Part shown: positions 1 through 64,000 of the stretch, piece after piece
How the letters are laid out: the number at the start of each line of letters is the position of its first letter
Numbering within the stretch: the first letter of the stretch is position 1
Origin: Aurantiochytrium sp. KH105
Lineage: Eukaryota; Sar; Bigyra; Thraustochytrida; Thraustochytriidae
DNA length: 64,000 nucleotides
Assembly: GCA_003116975.1 (NCBI GenBank)
Contig: BGKB01000075.1
Location: 168,299-232,298, forward strand
Reading direction: 5' to 3'
Translations under genes and position numbers: made by a program
The notes under the pieces: generated by a model
The model's input: the letters and a program-made list of their open reading frames with translations, nothing else
Databases searched by the model: none
Told to the model about the DNA's origin: nothing

Positions 1-238
1 GCGCTCTGGCCTTGTGGAGTCACCATGACCATTCGCATGGCATCCTCATGTCGACCATCCCGGACGAGGCCGCTCATCTTCGACCGCTCCGTAGCGTGAT
101 CAGCAGACATGGAGGCATACCCCCGTGCCTTCATCGCGGCCTGCTGCTGCGCTTGCTGCGAGGCGGACATGCCCCCCTCCCCCAAACCCGAAGCAGCTGG
201 TGTCTCAAGTACGAACCGTATCACAGGAAAGTAAGATA

Positions 239-810
239 GGCACTCCCTGCTCGGTCGCGATGGACTTGCGTTTCTCTCGTTTCTCTCGATGGCAACGAAA
301 ACAGTATCTAAACAAAGAAACGCTGATCGAGAGCAAATGAAGGTTCCCTTGTCAGACGGTTAGCAGTCACGTTTCTTCTTTTTTTCCAGATGAGGAGTAG
401 GGGAAGTGTCGGTCTCACTCAAAAGAGACAGGCACTACCCTTTCGGTCGCGTTGGCCTTGCGGAGTCCTCGACGGCGACGCGAACAGTTTATAGAGAAAC
501 TCTGATGGAGAGTAAAGAGAGGTTTGCTTGTCAGCAGGTCAGCAGTCGCGTTTTTTCTCTTTCCAAATGAGGGGTAGAGGAAGTGTCGGTCTCGCCTTGC
601 GTAGACGATGCGAAAGGGTGACGTGTTGATCGGCAGGTATATCACTCCCTGCTTGTCACGTAGTCTCCTTTTGTAGCAACTGACTTTTCTCTCAGAGGAC
701 AAGCGAGAAGGTCCAGTGTCGTCTCGTGTTCTTCTTCGCGGGCGCGCTTCTTCTCCAGAACGGAACGGAAAGAAAAAAAGGTTGTGTCTCTTCCTTCCTA
801 GCCAGCAGTC
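239..810. repeat. Diverged ~190-bp tandem repeat (2-3 units)
   Basis: Copies begin near 241, 432 and 645, each opening with a variant of CACT(C/A)CC(T/C). The first two align along most of their length: a shared GGTCGCG near the start, GAAACxCTGATxGAGAG in the middle, TTGTCAG, then CAGTC(A/G)CGTTT and a closing GATGAGGxGTAGxGGAAGTGTCGGTCTC block in the first unit with a near-identical block in the second. The third unit is more degraded. The first ~30 bases of the window resemble the middle of a unit, so the array may extend left. Confidence 0.6.
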
Positions 811-852
811 GCGAAGCTCCCTAATGTCCACGTAGCCGCTGAAAAGAGATGT

Positions 853-896
853 CTCGTTTCGTTTCGTTTCGTTTCGTTTCCTTTCGTTTCGTTTTG
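853..896. repeat. TTTCG pentanucleotide microsatellite
   Basis: Roughly eight TTTCG units, with one TTTCC and one TTTTG variant, directly follow the diverged tandem repeat. Confidence 0.85.
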
Positions 897-1742
897 TTCC
901 GTGGAAGTCGCGTTTCTTCTTGATGTCAAAGCTTGCGAGGCTTTAAAATCTAGGTGTCACTGTCCCCGCAATTTTCCCTTTGCAGACGCGTTCCTATCCC
1001 TGCGCCGAGCTGACTGACAATCAGATATATCAAAAGACCGCTGACGCTGGTTGACTCCGCGTTTGGCTCGACGCTGCGTGCTACAGCGCGGCCAAAGAAT
1101 CAAAGAAATCCAGGACAACCTCCACGCGATGCTTCTAGCGTCGCGCGCTTTCCGCCGCTGCACTCTGACGCACTTCCCTCCAACGGGAAAAGCCCAGAGC
1201 CGAGGCAAACGATGCCGTCCCTGCAACGACTTCTTGCACCCGCGGGCCCCTTCTTCCGCAGCCTCCTTCTTCTCCAGGGCGCGTCAGATACCTCCGCCCT
1301 CGCCGGAGCTCTCGGCGACCTCGAGGCAGGCCGGCAAGGCGAGCAAGCACGCGAGCAGGGCGCCCAGACGGAGCCGCTCCGCCGCCACTCGTCGGGCAGC
1401 TCGAGCTCGGTCCTGCCGAGGCAGACCCGCGCAGGCCGTAGGCGGGCACGGAGGCGCGCAGGCGCTCGACGCCGGGCGGGCGCCGACGGCAGCGGCGGCC
1501 GCGGCAGAGATGGGCGGAGCGGCAGGCAGCAGCTCGCTCGAGCGAGGCCGGCGCGGCGTGCCCTCCCTCCCTATCTATTGCGCCCCTGCTGTCGCGGCCT
1601 CGCGCGGCGCTTGTATCTTGCGCGCTCTGCTTCGCTTCGCTCGCGAGGCCGCGCTCCCGGCCGAGACGCGGCGCGCGGAGCGGCGGGCGGCTGCGGCGCG
1701 CGGGCGCGCGGCTGGCTGGCCGGGCGGGCGGGATGCGATGGC

Positions 1743-1955
1743 TGGATGGACCGGAGGATGGATGGATGGATGGTTTGGATGGATGGATGGATGGCGCCTC
1801 GCTTGCGTGGTCGCGAAGCCTCCGCCGCTGCGGCTGCGCGCGGCCGCGCCCGGGATGCGCGGCGCGGCGCGGGCGGGAGACGCGGGCGGCGCCGGCGCGC
1901 GCGCGCGCTCTCTCTCTCTCTGCGCGGGCGGGCGGGCGGGCGGGCGGGCGGGCGG
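1743..1955. repeat. GGAT and GGGC tetranucleotide runs
   Basis: Two GGATGGATGGAT clusters occupy 1755-1795, and a perfect GGGC run occupies 1925-1955. A CT run (about 1909-1921) lies between them. The same GGAT motif recurs in the gaps near 14378 and 32258. Confidence 0.85.
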
Positions 1956-2177
1956 CGCGAAGTTCTGCGGAATGGAGGCGGTTGCGGCTTTGTCTCGGCC
2001 GCCAAGCAAAAGCAAGCAAGCCAAGCCTAGCCAGGCCAGGCCAAGAGAAAGAAAGCAGGGGCACAAGCAGGGCAAAAAAGCACGAGCGCGCCGGCGGCGA
2101 CGAAGAGGAGGAGCGCGTCGGCGAGCACGTGAGTCGATAGGTAATAAAGTGCCAACGAGAGATTCGATTACAGTGTT

Positions 2178-2277
2178 CTACGGTGCAGGGGGCTGTGGAT
2201 CGGGATGCGAAGAGTCTGGCCGTGATGATGGCGGGTGATTCTGCGGATTCTGCGCTTGCTGTGACTGTTGTTGCTGT

Positions 2278-2314
<37 letters not shown>

Positions 2315-3338
2315 CAAGGAGCTCGAGATTGCCGCCGGACTCAAAATTCTTTTCAATGGTGTTGAGGTCGGAGATGCGAAACTGAATGACCTTGAGAAAG
2401 TCAGACAGCTGCTCGAGCTGCGAAGCGTGCTTCCCGTTCGAAACGTGGCGCACCTTGGATCGAGCCGTGGCAATACATCGAGCGTGCAAGTTTTTTATTG
2501 ACATGATGACCTGACCCGACTCCCGCTGCAGGTCTTTGGTGATACGCTCGCTCTGTTCGCGCTCATTGTCGGCTTTGATGGCCACCGCGCGCATATTCTC
2601 CAATGTCTTTTGATTTGCATGGATTTCGCTATTGTTCACCAAGAGCTGGTTTTGCGTGTTACGCCGGAGCTGATTTAACTGCGAGCGAATGGCATCCATC
2701 TCGGTCTCGCCTTCCTCCACGAGGAGCGTCAGGTCCTTGTTGGCACCCTTCAGCGTGGAATAGCGATTGAGAATGTCCGAGATCTCGTCGTACTCACCCT
2801 CTGACGCCTCCACGGCGCCATCGAGATAGATTTGGTACCGCTTCAAGTGATCCAAGTCCATTTCCAGCTTGGCTCGCTCCTCCTCCATGACGCCCACTTT
2901 GCGGGAGAGCGAGTGAATTTTGGCTTCGTGCTGGATCCGAGTCTTGGCTTCCAATTTCGCCTTTTGTTCGGCGCGCGTGCGCTTTGCGTCATTTTCCTGG
3001 ACAAATTTTTCAAAGCGAAGCACCTGTTCCCTCATTTCTTGCTGCTTGAGCTCGAAATTGCGCTGCCGCTCGTCGCATGCCTCCATGCGTGTCTTGAACT
3101 CGTCCTTCATGAAGCTCAGCGCTTCGTCAACTTCACGCATCTCTTTACGTTTTTTCAAGAGCAAGGTCGACTGCGAGGTCTGAGTCACGCCAAAGACGAG
3201 TGCCTCAAGCTCCCCCTTTTCCTCGCGTGTTTCCGGCTGCGCGAGAGCATTCTCAAACTGAGACGCTTTGCCGTTCACATTGTTGTTGCCGCCATTGTGT
3301 GCGACGCCATGATTATCTTCCTGCGTAAGAAAAGCCAT
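2178..3338 (-). CDS. CCDC42/CFAP73-family axonemal coiled-coil protein (DUF4200)
   Basis: A 386-residue, almost entirely helical coiled-coil protein. Residues about 55-175 match the DUF4200 domain of CCDC42 and CFAP73 (MIA2): a KKRKEM start, regular heptads, and the hallmark FVQENDAKRTRA segment, equivalent to FLKENDAKRxRA in animals. In other organisms CFAP73 forms the MIA complex with CFAP100 on the doublet microtubule and helps regulate inner-arm dynein; CCDC42 acts in sperm tail formation. I cannot separate the two subfamilies by eye. The C-terminus is a polyglutamine tract (CAG codons, 2259-2317) followed by a Pro/Ser-rich tail, an addition not expected in the family. The ATG at 3338 is the first in frame. 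The gene implies a flagellated stage. Confidence 0.8.
2259..2317. repeat. CAG/CTG trinucleotide repeat in coding sequence
   Basis: Interrupted CTG/TTG run on the plus strand, read as CAG/CAA glutamine codons in the coiled-coil gene on the minus strand. It keeps the frame, being in multiples of three. Confidence 0.9.
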
Positions 3339-4217
3339 CGTGGGCGTTTGTGCTAGCCGCGTCTCCCAGTCAACTGGAAAGGGATTTACCTATTCTTCAA
3401 GCGATGCGCTCGGTCCTGGTAATCTCTTTCGTTTTTCGCTTCTTCAAAACGAACAGCAGCTTTATTCACCTTTTCGCATCCTCGTATGACTACAACACCG
3501 TCGCCGTCTACGTGCGTATGGCGCTATGACTACGCTCTCTTCCGCGCGCTCCCTCCGCACGCTCACACGCACGTACGCACGCACGCGCGCGTGGCAAACG
3601 CAGATGGCGAAAGAAGACACTTGCAAAGGCAGGTCGGGGTTGCCTTGACTGCCGTGCGCTTTCTTTCCGACGTGCGCTGGTTTCGCGCACCTCGCTCCGC
3701 CTATCATTCGCTTCTTGCGGCTTTCGCTACCTTAGTTTGATCACCTTCAAGTTGTGTGCTCTTGCCTTCGCTTTTGTTCTTGGCATTGTGTGAGACCCCG
3801 CACACTAACAAACCCGAAGACACCAAGCACCTGTCACCGTTCGTGGGCAACGGATACATAGTAAGGATACCGTGCACGATACCAGTAGGATTCTCATTCT
3901 TTTTTCATTTTCTTCCGTAGCTCGCAGAGCCCAGCAGACAGACGCACGCGGCTGCGCTGTTTGTCATCTGCGCGCTCGCTGCTCATCTTGGCGCTCCTAA
4001 AGCCGAGATCCGAGACATAGCGGGCGATTCTCATCGCGTGGGAAACCAACGCAACGCACTCTCCACGCCCGGCCGCCTTCGAAAGCAAACGAGCTTGGTC
4101 GAATGCAAACGTTGAACGAGCATCCCTCTCACCGTCGCCTATTTCCTGACAAATCAAGGTGGTCAAGTCGCCAGAAAAACCGCGAGAAGGAGAGACTAGC
4201 ATCTCGCAGAAGAGAAG
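3339..4217. other. Intergenic region between divergent genes
   Basis: About 880 bp separate the start of the CCDC42/CFAP73-like gene (minus) from the start of LarC (plus), so both promoters should lie here. I see no distinct TATA box. One minus-strand frame at 3894-4202 may code (separate entry). Confidence 0.5.
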
Positions 4218-4229
4218 ATGGGAGACCAT
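3894..4229 (-). CDS. Possible small protein, unrecognised
   Basis: An ATG-initiated frame of 111 codons (a second ATG lies at 4202) with a balanced amino-acid composition, unlike the Arg/Pro-rich shadow frames nearby. It predicts helices and a Lys-rich end. The first start overlaps the LarC start codon by 12 bases on the opposite strand; the second start would avoid this. I do not recognise a family. It could equally be chance, or the last exon of a spliced gene. Confidence 0.22.
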   Translation of the reverse strand: MVSHLLFCEMLVSPSRGFSGDLTTLICQEIGDGERDARSTFAFDQARLLSKAAGRGECVALVSHAMRIARYVSDLGFRSAKMSSERADDKQRSRVRLSAGLCELRKKMKKE

Positions 4230-5939
4230 GCCGGCAAGAAAATTGCGTATGTGGACTGCTTTGCAGGTGCCGCGGGCGATATGCTTCTTGGCGCCCTCGT
4301 CGACGCAGGATTAGATATTCTTGCGTTGGAAGCAAAACTCAAGTCCATGGCCCCCGTTGCTGACCAGTGGGCTCTTCGCGCAACTCGCGTTCACAAGTCG
4401 GCTGGGGCGATTGCCGCTGTCCAAGTCCACGTGGACGTCCTCACGGAACAACTCCAAGAGCGAAATCTTGATGATGTACGTGAAATCATCGAGTCCGGTC
4501 ATGAACTCCCGCGTATCGTCAAGGACAAGGCTCTTGCCGCATTCGAAGCCCTTGCGCAAGCAGAGGCACATGTGCATGGGACAACTGTCGAACACGTTCA
4601 CTTTCACGAAGTTGGAGCCATTGATAGTATCATTGACACCGTTGGTGTCGTTATGGGACTACACATGCTTGGGGTAGAAAAGCTTTATTGCAGCAGCATT
4701 CCCATGGCGCAGGGCTATGTTCGGGCCGCGCATGGTCTACTCCCAGTTCCAGCACCCGCAACGCTTCGACTCTTGCAGAATGGCTTTGTAGTGCACAAGG
4801 CTCCAGATGAAATGCGCGGCGAGCTCGTCACGCCAACGGCAGCTAGTCTTCTGAGCGTGCTCGCCGACCCAGGATCTTTGGGTTCATATCCTGACTGTCG
4901 TTGGTCCATTGAAACCTCGGGTGCAGGCGCCGGCACAAGGGAGCGAGAGGCCTATCCGAACATTGTGCGCGTCATGATCGGGATCCCCGTTGGCTCTGTT
5001 TTGCCCAACCCTTCGCCTTCACCAAGAACGACTCATAATCAGTCCAATAATGGCGACGACGCGCCAGAGAATGCAAGTGAGGAGATACATGAACACAGTC
5101 ATGGGCATAGCCATGGTGGCCACGCCCATAGTCACGGACACAGTCATAGTCACGGTCATGGGCATAGTCATGGACACCATGGAGACCAAGATCATGCACA
5201 AGATTCTTTTTCTCGCCACATCACCGAGAACAAAACGGCGGCAAGCTTGCCAGCAGAAGTAACAGCACACGGAGAGCACACGGCTGCCAAGGCGCACGGG
5301 GGCGGAGACACAGTCGAATCTGAGCGCGCAATCCGGGCCTGCGGCGCCGGCGAAACTGCGACGGATGCAAAAGAGATCTCGAAGGCAAGCCAAGTCCCCG
5401 GCAGCCGTGGGAAGTCTGTAAACCCTTCAGGCACACAAGATACCGAGCTCGTGGTGATGGAGTGCAACATTGACGACATGACGGGCGAGCTCGCGGGCCA
5501 TCTGATTGCGGAGCTTTTGCGCGGTGGCGCGCTCGACGCGTGGTACACGAACATTCTAATGAAGAAAAATCGGCCTGCCCTGACCCTGAGCGTCTTGTGC
5601 CCTCCGCAACTTGAGGAAACGCTTATCCTGCAGATTCTCCGCGAGACTCCGACTCTTGGCGTACGCAGACACCGTGTGCGGCGCTTTGCCTGTCCCCGCC
5701 TCATGCGCGAGGTGGAAACCTCGTTCGGGACGGTCCGCGTCAAGCTGGCCCTGAGCCCTGTAAACACGGGTCAAAACGGCGCCGTCGCGGGCGCCAAGCC
5801 CGAGTTCGACGACTGTGTCGCCCTCGCGGCTCGCCACGCCGTCCCTGTCAAGCTCGTGCTGGCCGCGGCGCACGCTGCGCTGCCAGCCTCGTGGAGCTTG
5901 CCGCAGGCTAGCACCATGATCGCTGGCAGCGAGGCCTGA
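4218..5939 (+). CDS. larC: LarC-like nickel-pincer cofactor nickel-insertion protein
   Basis: A 573-residue protein of the LarC/DUF111 (TIGR00299) family. The N-terminal signature YVDCFAGAAGDM is at residues 10-21, and a conserved HVHFHEVGAIDSI block lies near residues 132-144. The C-terminal LarC2-type domain begins near residue 415 with VMECNIDDMTGE. Bacterial LarC uses CTP to insert nickel into the pyridinium bis-thiocarboxylate nucleotide, giving the nickel-pincer cofactor of lactate racemase. Between the two domains lies an extra ~150-residue linker with a His/Gly/Ser run at about residues 290-326, likely metal-binding. Family members are usually about 400-430 residues, so the linker explains the extra length. 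The start follows GAGAAGATGG, close to other plus-strand starts here. No targeting peptide is obvious, suggesting the cytosol. LarC is mainly bacterial and archaeal, so a eukaryotic copy is noteworthy; which enzyme uses the cofactor cannot be told from this window. Confidence 0.88.
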   Translation: MGDHAGKKIAYVDCFAGAAGDMLLGALVDAGLDILALEAKLKSMAPVADQWALRATRVHKSAGAIAAVQVHVDVLTEQLQERNLDDVREIIESGHELPRIVKDKALAAFEALAQAEAHVHGTTVEHVHFHEVGAIDSIIDTVGVVMGLHMLGVEKLYCSSIPMAQGYVRAAHGLLPVPAPATLRLLQNGFVVHKAPDEMRGELVTPTAASLLSVLADPGSLGSYPDCRWSIETSGAGAGTREREAYPNIVRVMIGIPVGSVLPNPSPSPRTTHNQSNNGDDAPENASEEIHEHSHGHSHGGHAHSHGHSHSHGHGHSHGHHGDQDHAQDSFSRHITENKTAASLPAEVTAHGEHTAAKAHGGGDTVESERAIRACGAGETATDAKEISKASQVPGSRGKSVNPSGTQDTELVVMECNIDDMTGELAGHLIAELLRGGALDAWYTNILMKKNRPALTLSVLCPPQLEETLILQILRETPTLGVRRHRVRRFACPRLMREVETSFGTVRVKLALSPVNTGQNGAVAGAKPEFDDCVALAARHAVPVKLVLAAAHAALPASWSLPQASTMIAGSEA

Positions 5940-7274
5940 GGCCCGCGTCCCGACAACGGACGGCAAGGACGGCTGCTGTGCCGCTCCCGCCGTGGATACG
6001 AGCCAGCAGCAGCAACAGCAGTAGCAGCAGCAGCTCTGTGGCCCCCCACGAGAGTGACGAAAACACAGCCGGTTCACGGCACGCTTGTCGAAAGTACTAC
6101 TGCCGGATCTCGCTTCGTGAAACCGGCGCCATCTGAAGCGCGCGCGCTTGCGCATGCGGCTGCGGCACGCACGAAGCCCGTCTCTTGCGTCAGCTGTGCT
6201 GCGCGCGCGCAGACGCATCTAGCCCAGGCCCAGTTGAGCCATCAGCAGCAGCAGGCAGAATCCCTGGCATCGAGAGCATGGAGGCGATCGGATGGACGGA
6301 GCGCGATCGATGTCAAAACCCGTGCGTGCGTGCGTGCGTGCGTGCGAGGGAGGCGGGCGGTTTTCCGCGTCCGAGCGTGGATGAGCCGGAGGTAGCTGCA
6401 GCGCGCGGGTTAATTTGTAGGATAACCGAAAATGGATGCAGCAGGAATGTATTTTGTGAGAGAGCTCTCTCCGGAGTACGGACGTTCGAAAGGTCCACGT
6501 CTCGAGAATTTGCGCCCCCCGGCGGTCTGATTCTGCCCCCGCTTTCGATCTCTCGCGATGGACGGCCTGGCCTGAGCAAGCCAAGCAACCAGCCAGAGCA
6601 GGCCGAGCGCGCGTTGCGATTGCTCCTTGCCGCCTCGTAGCGCAGGCAGGACCTGGTTGGCGCGAAGCAAGCCAGCAGCAAGCAGCTAGATAGATGCAGC
6701 TGGGACGAGGCGGTGGCATGCTTGCTTGCACCAGGCGAAAGAAACAGCGAGCGGCGTACGCAAGCAGGCTAACGGCGTGACGTATGGACTGCCGCGATGC
6801 GACTGCGACTGCGACTGCGACTGCGACTTGCAAGTCGAATTCGAAATCGGACCGGCAGCGGCGCGAGCGTTGCGCAGGCGTGCGTTGGGGGACAGAAGAA
6901 AAAGAAGGAAAGAAGATCCCAAAAGGCGCGAAAATGCGGAAATTCAAACCCAAAATCGTTTCAAACCCGAATCCATCCAGACCGGGATTCAAACGGCCTC
7001 GAGGCGCGAAGATCCGCCGCGCGGCGACGCGAGAGAGTCCTCGTGCGCGCGCGCGCGCGAATCGGGACAGCAGACAGCCTGCGCGCGAGAAAGACCCCGC
7101 GCGGCGCTCGCGCAAAAGTAGAGGAGGAACGTGAAGAAAACGGGAGGGTAAGCTTTGCGGAAGAAGATGTGGAGGGTGAGGGTCAAGACTCGTCCCAGGA
7201 CTACTACCACTACCCCGTGGACGACGACAACAACGACGACGACGACGAGGACGACGACGATTGTAAAAGCGACG
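5940..7274. other. Intergenic region with microsatellites
   Basis: No convincing gene. It contains CAG clusters (about 6003-6033 and 6238-6255), a GTGC run (6322-6346), a GACTGC hexanucleotide run (6798-6830) and, just upstream of the dehydrogenase start, an ACG/ACA-rich trinucleotide stretch (about 7190-7265). That last stretch stays open in the dehydrogenase frame and would encode poly-Thr. I treat it as 5' untranslated. Confidence 0.5.
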
Positions 7275-10200
7275 ATGGCGACGCGAAGCTTGACGTCGAA
7301 GGCCGGAAAGGCTGCCGTAACGGCAAGATGGACGACGCCCGGCAATGCCTTTTGGCGAGAGGGCAAAAGCGCGTTCCGCGCGGACTTTACAAGAGCGCTC
7401 TCGGCGGCCATTGGCGGGCCTAGGGATCCCGATGAGCATGAGGAAAGGCAGCCGCGCAAGATTCGGCGCGCCGACAGCGAGATGGTCGTCATGGAGATGG
7501 ATGATGCACTTGGTCAGAGCAAGGAGCGATTCGACGAGCTGCTCGACATGCTGCAGCGCGAGCAGCGCGAGGCCGCCAACGTCAAGGTGCCCTGGTTTCT
7601 GCAAAACATGCCAGATGCCTACTTCAAACAGCTCAAACCCGAGCTCCGGCATCAGCACCTTGCCGCTCTCGTTGCCCTGTACGACTTTGGCGCCGTCCCA
7701 GACCTGACGCTGCACAGCGATAACAACAACACCATGACACTGATCAGCGGTGGAAATAACTCCCCGCAGCGCCTCGTACAGCAGATTGATCGCATGCCCA
7801 CGAACACGCCCCTTTCGGGAATGAGCATTTTCAACTCGAACGATGGCGAGATCAGCTTGAATGTCTTTCGCTTCTTTGACGCCGACGAGGACGACTCGAG
7901 CGAGCCTGCAGTCCTCTCGGATGAGATTCGGGCATACCTTGCGGACCTGCACGCAGGCAAGTTTGAGGGCGATCCGTTGCATGCGGACGCAAGCACCTTT
8001 CCGGACGAGCAGGCGCTGGAGCGCTTCGTTCGCGAGCGATGCAGGCCCGACTACGTGCTGCGCAGCAGTCCTCGGCGCTTTTGCAAACAGGTCGAACTCT
8101 ACAATAAAATTATGCAGGACGGCGAGGACCAGGTTGGCATTGACATCGAGCCAAACTGGAACGGCGTCCCGCACCGCACCATGATCACGCTGGCCATCAC
8201 CAACGTGTTGACCATGGCAGCAATGAAGCGCATCAGCAAGTACTTTGCAAGCAAGAATTTAAACAATGTCCGCACGCATCTCGATCTCGTGCGCGGGCCC
8301 GCCACCGAGGAGGAGCGCAAGGAGGGCATGACCACGAGCGCACTTTGCGGCGACGCGCAGAGTCTCTTGCGTTCCAACACCGTCTCGATGATTCGCATTC
8401 TCGTTGAGCCCCATGAGCAGGATGCCAAGGATATTGACATGGACACGCTCAACGCTCGTCTCGTCGAAGACTTGCCCACCGTGAGCAAGTGGATCGACGA
8501 CCGCGCACTCTCGCTCTTGGGCCGCTATGGCATGTCTGCGCGCGAAGCGGACATTGTCTTGGCGTTGTGCGATCTCGCGCACGCCATTCTGGCGCCAAAG
8601 GACGCCTTTGAGTTTGCGCGCAGCAACATTGAGAACGTGGTCATGGAAGAATCGCGCATCGACTTTACGCGCGCCATTCTCGACCTCTTTGTTCGACGTT
8701 TCGACCCCAGCCCCGAGGCTGCCAATTTCCCGGAAAAGCAGAATGAAGCCTTTGCGCAGCGCATCGCAGAGATCCGCGAGATGATCCTGCAGTCTGGCGA
8801 GCTTGAGACCGCGCAGCGGACCTTTAGCACGTTGCTCGACATTGTCGAAGGCACATACCGCACGAATGCCTTTGTTCCCGGCCGGTTTGGCCTCGCGCTT
8901 CGTCTCGACCCGCGTGTTTGCGTGGAGCATTTGCTCAACAACACCAACCGACCTGAAGTACCACATGGCATCTTCTTTGTGCACGGCCGTCGCTTTGCCG
9001 GTTTCCATGTCCGCTTTCGCGACATTTCACGCGGCGGCCTGCGCGTCGTGACGCCTCGCAACAGCGAAGTGCACGGCGTGGAGAGCGCCCGTCAGCTCAA
9101 GGAATGTTACGACTTGGCCTTTGCGCAACAACTCAAGAATAAGGACATTGCCGAGGGAGGGTCAAAAGCTGTCTGCCTCGTGGATCTCGACGGCATCGAC
9201 AAGGCTGGCAAGGACCACGTCATGCGCAAGAGTCTCAAGGCAATGGTCAACTCGGTGCTGGACCTCATCACTCCCGATCCAGATGACCGATCCTGTGTGG
9301 TGGACCACATGGGCGGCGCCGAAGAATTCATTTACTTTGGACCCGACGAGCAGGTCACCCCTGAACACATTAACTGGATCGTCTCGCGCGCCGGGCAACG
9401 CGGATACGGCATGCCCAACGCATTCATGTCGTCCAAGCCTGATGCTGGCATCAATCACAAGGTGTATGGCGTCACCAGCGAGGGCGTCAGCGTCTTTTTG
9501 CACGAAGCGCTCCTTGCGACAGGCGTTGACGTGACCAAACCGTTCTCGGTGAAGATCACCGGTGGCCCAGACGGCGACGTAGCGGGTAATCTCTTGAAGA
9601 TTCTCTACCGCGAGTACAAGGATAATGCACGAATCGTTGGTCTTGCGGACGGAACGGCCGGTCTCGAAGATCCAGACGGCATCAACTGGGACGAACTTTT
9701 GCGCATGTTTGACGAGGCACTACCGCTCGAGCAGTTCTCGCGCGACAAGCTCGGGCCGAACTCAGACTTTTACCTTGCCGATACGCCGACCAACATCAAC
9801 AAGCGCAACACCATGCACAATCGTGTCAAGGCCGACGCCTTCGTTCCGGCAGGCGGGCGTCCTGCGACCATTAGTGACGTCAACTGGGAAAAGTACCTCT
9901 TGCCGGATGGCACGCCGTCAAGCCCGCTCATTGTGGAAGGTGCCAACCTCTTCCTCACGCCTGTGGCTCGCGAGAAACTTGGCGCCCACGGCTGTGTCAT
10001 TGTCAAAGACAGCTCCGCCAACAAGTGTGGCGTGATTTGCTCTTCAATGGAGATTATCGCTTCGATGCTTTTGGACAAGGCTGAGTTCCTCGATCTCAAG
10101 GGCGTCTTTGTGGAGGACGTGCTCGATCTCTTGCGCAAACGCGCCAAGAGCGAGGCCGAGCTCATGTTCCGCGAGTACAGGTCGAACCCGTCGCTGCCCT

Positions 10201-10640
10201 TGCCTCCCGTGAGCGAGCGCATTAGTCGGGCCATTAATCGTTCCACCGACGCTATCGCCGCTTCGCTCGAAGAGCTGCCCGAGGAAAAGTTCCGCGAGCT
10301 CTTGCAAATCGTGCGCGCCTCTTTGCCCAAGTCACTCATGGACAAGGCTTGGGACCGATTTGAAGATCGTGTCCCGGAAGCCTATACGCGCTTTCAGCTG
10401 GCTTGCATTCTTGCCAGCGAGCTTGTCTACAAGGAGGGTCTCCCTTATGTGGAGTCGGTCAGCGATGACGGTCTTGCTGCCATGGTAGTCGATTATGCGG
10501 ACCGCCAGTTGCAGGTGGCTAGGTTGGCCACCAAGGTTGATTCTGGTGAAAAGCTTTCCAAGGACGAACAAGATCTCCTTTCCGACATCCTTAGGGCGGG
10601 CGGCGCACGAACCATGGTGGATCATCACCTTCGGCCGTAG
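7275..10640 (+). CDS. GDH2: NAD-specific glutamate dehydrogenase, large (GDH2-type), mitochondrial
   Basis: The protein is 1121 residues when started at the ATG at 7275. It oxidatively deaminates glutamate to 2-oxoglutarate with NAD. Its size and motifs fit the ~115-kDa NAD-GDH class of fungi and oomycetes rather than the ~50-kDa hexameric enzymes. Visible features are a long regulatory N-terminal region, the substrate-lysine block GGSKAVCLVDL near residue 628, and the GGPDGDVAGN nucleotide-binding motif near residue 763, followed by ADGTAGLEDPDG. The first ~45 residues are rich in Arg, Lys, Ser and Ala with almost no acids, as in a mitochondrial presequence. The open frame continues upstream only through a repeat-derived poly-Thr stretch without a better ATG, so I reject that extension. 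No neighbour is obviously related in function. Confidence 0.92.
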   Translation: MATRSLTSKAGKAAVTARWTTPGNAFWREGKSAFRADFTRALSAAIGGPRDPDEHEERQPRKIRRADSEMVVMEMDDALGQSKERFDELLDMLQREQREAANVKVPWFLQNMPDAYFKQLKPELRHQHLAALVALYDFGAVPDLTLHSDNNNTMTLISGGNNSPQRLVQQIDRMPTNTPLSGMSIFNSNDGEISLNVFRFFDADEDDSSEPAVLSDEIRAYLADLHAGKFEGDPLHADASTFPDEQALERFVRERCRPDYVLRSSPRRFCKQVELYNKIMQDGEDQVGIDIEPNWNGVPHRTMITLAITNVLTMAAMKRISKYFASKNLNNVRTHLDLVRGPATEEERKEGMTTSALCGDAQSLLRSNTVSMIRILVEPHEQDAKDIDMDTLNARLVEDLPTVSKWIDDRALSLLGRYGMSAREADIVLALCDLAHAILAPKDAFEFARSNIENVVMEESRIDFTRAILDLFVRRFDPSPEAANFPEKQNEAFAQRIAEIREMILQSGELETAQRTFSTLLDIVEGTYRTNAFVPGRFGLALRLDPRVCVEHLLNNTNRPEVPHGIFFVHGRRFAGFHVRFRDISRGGLRVVTPRNSEVHGVESARQLKECYDLAFAQQLKNKDIAEGGSKAVCLVDLDGIDKAGKDHVMRKSLKAMVNSVLDLITPDPDDRSCVVDHMGGAEEFIYFGPDEQVTPEHINWIVSRAGQRGYGMPNAFMSSKPDAGINHKVYGVTSEGVSVFLHEALLATGVDVTKPFSVKITGGPDGDVAGNLLKILYREYKDNARIVGLADGTAGLEDPDGINWDELLRMFDEALPLEQFSRDKLGPNSDFYLADTPTNINKRNTMHNRVKADAFVPAGGRPATISDVNWEKYLLPDGTPSSPLIVEGANLFLTPVAREKLGAHGCVIVKDSSANKCGVICSSMEIIASMLLDKAEFLDLKGVFVEDVLDLLRKRAKSEAELMFREYRSNPSLPLPPVSERISRAINRSTDAIAASLEELPEEKFRELLQIVRASLPKSLMDKAWDRFEDRVPEAYTRFQLACILASELVYKEGLPYVESVSDDGLAAMVVDYADRQLQVARLATKVDSGEKLSKDEQDLLSDILRAGGARTMVDHHLRP

Positions 10641-11371
10641 AGCTATTCAGGTTGCAAGCAGAAAACGTATCAAAGAACTATTTACCTCTTTATCTTGCAT
10701 CGTAGTGCATCCATTCCTTCTCATCGACATGGAACAATGGATGAGCAGATTATCGTGATCTGACTTTGACCTGCCTGAACCCGTATGAAGTCTGTTGGAC
10801 ACATCCATCGGTAAACGCGAGTAGTACCTAGCATTTTTGGCCCTCGTCATGATCGGACGATCATGCATGCGTACTGGTATGAAACTCTGATGATGCTCAC
10901 CATATTGTTCAGGTAGGTAGGCCTATACGAGAAAAAAGTGGAAAACGGTTTGGGCTCGCAAACCGACCAATCAATTTCAAAATTCCAATTCCAATAAGAG
11001 CTATGATGAGTATCACGCGAAAAATATGACAGCCGGGTAGGCAAGCCGACTGACCGACTGACCGACTGACCGACTGGCTGGCTCCCTGACTCCCTGACGG
11101 GACTGGCGCACCTCCTTTTGCCGCAAGCACGAATCAACGCTGTGTATGTTGGCAAGCCGTGCCGACGGAATAGATAAAATTTGGGCAAAGAAGAAAATTC
11201 GCAAATGCGAGAATACGGTGAACGAGCTCATGACCCAGAGCCCAGAGAGTAATCTTCCCTCTTTCACCTTTTTGCTTGCTTGCTTACTTTCTCTCTTTGC
11301 CTCGTTCTTTTCATGTCCCCTTCTCCACTTGTCGATCACGCACTGTTCGTTGCGATGAAAAGAAAGTTGGC
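10641..11371. other. Convergent intergenic region
   Basis: 3' regions of the dehydrogenase (plus) and the bHLH-like gene (minus). The only structure I see is four units of CTGACCGA-type repeat at 11045-11077, followed by GGCTGGCT and TCCCTGAC duplications. Confidence 0.6.
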
Positions 11372-14026
11372 TTAAGGGGAGGAAGGAAGATTGATGCCCT
11401 TCTTCTCTGCGATACGCTGGATCGCGGTCTGAAGCACAACGGCCTTCTCCTTGACCTCGGGAACGGCGAGCATGGTGCCGAGACGTTCCGAGAGAATGTT
11501 GACGTTGTGGCGCCGCTGCTTTTCGCGACGACTCTTCTTGAGACGCCTACGAAGCGCCTTCTGTTCCTGCGTGAGGTTCGGCCCCGCCGGGAGCGCTTGG
11601 TCGTCATCGTCGTCCTCCTCAATCTCATCCTCGCCGGGGACGCGATCGGGCACAGGCGTTCCTTCCGTCTCATGGATGAAGTCAATGGCCGTTTGCAGCA
11701 CAGAAGCGCGATCCTTTGACTCACGTTCGACGGGGTCAAAGAGCAGCGCGCAAAGCTCGTCGTATTTCGTATTTAGGACGAGACGACGCTGGCGCTCACG
11801 TGTGCTCTTCTTTTCGCGACGCACCTCGAGTTTGACTTGCTTACGTGCCTCGCGCTCGCGCTGGCGGGAAATGACCAGGTCTGCGACGGGGGATCCGGTC
11901 GACGAGACGTTATCATTTCCTCCAAGGCCAGGGACGCCGAGACTGGCCAAATAATTTGATGACATCATGCCTGGACCCGCACCTTGCTGGATGGAATGCT
12001 GGTGCTGCTGTTGCTGGCTGAGCAAACGACGGAGAATGGCCTGTTGGTCCAGGCCAGTGGAGGAAAGACCGTGCGCGGGTCCGCCGCCATTCGAATAGCT
12101 GGGCGAGCCGCCGAGGCCAAATTGGCCGTAGGAGGAAGTCGGGTCGGCGCCAGCCGTAGGATGGTTGTTGCTGCTCGCGCTGCTGTTGCTCGCATTGCTG
12201 CTCAGGGACGAAGGGCCGCCGTAAGGTGATCCGCTGGATTGGGCCGAAGTGCTGGCTGCATAGCGTGACAAGAGAGTGGAGATTGCGTTTGGCGATAGAG
12301 AACTAGATCCCGGCATGGAGGACGAAGCGCTGTTCGGAATGCCAATGCCGGCCCCAAAGTCGCCGTTGGTGGCGCCGTTGAGACCAATGCCAGCTCCGTG
12401 CGAGGCCTGCGAGCCAAACGGGCTGCTCGACGGTGACGATGCCGAAGATGACGAAGAGGAAGAGGATGAAGACGGGGCAGTGGGTCCGTTCGCTCCAAGG
12501 GAGCTAAAAAGAGCACCGAGCGAAGCCGTTTTGGGGTCAGTGCTAGCATCATCGTGGCGGGCGTGCGGTGAAGATGAGGGCAACGAAGAAGAGGAGGCAG
12601 AGGGAGCCGCCCCGTTCCGGTAGAGCGCGTTCGTGAGCTGCTCGTTGAGCTCGCGCGTCTCTTGCTCGTGCTTGAGCTTTGTATGTTCAACGAGATGCAT
12701 AAGCGTCTGAGGGTCCATCGTTTTGTCTTGCAGGGCCTGCATAATTTGTGAAAACTCGGCCTGTTGTTTCTCCTGTATGGCTTCCTTCTTTTGCTGCAAC
12801 ATGAGAATGAGGTTGAACACATTGTTATTGGGGCCGCTTGCAGTTGGCGATGTCGAAGACGTTTCGGTCGCATTCGGGGTCGTCGGCGACGAGGACGGCG
12901 CCGAGTTCGAGGCCACAGATGCCAAGCTGCCCAAGGCCGCGAGACCAAGGTTGTTTGGGCTCGCCTTGTGCTGGTTGTCCTGATGTCCGTAGGTTTGCGC
13001 GTGTCGCTGCTGAGATCCGCCGTTGATGGGGCCGGAAGACTTTTGAAGCTCCAGAAACCTGGACAGGAGCTGATTCGTGTCCGCACCTTGTTGCTTGTTC
13101 ATCTCACCCGCAGAGGAAAGCATGGAGCTTGGAGGTGCAGGTGCGGGGAACGCCTTGGGTGCGCCTCTTTGCTGTTTCTGGGCATTGAGCTGAAAGGCGC
13201 TGAGAGAGGACGGCTGCTTTTTGACGGCTTGGCTTTGGCTGAGAAGGTGCGCCGGGGCAACGTCGACACGCATGACGGGCCCATCGTCGTCGCTGTCTTC
13301 TTCTTCTCCCTCACCCCCCTCCTCTTGTTCTTCGGGATTCCTCCGGCCTTGTGGCCCTTCGTGGATGGGCCCGCCTTTTTCTGTGACGGTTCGCAGACGC
13401 ATCGAGTCCGGGAAGCTCGTGAGGGCCATCATGCTACCCGGCCGATCACGCTTTGAACCGAGCCCCTGCTCAATTCGTCTTCGCTCGAACTCGCTCTGTG
13501 CGGCGTTCAGAGGACCTGCGGGCCCGCGAACGGCGCCGGGTCCGGCCATTTTGGACAGATTCTCTTGTTTGACCCGTTTGCGCGCCAAGGTACCAATGTT
13601 GCGCTTGAACTGGTCGACCATGGACTTGCGCTCACGAAAGAGGGTTGACTTTTGCTCGCCCGAGAGAGCCGAGTCGTCCACGGAGATAAGCTGGAGATAG
13701 GTATTGAGTTCGCTGGCGTTGCCTGCTTCCGATGCGTCGAGCGCGGCGACGATGGCGGCGTCATTGTTCATGACGAGATTTTTCATGAGTGACTTATGGG
13801 AAGGGTCGACGCCTCCTCCCGGTTTGCAGAGCATTGAAGCCTTGCGAAGCAGGCCGCTCATGAGTCGTTTTTCCTGCTGCTGGGTGTCCATCTTGCGTCC
13901 CTCGGCCTCGAGCTTGGCGGACTGGAGCATGTTTTTGTCGCTTGGCCACGATCTCTGCAGCGAGTGCGAGAGCGAGCTGACGATGTCGCGCGCATCGTCC
14001 TTGCCCCCGGCGCTCATGTCGGCCAT
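11372..14026 (-). CDS. Putative transcription factor with two tandem bHLH-like domains
   Basis: An 884-residue protein. The first ~715 residues are low-complexity (Ser, Gln, Asn, Gly, Pro) with acidic and coiled-coil patches. Two basic helix-loop-helix-like modules sit at the C-terminus. Module 1 (about 738-786) has the basic stretch TRERQRR, then helix 1, a longer loop, and RASVLQTAIDFIHE. Module 2 (about 830-878) has SRREKQRRHN, helix 1 with ILSERL, a short loop, and KAVVLQTAIQRIAE. Both keep the E-x-x-R-R pattern that reads E-box DNA, and both have Lys where His or Arg is usual four residues earlier. The shared VLQTAI suggests internal duplication. An acidic linker (about 800-810) separates them. 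The family call rests on motif shape only. Likely nuclear. Confidence 0.6.
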   Translation of the reverse strand: MADMSAGGKDDARDIVSSLSHSLQRSWPSDKNMLQSAKLEAEGRKMDTQQQEKRLMSGLLRKASMLCKPGGGVDPSHKSLMKNLVMNNDAAIVAALDASEAGNASELNTYLQLISVDDSALSGEQKSTLFRERKSMVDQFKRNIGTLARKRVKQENLSKMAGPGAVRGPAGPLNAAQSEFERRRIEQGLGSKRDRPGSMMALTSFPDSMRLRTVTEKGGPIHEGPQGRRNPEEQEEGGEGEEEDSDDDGPVMRVDVAPAHLLSQSQAVKKQPSSLSAFQLNAQKQQRGAPKAFPAPAPPSSMLSSAGEMNKQQGADTNQLLSRFLELQKSSGPINGGSQQRHAQTYGHQDNQHKASPNNLGLAALGSLASVASNSAPSSSPTTPNATETSSTSPTASGPNNNVFNLILMLQQKKEAIQEKQQAEFSQIMQALQDKTMDPQTLMHLVEHTKLKHEQETRELNEQLTNALYRNGAAPSASSSSLPSSSPHARHDDASTDPKTASLGALFSSLGANGPTAPSSSSSSSSSSASSPSSSPFGSQASHGAGIGLNGATNGDFGAGIGIPNSASSSMPGSSSLSPNAISTLLSRYAASTSAQSSGSPYGGPSSLSSNASNSSASSNNHPTAGADPTSSYGQFGLGGSPSYSNGGGPAHGLSSTGLDQQAILRRLLSQQQQHQHSIQQGAGPGMMSSNYLASLGVPGLGGNDNVSSTGSPVADLVISRQREREARKQVKLEVRREKKSTRERQRRLVLNTKYDELCALLFDPVERESKDRASVLQTAIDFIHETEGTPVPDRVPGEDEIEEDDDDDQALPAGPNLTQEQKALRRRLKKSRREKQRRHNVNILSERLGTMLAVPEVKEKAVVLQTAIQRIAEKKGINLPSSP

Positions 14027-14830
14027 GCTCCGCGCCCTGTCCTTCCTTCTGCTCTACCCGCTGCTGCCGCTGCGGCTGCGGCTCGCTGCTGCCTCTCCTC
14101 GAGCGTGACCACGTCACGTTGGCTTTACGCCTTGCTTGCTTTACGGCAGGTCGGCTCGGGTCGGGTCACGTCCGCCTCAGCGCCGCCGCTGCGCGGCGCT
14201 GCGCTGCGACGCGACGCTGGCCCGCGGCCGTCCCCGCCCGTTCCCTCTCCCCGCGCCGCGCTGCGCCGCGCCGCCGTGCCCTCGCGCGGCGGCTGCCGTG
14301 CCGCGCCGCGCACACGCCCGGCACGCGCGGCCGCCACGAGGGGCGAGAATGGAGCGTGGCGTGGGTGGGTGGGTGGGTGGATGGATGGATGGATGGGCTG
14401 AGACGACCCGATGGACGAAGGGATGGCCAGATGCAGGCAGCGTCGACGACGGCGAGACCAGCGCCCGCGCCGCCCGCGCGCCGCCGCCCGCGCTGCTCCG
14501 CGCTGCTCCGCGCTGCTCTGCGCTGCGCTGCGCCGCGCTGCTCCGCCCGCGCTGCTCCGCGCCGTGCCTCGCGCGCGTGCCGGGTCCGGGCGCGGTCGAT
14601 TTGAATTTGATCACCATCTCCCTCCCCTTCTTCGCTCTCACTGTCAAGTTCTCCTCCATCTTTCCCATTCAGTTTTCCCCTTTTCTCCAACCCTGGCAAC
14701 TCGCCGCCAAGACCACACTGCCTGACTGGCGCGCAGCACTTGGCCGCACGCCAAGCCCGACTGTGCGCGCGCGCGATACTCGTGTTGCGCGCTCCCGCGC
14801 TGCCTCTGCTGGCGATTTCCAGCAGTGGCC

Positions 14831-14869
14831 TTCGTTCGTTCGTTCGTTCGTTCGTTCATTCATTCATTC
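14831..14869. repeat. CGTT/CATT tetranucleotide repeat
   Basis: Six or so CGTT units pass into three CATT units, a C-to-A change within one four-base register. Confidence 0.9.
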
Positions 14870-15280
14870 TCCGCACGCGTGCCTTGTTTTACCTTCGAGT
14901 TCACAGTTGCTTGTTGGTTTTTTCCGCGTGGTGGTTGTCTTCTCCACTCCAAGAGAGCCTCCGGAAATCTCTCGCACGTGCAGAGGCCAGCTAGCTAGCC
15001 CAGGCCGCTGCGCCAGCAGCCGGGGCCACGCCGGAGGCGCGCGCCCGCCCGGCGCTGCAGCCGCGCCGCAGCGCTCTGCACTGCGCTGCGCTGCACTGCA
15101 GAGCGTGCGCGGGCCCGGCAGGCTGCGCGCGTGCGCCCCGCGCCTGCCTGGAAGGTCAGGGCCGGGAAGAAAGGAAAGGACTCGAAGGAAGCAAGCAGCC
15201 AGCTGCAGCAGCAGCCGAAGCGACGGAAACAAACAAACAAACAAATGAAGGAATGAATGCCAGTGAATGAACAAATGAAG

Positions 15281-15283
15281 AAA

Positions 15284-15350
<67 letters not shown>
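15281..15350. repeat. AAAG tetranucleotide repeat
   Basis: About sixteen uninterrupted AAAG units, one of the longest perfect microsatellites in the window. Confidence 0.95.
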
Positions 15351-15493
15351 GAGACGAGCAGGCAGGCAGGCTCGCGCGCGAGCGAGCGCTGCGCCGCGCT
15401 GCGCCGCGCTGGGCCTTCCTTGCTGGTTGCTTTGCGGGTCTAATTCGCCGCAGCCGCGCGCTCCACCCCGCTCGCCTGGCTGGCTGTCTGGCC

Positions 15494-15524
<31 letters not shown>

Positions 15525-15526
15525 CT
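15494..15526. repeat. GGCT tetranucleotide repeat
   Basis: About eight GGCT units; imperfect copies extend upstream to about 15474. Confidence 0.9.
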
Positions 15527-16260
15527 GCCCCGGCCTAGCCTGAGGCGTACGGCGGGCCACGCGAACTGGGCGCGCGCCAGGAAACGCTCTCGCGCGCGCA
15601 CGGAGCCTCGAAAGAGGGGGCGAAAAAAAAAAGAATGCACACCTTGTCGGTCGATCGATCGACCATCTGTCGTGGCCTCGTCTCGTCTCGTCGCGGTGCG
15701 TGTGTGCGTGCGAGACTGCGCGCGTGAGAAAGTTGCCGAGCACGCACGCGCTGCGGAGGCGCTGGGTCCGCATCGGACGCGGCGGTGAGCATTCGCTGTC
15801 GCCTCTGCCTCTCGGACTCGGCCTCGGGCTTGGTCTTGGTCTCGAGCGCGCCGGGCGCCACGACGCGCCCCGTTCGTACACCGGGCCACAGCCAGCTGTG
15901 GCGGCTCACCGCGAATATCGATCGCCTCGTCGGCGCGGGCTCGGCAGCGGCGGACTAGCAGCAGCGGCGGCCAGCAACAGCGAGCAGTGACAGCGAGCAG
16001 CGGCTAGGGCGAGCAGCAGTTGCGAGCAGCTGCAGCGAGCAGCGACAGCGAGCAGCAGTTGTTGTTGCGAGCAGACGAGACGGGTCGGCACGTGCCGAGG
16101 CTAGGGTGGGTTCGCCGTCGACGTCCCAGGTGTTCTTTTGGGCCAACGACTTGACTCGTTAGTATCTTCTCGTGCCAGGCCCGGCACGTCGTCGTTTTGG
16201 TCGGCCTCTGCTCTGACTGACATAGTGGCTGTGAGCAGTGATGGATGCTTCTGCTTCAAG

Positions 16261-17928
16261 ATGGCGGCGACTCATGTCCGAGCGCTGGTGACGATGTGCT
16301 GCGCGCTGGCCGTCGCTGTCACGAGCAGCGGACGCGAGGTTCACGGGGGCGAGACTGCGAGGTCTTGCGCGGGCGAAACGAGCAGCGACCTCGTGTCTGC
16401 GGCGCAAGGTTCAACCTCAACCCAAGGGTGGAATCCTGCCGTAGTGTCCATCTGCGCCAGCGATGGAAAGAACCACCTCCAGGTGGATATTCATAAAGTT
16501 TCACCCGGCACAGACCCAGATGATGCACGACAAGCACTCGAGCAACTTGCCCGTAATGCTTGCGCGGAATTGAAAGTAACAAATGCGCAAGACTGCAGTG
16601 TCGTGGAAGATCATATCCGTGACGCCTTTGCACTACAACAAACGAGCTTCATCGACAAACGTCCCGGTGACACGAGCGTTTACCTTGATCGTCAGGACGA
16701 TGGACTCGCGGATAATGAAGCCAATATAGTCCTTGCAAATACCGGCTCATCGCACGCAGCAGCAGACGTCGCCGACGAGAATGGGGCAAGCGAGGCACCT
16801 TTGAGGTCTCCAGCATGGCTTGTGCAGAAAACATCCGACCTCGCAGCGCCAAAGTGGCAGCAATCTTTTCAGTCATGGAAATCCTTGGACAAACAGCAAA
16901 TTGCAGCAATCAGCGATGACTACCGCGTGATTTACCTAAAAACTGCAAAAAACGCAGGCACGACAATTATGAATGGATACTTGCACCGCGTCCTCTGCCC
17001 AGCAAGCGTATCATGCAAGGTGAAGCTACTAGCTTGCGTCGACGCCATGACACCAACCGCGCAGCATCTTGGGATGATAAGTGCTGAGAACGATCGAGAC
17101 GTGCGCATTTTGCTCGACAACCCAGGAGGCCCTGCGCGACGAAACCTTGGTCGCACCAAGTGCTCCAAGGTTGCGTTTCGACGCAGTCATGCATACTTTG
17201 TCCACAGCACGCGCTTTGGCTGTGCAACAAGCCCGCTGCCGCCTACGGTACCAACTTCCGACGTTTTGGTGGACGATCAAAGCGCATGTATGGTGGGTCA
17301 AATTCCCGTGTACCAACAACCAACGAAAGTGTGCAAACGTAAGATCTTCTCCGGCGCCACGCGGTTTGCGAATCCATCCTTTTATGTTTCTCCAGATTGT
17401 CCTCCATCGCGCTTCCAGATTGTCACCGTGGACAAGATCCCATTGGCAAAGTTTCAGCAATAGCTGGTCTTCGCCTTTGCACGTGACCCTGTGTCGCGCG
17501 CGCTTTCCATCTTCACGTACTGCCGCGGTACGTTTGACGCAACTGCTTTTCAATCCTTTTTGCGAGACCCGAACGACGCAGCCTCGTGGGGAGGAACGTC
17601 CTGCTCTTCTTTGCATTTCCGTCCGCAAGAGGCAACATGGTCGACCCCAGGGCTTAGAAGCGGTCCCAAGGCTACACTTGTCGACATTCTTGGACGCTGC
17701 GACCGTCTGAACCAGCATTTACAAAGGATTGTTGATCTGGTCAATCGCGGTCGTCGCGTGGACTTGCCACCACTCCCATCGGTTCATGAGCTCGTGGCAA
17801 AATCTAATTTTGATCCAAAAAGCAAGAGTCAAAGTCTCGATCGTTGTGATGCCACGTGTATTAAAGCACTACGCACTGGGACGTTTGCTTCCGACTTTGT
17901 GCTTTGGGATCGACTTTCTTCTTCCTAG
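16261..17928 (+). CDS. Secreted/Golgi sulfotransferase, interrupted by an in-frame TAG
   Basis: One continuous frame of 555 sense codons broken only by TAG at 17461-17463 (codon 401). The start at 16261 (TTCAAGATGG) gives a signal peptide or membrane anchor, residues 1-24 being Ala/Val/Cys-rich. The 5' PAPS-binding motif of carbohydrate sulfotransferases is visible as YLKTAKNAGTTI near residue 230. The 3'-phosphate-binding motif, FAFARDPVSRALS, starts only three codons after the TAG. In relatives this motif is preceded by an aromatic residue, often Tyr, exactly where the stop falls, so TAC or TAT to TAG is the simplest explanation. The family transfers sulfate from PAPS to carbohydrate in the Golgi lumen. 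Ending at 17463 the enzyme would lack the second half of its PAPS site. Options: recent pseudogene, sequence error, readthrough, or a 43-bp intron (weak sites). Confidence 0.65.
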
Positions 17929-18135
17929 GAAAGGAAAACATGATCTACGCAAGGGGTGGAAAGGAGAAGAGAAGAAGTCGAGAAAAGTCATGGAAACAGA
18001 GCGTCCAGGGGTAGAGTTTCGAGCTAAAAGTCTTTGGTGTGCATGTTACAGACAAATAATATTTGCGACTGGATCTTATACTCTTCTTCGTCTTCTTTTT
18101 CTTCTTTTATACAACCTGAGCAGCATTTGCTGCGT

Positions 18136-19233
18136 CTAGGCTCGGACATTCTGGTAGACGCCAGCATCCTTTAGATCGCGAAGAGTCTGAAGAACTTCTG
18201 CTGGATCCGCGTCAGTAAATAACGTAGATGTATCGCCTTCGTTCTCCGTCTCTGCAGCCCGATGGCGAGCCTCAGGAAGCGCTGCGAGCAGCGCCGGGTC
18301 ATCAAAGCGCAAAAAGGGATTGTAGGTGAACTCGTGCTCAAGACTCATGGGGACAATGGGTTTGCGCTGCTCACGCAAAGCATGCGCCCAATCACGGCGT
18401 GCAGCAAGTGACTCATTCTCCGGCTCTAGCCAGCACGCATAATCAAAATTATCAGCGGCGTACTCGTGTCCAGGAAAGACGAGGGTCTCAGGCGCAAGAG
18501 AGCGATAGAATTTCATGGACCGAATCGCGTCTTTACCAGTACCTTCAAAGAACCGCCCTGCGCCAGCGACAAAGAGCGCGTCGCCGGTGAAAATCACCGC
18601 CGTCTCGCAGCCGGGCTGGACAGGAATGTAAAAACTGACATGTCCCTGGGTATGCCCAGGCGTCTCGACGACATTGATATCGAGACCGCCAAAAGGAATC
18701 ACAGAACCATCCTGGATGCCAATGGTAGTTCCTGGCACACCAAAGTTGCGCTCCTTGCTGCTCCCGAAAATGCGAACGCCGGGCACGAGCTTGCAAAGAT
18801 CCACATTTCCGCCAGCATGATCCGCGTGGTAATGTGTTATGAGCGCGTCCGTGATACGAAGTTGTTTCCCGCAACGTTCGCTCTCCTTGGCCACAGCTTC
18901 GATCACCCCTCTGGCATCCGCCGGATCTACGACGGCGACCTCGTCTCGCGCATAGTCGATAATCAGAAACGCGTAATTGTCGCTCAGGTATGGAACTGTC
19001 CGCACCGCGATCTTTTGGTCAGGCCCATCTAAAAAAGTGGCTGCGTTCGCACCGTTGCAGTTCGAGTGCTTTGACTTGTTGCGAAAAGACTGAAGTCGTG
19101 CTTGGTGGACGCGCCCGCCCACCATCGGGAATGTGTACAAGAAGTACTTGACGTCAAAGACCGTCGTCCCGCGCAGCTTGAAGGCGCCTGCAGCGACCAA
19201 GGCGCCCGCGGCCGCCAGACCGAGGTAGCTCAT
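18136..19233 (-). CDS. HAGH: Hydroxyacylglutathione hydrolase (glyoxalase II)
   Basis: A 365-residue metallo-beta-lactamase-fold hydrolase. It hydrolyses S-lactoylglutathione to lactate and glutathione, the second step of methylglyoxal detoxification. The metal-binding THYHADHAGG motif is at residues 133-142. Further conserved pieces are VVDPADA, ETPGHTQGH, FTGDALFVAGAGRFFEG and FPGHEYA. The C-terminal HAGH domain is marked by EFTYNPFLRFDDP. An N-terminal hydrophobic stretch (about residues 3-18) may anchor it in a membrane or act in organelle targeting; typical enzymes are about 260 residues, so there is an extra ~75-residue N-terminus. I chose the ATG at 19233; an in-frame ATG at 19380 would add a charged 49-residue extension. 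It is divergent from the methyltransferase next door. Confidence 0.92.
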   Translation of the reverse strand: MSYLGLAAAGALVAAGAFKLRGTTVFDVKYFLYTFPMVGGRVHQARLQSFRNKSKHSNCNGANAATFLDGPDQKIAVRTVPYLSDNYAFLIIDYARDEVAVVDPADARGVIEAVAKESERCGKQLRITDALITHYHADHAGGNVDLCKLVPGVRIFGSSKERNFGVPGTTIGIQDGSVIPFGGLDINVVETPGHTQGHVSFYIPVQPGCETAVIFTGDALFVAGAGRFFEGTGKDAIRSMKFYRSLAPETLVFPGHEYAADNFDYACWLEPENESLAARRDWAHALREQRKPIVPMSLEHEFTYNPFLRFDDPALLAALPEARHRAAETENEGDTSTLFTDADPAEVLQTLRDLKDAGVYQNVRA

Positions 19234-19594
19234 TTCCTTCCTTCCTTTGCTCGAGTTTGTCTTTTCCGTCTTCGGTCGCGTCTCGTCCCGACGGTCCCGT
19301 CGTCTCTGGCCGGACGCTAAATCTAATCGTCGCACCTCGCGCTCTTCGCGAGCGCTCTTGCGTTGAAAGGTATTTGCCATGACTCGAGCGAGGCCACGAG
19401 CAAGCAACTCTTGAAGGCAAAGTTGTCTTGATAGTGAGGTGAAAAGGTTGTCGCGCTGTCGTGTCGCGTTGCAACCACGCAGACGCGCCAAGAAGAAGGT
19501 GCGCGGCCTCGCCGGAGACGCGAGGAGAAGCGTAGCGCGCTGGACCTGCGTGGTCTCTGCAGCCTTTTATCCAGCGCAGACGTGTAGGGCAAAC
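19234..19594. promoter_or_regulatory. Divergent promoter region, glyoxalase II / PIMT
   Basis: A 361-bp gap between two divergent start codons of damage-repair enzymes, which probably share a promoter region. No clear core element is visible. If glyoxalase II starts at 19380 instead, the gap is 214 bp. Confidence 0.45.
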
Positions 19595-20764
19595 ATGAGC
19601 ACTCGCATGCTGACCAGAGCCGTCACCACCAACACAAGAAACGCGACGCCGCCATGGCGACGACTGCTCTCCGCGAGCAGCAGTGCAAGGAGCGTTGAAT
19701 TTGCGCGCATTGTGGATGCGAGCGCTGACGAGGCCAAGTCTGGGGGCATGTCGCTCCTGGAATTGTCCATGTCGCACGTGGGCCAGGCGCGCTCGCAAAA
19801 AGAACTCGTGGCCGAGCTCGAGCAAAATGGCGTGCTCAAGTCCAAAGTCTTGCGCAAAGCCATGGTCGCGCTTGACAGGGCACTCTTTGTGCCTGTCCAG
19901 CAAGACGCAGCCGTTTACGCAGAACCTTATGCAAACGCTCCTCAAAAATTGCACGCCGCCTCTGGGGCAACCTTGTCGACACCCCATCATCACTGCGTCG
20001 TGGGCGAGGCAATGGCAGCCTTTCTCGAGGACAAGCAGCACCACGCCGACGAGCAGTCGCAACCTGTTCGCTTCTTGGATATTGGCGCTGGCACCGGATA
20101 TCTGACGGTCCTCGTGGCCGAGATGATGCACGACCTCGGGCTCCTATCTGCAGCAGGCGCGGCTCGATCTCCACAGGCCGTAGGCACAGATGCAGTTCCT
20201 GCTCTCGTGGCGCATGCATGCGACAAGGCTGCTTCTCGTTGCACAAGTGAAACTGCCTCGCAGACCTTGCGGTTTGTCGACGCCTTTGACGAGGCTGGGC
20301 GCCCTGTGCTTGACTGTGTTGGGAGCGATGAGAAAGAACAAGTTGGCTTTGATCTCGTGCACGCAGGATTTGCGTTCCCGCTCGAGTCGCCGCTGGGCAC
20401 GGCACTCATTCACGACGCACTTCGGCCTGGCGGTCGTCTTGTGGCCTCGCTGGCGCTCCCCGGGGACGCGCAGGAGCTCGTGATGATTGACAAGAGTGCT
20501 TCCACAGGCGAGCTTACAAAGACGATTCTTGCGCGCAACATGCACTGCCAGGCCCAATTGGCTGAAACTTTTGACGAGGTTGCCGCGACCAAGTCGCGGG
20601 CTGATCTCCTCGACGAAGTTCGGCGCGACCTCGATGCGTGGAAAGCCACCTTTGAGAGCGAGCAGGGCCGCAAGCCTTCTCGGGACGACATGATGACCGA
20701 CGCCCATGCCGCAACTCTCTTTAAACGTTTCGCTGCATTGCGTCAGGGCGCCTGGGACAAATAA
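19595..20764 (+). CDS. PCMT1: Protein-L-isoaspartate O-methyltransferase, likely mitochondrial
   Basis: A 389-residue protein. The SAM-binding motif I, FLDIGAGTGYLTVL, begins near residue 160. Upstream lie the PIMT-type segments ELVAELEQNGVL, ALDRALFVP, and TLSTPHHH, equivalent to the TISAPHMH substrate motif of known enzymes. The enzyme methylates isoaspartyl residues in aged proteins and starts their repair. The first ~35 residues (Arg, Thr and Ser, no acids) look like a mitochondrial presequence. A C-terminal extension of roughly 100 residues makes it longer than the usual ~210-230-residue enzyme. The ATG at 19595 is the first in the frame; upstream in-frame sequence lacks ATG. An AATAAA-like signal lies near 20869. 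Confidence 0.85.
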   Translation: MSTRMLTRAVTTNTRNATPPWRRLLSASSSARSVEFARIVDASADEAKSGGMSLLELSMSHVGQARSQKELVAELEQNGVLKSKVLRKAMVALDRALFVPVQQDAAVYAEPYANAPQKLHAASGATLSTPHHHCVVGEAMAAFLEDKQHHADEQSQPVRFLDIGAGTGYLTVLVAEMMHDLGLLSAAGAARSPQAVGTDAVPALVAHACDKAASRCTSETASQTLRFVDAFDEAGRPVLDCVGSDEKEQVGFDLVHAGFAFPLESPLGTALIHDALRPGGRLVASLALPGDAQELVMIDKSASTGELTKTILARNMHCQAQLAETFDEVAATKSRADLLDEVRRDLDAWKATFESEQGRKPSRDDMMTDAHAATLFKRFAALRQGAWDK

Positions 20765-20920
20765 TTTTGTTTGGAATTTGACTTTGGAGTCGAGGTCAGG
20801 TTCTGGAGTACGACACTGCACAGTATGCCGTGCCATCGTTGGAATTTGAATGTTGAGTCATCTAGAAGAACAATAAAAAAAGCCTGAGTAATGATCGCAC
20901 AAGACTTGATCGACGTGCGC

Positions 20921-21112
<192 letters not shown>

Positions 21113-21782
21113 AGCACCCATCTCTTTCCGCGGACCAAAAGACATTCTCCCTCGCACGCGCCGTCTTGCTCGTATTATCGGCCAAACTGTGGCTGGTGTC
21201 ACTGTGAGGTTCAACTTCTTGCTCTCGATGTGGTCGACTCGGAGACCACCACATATTGGATCCACTTTCCCGCCCGCCTTTCTGCTCCGGCTCCGACGAT
21301 GCTCCTTCGCAGTCGCAGCCTCGTACTGCAGCCGCCGCAGCCAGCATGATTTTGCGGCCGGCCTCCACCTCCATAGCCTACTAGGAGACTCCACGACGCC
21401 ACAAAACCAAGATGGAGGTCCTTCCTGGTATCCACATCCGCGCCATCCCCGCCCGCCGCCGCCGCCGCCGCTTTTCCCTTCGCAGTTCTTCATCGAAGAC
21501 GAGGTGAAGTCCTGCTCAGGTAGGCTAGCCTCGGCTCCGTCCCCGTCCTCGTCCCCGTCCTCCTCGTCCTCCTCCTTGTCCTCCCCGTCCTCGCAGTCCA
21601 CGCGAGCGTCCCGCGCCGCGTTCCTGGACTCTCCCACGCTGCCCCCCAGAGCCGGTCCCCTCGCCTCCTTCCCGGCCCCGGCCGCCGCCCTAGCGGGGGC
21701 AGGCCGCCGCCTCCTGCAGGGGACCCAGAGCGCGCGTCCCCTGTCCTCGCCGCGTCCTGTGCGTCTGTCTGTCTGTCTGCTT

Positions 21783-21785
<3 letters not shown>

Positions 21786-21819
<34 letters not shown>
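21786..21819. repeat. AG dinucleotide repeat
   Basis: About seventeen AG units, preceded by a short GTCT run near 21762-21778. Confidence 0.95.
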
Positions 21820-21821
<2 letters not shown>

Positions 21822-22348
21822 ACGCGTCGCTCGCTTTTCAAGTTCTTTGTTGACAGAGCGGGAATCGATGGATTGAATCGAACGATCGATTTGAATCGAT
21901 CGATCGATTTGAATTCGAATTCGAATTCGAAACCAAGCTCGAGACCCGAAGCCGCCAGACCTCGATCGGAGCCAGGCTCGCGGCCGCGCGCTGGCTGCCG
22001 CGGCCCGAGACCCGCGCGCGCGGCGGCGGCAGACGCGGCGCGAGGACCGCGGCGCGAGGGAGGCGCTCGGCGGCTTCCTTTCATTTGTGTCGGCTGGCTG
22101 GCTCGGCGCGGAAGCCAGCCTGCCTGCTAGGCCGACTCGCTCGAGCACGCGAGCGGCGAGCTCGAGCTGGCGAGGGAGAACGTCAACGCGCGAGGCCGGG
22201 CTGCGCCGCGAGGGGCTGCGCAGCGGAGGCGCGGCGAAGCGCAGTGCAGCGCAGCGCAGTGCAGCGCGGCGCGGCGAAGCGCGGCGTAGCGTCGCGAGAA
22301 AGAAAGGCGCGGTTCTTCGGCCGTGAACGAGCTACCTGGGAGAGCACG

Positions 22349-24760
22349 ATGAAAACACGGGGGGCGCTCTTGACGGCGGCCGCGGCGGCCGTCGCGGCGG
22401 TGCTTCTCCAGGCAGACCCGGGCGTGGCGCAGTGGACGACCACGAGGACGCGGGCGCCGGCGCTCGGAAGCGTCGGGATTGGCAACACGCCCACGCCAGA
22501 ACCTACGACAGTGCCGCCCACGCCAGAGCCTACCACGGAGCCGCCTACAGAGCCACCTACGGCGTATCCGACGACGGTCCCACCGACGCCAAACCCGACG
22601 CCAAAACCCACGCCGGAGCCAACACAAAAGCCAACGCTTCAGCCTACATCGAAGCCAACCCCGGAGCCGACGCAAAAGCCCACGCTGCAGCCTACGTTGA
22701 AGCCTACGCCGCAACCAACACAAAAGCCTACTCTGCAGCCTACTCTGCAGCCCACCCTGCAGCCCACGTTGGCTCCTACGTTGGCTCCTACGTTAGCTCC
22801 CACTTTTGCACCTACGTCGAGACCTACGTCGAGACCTACGTCGAAACCTACGTCGAAACCTACGCCCGAGCCCACGCCAAGCCCGACCCGGGCGCCAACG
22901 ACAGGCACACCAACAAGCTTTCCGACACGGGAACCTACGGCGGTCAAACCGACGCCCAAGCCAACTTCGTACCCCACTTCGTATCCCACATCAAGGCCTT
23001 CATCCAGTCCAACGCTGTCGCCCACATTTGTCACTACAGCAGCGCCCGTCACGTCGCCGGCCCCAACTACAGCCGCCCCCTCTGCATCATTGACTCCCAC
23101 GTCAGCTCCAACACTGGCGCCAACATCTTTCCCGGGTGCAGTGACAGAGTCGGCGCAGTCAGGTCTCAATGCGACGGGTGGCTTTTGTGATGGTGAATTT
23201 CTCCCGTTCCCGGCATCGACCTGGTTTGCAGTAGCCACTGTTGCATTTGCCTGCATTGGTATCGCATTTGCTCTCGCGGGCGTTATCTTCATGGTAAGGT
23301 TCAGGAATCGGCCCATTATCCGCATGTCTCAGCGCAACTTTCTCATACTTGCCTTGGTTGCACTCGTTGTCCTCAATGTAGGTGTCATGCTTCTCGGCGC
23401 AGTACAAACATCGCCAAGTGGCGGCAAGTGCATGGCATCTTATGGGCTCCTCGAGCTTTCCATGTCATGTCTGCTTTCTTCGCTGGGCATCAAAGAGTGG
23501 CGAGTCTGGAAGGTCCACCACCATTCCTCGCGCGGCCAGTCGGTGGTCATCAAAGATTCCAAGCTCTACCTGTACATTGGTGGCGCCGTAGGCATCATGT
23601 TGGCTCTTCTCGCTACCTGGTTCGCCGTCGATACGCCGACCCCTGACCCGTGCGCCGACTTTAGCTGCTCGCGAAGCCCTCTGCTCTTTGCAACCTGGGG
23701 TTGGCTTATTTTGCTCGGACTTATTACGGTGGCCATGGCCGTACGTTCAAGAGACGTTCCGTCTGTCGGCAGTGAAAGCGCAAGCATCCTTTACACATCA
23801 GTCTTCACTGCCTTTGTCCTGGTCTTTCTTGGCATGCTCGTCATGACGGGCGCCGTCGATCCGGACATGCAGAACTTTTTCATTTCTTTTGGCTTCATGT
23901 GGATCTCGGCTTGTCTGGTGACGCTCATTGTCTTTCGCAAGTACACGTGGATCTCGCTCTCTGGATCGGAAGTTCGCGCCAAGTTTCTCAGAATTGGCGG
24001 GGGCTCCTCGAGCTTTCAGTCTCACGAGTACCCGCGCACCTCTGCCGAAACAACGCAACATCACAATACCAGAATCACGCGGACCACGTCGGCGGGTCTC
24101 GCGCCATCGCATTCACAGTCAACCGACCAGGTCAACAAGGCTTCCTCCTTGAAACCGCAAGAGCCTCACGAGTCACCCGTTACCACGGACGATGTCGACG
24201 CCGCAGCAGTAGAGCCTCGGGAGACACACAACTCATCGCCTGTTTCCTTTGGCAGATCAAATGTTTCTGCTGCGTCCCCCTTTACGCCTCTGCGCACAGC
24301 TGGTTCTAGCACGGCTGCAAGCTCGTCAAGTTACTTCTCGCCCAGCTCTGTATCGGGCCGTTCCGCTTTTGGTGCGAGCAGTCCCGCGTACGGCGCCAGC
24401 AGTCCCGGTTTTGGTTCGAACAATTCCGCTTATGGTGCAAGCCGCAGCCCTGGGTTTAGCTCTCACGCTGCTGTTGCACCACCTGTACCAGGTGGTAGCA
24501 TCCGAAGCACAGTTAGTGCATCCAGCAGCGACTCTGATGACGACCGAGCGACTACACAAAACGAGCCTGCGGTCGCACCCAAACAAGAAGTGGAGGACGC
24601 AAAGGATGCAGCCTTTCACGTCGGCGAGAAACTTGGTTGGGGCGAGTACGTCGATCGTCTCACGGGCGATCCATTCTGGATCCATACGGAGACGGGTGAA
24701 CTCACGCGCGAATGCCCTGAAGAGATCTCTCAGCTCGAGCACGAGGTGACGCTTTCGTAA
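22349..24760 (+). CDS. Class C (GABA-B-like) 7TM receptor with Pro-Thr stalk and WW-like tail
   Basis: An 803-residue membrane protein. A signal peptide (about 1-28) starts at the first in-frame ATG. Residues about 46-260 are a Pro-Thr array (PTxxPT units) in place of the ligand-binding Venus-flytrap domain. Seven hydrophobic helices follow between about residues 289 and 530. The third begins after GGKC and leads into KEWRVWKV; together with an extracellular-loop Cys pair (CADFSC) this resembles the 7TM core of class C receptors. The cytoplasmic tail is Ser-rich with SSPAYGASSPGFG-like repeats, and ends in a WW-like module (about 754-793, LGWGEYVDRLTGDPFWIHTETG). The first Trp is kept and the second is missing. 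Signalling through G proteins is inferred from the family only. The stalk probably places the receptor across a wall or glycan layer. Confidence 0.72.
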   Translation: MKTRGALLTAAAAAVAAVLLQADPGVAQWTTTRTRAPALGSVGIGNTPTPEPTTVPPTPEPTTEPPTEPPTAYPTTVPPTPNPTPKPTPEPTQKPTLQPTSKPTPEPTQKPTLQPTLKPTPQPTQKPTLQPTLQPTLQPTLAPTLAPTLAPTFAPTSRPTSRPTSKPTSKPTPEPTPSPTRAPTTGTPTSFPTREPTAVKPTPKPTSYPTSYPTSRPSSSPTLSPTFVTTAAPVTSPAPTTAAPSASLTPTSAPTLAPTSFPGAVTESAQSGLNATGGFCDGEFLPFPASTWFAVATVAFACIGIAFALAGVIFMVRFRNRPIIRMSQRNFLILALVALVVLNVGVMLLGAVQTSPSGGKCMASYGLLELSMSCLLSSLGIKEWRVWKVHHHSSRGQSVVIKDSKLYLYIGGAVGIMLALLATWFAVDTPTPDPCADFSCSRSPLLFATWGWLILLGLITVAMAVRSRDVPSVGSESASILYTSVFTAFVLVFLGMLVMTGAVDPDMQNFFISFGFMWISACLVTLIVFRKYTWISLSGSEVRAKFLRIGGGSSSFQSHEYPRTSAETTQHHNTRITRTTSAGLAPSHSQSTDQVNKASSLKPQEPHESPVTTDDVDAAAVEPRETHNSSPVSFGRSNVSAASPFTPLRTAGSSTAASSSSYFSPSSVSGRSAFGASSPAYGASSPGFGSNNSAYGASRSPGFSSHAAVAPPVPGGSIRSTVSASSSDSDDDRATTQNEPAVAPKQEVEDAKDAAFHVGEKLGWGEYVDRLTGDPFWIHTETGELTRECPEEISQLEHEVTLS
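22485..23135. repeat. Pro-Thr coding repeat array
   Basis: Codon-level repeats of CCTACGxxx. Several stretches are near-identical at DNA level, such as CCTACGTTGGCT repeated around 22768-22800 and CCTACGTCGA(G/A)A repeated around 22808-22862. This indicates recent tandem expansion of six-, nine- or twelve-base units. Confidence 0.85.
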
Positions 24761-25159
24761 GTGAATCGTGTGTCTCTTACCGGCCGTTGCATGTCGGGAG
24801 AGCAAGGCATCTTTTTTAGCCTGTTCTCTCCGACCATGACGAGTCGTTCTGTCTTCAAGTAATCTATGTGCTAGTACGCCTCCAGACCTCAAAGAGTGCG
24901 CGTGTCTGCTGTCGTGTCTTTGTAGCGAGCATATTATGTGCAGCGGACCTTTGGCGGCTCCGTTTGCAACTCTGCATGCAACAAAAACCCCGACAACTCT
25001 CTCCCTGTCTCTCTCATTCTTTCTAGACTTTTTTCATTTTCCCTGGCTAAATCAAAAAAGTACTAAAGTGTGCCATTCCACTTTGATTCTGCTCCTTGAC
25101 GTGGCGAGTCGTACGAGGCAATGGCTTCTTCACAATCGCTCGCATTCTTGTAATTACCT
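24761..25159. other. Convergent 3' region
   Basis: About 400 bp between the receptor (plus) and cullin (minus) stop codons. T-rich stretches near 25010-25040 could hold processing signals. No gene seen. Confidence 0.6.
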
Positions 25160-27751
25160 TTACGCTACATATACGAGCTTGGAGTCATCCGCTTCGTCCT
25201 TTTCGATGTAGTCGCGCTCCAGCAAGTCGTCGACGCGTTTACGAATCGTATTTGGCTGCGGCATGAAAACAGGGGAAAGCATTTCCACAACCTTGACGGC
25301 TAGCTCAACATAGGAAAGTGTCTTATGAGTCTTGAGAATGCGCACGATTGCTGCCTCCACAGCGTAGCGCCGCTCCTCCGAGATCTTTAATAGGTTGGTC
25401 GAGCGCTCTTGCTTCGCTTGCTCTGCCTTTTCCATGGGCAGCTGTGGAATTCGAATGCGTCTCGCTCTGGTGGTAAACTCGTCGTTTATTCCATACAATG
25501 CCTCGTTTTCTCCCGAAGCCGTGGATGCCCCGACGCTGCGCAGAATTGCATGTTTTCCATTTGTCAAGGAGTGCAGCTGCTTGCGCGTAATCTCGACAGA
25601 CAGACCAAGGCGGGACGCCATTTGCGTCACCGAAAGAGGCGTGTCTGACTCGTTATAGAGAAGTAAAATTGCACCCTGGAAGGTGGTCACCACCAGCTGT
25701 ACTGGACTTTCGCATGCTGTAAAGCGACCCGAGAGTGTCATTGTACCAAGTGCGTGAATCCAAGTCAGCGTACGATGCGCGGTACGCGACCCGTAAAAGG
25801 ACTCAAAGGCTAACAAAGCGGGTGAGAGCTGGTGTGGCAGCTGCGTCATGGCTTCGTGCCGATACGTGGGCCAGAATCCCGAGGTGAGCACTTTGACGTT
25901 GAAGTCAAAATCCACCTCCTTCTCTTTTTCGCGCATATAACGCTCAAAGTCACGTTGCAGGCCATCGGCTAGCATAAGATCCTTGAGCATGCCCGTGAAC
26001 TTTGATACAAAGGGAACGCCGCATAGCTTCTGAAGCTTGGCAATAACGACGCGCTCCGCGTCGTGGCTAGTTGTCCTGTTGAGAATGAGGCGTTTAGCTA
26101 GATGCTTGCGGTAAAAAAGAGCAAAGACGTCCTTTTCATTGACGTAGCCAAAGAGCTCAACAGTCACGGCAAGCTCGCGTTCCAGCAAAGTTTCGGTACG
26201 CGGTGTGAGAAACCCCTCTGCAGGGGGGATGGGCGAGATGGGTGCCATTTGCATTGGCGATTTGCGCATCTTTCGGTCGAGATAATCTGAAAGTAGCTCC
26301 GAGATGGTAATTTGTTCGTGGCGACGCCATTGGCGTTTACGACGACGTCGCTCGCGCTCACGGCGTCTACTGGCCTTTGCATTTCTGGAGCCATCCATTT
26401 TCGATTCTGCATTTGCCTCGCCACCACAGTTCTCCCCTTCAGCCCTGCCCTTCTCCTCCTCTTCCTCGTCCTTGTCGTCGTCGTCACCGCCGCCGCAGTC
26501 GTTGTCGCTCCCGGCTTCTTCCTCGTCAGTGCCATCCTCAAGCTTTTCCTCTTCCATGGGCAACGGCAAATTGATAAAAAACTCAAAGGCTTCCTTGAGC
26601 GCACGGTGAAAGGTGTTGTGTTCTGCAAAGCGAGTTTTCACAAGAGCGCGATACTTGACATTTAAATTGACAAGCCGAAAGATGAGCGTTTGGTCCAATA
26701 GATTCTCCCATTGATTGCGATATTGGGGTGTGGCAAGCATGTCAGCACCGATCTCTTGCAAGAACTTGCGAAAGGTAAACGCCATCGGGGTGAGTCCGCC
26801 GGGGACCTTTTTAAGAAGCTGGAACATGAGCTGAAGATCATCATCTCTGCCATTTCGCAGCATCCATGAGCACCCGGAGCCGGGCTTGTTGACAAGATTT
26901 TCCAAGTGTACGCTAATGAGCTCGTGTTCACAAGCATGTAAAAGCTTGTCTCGCGTCTCGACGTGAAGATACGACTCGATTCGATGATCCTCCTCCTCGA
27001 GCTGAGCCCTTACCTTGTGGAGGTACTCTGGACAATTCGTCGACGCCATCCAGCGCTGAGAAATCTCTTTCATGTAAATCACCGTTTCCTGGACAAGCGG
27101 TGCTTCGATCTCACGTTCATAGTCATCGATAGACCCTTGGCCCAAAGCGATGCAAATATCCCGCACTCGCCGAAGGCGCTCGACGCGAGCTGCGCCGATT
27201 CCGGCTGGCGCTTTGCGATCTGCATCGACTTCGTTGAGAAACTCGCGCGTGATTCTGGATTTAATGCTTTCAAAGACAAAATCATGAAATGCTTTGACGG
27301 CCGCTCCTTCTAGCGTCAGCAGCGCGAGACGCTTGACATAGAATCGGTCCAGGTACCCCAGAAAGGCGCGAAAGGAACGAATCAGGACCTCATGCTTGTC
27401 CCATTCATCGATAAAGGCGTTCAAAAGAGCGTCATCGCGGGCCCTGGCGAGCCGCTGCGCCGTGCGCTCCTCGCAGATTGCGCGCAGCTCATCGAGTATT
27501 GCGTAATACAGTTTGCCGGACCAGTTGTGCGGCGTTGCTTGCGTGCACATTTTATACGCAAGCGCGTACAGCTTACTGACCTCGTTAGCCTGTAGCGCGC
27601 GACCCGGCTGCCCATTTTGACCGCGGCGAATGTCCAAGTCATAGTCAAGCCGCCGCAGGCAGACATCCACGCCCTCGCGTTTCAACGTCTCCCAGCCTTT
27701 ACTGAAGCCAACATGTTGCGGCGCATCTTCTTCGCGAAGTTCGCTCTCCAT
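25160..27751 (-). CDS. Cullin (CUL3/CUL4-like), ubiquitin-ligase scaffold
   Basis: An 863-residue cullin. Residues about 20-400 are the N-terminal cullin repeats that bind an adaptor. The cullin homology region includes KDVFALFYRKHLAKRLI and SKFTGMLKDL, which bind the RING subunit. The C-terminal winged-helix domain contains the neddylation site in IVRILKTHKTL (near residue 808), then NTIRKRVDDLLERDYIE and the family ending YVA. Between repeats and homology region, about residues 400-475 are an insertion: a Glu/Asp-rich run followed by an Arg-rich run, placed exactly between the usual FxxFIN and the ELLSDYLD helix. The homology-region wording is closer to CUL3/CUL4 than CUL1, but I would not fix the subfamily by eye. 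It acts in the nucleus and cytosol in substrate ubiquitylation. Confidence 0.88.
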   Translation of the reverse strand: MESELREEDAPQHVGFSKGWETLKREGVDVCLRRLDYDLDIRRGQNGQPGRALQANEVSKLYALAYKMCTQATPHNWSGKLYYAILDELRAICEERTAQRLARARDDALLNAFIDEWDKHEVLIRSFRAFLGYLDRFYVKRLALLTLEGAAVKAFHDFVFESIKSRITREFLNEVDADRKAPAGIGAARVERLRRVRDICIALGQGSIDDYEREIEAPLVQETVIYMKEISQRWMASTNCPEYLHKVRAQLEEEDHRIESYLHVETRDKLLHACEHELISVHLENLVNKPGSGCSWMLRNGRDDDLQLMFQLLKKVPGGLTPMAFTFRKFLQEIGADMLATPQYRNQWENLLDQTLIFRLVNLNVKYRALVKTRFAEHNTFHRALKEAFEFFINLPLPMEEEKLEDGTDEEEAGSDNDCGGGDDDDKDEEEEEKGRAEGENCGGEANAESKMDGSRNAKASRRRERERRRRKRQWRRHEQITISELLSDYLDRKMRKSPMQMAPISPIPPAEGFLTPRTETLLERELAVTVELFGYVNEKDVFALFYRKHLAKRLILNRTTSHDAERVVIAKLQKLCGVPFVSKFTGMLKDLMLADGLQRDFERYMREKEKEVDFDFNVKVLTSGFWPTYRHEAMTQLPHQLSPALLAFESFYGSRTAHRTLTWIHALGTMTLSGRFTACESPVQLVVTTFQGAILLLYNESDTPLSVTQMASRLGLSVEITRKQLHSLTNGKHAILRSVGASTASGENEALYGINDEFTTRARRIRIPQLPMEKAEQAKQERSTNLLKISEERRYAVEAAIVRILKTHKTLSYVELAVKVVEMLSPVFMPQPNTIRKRVDDLLERDYIEKDEADDSKLVYVA

Positions 27752-28559
27752 TGCGACGCCGCCGCGAATCAGCCCCGCCTCTTTCTTCGTGCCGACTTGC
27801 TAATTTGCGTCGCGTCGCGCCCTGGACGGCTTGCACGCTAAAGGTTTATCAAAAGGCAAGGCAGACCGCGCTCGCCCAGGTTTACGTTACGGGGGGTAGG
27901 AAGCAAGTCTTGTATGTGCCATAATCGGCTTACTACTAGGAGCAGGGATCGCATTTTTAATTCTTACAATCGATCGTCCTCGGGTGCTGCCAGTGATGAC
28001 CTTGGAAGCTGGCTGAGCGTATCCTTTTCTGAGGAGCACTTGATGTGTCACGCATTGCACATGATAAAGGCCGATCAAGGCAGTCAGTCTTTTGTGCACG
28101 CGCATTTCCCCCCATCTTTTTCGGTGGGCGAGGGGGGGGGGGGGGGGCGGCGGCAACTTAANGGGGGGGGGGGCGGCGGCAACTTAAGCTTCGTTTACTG
28201 GAGTCAAGTGCTCTTTGCATTCAGATAATTTTTGGGTCCTTCGATACAGCTTTGCTTAGCGTCCGCTCGGAAGGCCGTGACCATCATGGCGCTCCCTCTA
28301 AAAATAACGTTTCATTTGTGCACAGAAGTCACGATTACTTAGATAGAATCATACTGGCGCATGATGCTTTGCCGAGAGAAAGTAATCGTTGGTCTAAATC
28401 TTTGTCGCTCGTCCCCCTCGGTCGTGCTTTTCCGTGCGCGCACGTCATCAAGCTCTCATTTCATCGAGACTCATCTCCCTGATCTCATCCAAAGAAAGAA
28501 GTAAGCAGAACGAGAATCAATTGGGATTTTTTTTTTACGCTCGGCCTGTAGTCGCGAGC
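27752..28559. other. Divergent intergenic region containing an N
   Basis: About 800 bp between the cullin start (minus) and the thioredoxin-like start (plus), so both promoters should be here. The middle carries the assembly ambiguity described separately. No gene seen. Confidence 0.6.
28132..28187. repeat. Duplicated G-run plus 14-mer around an ambiguous base
   Basis: A 16-base G run plus a 14-base unit (CGGCGGCAACTTAA, 28148-28161) is followed by N at 28162. Then comes an 11-base G run and the identical 14-base unit (28174-28187). This looks like an assembly join over a homopolymer rather than a natural repeat. Confidence 0.75.
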
Positions 28560-29108
28560 ATGATCCGCGAGACGCTGTCTGCTGTGCATCTGCAGAGCAA
28601 GCTCCAGGTGCTCCAGGGTAGCCCGCTGCCGGTCGTGCTGCTTTTTACTGCCACGCGGTGAGTGTTGTGACGCAAGGACGGGGCGACATGGACTTTTGCC
28701 CGGAGCCCGAGCGAAGATGACGAAGAACTTTGGCAGACTAACGAATCACTCGCTTGCCCGCGTGCGCACGCGGCGTGGACATGGACTCACATGTACAGCA
28801 AGGAAGACGGCACGAGATGGTGCCCTGACTGCGAAGAATCTGATCCGATCCTGCAAGAAGCGACGGAACACGCGCCTGCAGCAGTCCAATTCATCGAAGT
28901 CGAGCTCACTCGGGACGAATGGAAGGTTGATCCTGGCGCGGAGCACTTTCTGCGCAAGGAGCCGTACAATGTGACCGGGATCCCAACAATGATGCTCTGG
29001 AACCCGACGGAAAAGAAGTGCGAGAAGCGTTTCAACGAAGCCGATCTTGTCCAGCTCGAAAATGTATCAGAATTCTTTCGCCGCTTTGCGATTGATCGCG
29101 ACGCTTGA
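28560..29108 (+). CDS. TXNDC17: TXNDC17/TRP14-like thioredoxin-fold protein (two exons)
   Basis: Exon 1 is 28560-28657 and exon 2 is 28799-29108, giving 135 residues. Exon 1 ends within PVVLLFTATR; exon 2 resumes with KEDGTRWCPDCEESDP. The WCPDC active-site motif and the inserted loop before it are diagnostic of the TRP14 family of small cytosolic disulfide reductases, which act with thioredoxin reductase on cystine and peroxidase substrates. GIPTMMLWN supplies the cis-Pro loop. Family length is about 123 residues. Without splicing, exon 1 hits TGA immediately and exon 2 has no start of its own before the active site, so the intron is well supported by frame and by protein continuity. Confidence 0.85.
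28658..28798 (+). other. Intron of TXNDC17-like gene
   Basis: A 141-bp GT-AG intron with donor GTGAGT and acceptor TACAG. It splits an Arg codon after its second base (CG/C), restoring the thioredoxin frame. Confidence 0.8.
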
Positions 29109-29239
29109 AGTGAAAAGCACTTCACACGCGCATGCAGGACTTTCTATTTGTAGTTCTCGCAGGACATCTTGCAGTGACGAGCCGTTCAAATGATACGAAA
29201 TAAAAAGGGAGTTCCTCTTTAGCAGATTTAACTTTTATT

Positions 29240-32131
29240 TTACTCGCAGTTCACGAAAGCGATTGAGGGGTCTGTGCGACCATGGCCGTTCCAAGTGGAC
29301 TCTTCGGCGCTTACGGCTCGGCGCAAGCCGGAAATGCTCGAAAGTGTACCAATAACGGGGAGTTCCTTCTTGCCACAGGTGGCGCCGTCGCGTCGCATGG
29401 TCGGCGTTCGCCGGCCATCGTCACCATGCTGCGCAGGCGTGCTCGAGCGTTTGATATCTAAGGCCGTATCCAATGTAGCGCTGCGCTGGGCAAAATCGCT
29501 GCTACGGTGTCGGTGACGTGCGGCAGGCCTGTTCTTGTTTGTCGTAGCCTCGAGTCGCAGCAAGCGATGCATCTCGCGCAAAGGCGGAGGTTGCGGCATG
29601 TGCTCAGCATCATTGTCGTGCGCCTTGAGAGGCCCTGACCGCGCTTCGAGAGCCACATGTTTCCGTCGCGAGATGGGCTCAAGAGGGCCAGATCTGTATG
29701 CTGACGTCGGACTCGGGGCCGGACTCGGGATCTGACTGGCTGGATTAACTCCCGCTGTAGGAGATCGCGCTGACAAGGAAGAAGGACCCGGTACTTCGTG
29801 CCCTGCACAGGCGTGCGAGCCTTCTTCGCGTTCCGGCTCGCGAATTACGCGAGGTGCTTTACAAAATGAAACCGGCGAGTTTGATGACATGGACGGCGAA
29901 TGAATTCGGCTCGATGAGTACGACAGCGTCGCAGATACACTCGAGGAGATCCTCCGTGAAAAGCGATAGTCACTTTCACGGTGCGGTGATCTTTGACGCG
30001 GAGAGAGAGGTACAGGGCTTCGTCTTGGAGAAAGTGTCTCGCTTGTGGATCTTCTCGCTGGGAGCTTTCCGGGTTGCGCATGCGAAGAAGAAGAAAAAGA
30101 AGAACAAGAAGACGATGCAGATGCAGCTGAGCGACGGTATACGAAGGTAGGCTGGCGAAGAATGCTACCTTCGGGCTCGAAGGCCCCTCGCGAGGACGAT
30201 CTCGCCGTTCCAGAGCGCTCAACAAACATGTTCTGGATGGAATGTGAAAGTTCTTCATCTGCGGAAGGAGGTCCGTCGATTCTCCGCGTAATGGCGTGCT
30301 CGAGGTTTGTTTTTACAGGGTGAGCTGAGCTTCCATCGTGAGACGTCTTGTTCTGTATAAGGTTTTCCTGGACACTGCTCGGACGTGCCGGCATCGTAGC
30401 GCGATGCGACGGTGGCGCGACATCGGGAGGGGCCCCAGCCGGAGGTCTCGGTGTGATTTTCCCGGGCGAAGCAGCCTCGAGCGAAATTTTCCCGGAGTCC
30501 GTTCCCTCGATCTCGTCGGTCTCATCATCAAGACGTGCGGGAAGAGTGCTGCTGCTAGTGGCACCGACGGCAGTGGAGATGGACGGGTCTTCGATGGAAT
30601 TGTCGTCTAATGCGAAGGGAACATGGGGAAGAAGACCTTCACCAATGTTTTGTGCGTTGATTGCCTTGATGGGAGGTGTGTGGAAACGTCTGCGACGAAT
30701 GTTGGCAATGGGATTACGACTTGCAAGGCGAGCCCCAATGTTTGCACTTTCCGTAGGCGGAATGCTCCTCACATGGGTGTCGTCCGATTCTGCAGCAAAA
30801 GCTCGACTAGGTTGCGGAGCCAAAAGATGTGTCGGAGAAGGTAAGACGGTGTTGCGCCTGGATACGCCGCTTTTGGTTTCGTCATTGGACCTGCGGCGTG
30901 CACGTGTCTCCAATGTACTTGCGATATCGTCGCGTGCCATCATGATTTGGAAGTCGTCGACCTGACTGATGCCTCGGTTTCGACCAGAGTAGTGCAAAGG
31001 CGACGGGCATGAGATGACGGAGGCACGCGAGTAGCATCGCGCCTTTGGACTTGTGGGATCAACATTTGAAGAAAAAGAAGAAGAAGAAGAAGAAGAAGAA
31101 GTCGGGGGAACAAATGTCTCAACACAGTCAGCGTCCGCATGCTCTTGATTGGTGTGGTCATAGAAACTCTCCATCTCATCATCACCATTAAAACCGTCGT
31201 CGTCGTCATCATCATAATCTCTCCCCAGTTCGAGGGTGAGCTCTTCGATCGAGGCGCGCGAGGCATGCGACTCGTTGTCAGCGACTCTCCTTGGCTCCAC
31301 AGTATTGTCGGCATGATCTTGAAGAAAGTGCTCTTCGGTTCGAGGGGGCACTTGACTGACAGATGTGAAAGACCGGCAACGCTGTCCGGGCGCCGCCGCA
31401 CAATGCGCGGGCGGCTCCGCATTTTCAGCAAGAAGGGGTCTGCGTCTCGTCGGGCGATGCGAGAGATCTAGTGATCGCGGGGACCGAATGGTCCTAAACC
31501 TCGATAGTGGCCGACCGCTCGAAAGGAGCGCCGAAGAAGGGGACGAGGTTACCCCAATGGTGCGGGGCGGATCGTTTCTGGCAGCCAGGCGGCCTCGATT
31601 CTCCTTGAGGTCAAGATCCGGCAGGGCCGTCTCTGCAGATTGGATACGCTGACGGCCGACACGATGCTCGTGATTTGGAGCTGCGTCAACCGTCGCAAGA
31701 GCTTGGCGAAGAGAGGGTCGGTTGGCGCCGCGTCGCGTGGGCGCCTGTCCGGCGCAGAGTTCAAGTTTGGGCACATTGTTATTCTGCATGAGGTTTTCCT
31801 CGCGTCCGCTCCCCGGGCCATCCTCGTCTCCAGGGCCGTACTTTGACTTTCGCAGGTGCATAGGCGCGCTGCGGGCACCGAGAGGGGCCCGTTGCGGGAA
31901 AGGAAGACGTCCTTGCTTGGAGAACGCCGAGGTCCTGGCGCCGCTTGGGCTCGGGGTTGCCAGTCTACGTGGTGGTGATGGGATGGGGAGAGTGCTTGCG
32001 ATGCTTCTCGCCGTCGCCGTCGCTTCGGCGTCCGTGGTTGACGAGGTTTCGAGCCGGGGAAGGGCTCGCCTGCGCCAGGGTCCGCTACCGCGAGCTTGGC
32101 CGGTCTCGTTCTCGTTCACCGGCGCCTCCAT
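29240..32131 (-). CDS. Long disordered Ser/Arg-rich protein, unrecognised
   Basis: A 963-residue frame with an ATG start. It is rich in Ser, Arg, Pro, Thr and Ala with many RxxS and SP sites, an acidic Asp run near residue 310, and a Ser run near residue 345. I see no signal peptide, membrane helix or familiar domain. Amino-acid composition and length without stops argue for a real gene, and no competing frame on the other strand is longer than about 200 codons. Such proteins are often cytoskeletal or regulatory phosphoproteins, but no function can be assigned. Confidence 0.6.
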   Translation of the reverse strand: MEAPVNENETGQARGSGPWRRRALPRLETSSTTDAEATATARSIASTLPIPSPPRRLATPSPSGARTSAFSKQGRLPFPQRAPLGARSAPMHLRKSKYGPGDEDGPGSGREENLMQNNNVPKLELCAGQAPTRRGANRPSLRQALATVDAAPNHEHRVGRQRIQSAETALPDLDLKENRGRLAARNDPPRTIGVTSSPSSALLSSGRPLSRFRTIRSPRSLDLSHRPTRRRPLLAENAEPPAHCAAAPGQRCRSFTSVSQVPPRTEEHFLQDHADNTVEPRRVADNESHASRASIEELTLELGRDYDDDDDDGFNGDDEMESFYDHTNQEHADADCVETFVPPTSSSSSSSSFSSNVDPTSPKARCYSRASVISCPSPLHYSGRNRGISQVDDFQIMMARDDIASTLETRARRRSNDETKSGVSRRNTVLPSPTHLLAPQPSRAFAAESDDTHVRSIPPTESANIGARLASRNPIANIRRRRFHTPPIKAINAQNIGEGLLPHVPFALDDNSIEDPSISTAVGATSSSTLPARLDDETDEIEGTDSGKISLEAASPGKITPRPPAGAPPDVAPPSHRATMPARPSSVQENLIQNKTSHDGSSAHPVKTNLEHAITRRIDGPPSADEELSHSIQNMFVERSGTARSSSRGAFEPEGSILRQPTFVYRRSAASASSSCSSFSSSSHAQPGKLPARRSTSETLSPRRSPVPLSPRQRSPHRESDYRFSRRISSSVSATLSYSSSRIHSPSMSSNSPVSFCKAPRVIREPEREEGSHACAGHEVPGPSSLSARSPTAGVNPASQIPSPAPSPTSAYRSGPLEPISRRKHVALEARSGPLKAHDNDAEHMPQPPPLREMHRLLRLEATTNKNRPAARHRHRSSDFAQRSATLDTALDIKRSSTPAQHGDDGRRTPTMRRDGATCGKKELPVIGTLSSISGLRRAVSAEESTWNGHGRTDPSIAFVNCE

Positions 32132-34753
32132 GGTCTACGCGTCTCGCACGGACGTGCGTGCGTGCGTGCTTTGCAGAGACCGTTTAGCTCGGACGTACGG
32201 GTCGCGCTCTTTCGCACGCGCAGCTCTGGGCCGAGGTGGTGTGGTTTTGCCCGGCTGGGGATGGATGGATGGATGGATGCCGTCGATCGACGTGCAGCGC
32301 TCGCTCGAGTGAATCGCGTGCTCGAGCCAACGCCCGTGTTCTCTTTCCTCCTCGCACGCGCCGCTTCGGCCGCGCGCCGTCCCTCCCTCCCTCCCGCCTT
32401 GCCGCCTTGCCGTCTGCTCCGCCTTCGCCTCGCCGTTGCCGCTCTCTCGCGGGCGCGCGGGCTCCGCTTGCCCGGTGCGGTGCGGGGCCCGCCTCGATGC
32501 GCCTTCTCGCTCCGCCTGACACGCGCTCGCCTCGCGAGGGCCTCGCGGGCCGCGAGAGACCGGAGCGGCCTCGCCTCGCCGCGCTGCTCCGGGCGCTGCG
32601 CTCTGCGCTCTGCGCGCTGCGCTCTGCGCGCGGCGGCCGGGCTTGCGTGTCTGTCTGGTCTTGTCTTGTCTCGTCTTGTCTTGTCTCTCTTTCCGCGCGT
32701 CTATCTCTGTCTGTCTGTCTGTCTGTCTGTCCGGGATTGATCGATTGATCGATTGATTGATCGACCGATCGAGCGAGCGCGGCGGGCCTTGATTGACCTG
32801 ATTGACCCGCTGCCGGTTGACCTCGCGCTGTGGGGTCGCGCGCCCCACACGGCGCGCGCCTCTCCTTGCTCGCCTCTTTCTTCTGCTGCTGCTTTTCGCA
32901 AGTCGGGCCTGCTGTCCCGCCAGAGGTTGCAGGAGCTTCCGTTTGCTTCCTCGCTTGCTTGCTCGCTTGCTTGCTCGCTTGCTTGCTTGCTTTTAGCTGC
33001 TCCCACGCGGGCTGCAGACAGCTAGCTAGCTGCTGGCTGGCTACATTGGGGTGGTATCCAAGGATCGCCGCCGCCCGCTCAGGCTGCCTGGCGAGATCGC
33101 TTGGTCTGTGTATAGAGTAAGATTACGGCTCGCGGGCTGCTTGGCTGGCTGGAGGAAAGACCCGCCTCCGTCTGCTGCAGCAGCTGCAGCTGCTGCCTGT
33201 TTGTCTGTCTGTCGCGTGCAGGACACGAAAGATGCGTGTCCCGCTTCGTCGTCTTCGCAGCGCAGCCCGTATCGCGCCGCACGGGACGCATGTACTGCCG
33301 ATCCAGCCCGCGACGCGATCGTGCGCCACTGCGTGCAGCGGCAGTGGGCGCGATACGCGTGCGCCTCTTCTCAGCTTTCTGAAGAGCACTCTGCGCTGCC
33401 GCTGCCGCAGCCGTATACGTATACGTACCGCTGCTGCAACCTCGCTCGATGAGGGGCGGAGAGAGAGAGAAAGAAAGGAAGGAAGAAAGAAAGATAGGCT
33501 CACAAGCGGAAGCACGGGCCATGAAAGACCCGCGCTTCAGGGAGCCAGCCCGGAATGAAAGACACGCGGTCTTTCACCTCTGCTCATGTTCCTGTTTCTC
33601 GTTCTTTTGCTGCGGCTCCCTCCCTTGGCTTGCCAGCTAGCTCCTTCTTCTGTTTGTTTCCTGTTGGCTGCTACTCGTGCTTCTCCGGCTATACCGCCGT
33701 CGCCACTGCGCTGCTACCGTTCCGCCCACTGTCGCTGATACACTGCCATCGTGCACGGCTGCATCCTCGCCTCTGGAGGTCCGTCTGCCCTCGCTCATGT
33801 TTCCCGTCTCGCTCGGCCGCGAGGCCTCGCCTCGTCTCGTCCAAAGCGAGCGCGCATCGTCCCTGCAAGGTTTCGCTCATCCAACCTCAAAATCGATCGA
33901 TCGATTGCGATCGATGGATCGATCTTAAGCGACCGCGACGGCTGTCCCTCGCTCGCCGATGCCCGCATTCAGCTGCAGCTGGTGGTGGTGGTGGTGCTGC
34001 TGCTGCTGCTGTGCTGGCGTGAGGTGCAGGTGCAGGTGCAGGTGGGACGGACCGGGCGCGCGGGGCTACCATTGCGGCTGCCAAAGTGGCCACGGGCCAG
34101 GTCAAACGGCTCGCGAGGTTGCTCACAGCCACCCGTGTCAGCGCTGCCAGCCAGGCCTGCAAGCATCGTTTTGTGCGCCATCTGCGCCTCGCGTTGCGTG
34201 CGCCTTGCTTTCCTCTCCTCGTCTCGTCAGATCATCTTGTATCGCATCGCATCGCATCGCATCGCATCTCATCTCGTGAGAGCGCAGCAGCTGCGTCAGG
34301 GCGACTCGAGTCGACGCAAGCTAGCGTCTCCTCTCATTTCGAAAAGAATGCCTCGCATGCTGTTGCTGGGGCGGCGCAGCGCGCGGGACAACCGTCGTCC
34401 AAAGATCCGGCCTGCAGCACAGACCTGGCTGTGAGGTCGAGCTCTAAAAACTGCTTGCGCGAGGACCACCAATTCCAAGTCCCATTTCACTTCCAATTGC
34501 ACTTCCAACCCTGGGGAGACGCAGGAAAAGATGTACTACCGAACTAGCGCTACAAAGGACGGGCGGGTGTCGTGGACTGGATTGTTGCAAGGACAGAAAA
34601 GACGTGCGTACCTGCAGTGCAGCCAGCTAGCTACGGTGTCAGAAAAAAAAGAATGCTTTGCAAGCCTGGAGAAGGAAGAGGACTGTAACAGAGTGACTTC
34701 AGAAATCGCCATTATTCTTTCATAAACGTACGGGCTAAAGCGGCTTGAATGGG
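32132..34753. other. Repeat-rich gene-free stretch
   Basis: 2.6 kb upstream of the disordered-protein gene and downstream of the TTC4-like gene. I see no gene. Short tandem repeats include GGAT (32256-32279), GTCT (32706-32732), GATT/CGAT (32734-32770), GCTT/GCTC (32945-32992), GTG then CTG then GTGCAG (33976-34040) and GCATC (34241-34267). A 64-codon frame at 34531-34725 is not convincing. Confidence 0.6.
32706..32770. repeat. GTCT and GATT/CGAT repeats
   Basis: About six GTCT units are followed within a few bases by alternating GATTGATC units, giving a self-complementary CGAT-rich patch. Confidence 0.85.
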
Positions 34754-36208
34754 TTACAAAATACGGAGCCGGCCCTTGTGCTCCGGACAAAACGTCTCAA
34801 CGTAATAGGACGAAGCCTTGGAGACGACGAAAAAGGTGGGGACGCCGGGAATGACGTAGTCGGGATCTGCGAGGCAGTCGCCCAGCGTCTTGTCCAGCGG
34901 GACGTGGACGCGACGACGCTTCGACCAGTCCACCTTGTCCGGCTTGGACGTGTATTGCGTCTCCCACATGCGATTCATGTCAAAAGAATGCACAACGCGC
35001 TCTTCCATATAGACTTCCATCTCGTCGACGGTATAGTTGCCCTGCTCGTCCCAGGGTGCGCGGTTGGCCTCGGTCATGGCCGCCCGAGATGCCGGAAACA
35101 TGACTTGGAGGTGATCCCGGAACGAGTGCGTTAAATCGAAGGCATGGATGAACTCAGACTGCATGTGCTCTGGATACATGAGCATAACGGCCCATTGCAT
35201 GGATTGGTTCTCACGGCCCGGACGCGGAAAGCCACCGCGAGTCTTGTTGCCGATGGATCCCTGCAGGTACACCTCAATATCGCTCACCAACGGGCCAACG
35301 TGGAAACCGCGGGCCAAACAGTCCTTGCGCAACTGCTCGTCCTTGCGCCGCTCCTCCATTACCACGCGTTCCTTCTCGCGCTCGACCCGCTTTTGTTCCT
35401 TGAGTTTGGCCGCCACCGTCTTTTTCAGCTTGAGAAGTTCCGGATTCTCGGCATCAATGGCCAGACCGCCCTCCACAAAGGTTGTTGCCTCCCGAAGCTT
35501 GCCGAGGCGCGTGCAGGCGCACGCGGCACGAAAGTGGGTCTTGCAGTTTGGCAGAGGGTCAGGCCCGTACTTGATGGCAGCCTCACAGTCTCGGACCACG
35601 CTGCCATTGTTACCGAGCTTGAGGTTGATGGCCGCTCGATTCGACAAAATTGCGGCGTAGCACTTTTTGTTGTCATCGCTATCATCGCCCTTGCGCGCCC
35701 ACTGCAGAGCCTCCTTGTATTCTTGCAAAGCTCGCTTGTAATACTTTCGCCCCCACTGGAAAAACTCGTTGCCTTTTTCCTTAAAGTCTGCGGCAAGCTC
35801 ATTCGGGTGCTTCGGTTCATCCTCATCGTTCTTGTACACGAGGTCCTCCAGAATTTTCGCCGTCTCGTACCCCTTGGTGCCGGGCTTGGGCATGCGGCGC
35901 CAGAAAAGTGGGTGCAGATCCTCGTCCTCGTTCAGGCCGTCGTCGTCCGAGTCATCGTCCGAGTCTTCGCCGTCAGAAGGTCCGCTCACGGTGTCGCCGT
36001 CAGAGTCCACATACTTTGCAGGTGGTCGCAGTTTGTCGCGGCCCTCACCAAGCGCCTTGCCCTTTGCTTTTTGAGCCTTGTCCGAGGCCGCAATTTCATC
36101 TTTCTTGCGCTGTTTCTCTGCCTCCTTGGCCGCGCGCTCCGCAGCCTCGTCTGCGACCACGGCGCGTTCGATAGCCTCGAACTTGGAGTAGTCAATCGGG
36201 GTCGTCAT
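34754..36208 (-). CDS. TTC4: TTC4/Cns1-type TPR co-chaperone
   Basis: A 484-residue protein. An acidic N-terminal part contains HPLFWRRMPKPG (near residue 98). Three TPR-like helical pairs follow (about 135-260): ADFKEKGNEFFQWG, CYAAILSNRAAINLKLGN, and CTRLGKLREAT. A charged helix comes next, and then a C-terminal region matching the wheel domain of Cns1/TTC4: MQWAVMLMYPEH, DEMEVYMEER, and ending VPTFFVVSKAS. Cns1 and TTC4 bind Hsp90 and Hsp70 through the TPRs and support eEF2 folding in yeast. The start at 36208 (MTTPIDYSKFE) suits the family; the open frame extends 33 codons further upstream without need. Cytosolic and nuclear location expected. Confidence 0.87.
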   Translation of the reverse strand: MTTPIDYSKFEAIERAVVADEAAERAAKEAEKQRKKDEIAASDKAQKAKGKALGEGRDKLRPPAKYVDSDGDTVSGPSDGEDSDDDSDDDGLNEDEDLHPLFWRRMPKPGTKGYETAKILEDLVYKNDEDEPKHPNELAADFKEKGNEFFQWGRKYYKRALQEYKEALQWARKGDDSDDNKKCYAAILSNRAAINLKLGNNGSVVRDCEAAIKYGPDPLPNCKTHFRAACACTRLGKLREATTFVEGGLAIDAENPELLKLKKTVAAKLKEQKRVEREKERVVMEERRKDEQLRKDCLARGFHVGPLVSDIEVYLQGSIGNKTRGGFPRPGRENQSMQWAVMLMYPEHMQSEFIHAFDLTHSFRDHLQVMFPASRAAMTEANRAPWDEQGNYTVDEMEVYMEERVVHSFDMNRMWETQYTSKPDKVDWSKRRRVHVPLDKTLGDCLADPDYVIPGVPTFFVVSKASSYYVETFCPEHKGRLRIL

Positions 36209-36677
36209 GGCGTTTGGGCCACCCACCCACCTAGGGGCGTCCAACGACAGGCGCGCCGCGCGCGCTACAAGTAGACAAGACCTTGGGTATGCGACGGCAA
36301 GTCTCAATCAAGCTCGTGGGTCGGAGCCGAGCGAGCGATGGACAAGAGCTCTTGCGATTTTGCGCGCCGGGCGGCGCCATTCAATTGAGCCTGCTAACTT
36401 ACTCTCTACCCCCTTGAGGAGAACTTCTCACTTGTAATATTCGACAAAGTCCGTCTAGAATAGTGTATTTATGGAGACTAGTATGGGACATACCGCTATA
36501 GTCACTTTGAATGTGAACGCTCGCCAATCATCCTTTCCACTGATCGATGAGTACAGCGAGAGGCTATTATGGAGTAGCAAGCAAAAACTGCTCAGACAAA
36601 GTATTTGCACGACTAACAAAGTATTTGCACGAATGATGAGATCAGATCTATCAGGAGGCAATCTGATGAAGCGTCCG
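36209..36677. other. Intergenic region
   Basis: About 470 bp between the TTC4-like start and the stop of the next minus-strand gene; the TTC4 promoter lies here. A direct repeat of AACAAAGTATTTGCACGA occurs at about 36596-36612 and 36616-36632. No gene seen. Confidence 0.6.
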
Positions 36678-38195
36678 CTATGAAGGACCGTCTTGGCCAA
36701 GAGGAACCAAGTTCTTATCGATGCAATCATAGGTTGCAGCGGCCGGGACGACGATCTTCTCTTTCTTTCGTTTGTTCTTCAAAATCACCCCATCAGAAGT
36801 GCCTTGTACATTGGGGGATGTAGTAAGTAAGGTTGACCAAAGCATGGGCAAAACGTCTGGATGCGACACAGAAATCTTGGCATGAAGACCAAGCGCCATG
36901 AAATATAGCTCTTCCAGCAAAGCCTTTGGCAACTTTGTCACATGGCCTCCCTCGACGATGAAGGCTCGCGTCGCAGCAAGACCCTTGGGTAATTTTTTCG
37001 GGACCGCAGTGCCAAGATGCGGGGCGACGACAGTTTCCCATACAGCCTCAAGCTCTCGGCGCAGCACAGAGACTATTGGCTTGCGGGCGCGCTGATGTGT
37101 GTCGTCGAGAGGAAGAAAACCAACTACCTCCATGATCTCCATGTTGGGCTCCACGCGCAAACACCGTAATTTTTCCTCAAAAATAGCTCTGTCTCCATTT
37201 TCGGCGTCAAAGAACGCAATCCACTCGGGAAGTTGGTCCCAATTGTTCAAAACGTAAAGCAAGAATGCCGCGCCTGGCTTGGCTGTGGCGGTGGGGACCA
37301 TGCAAGCAGTCGGTTCGTCATATGGCCCGTATTGGCACACATCAGCAGTGAAGCCATCGAAAAATTCAGTCGTGAGCCACGATACCTTTGCTTGCTGGCG
37401 AGCAACGACAAAGTGTGGGGAGGTATAGAGCTGCATTTGCACACGACCAGAATGCATGGCGATATTGACGGGGCCACTCGATGCGTGCGATTCACTCGGA
37501 CCGCGACAATGCGCGAGTGTGGACTCGAGGTGGTGGTGGAATCTTCGCACCGAGCCTCGCGTAGTACTCGCGCGGGCGACAGTATCCTCTAGGGAAGCAT
37601 CTTTATCATTTGAAGTGAAACGAGTCAAGCATGCACCCGTCTCTGTGTCAACGAGATCAGCCACGAATTGTATCTCGTTCTTCGACAGGCCGAGCAACGC
37701 ACGTACATCGTTTCTGCACGAGTTGCAAGCCTTGAGACCTGCGCGTTCTGCATGCCACACGCTCGGTCTGCACTTGCCAATCTGCGCGTCGCAAAAGGTC
37801 GTCTCGCGGCATTCTGCGTCTTGCTTGCACGGGAAGGCGAGCCGATCGTCCTCGAATCGTGACGCATCATCACCGTCGTCCTCGTTCCCATCCTCGCTCT
37901 CATCCTCGCTCTTGTCCTCCTCCTCCGCATTCTCCCCGTCGTCCTCCTCGCCGTATGCTCCCCTAGCGCCCTCGTCCGCGTCGCCATCGCTCTCCGCGTC
38001 GAGGTCGGCGAGGTTCTCGGGCTCGCGGTGCGTCTCCCCGACGCCCTGCACGGCGGTGGCGGTGGCGGCATCCCAGGCGCCCTGCGCGGCCTGGACGGCG
38101 CCGCGGAGGCGCAGGCGCGTCTCCGAGAGGGACGCCAGGCACAGCAGCGCCGCCAGCGCCAGCGCGAGCACCGCCGCCGCGGGCCGCCGCGCCAT
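36678..38195 (-). CDS. Secreted protein, unrecognised (weak DUF3431-like resemblance)
   Basis: 505 residues from the ATG at 38195. Residues 1-23 form a clear signal peptide (MARRPAAAVLALALAALLCL). Then come an acidic Glu/Asp-rich region (about 60-110) and a short Cys-rich motif, CKQDAECRETTFCDAQIGKC, followed by a CNSC pair. The C-terminal half is globular. Its segment FLLYVLNNWDQLPEWIAFFDAENG resembles the YIxxNYDxLPDxxxFxHG core of DUF3431 glycan-related proteins, but this is a faint similarity only. The C-terminus has a basic run (KNKRKKEK). It probably enters the secretory pathway. Its promoter is shared with the divergent XLF-like candidate. Confidence 0.6.
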   Translation of the reverse strand: MARRPAAAVLALALAALLCLASLSETRLRLRGAVQAAQGAWDAATATAVQGVGETHREPENLADLDAESDGDADEGARGAYGEEDDGENAEEEDKSEDESEDGNEDDGDDASRFEDDRLAFPCKQDAECRETTFCDAQIGKCRPSVWHAERAGLKACNSCRNDVRALLGLSKNEIQFVADLVDTETGACLTRFTSNDKDASLEDTVARASTTRGSVRRFHHHLESTLAHCRGPSESHASSGPVNIAMHSGRVQMQLYTSPHFVVARQQAKVSWLTTEFFDGFTADVCQYGPYDEPTACMVPTATAKPGAAFLLYVLNNWDQLPEWIAFFDAENGDRAIFEEKLRCLRVEPNMEIMEVVGFLPLDDTHQRARKPIVSVLRRELEAVWETVVAPHLGTAVPKKLPKGLAATRAFIVEGGHVTKLPKALLEELYFMALGLHAKISVSHPDVLPMLWSTLLTTSPNVQGTSDGVILKNKRKKEKIVVPAAATYDCIDKNLVPLGQDGPS

Positions 38196-38460
38196 GGTCT
38201 CGGCCGCGCTGCCCTGGCCGCCGGGACCGACCGGGTGCGAACGAGAACGGGTTTTGCCTGCCCTGTTCTCGCTCCTCGCCCGCCTTCGAGGCTTGCGGGC
38301 TCGCCGGTACTCGCCGGTACCGGTATAGTGTACCGCGGTATATAGCCTAGAGCAGAGCAGAGCAGAGCAGAGCAGAGCAGAGCAGAACGCAAAGCCTGGC
38401 GAGACCCGCCGCGCGGCGCGAGCGAAGCGCCGGGCGGGGCGCCGCGGCGCGCGGGGACGC
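38196..38460. promoter_or_regulatory. Bidirectional promoter with AGAGC array and TATA-like box
   Basis: A 265-bp gap between two divergent ATGs. A TATA-like GGTATATAGC lies at 38337-38346, and next to it at 38348-38388 are about eight perfect AGAGC units. The TATA-like site is about 115 bp from the plus start and 145 bp from the minus start. Confidence 0.5.
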
Positions 38461-39447
38461 ATGGACGCGGACACGACGGTATGCAAGGCGGTCTTCGGCC
38501 TCGCCGAAGGCTGCAGCTCGGACTTCAGCAAGTCCAGGATGCTCTACAGCCGCTTCGTCAGGCTCAAGAGCAGCACAGCGGACCACGAGGCCACACGCAC
38601 GTGGTCGCGGGGCCTGCTGTGGCTCAGGTGCGACAAGGAGGCAGGCAGACGCAAGGCGCAGGTGTGCTTGACGATGTTGGCCATCGATGCGGCGACGGGA
38701 GAGCTTGTGCCCGAGTCCAAGGCGCCGCTCTTCGGGAGCAGCCTCGGCGCGAGGGACCTGTGCGACCATATGGACCGCGCGGGCTATGACGTTGACGACG
38801 AGGAGAACCCAGCAATGCTGTATAATCTCGCAAGAGCCTGTGCGCGCACTCTTACCACGCAGCAAAGCTTTGCGTTCTCTGTTGACGAAAAAGCACATCA
38901 GCTCCATCTTGGCCTAAAGTACGCGGACGGCGGTGCCACCAACCTTGTTTTTGATGTGCTTTCGCGGCGAGTGGACGGCTTTATTGTGAAGTTCATGCTT
39001 GATGTGGCCTTTGCGCTCATGCCCGAGGCCCGTCGTCAAGAGATACATCAGCGTTTTGTGCTGGAGCAGGCTCAAGAGCCGTCGTGGTCATCCATTCTTT
39101 TAAAGGAGCACGCACCATCGAACGGCCGCAAGCGCCTTGCGCCGGCAGCAGCGCGAGAACGGCGAGCCAAGCTCTCGCAAGAATTCTCGACGCAGGCACT
39201 CGAGCTCACCGCAGCAGGGGCGGCTACCCTGTCGACGACGCAGACCCCCGTCCAGGAGGACGATCCTAATTCCCTGGAAGATGCCATTGGGGCCAGCGCC
39301 GCGGCCTCAAACGAACCCAAAGCCCCTGAGACTGATACTCTGGGAGATTTTGTTCGTCTAAAAAAACGAAGGCGAGTGAAGACTGGGAGGAAGAGACGCA
39401 GTCGAGGGTTTGTTGACAATAGCAGCGATGAAGACAACAGTGATTGA
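38461..39447 (+). CDS. Candidate XLF/XRCC4-superfamily NHEJ factor
   Basis: A 328-residue protein starting at 38461. The N-terminal ~200 residues look globular. A segment at about 135-185 (SFAFSVDEKAHQLHLGLKY, then NLVFDVLSRR, then a helix IVKFMLDVAFALM) follows the strand-strand-helix order at the end of the XLF head domain. The C-terminal half is disordered and ends with a strongly basic KKRRRVKTGRKRRSRGF, resembling the basic-then-Phe Ku-binding tail of XLF, plus an acidic tip. XLF promotes end joining with XRCC4 and ligase IV. The resemblance is in pattern, not clear identity; a plain nuclear protein of unknown function is the alternative. Confidence 0.4.
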   Translation: MDADTTVCKAVFGLAEGCSSDFSKSRMLYSRFVRLKSSTADHEATRTWSRGLLWLRCDKEAGRRKAQVCLTMLAIDAATGELVPESKAPLFGSSLGARDLCDHMDRAGYDVDDEENPAMLYNLARACARTLTTQQSFAFSVDEKAHQLHLGLKYADGGATNLVFDVLSRRVDGFIVKFMLDVAFALMPEARRQEIHQRFVLEQAQEPSWSSILLKEHAPSNGRKRLAPAAARERRAKLSQEFSTQALELTAAGAATLSTTQTPVQEDDPNSLEDAIGASAAASNEPKAPETDTLGDFVRLKKRRRVKTGRKRRSRGFVDNSSDEDNSD

Positions 39448-39635
39448 GATGGGAAATGAGGAGACGAGACGAGATGAGATGAGATGAGACGGACGTCCTC
39501 GTAATCTCTTTGACAAGATTATGTTCATATGTAACGTCTTCTTTCCTTGAGCTGGCAACGCGTCAAGGCAATGAATGTGTTACGGATGTGTTGCAATGAT
39601 GTACATTTATGATCCTTTGAAAAGAACAAAAGGTG

Positions 39636-40961
39636 TCAGAGACTTGATTTTGCGCAACCACTATCAGTGGACCTTTGCCTTGTGCGATTTGCCGTCTCGA
39701 TTGCTTGCGATGCTAGAGCCGCGTACAACTCGGCTTCTGAGTGCACTTTCCCTTTCAATTCGTTTTCTGGAATTGAGATGCTGACAAAATCCCGCGTGTC
39801 TCGATTCTTGATGAGGTGTTTGTCATACAATCGATCGTAATATGAAAGCAGAGTCTTGGCCACGTCTTCGTACTGTCGACCCTGAAGACCCTCCAAAACC
39901 GCCTTGAGACGGTCGTCGCCCAGACGTCGACGCACACGCGTGGCTGCATCGCACATTGACTGATTCCAGCGCGCAAAGTTTTCAGGATTTGCCTTCTCAT
40001 CCACGACGCAGTAGTCACAGATGAGATTCTTGACGCGCTGGGCCTCGGGAACTTCGACCCGCATGACAAGAGGTGCGCTTCGCATCCGGGCATAGAGAGC
40101 CTGCGGGACCTGGCAGTCCCCAACATTGGGTCCCTCGTCTTCAATGTACACGGGTCGACTTGGGTCGAGATTTCGCCACTGTGTGCCTACTAGATTGTGG
40201 AACTGCTCGCTTGAAGGCTGCAACGCGTTCTGGCCAATACGGCCAAAAGCACTTCCCTTGTGCTCGGCCAAGCCTTCGAGATCGATGGTTTGTTCGCCAT
40301 GTGCTTCGCAAAGCGAGTGCAAAAGTCTCGTCTTGCCTACCCCTGTGCGGCCTCCAACAATGCGTATTTCCGGCTGTGGCTCTGACAGATAGCAGTCGAG
40401 CATGAGGTTCCGGTACGCCTTGTAGCCGCCATTACACACGGTGACCTTTTCGATGGCATTCCCGAGGGCCTCTTGAAGAAACCAGCCCGTGAGCTGCGAA
40501 CGGAGGCCTCCACGTGCGCAATATATGGAGATGCGGTCTGCATCTCCTGCGTTCAAGATGTCGTCTGCGCGCTGCAAAATGGATGTGACCTTGGGCTCCA
40601 GCAGTGAGAACCCGAGCTCAATGGCTGGGCCGCGACCTGTTTGCTTGAAGCGTGTCCCGACCTTGACGCGGTCCTCGTCGTCAAGGAGGGCGAGGTTATT
40701 CGCGCCCAGCATGTGTCCTTTGAGGAACTCGCATGGTGCACGAGCGTCGAGGAGGACTCCACGGGGCGCTTTCGCCTCGTCTATGAAGGTCTCGACGTCG
40801 ACGACCCTCAGCGACTCGCGCACAGTGGCGCCCTCGCCAGCTTCGGCGCTGGCCACAAGCTCGCGGAGTCTACGCAGCGCCGAGCCCGCCCGCTCCGAGG
40901 GCGCTGCCGCGCCACGCAAGGCGCGCCATGCTGCCTTGCTTTGTGCGCCGCTGGGCCGCAT
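39636..40961 (-). CDS. selU: tRNA 2-selenouridine synthase (MnmH/SelU), possibly mitochondrial
   Basis: A 441-residue protein. The N-terminal rhodanese domain (about 50-165) has the catalytic-loop motif YCARGGLRS with Cys148, as in bacterial MnmH (YCWRGGMRS). The C-terminal part has a P-loop, GRTGVGKT (204-211), and the MnmH-specific segments DLEGLAEHKGSAFG and YIEDEGPNVG. In bacteria the enzyme geranylates and then selenates the 2-thiouridine at the wobble base of Lys, Glu and Gln tRNAs, using selenophosphate. The first ~45 residues are Arg/Ala-rich with few acids and could be a mitochondrial presequence. Bacterial enzymes are about 360 residues, so the extra length is mostly this extension. 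The ATG at 40961 was chosen because the 17 codons upstream lack ATG. Very unusual in eukaryotes. Confidence 0.9.
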   Translation of the reverse strand: MRPSGAQSKAAWRALRGAAAPSERAGSALRRLRELVASAEAGEGATVRESLRVVDVETFIDEAKAPRGVLLDARAPCEFLKGHMLGANNLALLDDEDRVKVGTRFKQTGRGPAIELGFSLLEPKVTSILQRADDILNAGDADRISIYCARGGLRSQLTGWFLQEALGNAIEKVTVCNGGYKAYRNLMLDCYLSEPQPEIRIVGGRTGVGKTRLLHSLCEAHGEQTIDLEGLAEHKGSAFGRIGQNALQPSSEQFHNLVGTQWRNLDPSRPVYIEDEGPNVGDCQVPQALYARMRSAPLVMRVEVPEAQRVKNLICDYCVVDEKANPENFARWNQSMCDAATRVRRRLGDDRLKAVLEGLQGRQYEDVAKTLLSYYDRLYDKHLIKNRDTRDFVSISIPENELKGKVHSEAELYAALASQAIETANRTRQRSTDSGCAKSSL

Positions 40962-42210
40962 GGCCCCTCTCCGCGAAAATTGTGGTTTTGCTGCACTGCG
41001 CCCTCGAGTCAAGTCCCGAGTCCCTCTTTTTGGCCCAGCAATCGTGTGGGAGGGAGGAGAGCGCGAGTCGCAATTCGCGGCAGCGGTGCGCGCAACGCAC
41101 GCAAGCGCACGGATCGAGGGAAAGGGGAAGAAGATAGGGGCTCGAGACGTTCAGGTCGGTTGGCAGCTTGGTCTCTGGGGGTTATATATTTTCTTCACAT
41201 CAATGTGTGCGCACTCTCGTGACCTGGACAAAGAAAAACACCTTTGTGGATGAGCCCTTGATGACAAGATCAAACAAGATGACTATCATGAACACGCGGC
41301 GTGGCTGACGTGAGAACAGCCTAGAAATTCCCCTGGAAATAAGCAAGAACAAATACACCCATTTGACTGCTGACCTGGCTGATGAGCTTTGAGACAATTT
41401 GACTCAAAACATAGGGTGGAAAAAGCAAAAACGTCGTTCTGGCTGCTCGTCTTCTGAAATTTGATTCTTCGATTCAGATGTGCTCACTGGACTTCGCTTT
41501 GACCTCCTTCGCAGCAGTTTTCAACCCCATCTCGCTGCAGTCCCTTTCTTCTCCGAAAACCATTGCTCCTTTGCGGCAGATACGGCGATAACGGCAATTC
41601 TCCATGAGTTCAAGAATCATCCGCGTTGCTCCTCTGCTATGCCGAGCTGAGCTGGGCGGAGCTGACCAATTGACAGTGTGCTGAGCTACGTTGAGCGAAT
41701 GCTGAGCGCCGCGGCGACAGTGACCATGACCGTTCTCGAGAACAGCGTTCTCCTTCCAAAGAGGATTTTTTCTTCTTCTCCTTCGTCCTCCTTTCTTCCT
41801 TTCCTGTTGGCTATAGTTTGTTGGTCTTGCTTGCGCGGTCACGGTGGCTCAAAGATCAAGCAAAACCGAGAGTTCAAGCAACCTGCTCAGGCGAGAGAGC
41901 AAAACTGCTGCTGCGCGGAAGCGCGCGCGCGAAGCCGCTCGCCCTCGACGGGCTCCGCGGCCTGCGAAGAGCCCGCGCAGACCGACTGCGACCTTGCGGC
42001 GGGTAGCGTCGTCGTTCGCAGCGAGAGCGACTTGCGCTCCCCGTCGTTGGATTCTCTCCTTGGCCACGCGCGCGAGCTGGCGAGCAAGGGCGCACCGCAC
42101 GGGCCAAGGAGCTCGAGAGCCTTGCGTTGGCGGTGGTCTACCACGTCGTCGTCGCCGCCGTCGTCGTCGTCGTTGCTGTCGTCTCGAACGGCACGCCACG
42201 AGTCGCCAAG
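40962..42210. other. Divergent intergenic region, MnmH / FCP1
   Basis: About 1.25 kb containing both promoters. A TATA-like TTATATATTTT lies at 41180-41190 (reading as AAAATATATAA on the minus strand, about 220 bp upstream of the MnmH start). Frames at 41474-41842 (minus) and 41844-42395 (plus) have no ATG that would make a recognisable product. Confidence 0.5.
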
Positions 42211-44176
42211 ATGCGGAAACGCAGGACAAAGCGCGACAAAAAGGAGGACGAGGAGGAACAGCGGCGGGCCCGGGTGCTCTTTCCCGGGCCGCGCGGCGGC
42301 AGCGTGCGGCGATGGCGCGTGAAGGTCGGTCAGGACGTGGAGATTGGCGACGTCATGGCCGAATGTCTGTGCAAGCAGCCGGGCGGCGGGAATGACCGAG
42401 TCTTCGACCTGCAGGCTCCTCTGGACGGAACAGTGCTGGAGATCTTTTTCAAGGAGGGCGAGCTCGTGCCGGGAATGACGAAAAAGGAGGACGGCAGCGA
42501 AGGCGAAGCGCCGACGTTGCTGCGCATGACCTATTGCGACCACCCCATTGTGGTCGGCGGCGGCCTCTGCGGCCTTTGCGGCCGCACGCCATCGCTGATC
42601 AACAAGACGGCGCTCGGCGACGCCACCGCGCAGGGCGGCGTACTGATTGAAAACCAGCGTCCGGAGGAGGGCATCTCGGCATCAATGACGCTCAATGTAG
42701 ACGGCGGGAACAAGATTCTCGTGAGCCGCGACGAAGCGGAGGGCGACCACGTGCGAGCAATGAAACGGCTGATTCGATCGCGCAAGCTCTTGCTCGTGCT
42801 GGACATTGACCACACCCTGCTGCACGCCACGGATGATGCCCGTGCGCCGGCCTTTGTGAAAAGCAAGGGTCTTCCGGATAGACTATTGCACCGCTTCATG
42901 CTGGATATGAGCAAGGAAGGCGTTCCGGGTGGCGAACGCGAGCACTTTGTGATGCTGCGCCCGGGGCTCGAGCAATGGCTCAAGCAAATTAGCAAAATGT
43001 ACGAGCTGTATATTTACACGGCCGGCACGCGCCTCTACGCCGAGGCGGTGGCGCGCATTTTTGACCCAGACAAGTCTCTTTTCGGCGACCGCATTATTTC
43101 TCGGACAGATGTCCCAGAGCTTGGCATGGTGAAACGTCTGCAGCGATTCTTTCCTACAGAAGACCGCATGGTTATTGCGGTGGATGACCGCTCGGATGTG
43201 TGGATCGAAGACGTCAATAATTTGTTGACCATCCGACCATATCATTTTTTTCTGGGCATGTCTGACGTGAATAACGCTTCTGGCCCTGAGTTTGATATGG
43301 CGCAGGAGGTCAAAGAGGAGGTCGAGGCTGCGGCCAAACAAAAGATGGACCGAGGTCTCAAACGTGTCCTCGAGCTTTTGCACTGGGTGCACGCGCACTT
43401 TTACAAGACGCGCGACGAGCCAACGGTCGAGCAGCAACGCAGTGGGAGGGGTGGCGATGTCAAGAAGCTGCTCCGCGAGCTGCGCCGTCGTATTCTCCGC
43501 GGCACACCCGTTGCTATTGACATTCCGGAACCGGAAAGGCGTGCTGTTTGGGCGCTCGCGGAGAATGCGGGTGCCAAGTGCCAGGCTAAGATTTCGGCCG
43601 ACACCCGTGCGGTGATTTCACGGAGCAACACCTCGCCAATGGCGCTCGAGGCCAAGTCGAAGCAGATCTGGGTGGTCCATTTGGACTGGTTGCATGCCTG
43701 CATCCACACTTGGAACCGCGAGCAATTCGCACGCTATTCTCTCTTTCAGGTCTACGATGCCAAGCCTGGCGAAAAGGCACTGGGTACCGGCTCGGGCGAG
43801 CCGGCGGCGAAGACGGAGGCTACTTCTCAGACAGCGGCGACACCGCCTTCGGATGGGGAGGTGGCCGGAGGAAATAATGGCGCTACGATGGGTGTGCGAC
43901 CCAAGGACATTTCTAGCATTTCCCCAACGGCGGCCACACCCGAGGAGCTTTCCTCTGCTTTGCCGTCGTCGGCGTCCTCGTCGGGCTCGTCGGGTAAACG
44001 GAAGCTCATTGTGATCGAGTATGACGAGTGGGGATATCCCGTTGAACAGGAGGTCGAAGACACGGGGCCTCCTCCTGCTAAGGCCTCCAAACTGGAAGAA
44101 GGAACCAAAAAGGCAACTGAACCGACCAAGCACAAGGGCAAGGGCAAGGACGAAAACAAGGACAATGACGACGACG

Positions 44177-44210
<34 letters not shown>

Positions 44211-44280
44211 CGACGACGACGACGAGGAAGCAGGGGGTGCCTCGGCATTGCAAGACTTTAAAGCCTCACTTCTTGGCTGA
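42211..44280 (+). CDS. CTDP1: FCP1-type RNA polymerase II CTD phosphatase
   Basis: A 689-residue protein. An N-terminal lipoyl-like fold (about residues 20-100) is followed by the zinc-like motif CDHPIVVGGGLCGLCGR. The catalytic FCPH domain has LDIDHTLL, with the nucleophile Asp198 and Asp200 of DxDxT, then FVMLRPGLEQWL, and IYTAGTRLYAEAV. The second acidic motif is VAVDDRSDVW-like (IAVDDRSDVW). A BRCT domain spans about 427-515, containing IWVVHLDWLHAC. The tail has an FCP1-like EYDEWGYPVEQEVE segment and a long Asp run. FCP1 dephosphorylates Ser2 and Ser5 of the RNA polymerase II CTD to recycle the enzyme. The ATG at 42211 (GCCAAGATGC) is the first in frame; the open frame upstream begins with TTG and is not needed. 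Nuclear. Confidence 0.92.
44167..44226. repeat. GAC/GAT trinucleotide repeat (poly-Asp) in FCP1
   Basis: About twenty GAC or GAT codons in succession near the end of the FCP1 frame. Confidence 0.95.
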
Positions 44281-44619
44281 GGAGGTGGAACTGTCTGTTC
44301 CCCTTTTCGCTTTGACTTCAGAACCCCTCCCCCTTTCCCCCAAAAAAGCGAAGTCCAAACTTAAACGTCAAGCACTGCACAAGCACGTGCACATGTCGCG
44401 CGTCAAAGCTAAAAATTTGAAAAAAAGAGTCGGAAATATTTTTACTACTGATGTTGTTGAGGAAGAAGAGAAGGCGGGCGAGGGCGAGGACGAGGACGAG
44501 GACGAGAAGGGTAGCAATGTCATGCATGCGTTTATGGAAGGGGGAGAGGAGAGGGAATCAAGAGCATACAGTCAGCAAAGGGAATCTGGGAAAAGAGTCA
44601 AAAGAATTTGTACTACGAA
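44281..44619. other. Convergent 3' region
   Basis: Purine-rich sequence between the FCP1 and CBS-protein stop codons. One plus-strand frame stays open through it, encoding Glu/Lys-rich sequence, but it starts inside FCP1 in another frame and runs antisense into the CBS gene, so I do not call it a gene. Confidence 0.5.
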
Positions 44620-45744
44620 TTACGAGGAGGGTGTTGAAGAAGAAGAAGAGGACGTGGGCGCGGCGGTGTTTTCAGCGTTAAAGGACTCACACAAGTACGC
44701 CACGACGTCACCCGAGGAGACCATGGCCAGAACGTGCTCGCCCTTGGGCGACACGACGGGAAGATGGCGCACATTCATTTGGATCATCTTGTAGGCGCAG
44801 GCCAAGAGCGTTTCCTTGGAGGAGACCGTGGCAAGGTTGCTGCGCGTCATAATATCAGCCACAAGGGTCTCCTCGGCGTCGCGGCCCTCTGCGAGGACGC
44901 GGCGGACAATGTCCTGCTCTGTGGCGAGGCCCACGAGCACGGGGACGTCGCGGCAAATATCCATGACCGCGACGCTGCCCTTGTTGTATTTAATCATTTG
45001 GCGGATGGTCTCCGCGACGCTGATCTCGTCCTCGACGAGGGTGTTGAGCACCATGGTGCCGAGTTCGCCCTTGGCCTCGCTGCGTTCTTTTTTTGCCTTG
45101 ATGATACTCTTGACGCTGGGCAGCTTATACAAGGTCTGAGCCTCCTGTTCGAGGTTAAGACGCTGTTTTTCGTCGAGTTCTGCGTGAGGCCCAACGGCGT
45201 CAAAGTAGAACTGGCCGATGATCTGCTTGGCGGAGATGATACTGGTGACGTCGAGCATGCGCACGTCCGCGACCTTGACGTCGTCGTCGGAAGCGTTTGC
45301 GTCGCGGCGTTGGAGAACAGGGAGGTGGTCCTGTTTGCTGGCGTTTAGCAGCTGGAGGGACTCGCGGATGGTATTGGAGACGCTCGCGAAGCTGATTTCG
45401 GGGCGCATGATGTCCGAGACGCGCGTGGAGAGGTCCCCCTGCGTCTCGCCGGCGTGGGTGACGATGTCCGTCTCGCGGATCACTCCGCACACGAAGCCAT
45501 CGTCCTGAACAAAAATCGTCGACGCCTTGTTGGAGGCCATCGCCCCGACGGCATCGCGGACGCTCATGCCCTTGTCCACGGACACGACGGGCTTGGACTT
45601 GTCGAGGATGTCCATGAGCGTCACCGTTTGCGGCGCGGCCTCCGCCGCCCCCGTCGACGTCAGCGCGCGCCGCTGCGTCTGCTGCGAGCCCGCCGTCGCC
45701 GCCGCGCCTGCGCGTCGCAGCGCGCCTCCGGCGGCCCGAATCAT
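44620..45744 (-). CDS. Four-CBS-domain protein, likely mitochondrial
   Basis: A 374-residue protein from the ATG at 45744. It has a mitochondrial-type N-terminus (first ~30 residues Arg/Ala/Gln/Thr-rich) followed by two Bateman modules. CBS pair 1 (about 45-175) includes MSVRDAVGAMASNKASTIFV and the RETDIV/SDIM elements. CBS pair 2 (about 235-355) includes SVAETIRQMIKYNKGSVAVM, ATEQDIVRRV, ADIMTRSNLATV and MNVRHLPVV. A charged linker of about 60 residues joins them. CBS pairs bind adenosine nucleotides and sense energy state; relatives include stand-alone CBSX proteins of plants, which regulate thioredoxins. There is no attached enzyme or channel domain. The tail is a Ser run. Confidence 0.85.
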   Translation of the reverse strand: MIRAAGGALRRAGAAATAGSQQTQRRALTSTGAAEAAPQTVTLMDILDKSKPVVSVDKGMSVRDAVGAMASNKASTIFVQDDGFVCGVIRETDIVTHAGETQGDLSTRVSDIMRPEISFASVSNTIRESLQLLNASKQDHLPVLQRRDANASDDDVKVADVRMLDVTSIISAKQIIGQFYFDAVGPHAELDEKQRLNLEQEAQTLYKLPSVKSIIKAKKERSEAKGELGTMVLNTLVEDEISVAETIRQMIKYNKGSVAVMDICRDVPVLVGLATEQDIVRRVLAEGRDAEETLVADIMTRSNLATVSSKETLLACAYKMIQMNVRHLPVVSPKGEHVLAMVSSGDVVAYLCESFNAENTAAPTSSSSSSTPSS

Positions 45745-45784
45745 CGCGCCCGCCTTCCCTCCTTCCTTCCTCGCGCTCTCCCGC

Positions 45785-45870
45785 GCGCTCTGCTGCGCTC
45801 TGCTGCGCTCTGCTGCGCTCTGCTCTGCCCCGCTCTGCTCTGCTGCGCTCTGCTCTGCTGCGCGCGCTCG
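45785..45870. repeat. CTCTGCTGCG decamer array in CBS-gene leader
   Basis: Several ten-base CTCTGCTGCG units with CTCTG variants, starting about 40 bp upstream of the CBS-protein ATG, so probably within its promoter or 5' leader. Confidence 0.8.
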
Positions 45871-46971
45871 CGCAGTCGCCGGCCGCGCTCGGGACGGAGG
45901 CGGCGCCGCTCGCGTTGGCCTTCTGCCGCGGCTCGCGAGCCTCACGATCGCACTCCCTCCCGCTCGCCGCTGCCTCGCGGCCGGGCTGCCCGCCGGGCGA
46001 CCGGACGCGCGCGACCCCGCCACGCCGCGCCGCTCGCCGCAGGTCTCGGTCTGCCGCGCCCGCCGCGCCGCGCTGCCGCTCCGCTGCCGCTCCGCTGCCG
46101 CTCCGCTGCCGCTCTGCTGCCGCGCGCGGGGGGCGAGGGCGGGCGCGAGGGCGCGAGGGCGCGAAAGGAGAAAACCGGCGACCGGAAAAAGCAGGGCAGG
46201 AAAGGAAGGGAAGGAGGCAGGCAACCTTTCTCTCTGCGAGGAGAGGCGCTGGAAAGGTCCGCCGCGCAGGCGCCGCGGCGGGCGAGAGGCGATCGAGGGA
46301 GCGCCGTCGCCTGCGCGCGGTCGATCCGCGAGCGGAGCGGGCGGCCGGGCGGGCGCAGAGGTCGCGAGGCGGGAAGGTCTTGCGGCGGCGGTGGAAAGAA
46401 AGCGCGTGGTTGCTTGCTGCTGGCACGCGGCGTGGAAAGGCCCAAGTTGGTTGAAAGGAAGGCTAGATGGATGGACGGAGCGCAGGAATGAATGAAGGAA
46501 TGAACGAAGGCGGGAGCGAACGAAGGAAGGAAGGAATGAATGAGGGATTGGTTGACGAAAGCGATTGATCGATGACCAAGAGCGGTGCGGCGGAAGACCC
46601 GCGGACTGGGAGCGTGATAGCGGTAGTAGGGGAGGCTGTCGGTCGATGGGCGGAGGGAGGGAGAGACGTGCAGCGTGTGTGCGCGTGAGTGTCTGCGCAG
46701 GGCGCGAGCGCGGCCGGAGGCGAGGCAGCCAAGCCGGAGCGAAGTGTCGCCGAGAACGGGGTGTCCGGCCGCGGGCAGAGTGAGAAAAGTGACGTGCGTG
46801 CAGAGGAGAGCCGAGGGAAATGAATGGCAGCAGTTGCAGCGCTGCCGCGGGTACGGACGGACGAACGAAGGAACGAGCGAAGGAAGGCTTGGGAAACGGC
46901 GGACGATTGACGAGGTTTACTATGAGAGATCAACTGCAGCTGCAGCTGAGCCAGCCGGAATATGATGGAAT

Positions 46972-47002
46972 GAATGAATGAATGAATGAATGAATGAATG
47001 AA
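46972..47002. repeat. GAAT tetranucleotide repeat
   Basis: Seven or so GAAT units, followed by GAAAT pentanucleotide variants. Confidence 0.9.
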
Positions 47003-47465
47003 ATGAAATGAAATGTACACAATGCGCGGATGGCAGTGGATGAATTCTTATCTCCATACTCTTGGCACGGCATGGCTGGCATGCGACGTCAACGCCTCGC
47101 GGAAGTGAGCGTGCCTCCAACGCACGAGAGGCACTGACTGCGTGCTCGCCGTGCCTGGGCTGCACCCGCTCACCGTCATTCAGGGCCAGCACGGGCGCGC
47201 CTCGCGCGACACCAACAGCACCCGCGCACGCGACCGACCCTGCCTGCGCAGGCCGAGGCGGTCGGCGACATCGTGAGGCCTCGGAGGCGGGGCGAGTTCG
47301 AGCAACAGTGCCGGCCTCGGCGACAGACATGACGTACGCGCAGCAGCCAGCAGGAGTGCTCGCTGCCCACGTCAGCCAGCAGCAGCGCGGCCGCGGTGGG
47401 CTCATAATTGAAGCAGGGATGGCATCTCTCTCGCCTCGGCACGGGCTTGGTTCTTGGCACTTGCG

Positions 47466-47468
47466 CAG

Positions 47469-47518
<50 letters not shown>
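47466..47518. repeat. GCAA tetranucleotide repeat
   Basis: About thirteen uninterrupted AAGC/GCAA units. Confidence 0.95.
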
Positions 47519-48127
47519 CAGCGACACTCCGAGCAAGCGAGAAAGCTACAGCAAGTTGCCGGTCAGAAGGTAGGTGCAGTAGCAGCTGCAGCAGCGCGGG
47601 CTCCGGGCCGTTGCGGAGCGGGCTTGGCAAGCTGCCGTACGCCACTCACGGCAAGACCGCGCCAGGCCGAGGCAGACTGTCCCACGGCTCGCGGCAGCGA
47701 GTGAGCGGCCGGCCGACTGGCAGGGGGTTGCATCCGCGCGAGCGCGGGACGTGCTTCGATCCAGCCTACCCTGCCAGCCACACCACCATGGATGGAGACG
47801 CGCGAGCCCGCACAACAAGCTGAGCACCGCAGGGGACACCACCCTGCTATTCTAGGCGAAGGCCTAGTCATGCTGGAGCGGTGATTAAGGGCCGCGCTCA
47901 CAGGTCGGCCTCGCAGGAAGCGGCGGCGCATGGCGAGGTGACCGGCGAGGCGCCTTGTGCCGCCTCCAGTCGAGGGCGAGACTGCCACACCGGGCTAACG
48001 AAGGAAGGTTCTCACCAGCGGCCAGTGCGGGGGCGGTGGCGGTGGCGAGATCGAGAAACTCGACAGCGACACCTCTCTCTCTCGCGTCACAGTATAGGAC
48101 CGCTTGGTCTCGCAGGTGGGACGCCTC

Positions 48128-48379
48128 ATGATAGAAAATTACGAACCACTGCGGAAGCAACAGCAACAACAGGAGGAGGAGGAACGCTCGAGGCTTATGG
48201 CGAACTTTGGACCCGAGCCACAATGGAACCCACCGCAGCGCTTGCTGGATGTCTCTTCCTCCAAGGTCGAAACATACTCGGAAACAACGCAAGAGCCAGT
48301 GAGGCGACCACCAACGCCTCAAATGCTGCAGCTGCACAAGGCTGGACATTTCAAGATCCACACCGCTCGCCCCTGCTAG
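48128..48379 (+). CDS. Possible 83-residue protein or terminal exon
   Basis: An ATG frame of 83 codons with composition unlike its surroundings: a MIENYEPLRK start, a Gln/Glu helix, then EPQWNPPQRLLDV and RRPPTPQML. It has mixed codons with many A-ending third positions and short Pro-Trp motifs of the kind found in small microtubule-binding ciliary proteins, but I recognise no family. A CGCAG/GTGGG just upstream (about 48115) could be an acceptor, so this may be the last exon of a spliced gene. Confidence 0.33.
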   Translation: MIENYEPLRKQQQQQEEEERSRLMANFGPEPQWNPPQRLLDVSSSKVETYSETTQEPVRRPPTPQMLQLHKAGHFKIHTARPC

Positions 48380-48812
48380 CCTGCCGCGCACGCTGCCGCG
48401 CACGCTGCCGCACACGACAGCAAGGATGCGTTCCTGCACCACCATCGACAGCACCAGTATACTGCCCGCATCTTCAGCAACAGGAACAAGGCTGCGAATG
48501 ATGAACGCCGAGGCCGACAGCGACCAAAACAAAGCAGAGCATTCATTTCATCATTCGCTTCAGGTGGCAGTGGCAGAGGGCAGCGATAACAGACGAATTC
48601 GTATGCCATCACGATGATGGCTGATATATTTGTTTTTCGAAAAGGGGAAAAGAAGCCAGCTCCTGCAGCAGCTGCGGTGCGGCAGGGAAGAGCTCGCCGC
48701 TGTCGCACACATCTTGGTTGGATTGTTGCACCTCACAGTCAGGCTCGAGATATACAACTGTTTTTTTCTTTCAAACATTAGAACAAACAAATCTCGCGCT
48801 TCGCAAAGTTCA

Positions 48813-51800
48813 CTAGCTTGTCGCGGGAGATGACGGCGGAAGCACGATGCTTCTGCGGCGAATGGCCGCGTCCTTGGCGTGCTGCGACGTGAAACTCGCC
48901 GTATTCGAGTCAGGAACAGAAATGGTCAAGGAACGCGCACCGCGCGAGCTTCCCCCCGTGGAGGGGGGCGAACCTCCCATGGATTGCAACGAACGCTTCT
49001 TCATCAGTGCCGTCGCCGTCGGCGAGAGGGCCGAAAACCTTCGGCTGCTGCTGCTCCCGCTGTTGCTGCCGCCGCCTGCGCTACGAGGCTCCTCGCCGCG
49101 CACACCCCACTTACGCGATGACTTGCCCCCGCCCCCCGCCGCCATGGGCACCAGCGGCGGTGGACTGTGATTCACGTCCAATACCTCCGAAGAAACGTCC
49201 TTGTCGCCATCGTCTTCTACGTTGAGCGCCTCTGTCGTCCCTGCAGCGGCATCCGCATCGGCGGCGGGAACAGGACTTTCGCAGTTGCCATCGTCGCTCA
49301 CCAAGGTCTCGGAACCCGTCAGGCGACGACCGTCATCCTGCGAGGACCCCTGCGCAAAAGGATCGGCATCGAGGAACTGTGATCCAATCGCGTTGAGCGA
49401 GACCGCGTCAAAGTCGCCGAGATCAAAGTCTACCGCGGGAGGTCCCGTGAGAAACTCTAGAGGAAGGCTGAACTCGCTAAAGTACAGCACCAAGTTCCAG
49501 AATACAGTAGGCTTGCGCAGACGGAACTCCTGGCAGCAAACAAAATCGATGCTGCCGTTGTGCAGAATGGAGCGCACCTCCTTTGACAAGGCCCACGGCG
49601 GCAAGAACTCGCAAAAGAGAGGAGTTCCCGCCCCGCGCGAGCCATCCCAGCCCTCGTCCGGAGAGTAAACAGTGAAAAAGGCCACAAACTTGCGCCCGCA
49701 AGCTGCGCATTCCGTGTTGTAGTCGTTCGGGTCCGTATCCCACCCACGGCGGATGTCCTCATCGCGCACGCTCTTATTGCACTGCGGACACGTCTCTCGC
49801 TCCGTATCGATTTCCAGATTCGGAAACACGTGGTCCAGGTCAAGGCGCTCCTCGGCGCCAGCAGCTCCAGACTGGCCACCGTCGCTGAGTGTTGGCGGGT
49901 CCGGCGTCGGGCGAACGCGAACAGGAATCGGCGCTTCGGCCTCGGCCGCTTCGCCAGCTCCATCCGAGGTTACCGGTGAGAGCACCTGCGGCATCGACGA
50001 CCCCAGAGCGCCATTCTTGAGATCTTCTTCCTCCTCGTTCTTGACGCCTGAAGCAGAAGGGCTTGCACTTGTCCTTGTCACAACGGGTGCCGACGTCTTC
50101 CCATTCGTCCCCGTGGCCCCGCTACTAGCTGCTCCCCCACCAAACAAAAACGACCAGCGGGACCCCTTGCGCCCACTACCAGTATCCACGCTCTGATTAC
50201 TCTCAGAATCGGCGGCGCTTGCTCCATCGTCTGTGCGCGAACGTGAACCCCAATGCTGCATCGTTCGCCGCACGTTTGGCAAAGGCGTCCCAGTGCTTGC
50301 ATACCCTCGTAGGGACTGCGGAGAGGCGCTTGCAAAACTCCCTCCGCCGCCAGAGACGGCCGGGCCAAACGAAGCTGCGTTGGTGATCGATCCAGAGGGA
50401 CCCCGGCTGTGCGTTCCTGGCGAGACCCCAGGACTCGAACCTGATATTGAAAACATGAGCGACGATCCCGAAGAAGTCGACGACGTACGCGAATGCTGAC
50501 GGGAATGCTGTTTCTTCGGGGACTGCAGCTGCCGCAAAAGGGTGCTCTTGCGACTCCGAGAATGGATGCTGCTTCCCCGCAAATGCCCAGGCCCTCGCGA
50601 CCGATGCGTCTGGCCCGATGTGCCCGATGCAAAGCTTCGGTGCGCAAGCTCTCGCATCGAGCGTTCGATTCGCTGGTTTGCTGCCTTGACCTCTTGGCGT
50701 AGCTTTTTCCAGTCCAAAATGTCCATCTTGAAAGAACGCGCATCCCCATTCATACTAAAGGACTGCACGAGGTTCGAGTAAATCTGAGAGTCCACTGTGA
50801 CGCCAGACTCGTGCATCATGCCAAGCACGCGAATCGCATGATCGGTGGCACCGCATCGTCCACAGGCGTCAATCAAAGCACGATACACGACCTCGTCGAC
50901 CTCGTTCGACCACTGCTGTGAGGTCTGAAGCACCTCAAAGGCAGTAGCAAGGTCGATCAATGAAGTCTCGGCGCGACGCGCCTCGTCCATGCTCGAGACA
51001 GACATTCGCGCCGCGCGATCGGGACTTCCGTCGCTCTCGCGCCGAGATCGTCCAAAGGAAGCAAAGGATACGCCTGAAGCCGTCGCCGCTGCCGTGTGGT
51101 CCTTCATCTTATCACCCTGCTTCAAAGCGAGACTACCATCAACGTCTACGTCGGTCAAGGTCTGCACCGACGAGGAGCTCACCACGGAGAGTCTCCCAGA
51201 CGGCATGGCAAGTCGAGCATCGTAACGCTCGAGCTCCACCGCATTTTCTGTCTGACGCCCAATCGCCGAGCAAAAGAGAATAAACCAGGTTGCATAAATG
51301 GCATCAGATGCCGACCCAAAGTCTTGATCCGCCTCACCACCTCGCGCCTTGTGTCGAAGAAGACGTGGTTTGCTTGCCAGGAGACCGTCCGCTCCGGGAT
51401 TGCCGGCCCCGGTCTCGGGCATGGGGCGAATCTCGCCAAAGAGGGCCGACCGGAGCCGCGGAAATCGCTCGTAGCCACGCTGGGGATCCGCTGGCATCCA
51501 CGATGAGGGCGGAATCGGCGTCGGCGATTGGTCTGGCCCGTTCGCAACCACGGTCTTTGAGATCGAGTATTGCCGGTCGTCTAGAAACGGCGTTTCGTTC
51601 TTCATTCCGGGAATTAGTTTTGTAAGAAAATTTCGATTAAACTTGGCCTCCAACGATTGCTCGAAAAAGACAACGTCCGCATCGTGCGCTCCATCGGGGT
51701 GTAGACGGTCGTCAATGAAACAACCAAAGTGTTGCGTGTTCACGAGCAATGCCATGAAAGTCCGCTCCGTCGCTCGCCGTCGTCGGGCCAGGAAGGCATC

Positions 51801-53249
51801 TGCATTAAACGATCCATTCGCCAAGTCGCGTTGCGCCCTTGACGCGAGCGCTCGTTTACGAGGAGAACCAGGCTTTTGCACGGGGTACACCAAAAACTCG
51901 CGATAATCGCGAAGAATTGACACAAAGAATCGGAAAAAAGCCGTTCGGACGAGCGGCCAGTTGCACGAACCATCGGGAAGCGTACACCACACGGATCGCG
52001 TTCCCGAAGCATCGAAATCAGATCCGGACTGCGCAACATTGCGCACGTGGGCCGCCGTATCGTCGTCAATCTCGTACGGCCGCGCCGCGTGGCTAATGGC
52101 CAAGTCCATGTACGGGAGTTCGTCCTCAGCCCAGGTGCGCGCGCGCTGTTCAAAAGCCGGTGCGCACTGCTGCACACGAGCCTTGAGTTTCTTCATGTCA
52201 TGAAGAGGCAGGTCCATCACGGCAAAGTCCTTTGAGCTCACAGAAACGCGATTCTTGTCCAGATCAACCACTACTGCCGTGGGCGGAATCTCGTAGCCTT
52301 CGAGCATGGCTTGATGCAAGGTGTCCTCGTGAACACCAATCAAGTACGGCAAGGGGGCTTGCATGACCATGAGCATGGCGTACGGGAGGACCGGAATATA
52401 CACGTGGCTCCACACAAACGGATACATGAGAGCGCGAAAGACCTCGCCGCACGCGGCCAAAAGACTGTACTGTGTCGATCGCATGAGAATTTGCCGTTCG
52501 GTGAGCAAAGCCGAGAACACCTTGAGCACATTGTCGAGATCCAGACACTCAAAGACTTGCTGGAAACCGATATCGGTCCATGAGATGGGATTGTTCGCGG
52601 GCGGTCGAGTAAAGGTCAGCTCAGCTGTGCCAACCTGGTATTGCACGCGGATCTTGCCGGCGGGTGGCAATGGCACCTCGGAGATAAAGTTGCTCACAGC
52701 GCGCTCCAGGGGCTGGTTCACGGGGCTAATAGATAATCGGTACAATTCCGTGAGAAAGGAGCGAAACTGACTGCGAAAAGGCCAGTGCGAGAGTAGACAG
52801 AGACACTTGGGAGCATGGTACAGCTTTCCACTTGCCGCCATGTCCACCGTGTACAAGTCGCGGTCAATGGGCTCAAAGATCATGAGCACAAAGCCAAAGA
52901 TGTGCGCGCCATTTTCCCCTGTGCTCACAAATTCGTAAAAGCGTGGCATCTCCATGTGTTCGAGACAGCGCACGCCGCCCTCGGGAAAGCAAAACATCGA
53001 GACTCCGCTCGGGAACGGCGCGTCCGGATGGTCCGTCTCTGGATATCTGCTCAAGACACTGATCTGATAGACAGTTTCGAGCGTCGGATCGTGCGCCGTG
53101 TCCTCCCCATCCTCTGTGTCGCCGTCCGTGGCTACATCCTGGGGGCTCCCTGGGCTCGCCTCCTCAGCTATTTGCAGGCCCTCCTGGTCGTCGATGCCCA
53201 CGACGAGAAAGTACTCGAGGAGTCGCCGCGTCGGATTGTTATTGTTCAT
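48813..53249 (-). CDS. DENND4-like DENN-domain protein with PPR and zinc-ribbon motifs
   Basis: A 1478-residue protein. The N-terminal tripartite DENN module occupies about residues 1-560: uDENN with RRLLEYFLVVG and PFPSGVSMFCFPEGG; cDENN with LLTERQILMRSTQYSLL and PFVWSHVYIPVLP; and dDENN. DENN modules activate Rab GTPases. A PPR-like helical pair follows at about 780-850 (YRALIDACGRCGATDHAIRVL), as in vertebrate DENND4. A long Ser/Gly-rich linker comes next, and then a CPQC/CAAC zinc ribbon (about 1155-1185). The part after it includes LYFSEFSLPLEFL, also like the C-terminal region of DENND4. DENND4 proteins act on Rab10 in vesicle trafficking; the substrate here is unknown. The ATG at 53249 is the first in frame. 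Confidence 0.82.
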   Translation of the reverse strand: MNNNNPTRRLLEYFLVVGIDDQEGLQIAEEASPGSPQDVATDGDTEDGEDTAHDPTLETVYQISVLSRYPETDHPDAPFPSGVSMFCFPEGGVRCLEHMEMPRFYEFVSTGENGAHIFGFVLMIFEPIDRDLYTVDMAASGKLYHAPKCLCLLSHWPFRSQFRSFLTELYRLSISPVNQPLERAVSNFISEVPLPPAGKIRVQYQVGTAELTFTRPPANNPISWTDIGFQQVFECLDLDNVLKVFSALLTERQILMRSTQYSLLAACGEVFRALMYPFVWSHVYIPVLPYAMLMVMQAPLPYLIGVHEDTLHQAMLEGYEIPPTAVVVDLDKNRVSVSSKDFAVMDLPLHDMKKLKARVQQCAPAFEQRARTWAEDELPYMDLAISHAARPYEIDDDTAAHVRNVAQSGSDFDASGTRSVWCTLPDGSCNWPLVRTAFFRFFVSILRDYREFLVYPVQKPGSPRKRALASRAQRDLANGSFNADAFLARRRRATERTFMALLVNTQHFGCFIDDRLHPDGAHDADVVFFEQSLEAKFNRNFLTKLIPGMKNETPFLDDRQYSISKTVVANGPDQSPTPIPPSSWMPADPQRGYERFPRLRSALFGEIRPMPETGAGNPGADGLLASKPRLLRHKARGGEADQDFGSASDAIYATWFILFCSAIGRQTENAVELERYDARLAMPSGRLSVVSSSSVQTLTDVDVDGSLALKQGDKMKDHTAAATASGVSFASFGRSRRESDGSPDRAARMSVSSMDEARRAETSLIDLATAFEVLQTSQQWSNEVDEVVYRALIDACGRCGATDHAIRVLGMMHESGVTVDSQIYSNLVQSFSMNGDARSFKMDILDWKKLRQEVKAANQRIERSMRELAHRSFASGTSGQTHRSRGPGHLRGSSIHSRSRKSTLLRQLQSPKKQHSRQHSRTSSTSSGSSLMFSISGSSPGVSPGTHSRGPSGSITNAASFGPAVSGGGGSFASASPQSLRGYASTGTPLPNVRRTMQHWGSRSRTDDGASAADSESNQSVDTGSGRKGSRWSFLFGGGAASSGATGTNGKTSAPVVTRTSASPSASGVKNEEEEDLKNGALGSSMPQVLSPVTSDGAGEAAEAEAPIPVRVRPTPDPPTLSDGGQSGAAGAEERLDLDHVFPNLEIDTERETCPQCNKSVRDEDIRRGWDTDPNDYNTECAACGRKFVAFFTVYSPDEGWDGSRGAGTPLFCEFLPPWALSKEVRSILHNGSIDFVCCQEFRLRKPTVFWNLVLYFSEFSLPLEFLTGPPAVDFDLGDFDAVSLNAIGSQFLDADPFAQGSSQDDGRRLTGSETLVSDDGNCESPVPAADADAAAGTTEALNVEDDGDKDVSSEVLDVNHSPPPLVPMAAGGGGKSSRKWGVRGEEPRSAGGGSNSGSSSSRRFSALSPTATALMKKRSLQSMGGSPPSTGGSSRGARSLTISVPDSNTASFTSQHAKDAAIRRRSIVLPPSSPATS

Positions 53250-53648
53250 GCTACCGACGTCGCCTCGCTCCCAACGCAGGGACGAGACTTGCCGCGCCAG
53301 GTCACCGCGGCACGTTCACTTCTGCCGCGTCGCCCGCCGTCCTCCCCGCTCGCCGGCGGGCCCGTCGTGGGCCTCGAGTCGAGCGAGCGAGCGAGCGAGC
53401 TCGGCTCGCGCGCACAACAGATGCCCGAGATGACCGAGATGTCGAGCCAAAGTCAGCAAAGTCAAGGAGTCGAGGCTGGAAAGGTCCTCCGCCGCTCGCG
53501 GCCGGGACCCCGCCGGCCTCGCGCGGGGCCTGCGCGCGCGCGCCTCGCGCTCGCTCGCTCCGCCGCCGCGCAGACGGACGAACTGACCGCCCGGATCCGC
53601 GCGGCGGGACCGCCCGGGGCAGGAAACGCCCGCCCCGCGCCCGCTTGC

Positions 53649-53651
53649 TCG

Positions 53652-53695
<44 letters not shown>

Positions 53696-53697
53696 CG
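53649..53697. repeat. CTGC tetranucleotide repeat
   Basis: About twelve near-perfect CTGC units. Confidence 0.95.
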
Positions 53698-53925
53698 AGG
53701 GGCGCGCGCGCGCTGGCCTGCGAGAGGGCGCGCGGCGGAGAGCGCGGGCCTCCGAGCGCGGCCGTCGAGCGCGGCAGTCGGCGCGAGGAGCGCGCGCGGA
53801 TTCTGCTTTGCTCGCTTGGTCGCTCTTGCCCGCCCGCCGGGCGATCTGACTGAGAAAGTGGCCAGCGAAGGGGACCGAGCCGTGTCTACGATGGAGTCTA
53901 CGTTGGAGAGGCCCACGGAGGCGGA

Positions 53926-53978
53926 GATGGGATGGAGATGGAGATGGAGGTGGAGATGGAGATGGAGATGGAGAGGGA
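53926..53978. repeat. GGAGAT hexanucleotide repeat
   Basis: About eight GGAGAT units with one GGAGGT and one GAGAGG variant. Confidence 0.9.
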
Positions 53979-54396
53979 GAGGGCGGGGAGCGCGAGGGGG
54001 CGGGGCGCGATCCGCGGCACGCGGAGGAATGGCCTGGTCGGCGATGGCAGCGGGAGCGAGTGCCCCGGGAGGCGCTCGAGCACCGGGAGATAATGACGTG
54101 TACGTGTGTGTGTGCACGGGTGCGGCGGAGAGAGGGAGGGGCACGTGCACGAGCACGTGCACCTTCCGACAAGACGGGCGCGTTCAAGACTTGCTCGGAA
54201 AAAGTTGAAGAGCAACAGCAGCAATAATGAGCTGAGCAGCAGCACCACCACCACCAGCAGCAGCACCAGCACCAGCAGGAGGAGGTGCAAGCGGGATATG
54301 TGCAGCCTATACCTCGTAGAAGTTAGTGTGCAAGAGGTAAAGATGGCATCATCATGATTGGTTCATACTGGTCAAACATTGTATACTATACAGTAA

Positions 54397-56475
54397 TCAG
54401 AAGAGCAAAGCAAGAAGTCCAAGAACACAGAAAGCCAAAGATGAGACGGGCAGAGCGTGCCCGGACGAAGGGACGATATCGCTATCGTCGCCGCTCTGGC
54501 CAGGCAAGGACGATCCTGAATCGTACTCATCATCGTCATCATCTCCAGTCTCGTTCGACTTTTCTGGAGGTGACTCCGTCGGTGCAATCGTTGGAGCCCC
54601 GGTCGGGGCCTCGGTCGGAGACTTCGTTGGGTAGGCCGTTGGGGCTCGCGAAGGATACGGCGTATTGGTGGGTTCTTGTGTTGGCTGGAGCGTAGGTCGC
54701 GACGTCGGATACGAGGTGGGCTGATTCGTTGGGCTCAATGTCGGACTCAACGTTGGAGCCTTGGTGGGGTACTTTGTGGGAGCCATGGTGGGTGCCAACG
54801 TGTAGATCCCTAATAGACCTGTATCGTTGGCCCCAGGTAGAATGCGATGGCTCGCAACGAGATCAGCCGCCCGTCTGAGCTTGGAGTTCGTCGCGATGTT
54901 GTCGTACTCGTCGTTAATGTTGTGCATCTCCGGAGTGTAGTCGTCGGGCAAGAGGTCCGACCGGGTCAGATTCTCGTCAACTTGAATCCATCCTGCTTTT
55001 TCGTCCGTCATGCTCAAATTCAAATCAGAACGCGCGGTCCACTCCACGCGATTCTGAAGATTGCTACCAAAGCTAACAGAAACATCGCAGTTCGTGTGTT
55101 CCCCGATCACACCTTGGTCGTGCCAGCAGAGCTCATGATACAAGTAGTCATGCAAATCTTTGACGGTAGAATCGCCCTGCTGGTCACTTGCGAGCAAGAC
55201 AGACGCAAAGGAGACGCCGTTGAATTGCACAGGGTGCGACTTCGGGTCAATCCCGGCGAGCTCCACGAGCGTGGGGGCCAAATCCGACATTTGCACTGCT
55301 TGTTGTCCGAGATATGCACCTCCTGTGATTACGCCGGGCCACCGGAAGAGGTTGGGCACGCGCAACGAGCCTTCAAAGAGCTGACGCTTGTAGCCTCTAA
55401 ACTCCGCGTTGGCGTGCATTGGACTGTCCAGGATGAGCGACCATTCGCTTTCCGAATCAGCAATATTGATGGCGGGTCCATTGTCGCTAAGTACGATAAA
55501 GAGCGTGTCGTTTGCGATGCCTAGTGCATCAAGCTTACTCGCGAGTTCGCCAATTTGCTGGTCAAGGTGGTTGGTCACTGCGGACCCTAGCGCGGCCATT
55601 TTATCCAAGTATCCATCTTGGCCCTCGTAGTCAAAGCATTGGTCGCAGTCGCTCGGCCCATCGTACGACTGAATGGGCATGATATTTCCGTCCTGCGAGC
55701 TCACGCCTCCACCATCGTGTGGGATCTGGCTCGAGTAGAACAAAAAGAAGGGCGTGTTTTCCGAGTCCACGGCCGCGTCCTCAAGCCAGGCCATAGCTTG
55801 TTTGTGAAGCACGTCAGGCACGTAGTCACAAACGCGTGTTGCGTTGAGGTTGCAGATGCTTAGCTCCAAGTCGCCATCCGTGACACCATAGTTGTTAGGC
55901 GTATACGCTGTGGTGTAAAAAGCGTCGGTGCCGTTGTCCTCGTACAGGTATTCTGCAAAGTATCGCTGGGCAGACTTGTGCGTTTGCTTGCCGAGGAAGT
56001 AGTCAAACCCGCACTCCTTGGGCCGTTCCTGGAATCCCCACTTTCCGAAGCCTGCCGTGCGATATCCGACCAAGGACAGAATCTCGGCAAAGACGAACTC
56101 GTTGTTCGACTTGAGGTACTGATCGACCCCATCGCCCTGATTTCCGCGCACGCGCGAGTACTTGGAGCCAATGCTGATCCCCGTCAGCATGGCATAGCGA
56201 GAAGGCCCACACACGGAGGAGTCTGCGTAGAAGCGAGCAAACGCAAAAGACTCTTCGGATAGAGCGTATAGATTATCTGTTCGGACGGGAGTGTCCGTGT
56301 CCGGGTCATACTCGCCGATTTCTCGACTTTGTCTCGTGTCAACCTGCCCAATGCCCAGGTCGTCGGCCAACACGAGGACAATGTTGGGCTTGGTCGTTCT
56401 TGCTTGAACATGTGCAGACATGTAGCAGGACGCGAGTACGCCAAGTGCGACGCCAATGTGACGTGCCCATCGCAT
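54397..56475 (-). CDS. Secreted sulfatase with Pro-Thr stalk, probably GPI-anchored
   Basis: 692 residues from the ATG at 56475, which gives a clean signal peptide (about 1-25). The sulfatase domain (about 28-540) starts with PNIVLVLADDLG, including metal-binding Asp38-Asp39. The formylglycine site is CGPSR (Cys89-Arg93) within SSVCGPSRYAMLTG. Further conserved pieces are GFGKWG, FLFYSSQIPHDGGG and LSDNGP, plus a late DLAPTLVELAGI. The enzyme hydrolyses sulfate esters, most likely on extracellular or wall glycans. Residues about 558-636 are a PTxxPT stalk like that of the 7TM receptor. After an acidic stretch the protein ends in a hydrophobic segment with no basic tail (SSLAFCVLGLLALLF), the pattern of a GPI-attachment signal. 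An upstream ATG at 56541 would add 22 residues and bury the signal peptide. Confidence 0.88.
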   Translation of the reverse strand: MRWARHIGVALGVLASCYMSAHVQARTTKPNIVLVLADDLGIGQVDTRQSREIGEYDPDTDTPVRTDNLYALSEESFAFARFYADSSVCGPSRYAMLTGISIGSKYSRVRGNQGDGVDQYLKSNNEFVFAEILSLVGYRTAGFGKWGFQERPKECGFDYFLGKQTHKSAQRYFAEYLYEDNGTDAFYTTAYTPNNYGVTDGDLELSICNLNATRVCDYVPDVLHKQAMAWLEDAAVDSENTPFFLFYSSQIPHDGGGVSSQDGNIMPIQSYDGPSDCDQCFDYEGQDGYLDKMAALGSAVTNHLDQQIGELASKLDALGIANDTLFIVLSDNGPAINIADSESEWSLILDSPMHANAEFRGYKRQLFEGSLRVPNLFRWPGVITGGAYLGQQAVQMSDLAPTLVELAGIDPKSHPVQFNGVSFASVLLASDQQGDSTVKDLHDYLYHELCWHDQGVIGEHTNCDVSVSFGSNLQNRVEWTARSDLNLSMTDEKAGWIQVDENLTRSDLLPDDYTPEMHNINDEYDNIATNSKLRRAADLVASHRILPGANDTGLLGIYTLAPTMAPTKYPTKAPTLSPTLSPTNQPTSYPTSRPTLQPTQEPTNTPYPSRAPTAYPTKSPTEAPTGAPTIAPTESPPEKSNETGDDDDDEYDSGSSLPGQSGDDSDIVPSSGHALPVSSLAFCVLGLLALLF
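54570..54800. repeat. Pro-Thr coding repeat in sulfatase
   Basis: About twenty three- or four-residue PTxxP units on the minus strand (for example APTMAPTKYPTKAPT), forming the stalk between the catalytic domain and the C-terminal anchor. Confidence 0.9.
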
Positions 56476-59264
56476 GGGCTGTGCGGGCCGCGGCTCCCGT
56501 GGGCGTCGCCGCCCAGCGCCGCTGGCGTCGAGCTGCCACATCTTCACGTGACGCTCGATCGTTCGCTGCTTGCGAGTGGCTGGGCTCTCCGCGCTCTCCT
56601 GGCTCCGGTGGTACTGCTCTTCTTGATGGCGCGCCGACGCCCTCGCACACGCAGGATAGACCCAAAGGCAATGGGCTGGACGCCTGGTCTTTGGCGCCTC
56701 GTTCGCAGCTCGATTTTTGGTTTGGGCTTGCTCTACTTGCTTGCCCGATCGCTCCCTCTGATCGCAGTTTGCTCATCATCGGCCTCTGGCAGACCGTGCC
56801 GTGATGAGCCTGAGCGCGTGCCAGACATTGATAAGCAGCGGGCTTTTTTCTTTCTCTTTTTTAGTTCCTTTTTCTTTCCATTATTTTTTTTAGCTGGCCG
56901 TGCCAGCTGAAAAGGTCAAGGCAATGTGGAGCGAATTTCCTTTTTTTTTTACCTCAACTTGAAGTGGATGGCGAGTCGGCCCGCCCCCGCCATCATGATG
57001 GCCGGCTTCGCACTTGACATGGATGAGGAAAGAAGAGGCCGGAGGAAGAAAAGAAGTCCAAGTTGCCAAGCCTAAACTTGATTGACCACAACTTCTGGCT
57101 GCACCATGAACTTTGGTGGGCTGAAAACCTTTTTTTCATCAATGGCAGTGGGATGCCGTGCCGCGCCGCCACTCGCCGCCACCTTAGCAGAGCGCGCTCG
57201 ACGAGCCAAGTGAGGGCCAACCTCTCTCTCTCTCTCTCTCTCCCTCTCTCTCTTTCTCTGTGCTGGGTGGCCCGAGCGAGCATGCTCATCCTCTATCGAC
57301 CAGCCCGAGCCCGCGCCGGCTGCCGGCTGCAGGGCCCGAGAGATGTGGCCGATGAGCGATACAGTCCGCGCTTTATTTAGTAATAGTATACTAGACGGAT
57401 GCTGCGAAGAACCACTCGCGTTGACACTGAAAAAATGGAGCGCCATCATTTTTTTTCCCTTTCTTTTATAATTTTTATAATTTTCCTTTTTCTTTTCTTT
57501 ATTCTCTCTCTCACTCTCTCTAAAACAATTCAGCCGGTCAGACTCGAGGCCGAATCCAATGTGCCATGGGATGCGGAAAACCTGGAAAGCCGGCAAAAGC
57601 CAAAGCCGCCTCGCTCGCAGTTTCCCCTTTCAAGCTCGTGATCGTCGTCATCGTCGTCGAGTCCATCTGGATGCAACGCGAAAAATTGCCCACCGAAACA
57701 AGCGATCCTACCCTGGAGAGAGAATGACTCCCGGCAATACGCAGGTCATGCGAGCTCTCCAAACCGACCGCTTGAGCAGGATCATTCCAACCCAAGGAAA
57801 CCCAGGGGCGGGTGACGCCGTGCCTCGGTTGGGATGCCGATCTCTGCACACGACGCACGTAAGCGGCATCAGGCTTGTTGCCGGCCCCTTTGCTTCGGGG
57901 CTTCCCGACATCTACCTTGACCGGTCGCTCTACGGCCAGCAGTCAGGTCTTGGACAGGCAGGACAGGGTCCTTGGCTGGCCACACCAGCTGTGCGGGACT
58001 TTTGGGAGGCATGAAGCGGGTCTTACTGCTGTCACACGCCGTGTCGCTATCATTGTCCCCATAAAGGCACACGCTCCCGCGCCTATTGAGCGGTCGCGTG
58101 TAGCCGCCACGCCTGCCGCAGCTCGGAAGTATTTTGTGTACAAGAAGCAGGCCTGTATCTGCAGAGGCTGGTTGGCCGGCCTGGCTGCCTGACTGCCTGA
58201 CTGCCTGGCTGGAAGCGGCCGGTGCGGCAGCGCATCATCGCCCAGCACCGCCCATGAGGGCGCCACTATTGCTCATGCGAAGAAGAAAAGAAAAGAAAGG
58301 GAGGAAGGGAGACGGGAGGAAGGGAAGAAGGGGGCTGATCACTGATCGCTGAGAGTCGAGCAGACGAAAATGCAGAGGGTCAGCAGCGGGCTGGAGTGCA
58401 TTCCTCTTCGAGACCGGTCGCCCGCCGTTCTGCTCCGACAACAGCAAAATGTATGTAGACCGCTGCCGCAGCTGTTCGCTGCAGCTGGCCGGTCGCCCGC
58501 CGGCGTCTCTGTTTCGGGGTGGTCTACTGAACCTGAGACTTCCCTCCACCGCTGAGCGTCTTGTACACTTACATTCACGCTCACGTACGTGCAAACACGG
58601 CTGCGGTGTGCACGCGCGTTCAAACAAGCGTGCCAAGCAAATGATGAGTGGATCGACAGAGTCACGTCTCGGTAAGCGGCTATCGAGTGAAGCGCATGAC
58701 AGCCAATGACTGTGACTGTGACCAAGGCTTGCTGCCTCTGCTGCTGCAAGCCATGCCATTCTTACCCGCAGCCGGCAGCGGCTGCGGCTTCCCAGAGTAT
58801 ATGCTTTTAAAGTCTAGGCTAGGCCCAGAGAGCCTAGAGGAAATCCATCTACCCATCCCCTCTGAAAATGTAGGAGACTAATGAAAGGAATGAGACGAAA
58901 GCAGATATCTGAGGATGCGTGCAATCCCGGTCGTGACACAAAAAGCCTGCCGACGGCAGCGGCAACGCATCAAGCTGTTTCAGTCCTAAAGGTTGACTTG
59001 TTGTCGCTTGCTCGTTTCAAAAGATATCAAAGCCGAGAGAATGGACCTCTCCAACCCTTGCCATCGTCCACAACGAATATTGGCACATTCAGAACTTGCA
59101 AACGCGTGATGCACACTCTTCTCTGATGATGCTCGCAATGCCAGTTGCAGTGGTAGTGGCAATCTGCAGCTGATGGCGATGCAGAGTCATGCTATAAAGT
59201 CAATTTTTCAGAAACACTATCGAATATGGAAACGAGATTTGCCCTCATGCTGATGTGTGGTCCA
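56476..59264. other. Gene-free stretch upstream of the sulfatase
   Basis: 2.8 kb with no frame I would call a gene; the best candidate (57559-58014 plus) has no recognisable features. It contains a CT run (57219-57262), T-rich tracts (56845-56955 and 57440-57510) and CTGCCTGA repeats (about 58185-58210). Composition is less GC-rich than other gaps. Confidence 0.55.
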
Positions 59265-60065
59265 TTATGTCTTGCGACGTTTGGGGTCTGGGGCGCGCTC
59301 CGCGTCAGATCGGGCGTGAATCCCATTTCTTGGGCCGGCGTCACCTGGTTGCGCATGCGATGATACAGTACTAGCACTAGCGCTTGGTTCGCCAGAACTA
59401 CTTGACACTCGCGTTTGCGCGAGCGCTTGTCGAATGAGTCTGACTTGATGAATATGCTCAAGCCATTTGTTGCGAAGTTTGCGCTCCTTTTCATATGCGG
59501 TAACATGGGAACCCTTACGTGTCTGGTTGATTGCGTTCGTGTCTGCGTCGACTTGCTGCAAGCGTGTTTTGACTCGATTGGCGAGGCCTTCCATCGTTTG
59601 CGCGTAAATCTTCCACGCGCTGGGTCCGAACTCTGTTTGAAGTTCAACGTCCATCAATTCGTTATCGAGGCGTTCGAGCACGAGCGTGTTGTGTTTTATT
59701 GCGGACTCCCAGGCCTCAGGCGATGCTTCGTCACTCGGGCGCCCTACCGTTTGATAACGAGCGTCTTCGAGAAGACCCTCCGCGGGCGCTGGGCCCTCCT
59801 TCAAGACCCGCTGGAGCTCTGATGTCAAGAATTCGTTTCCTGTCGTCGATGCGGCCGGGTCTTGAAGGGGCTCATTTCGGCTGTTGCCGAAACCTTGGGC
59901 GACGAGAAAGCTCTCCGCATCGAATGGCTCGGCGTCGCGGCGGCGTTTGCACTCACTCGCAATGAGCGCCTCGACCTCTTCGCGGAGTCCTGGAGTTTGC
60001 TGGAGCTCACGGTCTGCATAAGGGAGGTAATCAATGCCCGTCATCGTCGTTCTGTTATCGACCAT
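59265..60065 (-). CDS. BCAS2: Pre-mRNA-splicing factor BCAS2/SPF27
   Basis: 266 residues from the ATG at 60065 (a second ATG at 60044 would drop seven). The start IDYLPYADRELQQTPGLREEVEALI matches the DALPYxDQxY...GVREAAAALV opening of BCAS2. The central helices include LERLDNELMDVELQTEFGPSAWKIY, equivalent to the IENLELMSQHGCNAWKVY block in animals, and the C-terminal coiled coil ends NKWLEHIHQVRLIRQAL. BCAS2 is a core subunit of the PRP19/NTC complex that joins the spliceosome during activation. A Ser-rich and basic nuclear-type tail (DPKRRKT) is added. The frame remains open upstream to 60302 but only from a GTG, so I start at ATG. Divergent from another spliceosome gene. Confidence 0.85.
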   Translation of the reverse strand: MVDNRTTMTGIDYLPYADRELQQTPGLREEVEALIASECKRRRDAEPFDAESFLVAQGFGNSRNEPLQDPAASTTGNEFLTSELQRVLKEGPAPAEGLLEDARYQTVGRPSDEASPEAWESAIKHNTLVLERLDNELMDVELQTEFGPSAWKIYAQTMEGLANRVKTRLQQVDADTNAINQTRKGSHVTAYEKERKLRNKWLEHIHQVRLIRQALAQTRVSSSSGEPSASASTVSSHAQPGDAGPRNGIHARSDAERAPDPKRRKT

Positions 60066-60606
60066 GCGTTGCCCTTGTTTATCCAGCGCCCCCCCCCCCC
60101 GCCCTCCCTTGGGTTTTGTCTGTCTTTGCTCGCGGCTGGTGTCCACGACGACGATGAAGAAGGAGAAGAACAAGAAGTTGTCGACGATCACCGTTTCGCC
60201 GTCCTCGCGGGCTCGACGAAGGTGCCTAAAGCTTCCAACGCGTAGTGCGCTTGGCGACACCGTGCCGCGTAGGTATGACGCCGCCGCCGCCGCCGCCGCC
60301 ACGCCAGCTGGAACGGCGCGCGACTTTGCGTACGGATTTGTTGATGGGCGAGTCCCTCGGCCAACGAAGCGTTTTCGTCTGATCGGACCTATTTAATTAA
60401 AATCTTATAGGTCGTTTTTGAATCATGTGTAACGGGAGTTGGGTTAGCAGCAGAAGTCGATCATTGATCTGCCCGCTGGTCGCGCGAGGCCGAGTCTCTG
60501 TGTCAGTTTCTGTCTCTCTCGCGCGCGCCAGGGTTGGGTGGGAAGCCTAGCGCGTGTACTTTGGCGAGACCCGTCGGCTGGCCCCGCGGCAAAGACAAGC
60601 TTCAAG
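60066..60606. promoter_or_regulatory. Divergent promoter region, BCAS2 / SF3B5
   Basis: 541 bp between start codons of two spliceosome-subunit genes. Features visible are a C-run (about 60089-60101), a GCC trinucleotide run (60274-60300) and an AT-rich patch TTTAATTAAAATCTTATAG (60393-60411). No definite core promoter element. Confidence 0.45.
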
Positions 60607-61070
60607 ATGGTGCGTTAGATAGTGGTGCAGGCCAACCATAGGGAAAAAAGGCAAGCAAATCGCTGCAGCGTGACAAGACGACGCAAGACGACGTTGTGCA
60701 CGACGGCAGCAGAGGAAGGCGTGGATATGGAAATGCGCAAGCTTAACTGACGCGATTTGCGGACACTTGCTCACAGTCGACCGATAGATTTAACGTAAAC
60801 GTGTCCCTGGGGAAGAACTGGGAGCATCTGCAGAACAAATTTGTTGGCACAGGTCATCCAGATATGACCAAGTTTGAGTGGGGCGTGAACATGCAGCGGG
60901 ATTCCCTTGCATCATTCCTCGGTCATAACGACCTCCTCACATATTTCGCAGTTGCCGAGAATGAGTCCCTCGAGCGCACCCGTCTGAATCTTTTGGAAAA
61001 GATGATCGAGCCATGCGGCCCACCCCCCAAACCTGTTGTCGATGAGGACGGCGACGACATTATCCATTGA
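60607..61070 (+). CDS. SF3B5: Splicing factor 3B subunit 5 (two exons, exon 1 = start codon)
   Basis: Coding exon 1 is only the ATG at 60607-60609; exon 2 is 60777-61070. The 98-residue product begins MSTDRFNVN and continues LEHLQ-type NWEHLQNKFVGTGHPDMTKFEW, NMQRDSLASFLGHNDLLTYFAVAENES, LLEKMIEPCGPPP. This matches the whole ~86-residue SF3B5/SF3b10 family, including the N-terminal TDRF that only appears once the intron is removed. SF3B5 is a small structural subunit of SF3b in U2 snRNP, which recognises the branch point. Exon 2 alone lacks an ATG before the conserved core, so the tiny first exon is needed. The ATG context (TTCAAGATGG) matches other starts in the window. Confidence 0.9.
60610..60776 (+). 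other. Intron immediately after the SF3B5 start codon
   Basis: A 167-bp GT-AG intron: donor GTGCGT directly abuts ATG, acceptor is TGCTCACAG. It is phase 0, so exon 2 starts with a full Ser codon. Confidence 0.8.
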
Positions 61071-62268
61071 TTGATCACTTTGGTGTTCGTTTTGCAATCG
61101 ACCTGGAAGTCATCATTCTTAGGAACGCTGGACGCTTTGAGCCCTGGCGCTCGTGCATGCTCACACTCTCTTGTTTCGAAGGTGGGCCGGGCCGGCAAGA
61201 AGGATGGAGGAACTAACTTTTGCATTCGTCAAACTGAGAATGCTTTTTTCCGCTCTGCAAAATCCTAAAAAAAAGACCATACCCTAGACACTGTACAAAT
61301 GGGACATTCCTCTCCCGAACGATAGCTAAGGATTTTTGCTTCGTGTGCACTGTGTGCTGAGGCCGCCCGGACGCGCGTCGAAAGTCCAGGATCTTACTCG
61401 ATTCCTTTCCTCTCTTTCCCGTTCTTTTCTTTTCTCTTATTTTCTTCGCTTTCCCCTCTCATCCGGACAGCAATCCGCCACTTGCCTTCTTCGTCCCCAT
61501 CCGCGCCTCGCTCCCTCGCCTCGCTCCCCGTCCCTCTTTCCGCCTCCCCCTCCTCCGTGCCTTCTTTCTCCCCGCCCTCCTCCCCGCCGCGGCGTGCACG
61601 CGCGTGGCGCCGCGGCCGCGGCACCTCCCATACTATCCTCGCCCCCAAAAAGGGTTGTGCAGTAGGGCCCGGCTAGGCGAAAGTCTAGCAGGCACTTGCT
61701 TGGCGCAGAGCCGCCGCGGCCGCTCGTTGCCGCGGATGGAGGCGAGAGAGGAGAGAGGGAGGAGAGGGAGCCCGCCTCGACAAGCAGAGAGAGGCAGACA
61801 CACAGACAGACAGGCAGACAGACAGACAGACCGGAATACCTCGAGGTGAGTGCGCCGCGCGAGCGAGCGGAGACGGAGAGAGACGGCCCGACGGGGCGCG
61901 GCGACCCTGCACGGCGCCGTGGCGGATTTTCGTGCGCAGCGCTGGGCAGCGGGACGGGCGGCCGATGAATGAGGCGCGGGATGAGATGATGATCATCGAC
62001 GACCGTCCTCGCGTTTTGGCTGGCTTGGCTGGCTGGCTGGCTGGCCTGCGTGTGTTTGCGAGCGAGAAGGAGGACGAGGAGAGGGACGAGGAGGGACGAG
62101 AAGACTGACGTGTACGGCGCGATGATTGGTTGATTGACTGTGTGGTCGATGAACGCGTAGACTCAGGGAGCGTGGTTAAATTGTTCTTGCGCCAGACGCG
62201 AGGACTCCACCCCCTTTTTTCGCCTTTACACAGCCTTTTTGTGAAGCAACAAGAAAGAAAAAGTCAAG
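61071..62268. other. Intergenic region and P0 leader
   Basis: About 1.2 kb. The left part is the SF3B5 3' region, with a pyrimidine-rich stretch at 61395-61590. A CAGA/GACA repeat lies at 61796-61832. A possible 5'-leader intron of the P0 gene runs from donor GAG/GTGAGT (61846) to acceptor TTTACACAG (62233). No protein-coding gene seen. Confidence 0.5.
61846..62233 (+). other. Possible 5'-UTR intron of ribosomal P0 gene
   Basis: A consensus donor (GTGAGT) and a pyrimidine-backed acceptor (CTTTACACAG) bracket 388 bp ending 35 bases before the P0 ATG. This is inferred from splice-site shape only; there is no coding continuity to test it. Confidence 0.35.
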
Positions 62269-63243
62269 ATGCCCAGCCGTGAGCGCAAGGCGGAGCTCTT
62301 TGCCCGCACCAAGGAGCTCTTCGCGGAGTACAACAAGATCCTCCTTGTTGGTGCCAACAATGTTGGCTCCAAGCAGATCCAGCAGATCCGCATTGCCCTC
62401 CGTGGCCAGGCTGTCGTGCTCTTCGGTAAGAACACCATGCAGCGCACCATCATCCGCGAGTTCGTCGAGGAGCAGGGCGGCGAGCACCCCATCTCGGCCC
62501 TCACCGAGCACGTCGTCGGCAACATTGGCTTCATCTTCACCAACGATGATGTCAGCAAGGTCCGCGAGGTGATTGACAACAACCGCGTCCCCGCCATGGC
62601 CAAGGCCGGCCAGACCGCCGAGGTCGACGTCGTCGTGCCCCCCGGTCCCACCGGCTGCGACCCCGGCCAGACCGCCTGGTTCCAGGCCCTCAACGTGCCC
62701 ACCAAGATTTCGCGTGGTCAGATTGAGATCGTCAACGAGCTCAAGCTCGTTTCCAAGGGCGAGGTCGTCGGTGGCTCTGAGGCTGCTCTCCTCCAGCGCC
62801 TTGACATCCGCCCCTTCACCTACGGTTTCGTGCTCCAGTCCGTCTACGACAAGGGCAACATCTTCGACGCCAAGGTGCTCGACATCACCGAGGCTGACCT
62901 CCAGGCCAAGTTCATCAATGCTGTCCGCCGCATGGCTTCCATCTCCCTCCAGGTCGGCTACCCGACTCTCGTCTCGCTCCCCCACTCTGTGGGCAACGGC
63001 GTGCGCACCCTCATCGCCGTCTCGGCTGCTGCCGGCTACTCCTTCGAGCAGATGGAGGAGTGGGACAAGCTTCTCAACATGGACCCTGAGGAGCTCGCCA
63101 AGCTCGCCGCCGCCAGCGCCGCTGCCGGTGGTGCCGGCGCTGGCGCTGGTGAGGCCGCCGCTGAGGAGGAGGCCGAGGAGGAAGAGGAGGTCGACGTCGG
63201 TGGTGGCGACCTCTTCGGCGGTGGCGGTGACGGCGGCTACTAA
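62269..63243 (+). CDS. RPLP0: Large ribosomal subunit stalk protein P0 (uL10)
   Basis: A 324-residue protein that anchors the P1/P2 dimers and recruits elongation factors to the 60S subunit. The rRNA-binding N-terminal domain (about 1-110 and 180-200) includes KILLVGANNVGSKQIQQIR and VLFGKNTMQRTIIR. The inserted P0 domain contains VVPPGPTGCDPGQT and WFQALNVPTKISRGQIEI. Helices for P1/P2 follow, then the Ala-rich hinge and an acidic stretch. The C-terminus ends VGGGDLFGGGGDGGY rather than the usual DDDMGFGLFD. Codon choice is strikingly uniform (AAG, CTC, GTC, ATC, CGC), as expected for very high expression and unlike its neighbours. Start context GTCAAGATGC. Confidence 0.96.
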   Translation: MPSRERKAELFARTKELFAEYNKILLVGANNVGSKQIQQIRIALRGQAVVLFGKNTMQRTIIREFVEEQGGEHPISALTEHVVGNIGFIFTNDDVSKVREVIDNNRVPAMAKAGQTAEVDVVVPPGPTGCDPGQTAWFQALNVPTKISRGQIEIVNELKLVSKGEVVGGSEAALLQRLDIRPFTYGFVLQSVYDKGNIFDAKVLDITEADLQAKFINAVRRMASISLQVGYPTLVSLPHSVGNGVRTLIAVSAAAGYSFEQMEEWDKLLNMDPEELAKLAAASAAAGGAGAGAGEAAAEEEAEEEEEVDVGGGDLFGGGGDGGY

Positions 63244-63820
63244 ATTCTTGCTTCCGCCAGCCAGTCATCTCGTTAGCCTGTCAGTCTTCGGCTAGGAGGT
63301 GCTCTTTTGTGCCTTCTAAATGGGATTGCATGCTTCTCCAACGTCTGCCTGTTCTAGCTCAGCTCGAAAGCTTTTCATCATCTTGATTGCTTCACAGTCG
63401 TTTTTCTCTTGTTTCTCTTCTTTCCTTGCTTGGCCAACTGCTTGCTTTCTCGATGAACGAGAGTCAGATGACCGTCCTTGTGAGAAATACATTGATCCAG
63501 CCTTCCTTCGATTGCGTTCGGGCACGCATGGTCCATGCATGACCAGCCTGAGGAGGAGTATCGAGAGAAAAATGGGTCTCATAAGCTAAGCTAAGCTACT
63601 CGTAGGCGTTTCTTACCGGCCGCCAGTCGAACGTTGAACATGATTGAAAACGTTGTTGAAAGTGCGGGTCTTACTCGGTCTCCGCCAAAGAAGAAACTTC
63701 GAGCTTTGCAGGCGCGCGCGCGCGTACAGTGCGCAGACGCAGACGCGGACCGAGACAGTCTGTGCACGTCCGCAGCCGGAGCGTGGAGTGTCTGTCAAAC
63801 GAGCGAGAGCCACAACAATC
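63244..63820. other. Intergenic region
   Basis: The P0 3' region and the presumed promoter of the last gene. Three TAAGC units lie at about 63583-63597, shortly after a T-rich stretch. No gene seen. Confidence 0.55.
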
Positions 63821-64000
63821 ATGCGCAGCGACGCAGGCCCAGCGTCTGGGGACGACTTTGCGACGGCGGCGAGGCGCGCCGCGCAGGGCGCTACAGGCGA
63901 AAGCGACATCTCCGCACAATGGGCTTCGTACCTGGGCGAGCTGCAAAAGACGGACCCTGAGGAGTACGAGCTCCTTGTCAAAGACATGGCCTCCTTTGTG
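63821..64000 (+). CDS. PIH1-domain-like protein, 5' part only
   Basis: A frame opening with ATG at 63821 (AACAATCATGC) runs without stop to the window end, giving 60 residues. After a disordered start, QWASYLGELQKTDPEEYELLVKDMA resembles the N-terminal FWSMLDDLAxxNPExYxxFIxxQ segment of PIH1D2-type proteins. PIH1 proteins work with R2TP-like complexes and Hsp90 in cytoplasmic assembly of axonemal dyneins and other complexes. With only this fragment the call is tentative; the PIH1 core should follow beyond the window. Confidence 0.42.
   Translation, partial: MRSDAGPASGDDFATAARRAAQGATGESDISAQWASYLGELQKTDPEEYELLVKDMASFV

Follow-up and report, generated by a model that had tools for sequence, protein, structure and literature searches.

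Aurantiochytrium sp. KH105 carries a LarC gene which, in our reading, is resident in this eukaryotic genome and would serve the last step of a complete pathway for the nickel-pincer nucleotide (NPN), an unusual nickel cofactor best known from bacteria. The cofactor would be used by a LarA protein, most likely a D-mannonate/D-gluconate 2-epimerase. To this reading as a whole we assign a probability of about three in four.

The LarC gene and its histidine-rich linker

The gene lies in a window (the whole stretch of DNA analysed) of 64,000 nucleotides from contig C75, in an assembly of 76,034,492 bases and 367 contigs. LarC is present twice in this assembly, the second haplotype being found on contig C273. 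The features are listed below in window positions, except for the last one.

4218..5939, + strand: LarC coding sequence, a single frame of 573 aa with an ATG start, stop included
4245..5027, + strand: LarC1 half, Pfam stretch at residues 10-270 (PF01969), with TIGR00299 over residues 82-254
4998..5441, + strand: linker joining LarC1 and LarC2 (residues 261-408), 148 aa, of which 22 are His
5094..5207, + strand: histidine-rich tract covering residues 293-330, with 16 His among 38 aa
5451..5816, + strand: LarC2 half, residues 412-533 (NF052512)
2178..3338, - strand: neighbouring DUF4200 coiled-coil gene (PF13863, 93.6 bits), context outside the pathway
7155..10640, + strand: neighbouring large glutamate dehydrogenase gene (PF00208, 89.1 bits; PF05088, 59.6 bits), context
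11372..14026, - strand: neighbouring bHLH gene
C273:19113-20837: second haplotype copy of LarC

The open reading frame matches the Pfam Ni_insertion family (PF01969) with an E value of 2.8e-120 (402.3 bits), far past chance, and exceeds the NCBIfam equivalog cut-offs for both halves, scoring 183.1 bits against 90 with the LarC1 model TIGR00299 and 133.7 bits against 50 with the LarC2 model NF052512. These data confirm an intact LarC with both halves at equivalog grade, in agreement with the original prediction, which had recognised the N- and C-terminal signatures in one frame. In the PDB, the matches were the LarC chains 12bi (266.8 bits) and 6bwo (72.9 bits) and an uncharacterised protein, 3c19 (28.5 bits).

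For the comparison with bacteria, a script-based selection retained 63 of 73 loci, those in which one frame contains both LarC halves; the loci dropped were L022, L029, L063, L077, L078, L087, L091, L092, L093 and L094, of which L063 nevertheless holds a 402-aa ORF at the LarC position. Following alignment with the 63 bacterial sequences, 48 of the 50 near-invariant columns (those with one residue in at least 95% of the bacterial LarCs) were found to be kept in the Aurantiochytrium protein.

The region separating the two halves is of a different kind. In the 63 bacterial LarCs the gap between the halves measures 2-48 residues and contains 0-3 histidines, the patterns used to scan the bacterial loci having included one taken from the Aurantiochytrium histidine-rich tract. 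Judged from these sequences, the linker of 148 residues with 22 histidines is an unusual feature of the Aurantiochytrium LarC, with no such arrangement among the bacterial proteins compared. Within the tract, 3 of 114 nucleotides differ between the haplotypes and the amino acids are all the same. The literature searched, with few subscription journals among it, yielded no description of a histidine-rich linker in a eukaryotic LarC. Separately, one of the dropped loci, L022 (a Chloroflexi MAG), holds at about 6000-7000 a LarC1-only ORF with a histidine-rich tail at its end; a LarC2 match was not found in that locus.

Histidine-rich nickel proteins include UreE, HypB and SlyD. As in these proteins, a histidine-rich stretch is joined in LarC to a nickel-handling protein; unlike in them, the stretch is an internal linker of a nickel insertase. 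As a guess, the linker might hold nickel or hand it over.

Partner genes in the same genome

The original prediction suggested that the organism makes or salvages NPN, and proposed to search its genome for LarB, LarE and LarA. All three were found in the same assembly and passed their curated cut-offs (LarE narrowly), which supports the suggestion. Their positions, on the respective contigs, are as follows, together with those of a NadD-like gene pair close to LarB.

C41:529962-530966, - strand: LarB, 257 aa, two inferred exons
C16:132880-133883, + strand: LarB, 257 aa, two inferred exons
C41:347912-348971, - strand: LarE, 295 aa, two inferred exons
C16:316340-317365, + strand: LarE, 295 aa, two inferred exons
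C85:110578-112206, + strand: LarA, 542 aa, one frame
C83:112763-114391, + strand: LarA, 542 aa, one frame
C41:532832-533449 and 534510-535115, - strand: NadD-like genes
C16:130388-131005 and 128733-129338, + strand: NadD-like genes
L016, 7772-8605 and 9456-9998: NadD-like genes, in positions of that locus

With its inferred exons joined, LarB reaches 271.7 bits with NF033503 (cut-off 175) and 200.9 bits with the PDB LarB 8soq, and the match to the bacterial LarB spans the exon joint. Weak further matches to the LarB model on C64 and C40 (34.4 and 31.3 bits against 175) come from frames with lengths of 984 and 1022 aa and were discounted as probable PurE-type domains belonging to larger proteins. 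The joined LarE scores 163 bits with TIGR00268, narrowly above the cut-off of 150, whereas its unspliced pieces, with 84 and 62.6 bits, stay under it. Among PDB chains, LarE matches a GMP synthase subunit best (30.5 bits), slightly ahead of LarE itself (29.6 and 28.8 bits). The low scores of the unspliced pieces and this PDB ranking weaken the LarE assignment; in the NCBIfam scan, LarE is far ahead of GMP synthase, which comes second with 37.3 bits. Apparently, LarB and LarE contain one GT-AG intron each. The one in LarB starts with GTGCGT, ends with AG and is 230 or 231 nt long, while the one in LarE starts with GTGAGT, ends with AG and is 138 or 172 nt long, the two copies agreeing in the position of each intron.

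LarE shows the PP-loop SGGVDS at position 28 (motif SGGXDS), the sequence CYHC at residues 99-102 and C185. According to the accessible part of PMC9283937, such CXXC-C cysteines are the pattern of the [4Fe-4S]-type LarE and, because of this pattern, the protein can be assigned to the [4Fe-4S]-cluster type, like the LarE of Thermotoga maritima. In addition, an R-x-R sequence lies near the positions of Arg212 and Arg214 of L. plantarum, in a gapped part of the alignment.

In each of the two copies, a tandem NadD-like pair was observed at distances of roughly 1.9 and 3.5 kb from LarB, a closeness noticed after the fact; NaAD is both the product of NadD and the substrate of LarB. The NadD-like genes score 71.8-78.3 bits with TIGR00482, below the cut-off of 112.45. 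No further match to this model was found in the genome, and inspection by eye of six frames from the other CTP_transf_like loci revealed no NMNAT-like one.

Using residues 1-430 of 542, LarA was assigned to NF052594, 'nickel-dependent putative hexonate epimerase' (LarA homologue group 18), at 624.7 bits (cut-off 500), and it matches 4NAR (GntE2) with 129.7 bits. In the alignment to 4NAR, with positions taken from PMC7583248, the cofactor residues R46, K164 and H180 and the catalytic residues D43, H76, H154 and K284 are all kept. E155-V156, directly after the catalytic histidine, match the GntE selectivity residues E and V; an A-H pair at 348-349 may correspond to the published selectivity residues A and H. 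The residue preceding the catalytic lysine is N283, compared to G286 in GntE2. Two bacterial group-18 LarAs are 57% and 53% identical to the Aurantiochytrium protein, which differs from them in being eukaryotic and in carrying a low-complexity C-terminal extension. The latter comprises about 110 residues with a high content of Ala, Gly, Glu and Lys, and is missing from two bacterial homologues. On C85 and C83, LarA has as neighbours a gene for a Sulf_transp (YeeE/TsuA-like) membrane protein and a LipB gene (L020, 1899-3842 and 6543-7319).

Residence in the eukaryotic genome

The earlier description of LarC as flanked by eukaryotic genes holds: its neighbours are the DUF4200, glutamate dehydrogenase and bHLH genes listed above, and ORFs with the same start sequence as the first two flank LarC on C273, in the same order and on the same strands. 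The haplotype copies of LarC are identical at 556 of 573 aligned residues. Each of LarA, LarB, LarC and LarE exists as a pair of copies on different contigs, and the genes found near the partners encode, among others, IFT172-like, PUF/NOP9 and Kelch-BTB proteins and a protein kinase. Between haplotypes, dN/dS values of 0.122 for LarA, 0.114 for LarB, 0.180 for LarC and 0.164 for LarE point to purifying selection. All together, four gene families, their open frames, their paired haplotype copies and purifying selection on them are directly seen in this assembly.

All four Lar families are mainly prokaryotic, as would be expected if the genes came from contaminating bacteria, or if a piece of bacterial DNA had been wrongly joined to the contig. 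We rejected this explanation, which we now hold to be hardly credible, on the paired copies on different contigs, the eukaryotic neighbours at LarC and at the partner genes, and the inferred introns in LarB and LarE. Moreover, across the 73 bacterial loci the best LarC segments are just 31-48% identical, with no close bacterial match. The paired partners, the inferred introns and the low haplotype dN/dS argue instead for a resident pathway. In codon usage, the Lar genes show correlations of 0.60-0.79 with eight hand-picked neighbour genes (leave-one-out among those, 0.65-0.92), the same correlation being 0.04, 0.14, 0.51 and 0.61 for four bacterial genes; since two of these four reach 0.51 and 0.61, codon usage is weak evidence for a native origin. 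As for the LarC tree that had been proposed as a check, its bacterial part was run, with 63 bacterial sequences and the two haplotypes. The branch leading to the eukaryotic pair is long (1.27) and attaches at an unresolved fork, under a long-branch warning that names the pair together with L032, so that no bacterial donor can be named.

Proposed pathway and substrate of LarA

In bacteria, LarB converts NaAD, LarE inserts sulfur and LarC inserts nickel with CTP, as described in the accessible parts of PMC11770544, PMC9283937 and PMC11796402. By analogy with this published biochemistry, in Aurantiochytrium LarB would carboxylate and hydrolyse NaAD, LarE, of the [4Fe-4S]-cluster type by its cysteines, would insert two sulfurs, LarC would insert nickel with CTP, and the finished NPN would be carried by one LarA-family protein. 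As in the bacterial and archaeal pathway (L. plantarum, Thermotoga maritima), all four families are present at curated cut-off. In contrast to the operons of those organisms, the Aurantiochytrium genes are separated by contig boundaries or by 180 kb; further differences are that LarB and LarE have inferred introns, LarC its 148-aa histidine-rich linker and LarA its extra C-terminus.

From the family of LarA and from bacterial gene context, we infer that NPN most likely serves the 2-epimerisation of the hexonates D-mannonate and D-gluconate. A search for bacterial LarAs, covering 50 of the 73 loci of the bacterial LarC set, gave some match in 30 of the 50 and a group-18 LarA above cut-off in two. 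One of these, L151 (G040:C175, 1-7842, a Bacteroides-labelled MAG), is a hexuronate cluster with group-18 LarA, D-mannonate oxidoreductase, UxaE and UxaC. Its LarA, the one with 57% identity to the Aurantiochytrium protein, lies behind a LacI-type regulator and follows, after 12 bases and in the same orientation, the D-mannonate oxidoreductase gene (367.7 bits, cut-off 281), the UxaE and UxaC genes running in the opposite direction. At the other locus, L152, the only neighbour scanned gave no family match. The Aurantiochytrium genome has D-mannonate oxidoreductase genes of its own, the next-best match being at 132.3 bits:

C119:36475-37266: D-mannonate oxidoreductase, NF006132, 331.6 bits against 281
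C7:3650-4441: D-mannonate oxidoreductase, NF006132, 331.5 bits against 281

The presence of this oxidoreductase both beside a bacterial LarA, at one of the two loci, and in Aurantiochytrium supports D-mannonate/D-gluconate as substrate. Glucuronate isomerase UxaC was not found in the search of the Aurantiochytrium genome, which counts against the assignment and would fit a real NPN pathway whose LarA acts on another hydroxy acid, such as a different hexonate, an aldarate or a uronate derivative. The same alternative is favoured by N283 before the catalytic lysine, by the word 'putative' in the name of NF052594 and by the accessible part of PMC7583248, in which the activity of group 18 is a hypothesis. 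Nonetheless, it appears unlikely to us, given the GntE-like E155-V156, the oxidoreductase evidence and the placement of all eukaryotic LarA homologues in the GntE branch, as reported in the available text of PMC11770544. A role of LarC and its linker in general nickel storage or in the service of urease, with an inactive NPN pathway, would find some ground in the one pair of urease alpha genes in the genome and in the look of the linker, which resembles a metal-holding segment. This is very improbable, as LarA, LarB and LarE are intact, pass their cut-offs and show dN/dS of 0.114-0.164, and LarC keeps nearly all of its near-invariant positions. A NicO-family nickel transporter was not found in the genome search, which counts against the overall reading.

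The preferred reading, a resident NPN pathway with a D-mannonate/D-gluconate 2-epimerase, can be extended to a fuller picture, tentative and to our mind somewhat short of an even chance. NPN would be made de novo in the organism's own cell, the oxygen-labile [4Fe-4S] cluster of LarE coming from the host Fe-S machinery and nickel being buffered by a domain that LarC carries between its halves; a mannonate-to-gluconate shunt would consist of LarA and D-mannonate oxidoreductase, and NaAD might come from the NadD-like pair beside LarB.

The remark in the original prediction that NPN was not known as an established eukaryotic trait has to be corrected. The available text of PMC11770544 reports that some unicellular eukaryotes carry NPN-biosynthetic and LarA-like genes, and that LarAH15 of the oomycete Phytophthora nicotianae is an active D-gluconate 2-epimerase that also acts on D-mannonate; the accessible part of PMC12611868 restates that eukaryotic LarA homologues were reported previously. 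Compared by description only, the Aurantiochytrium LarA is, like LarAH15, a eukaryotic homologue, and, unlike in that report, LarB, LarE and LarC are here documented in the same genome. Since such genes were already noted in a few microbial eukaryotes, the trait is not wholly new, yet it offers a good testable example.

In conclusion, the locus adds a more complete case to those already known, and its LarC linker is unusual. In this one eukaryotic genome, a gene can be assigned to every known step of NPN synthesis and to one enzyme that uses the cofactor. It turns the general statement that some unicellular eukaryotes have NPN genes into an experimentally addressable case. If active, the pathway would be a second nickel-dependent route alongside urease in the Aurantiochytrium genome, and would raise the matter of how a eukaryotic cell copes with free nickel and with a sulfur transferase that depends on an oxygen-sensitive Fe-S cluster.
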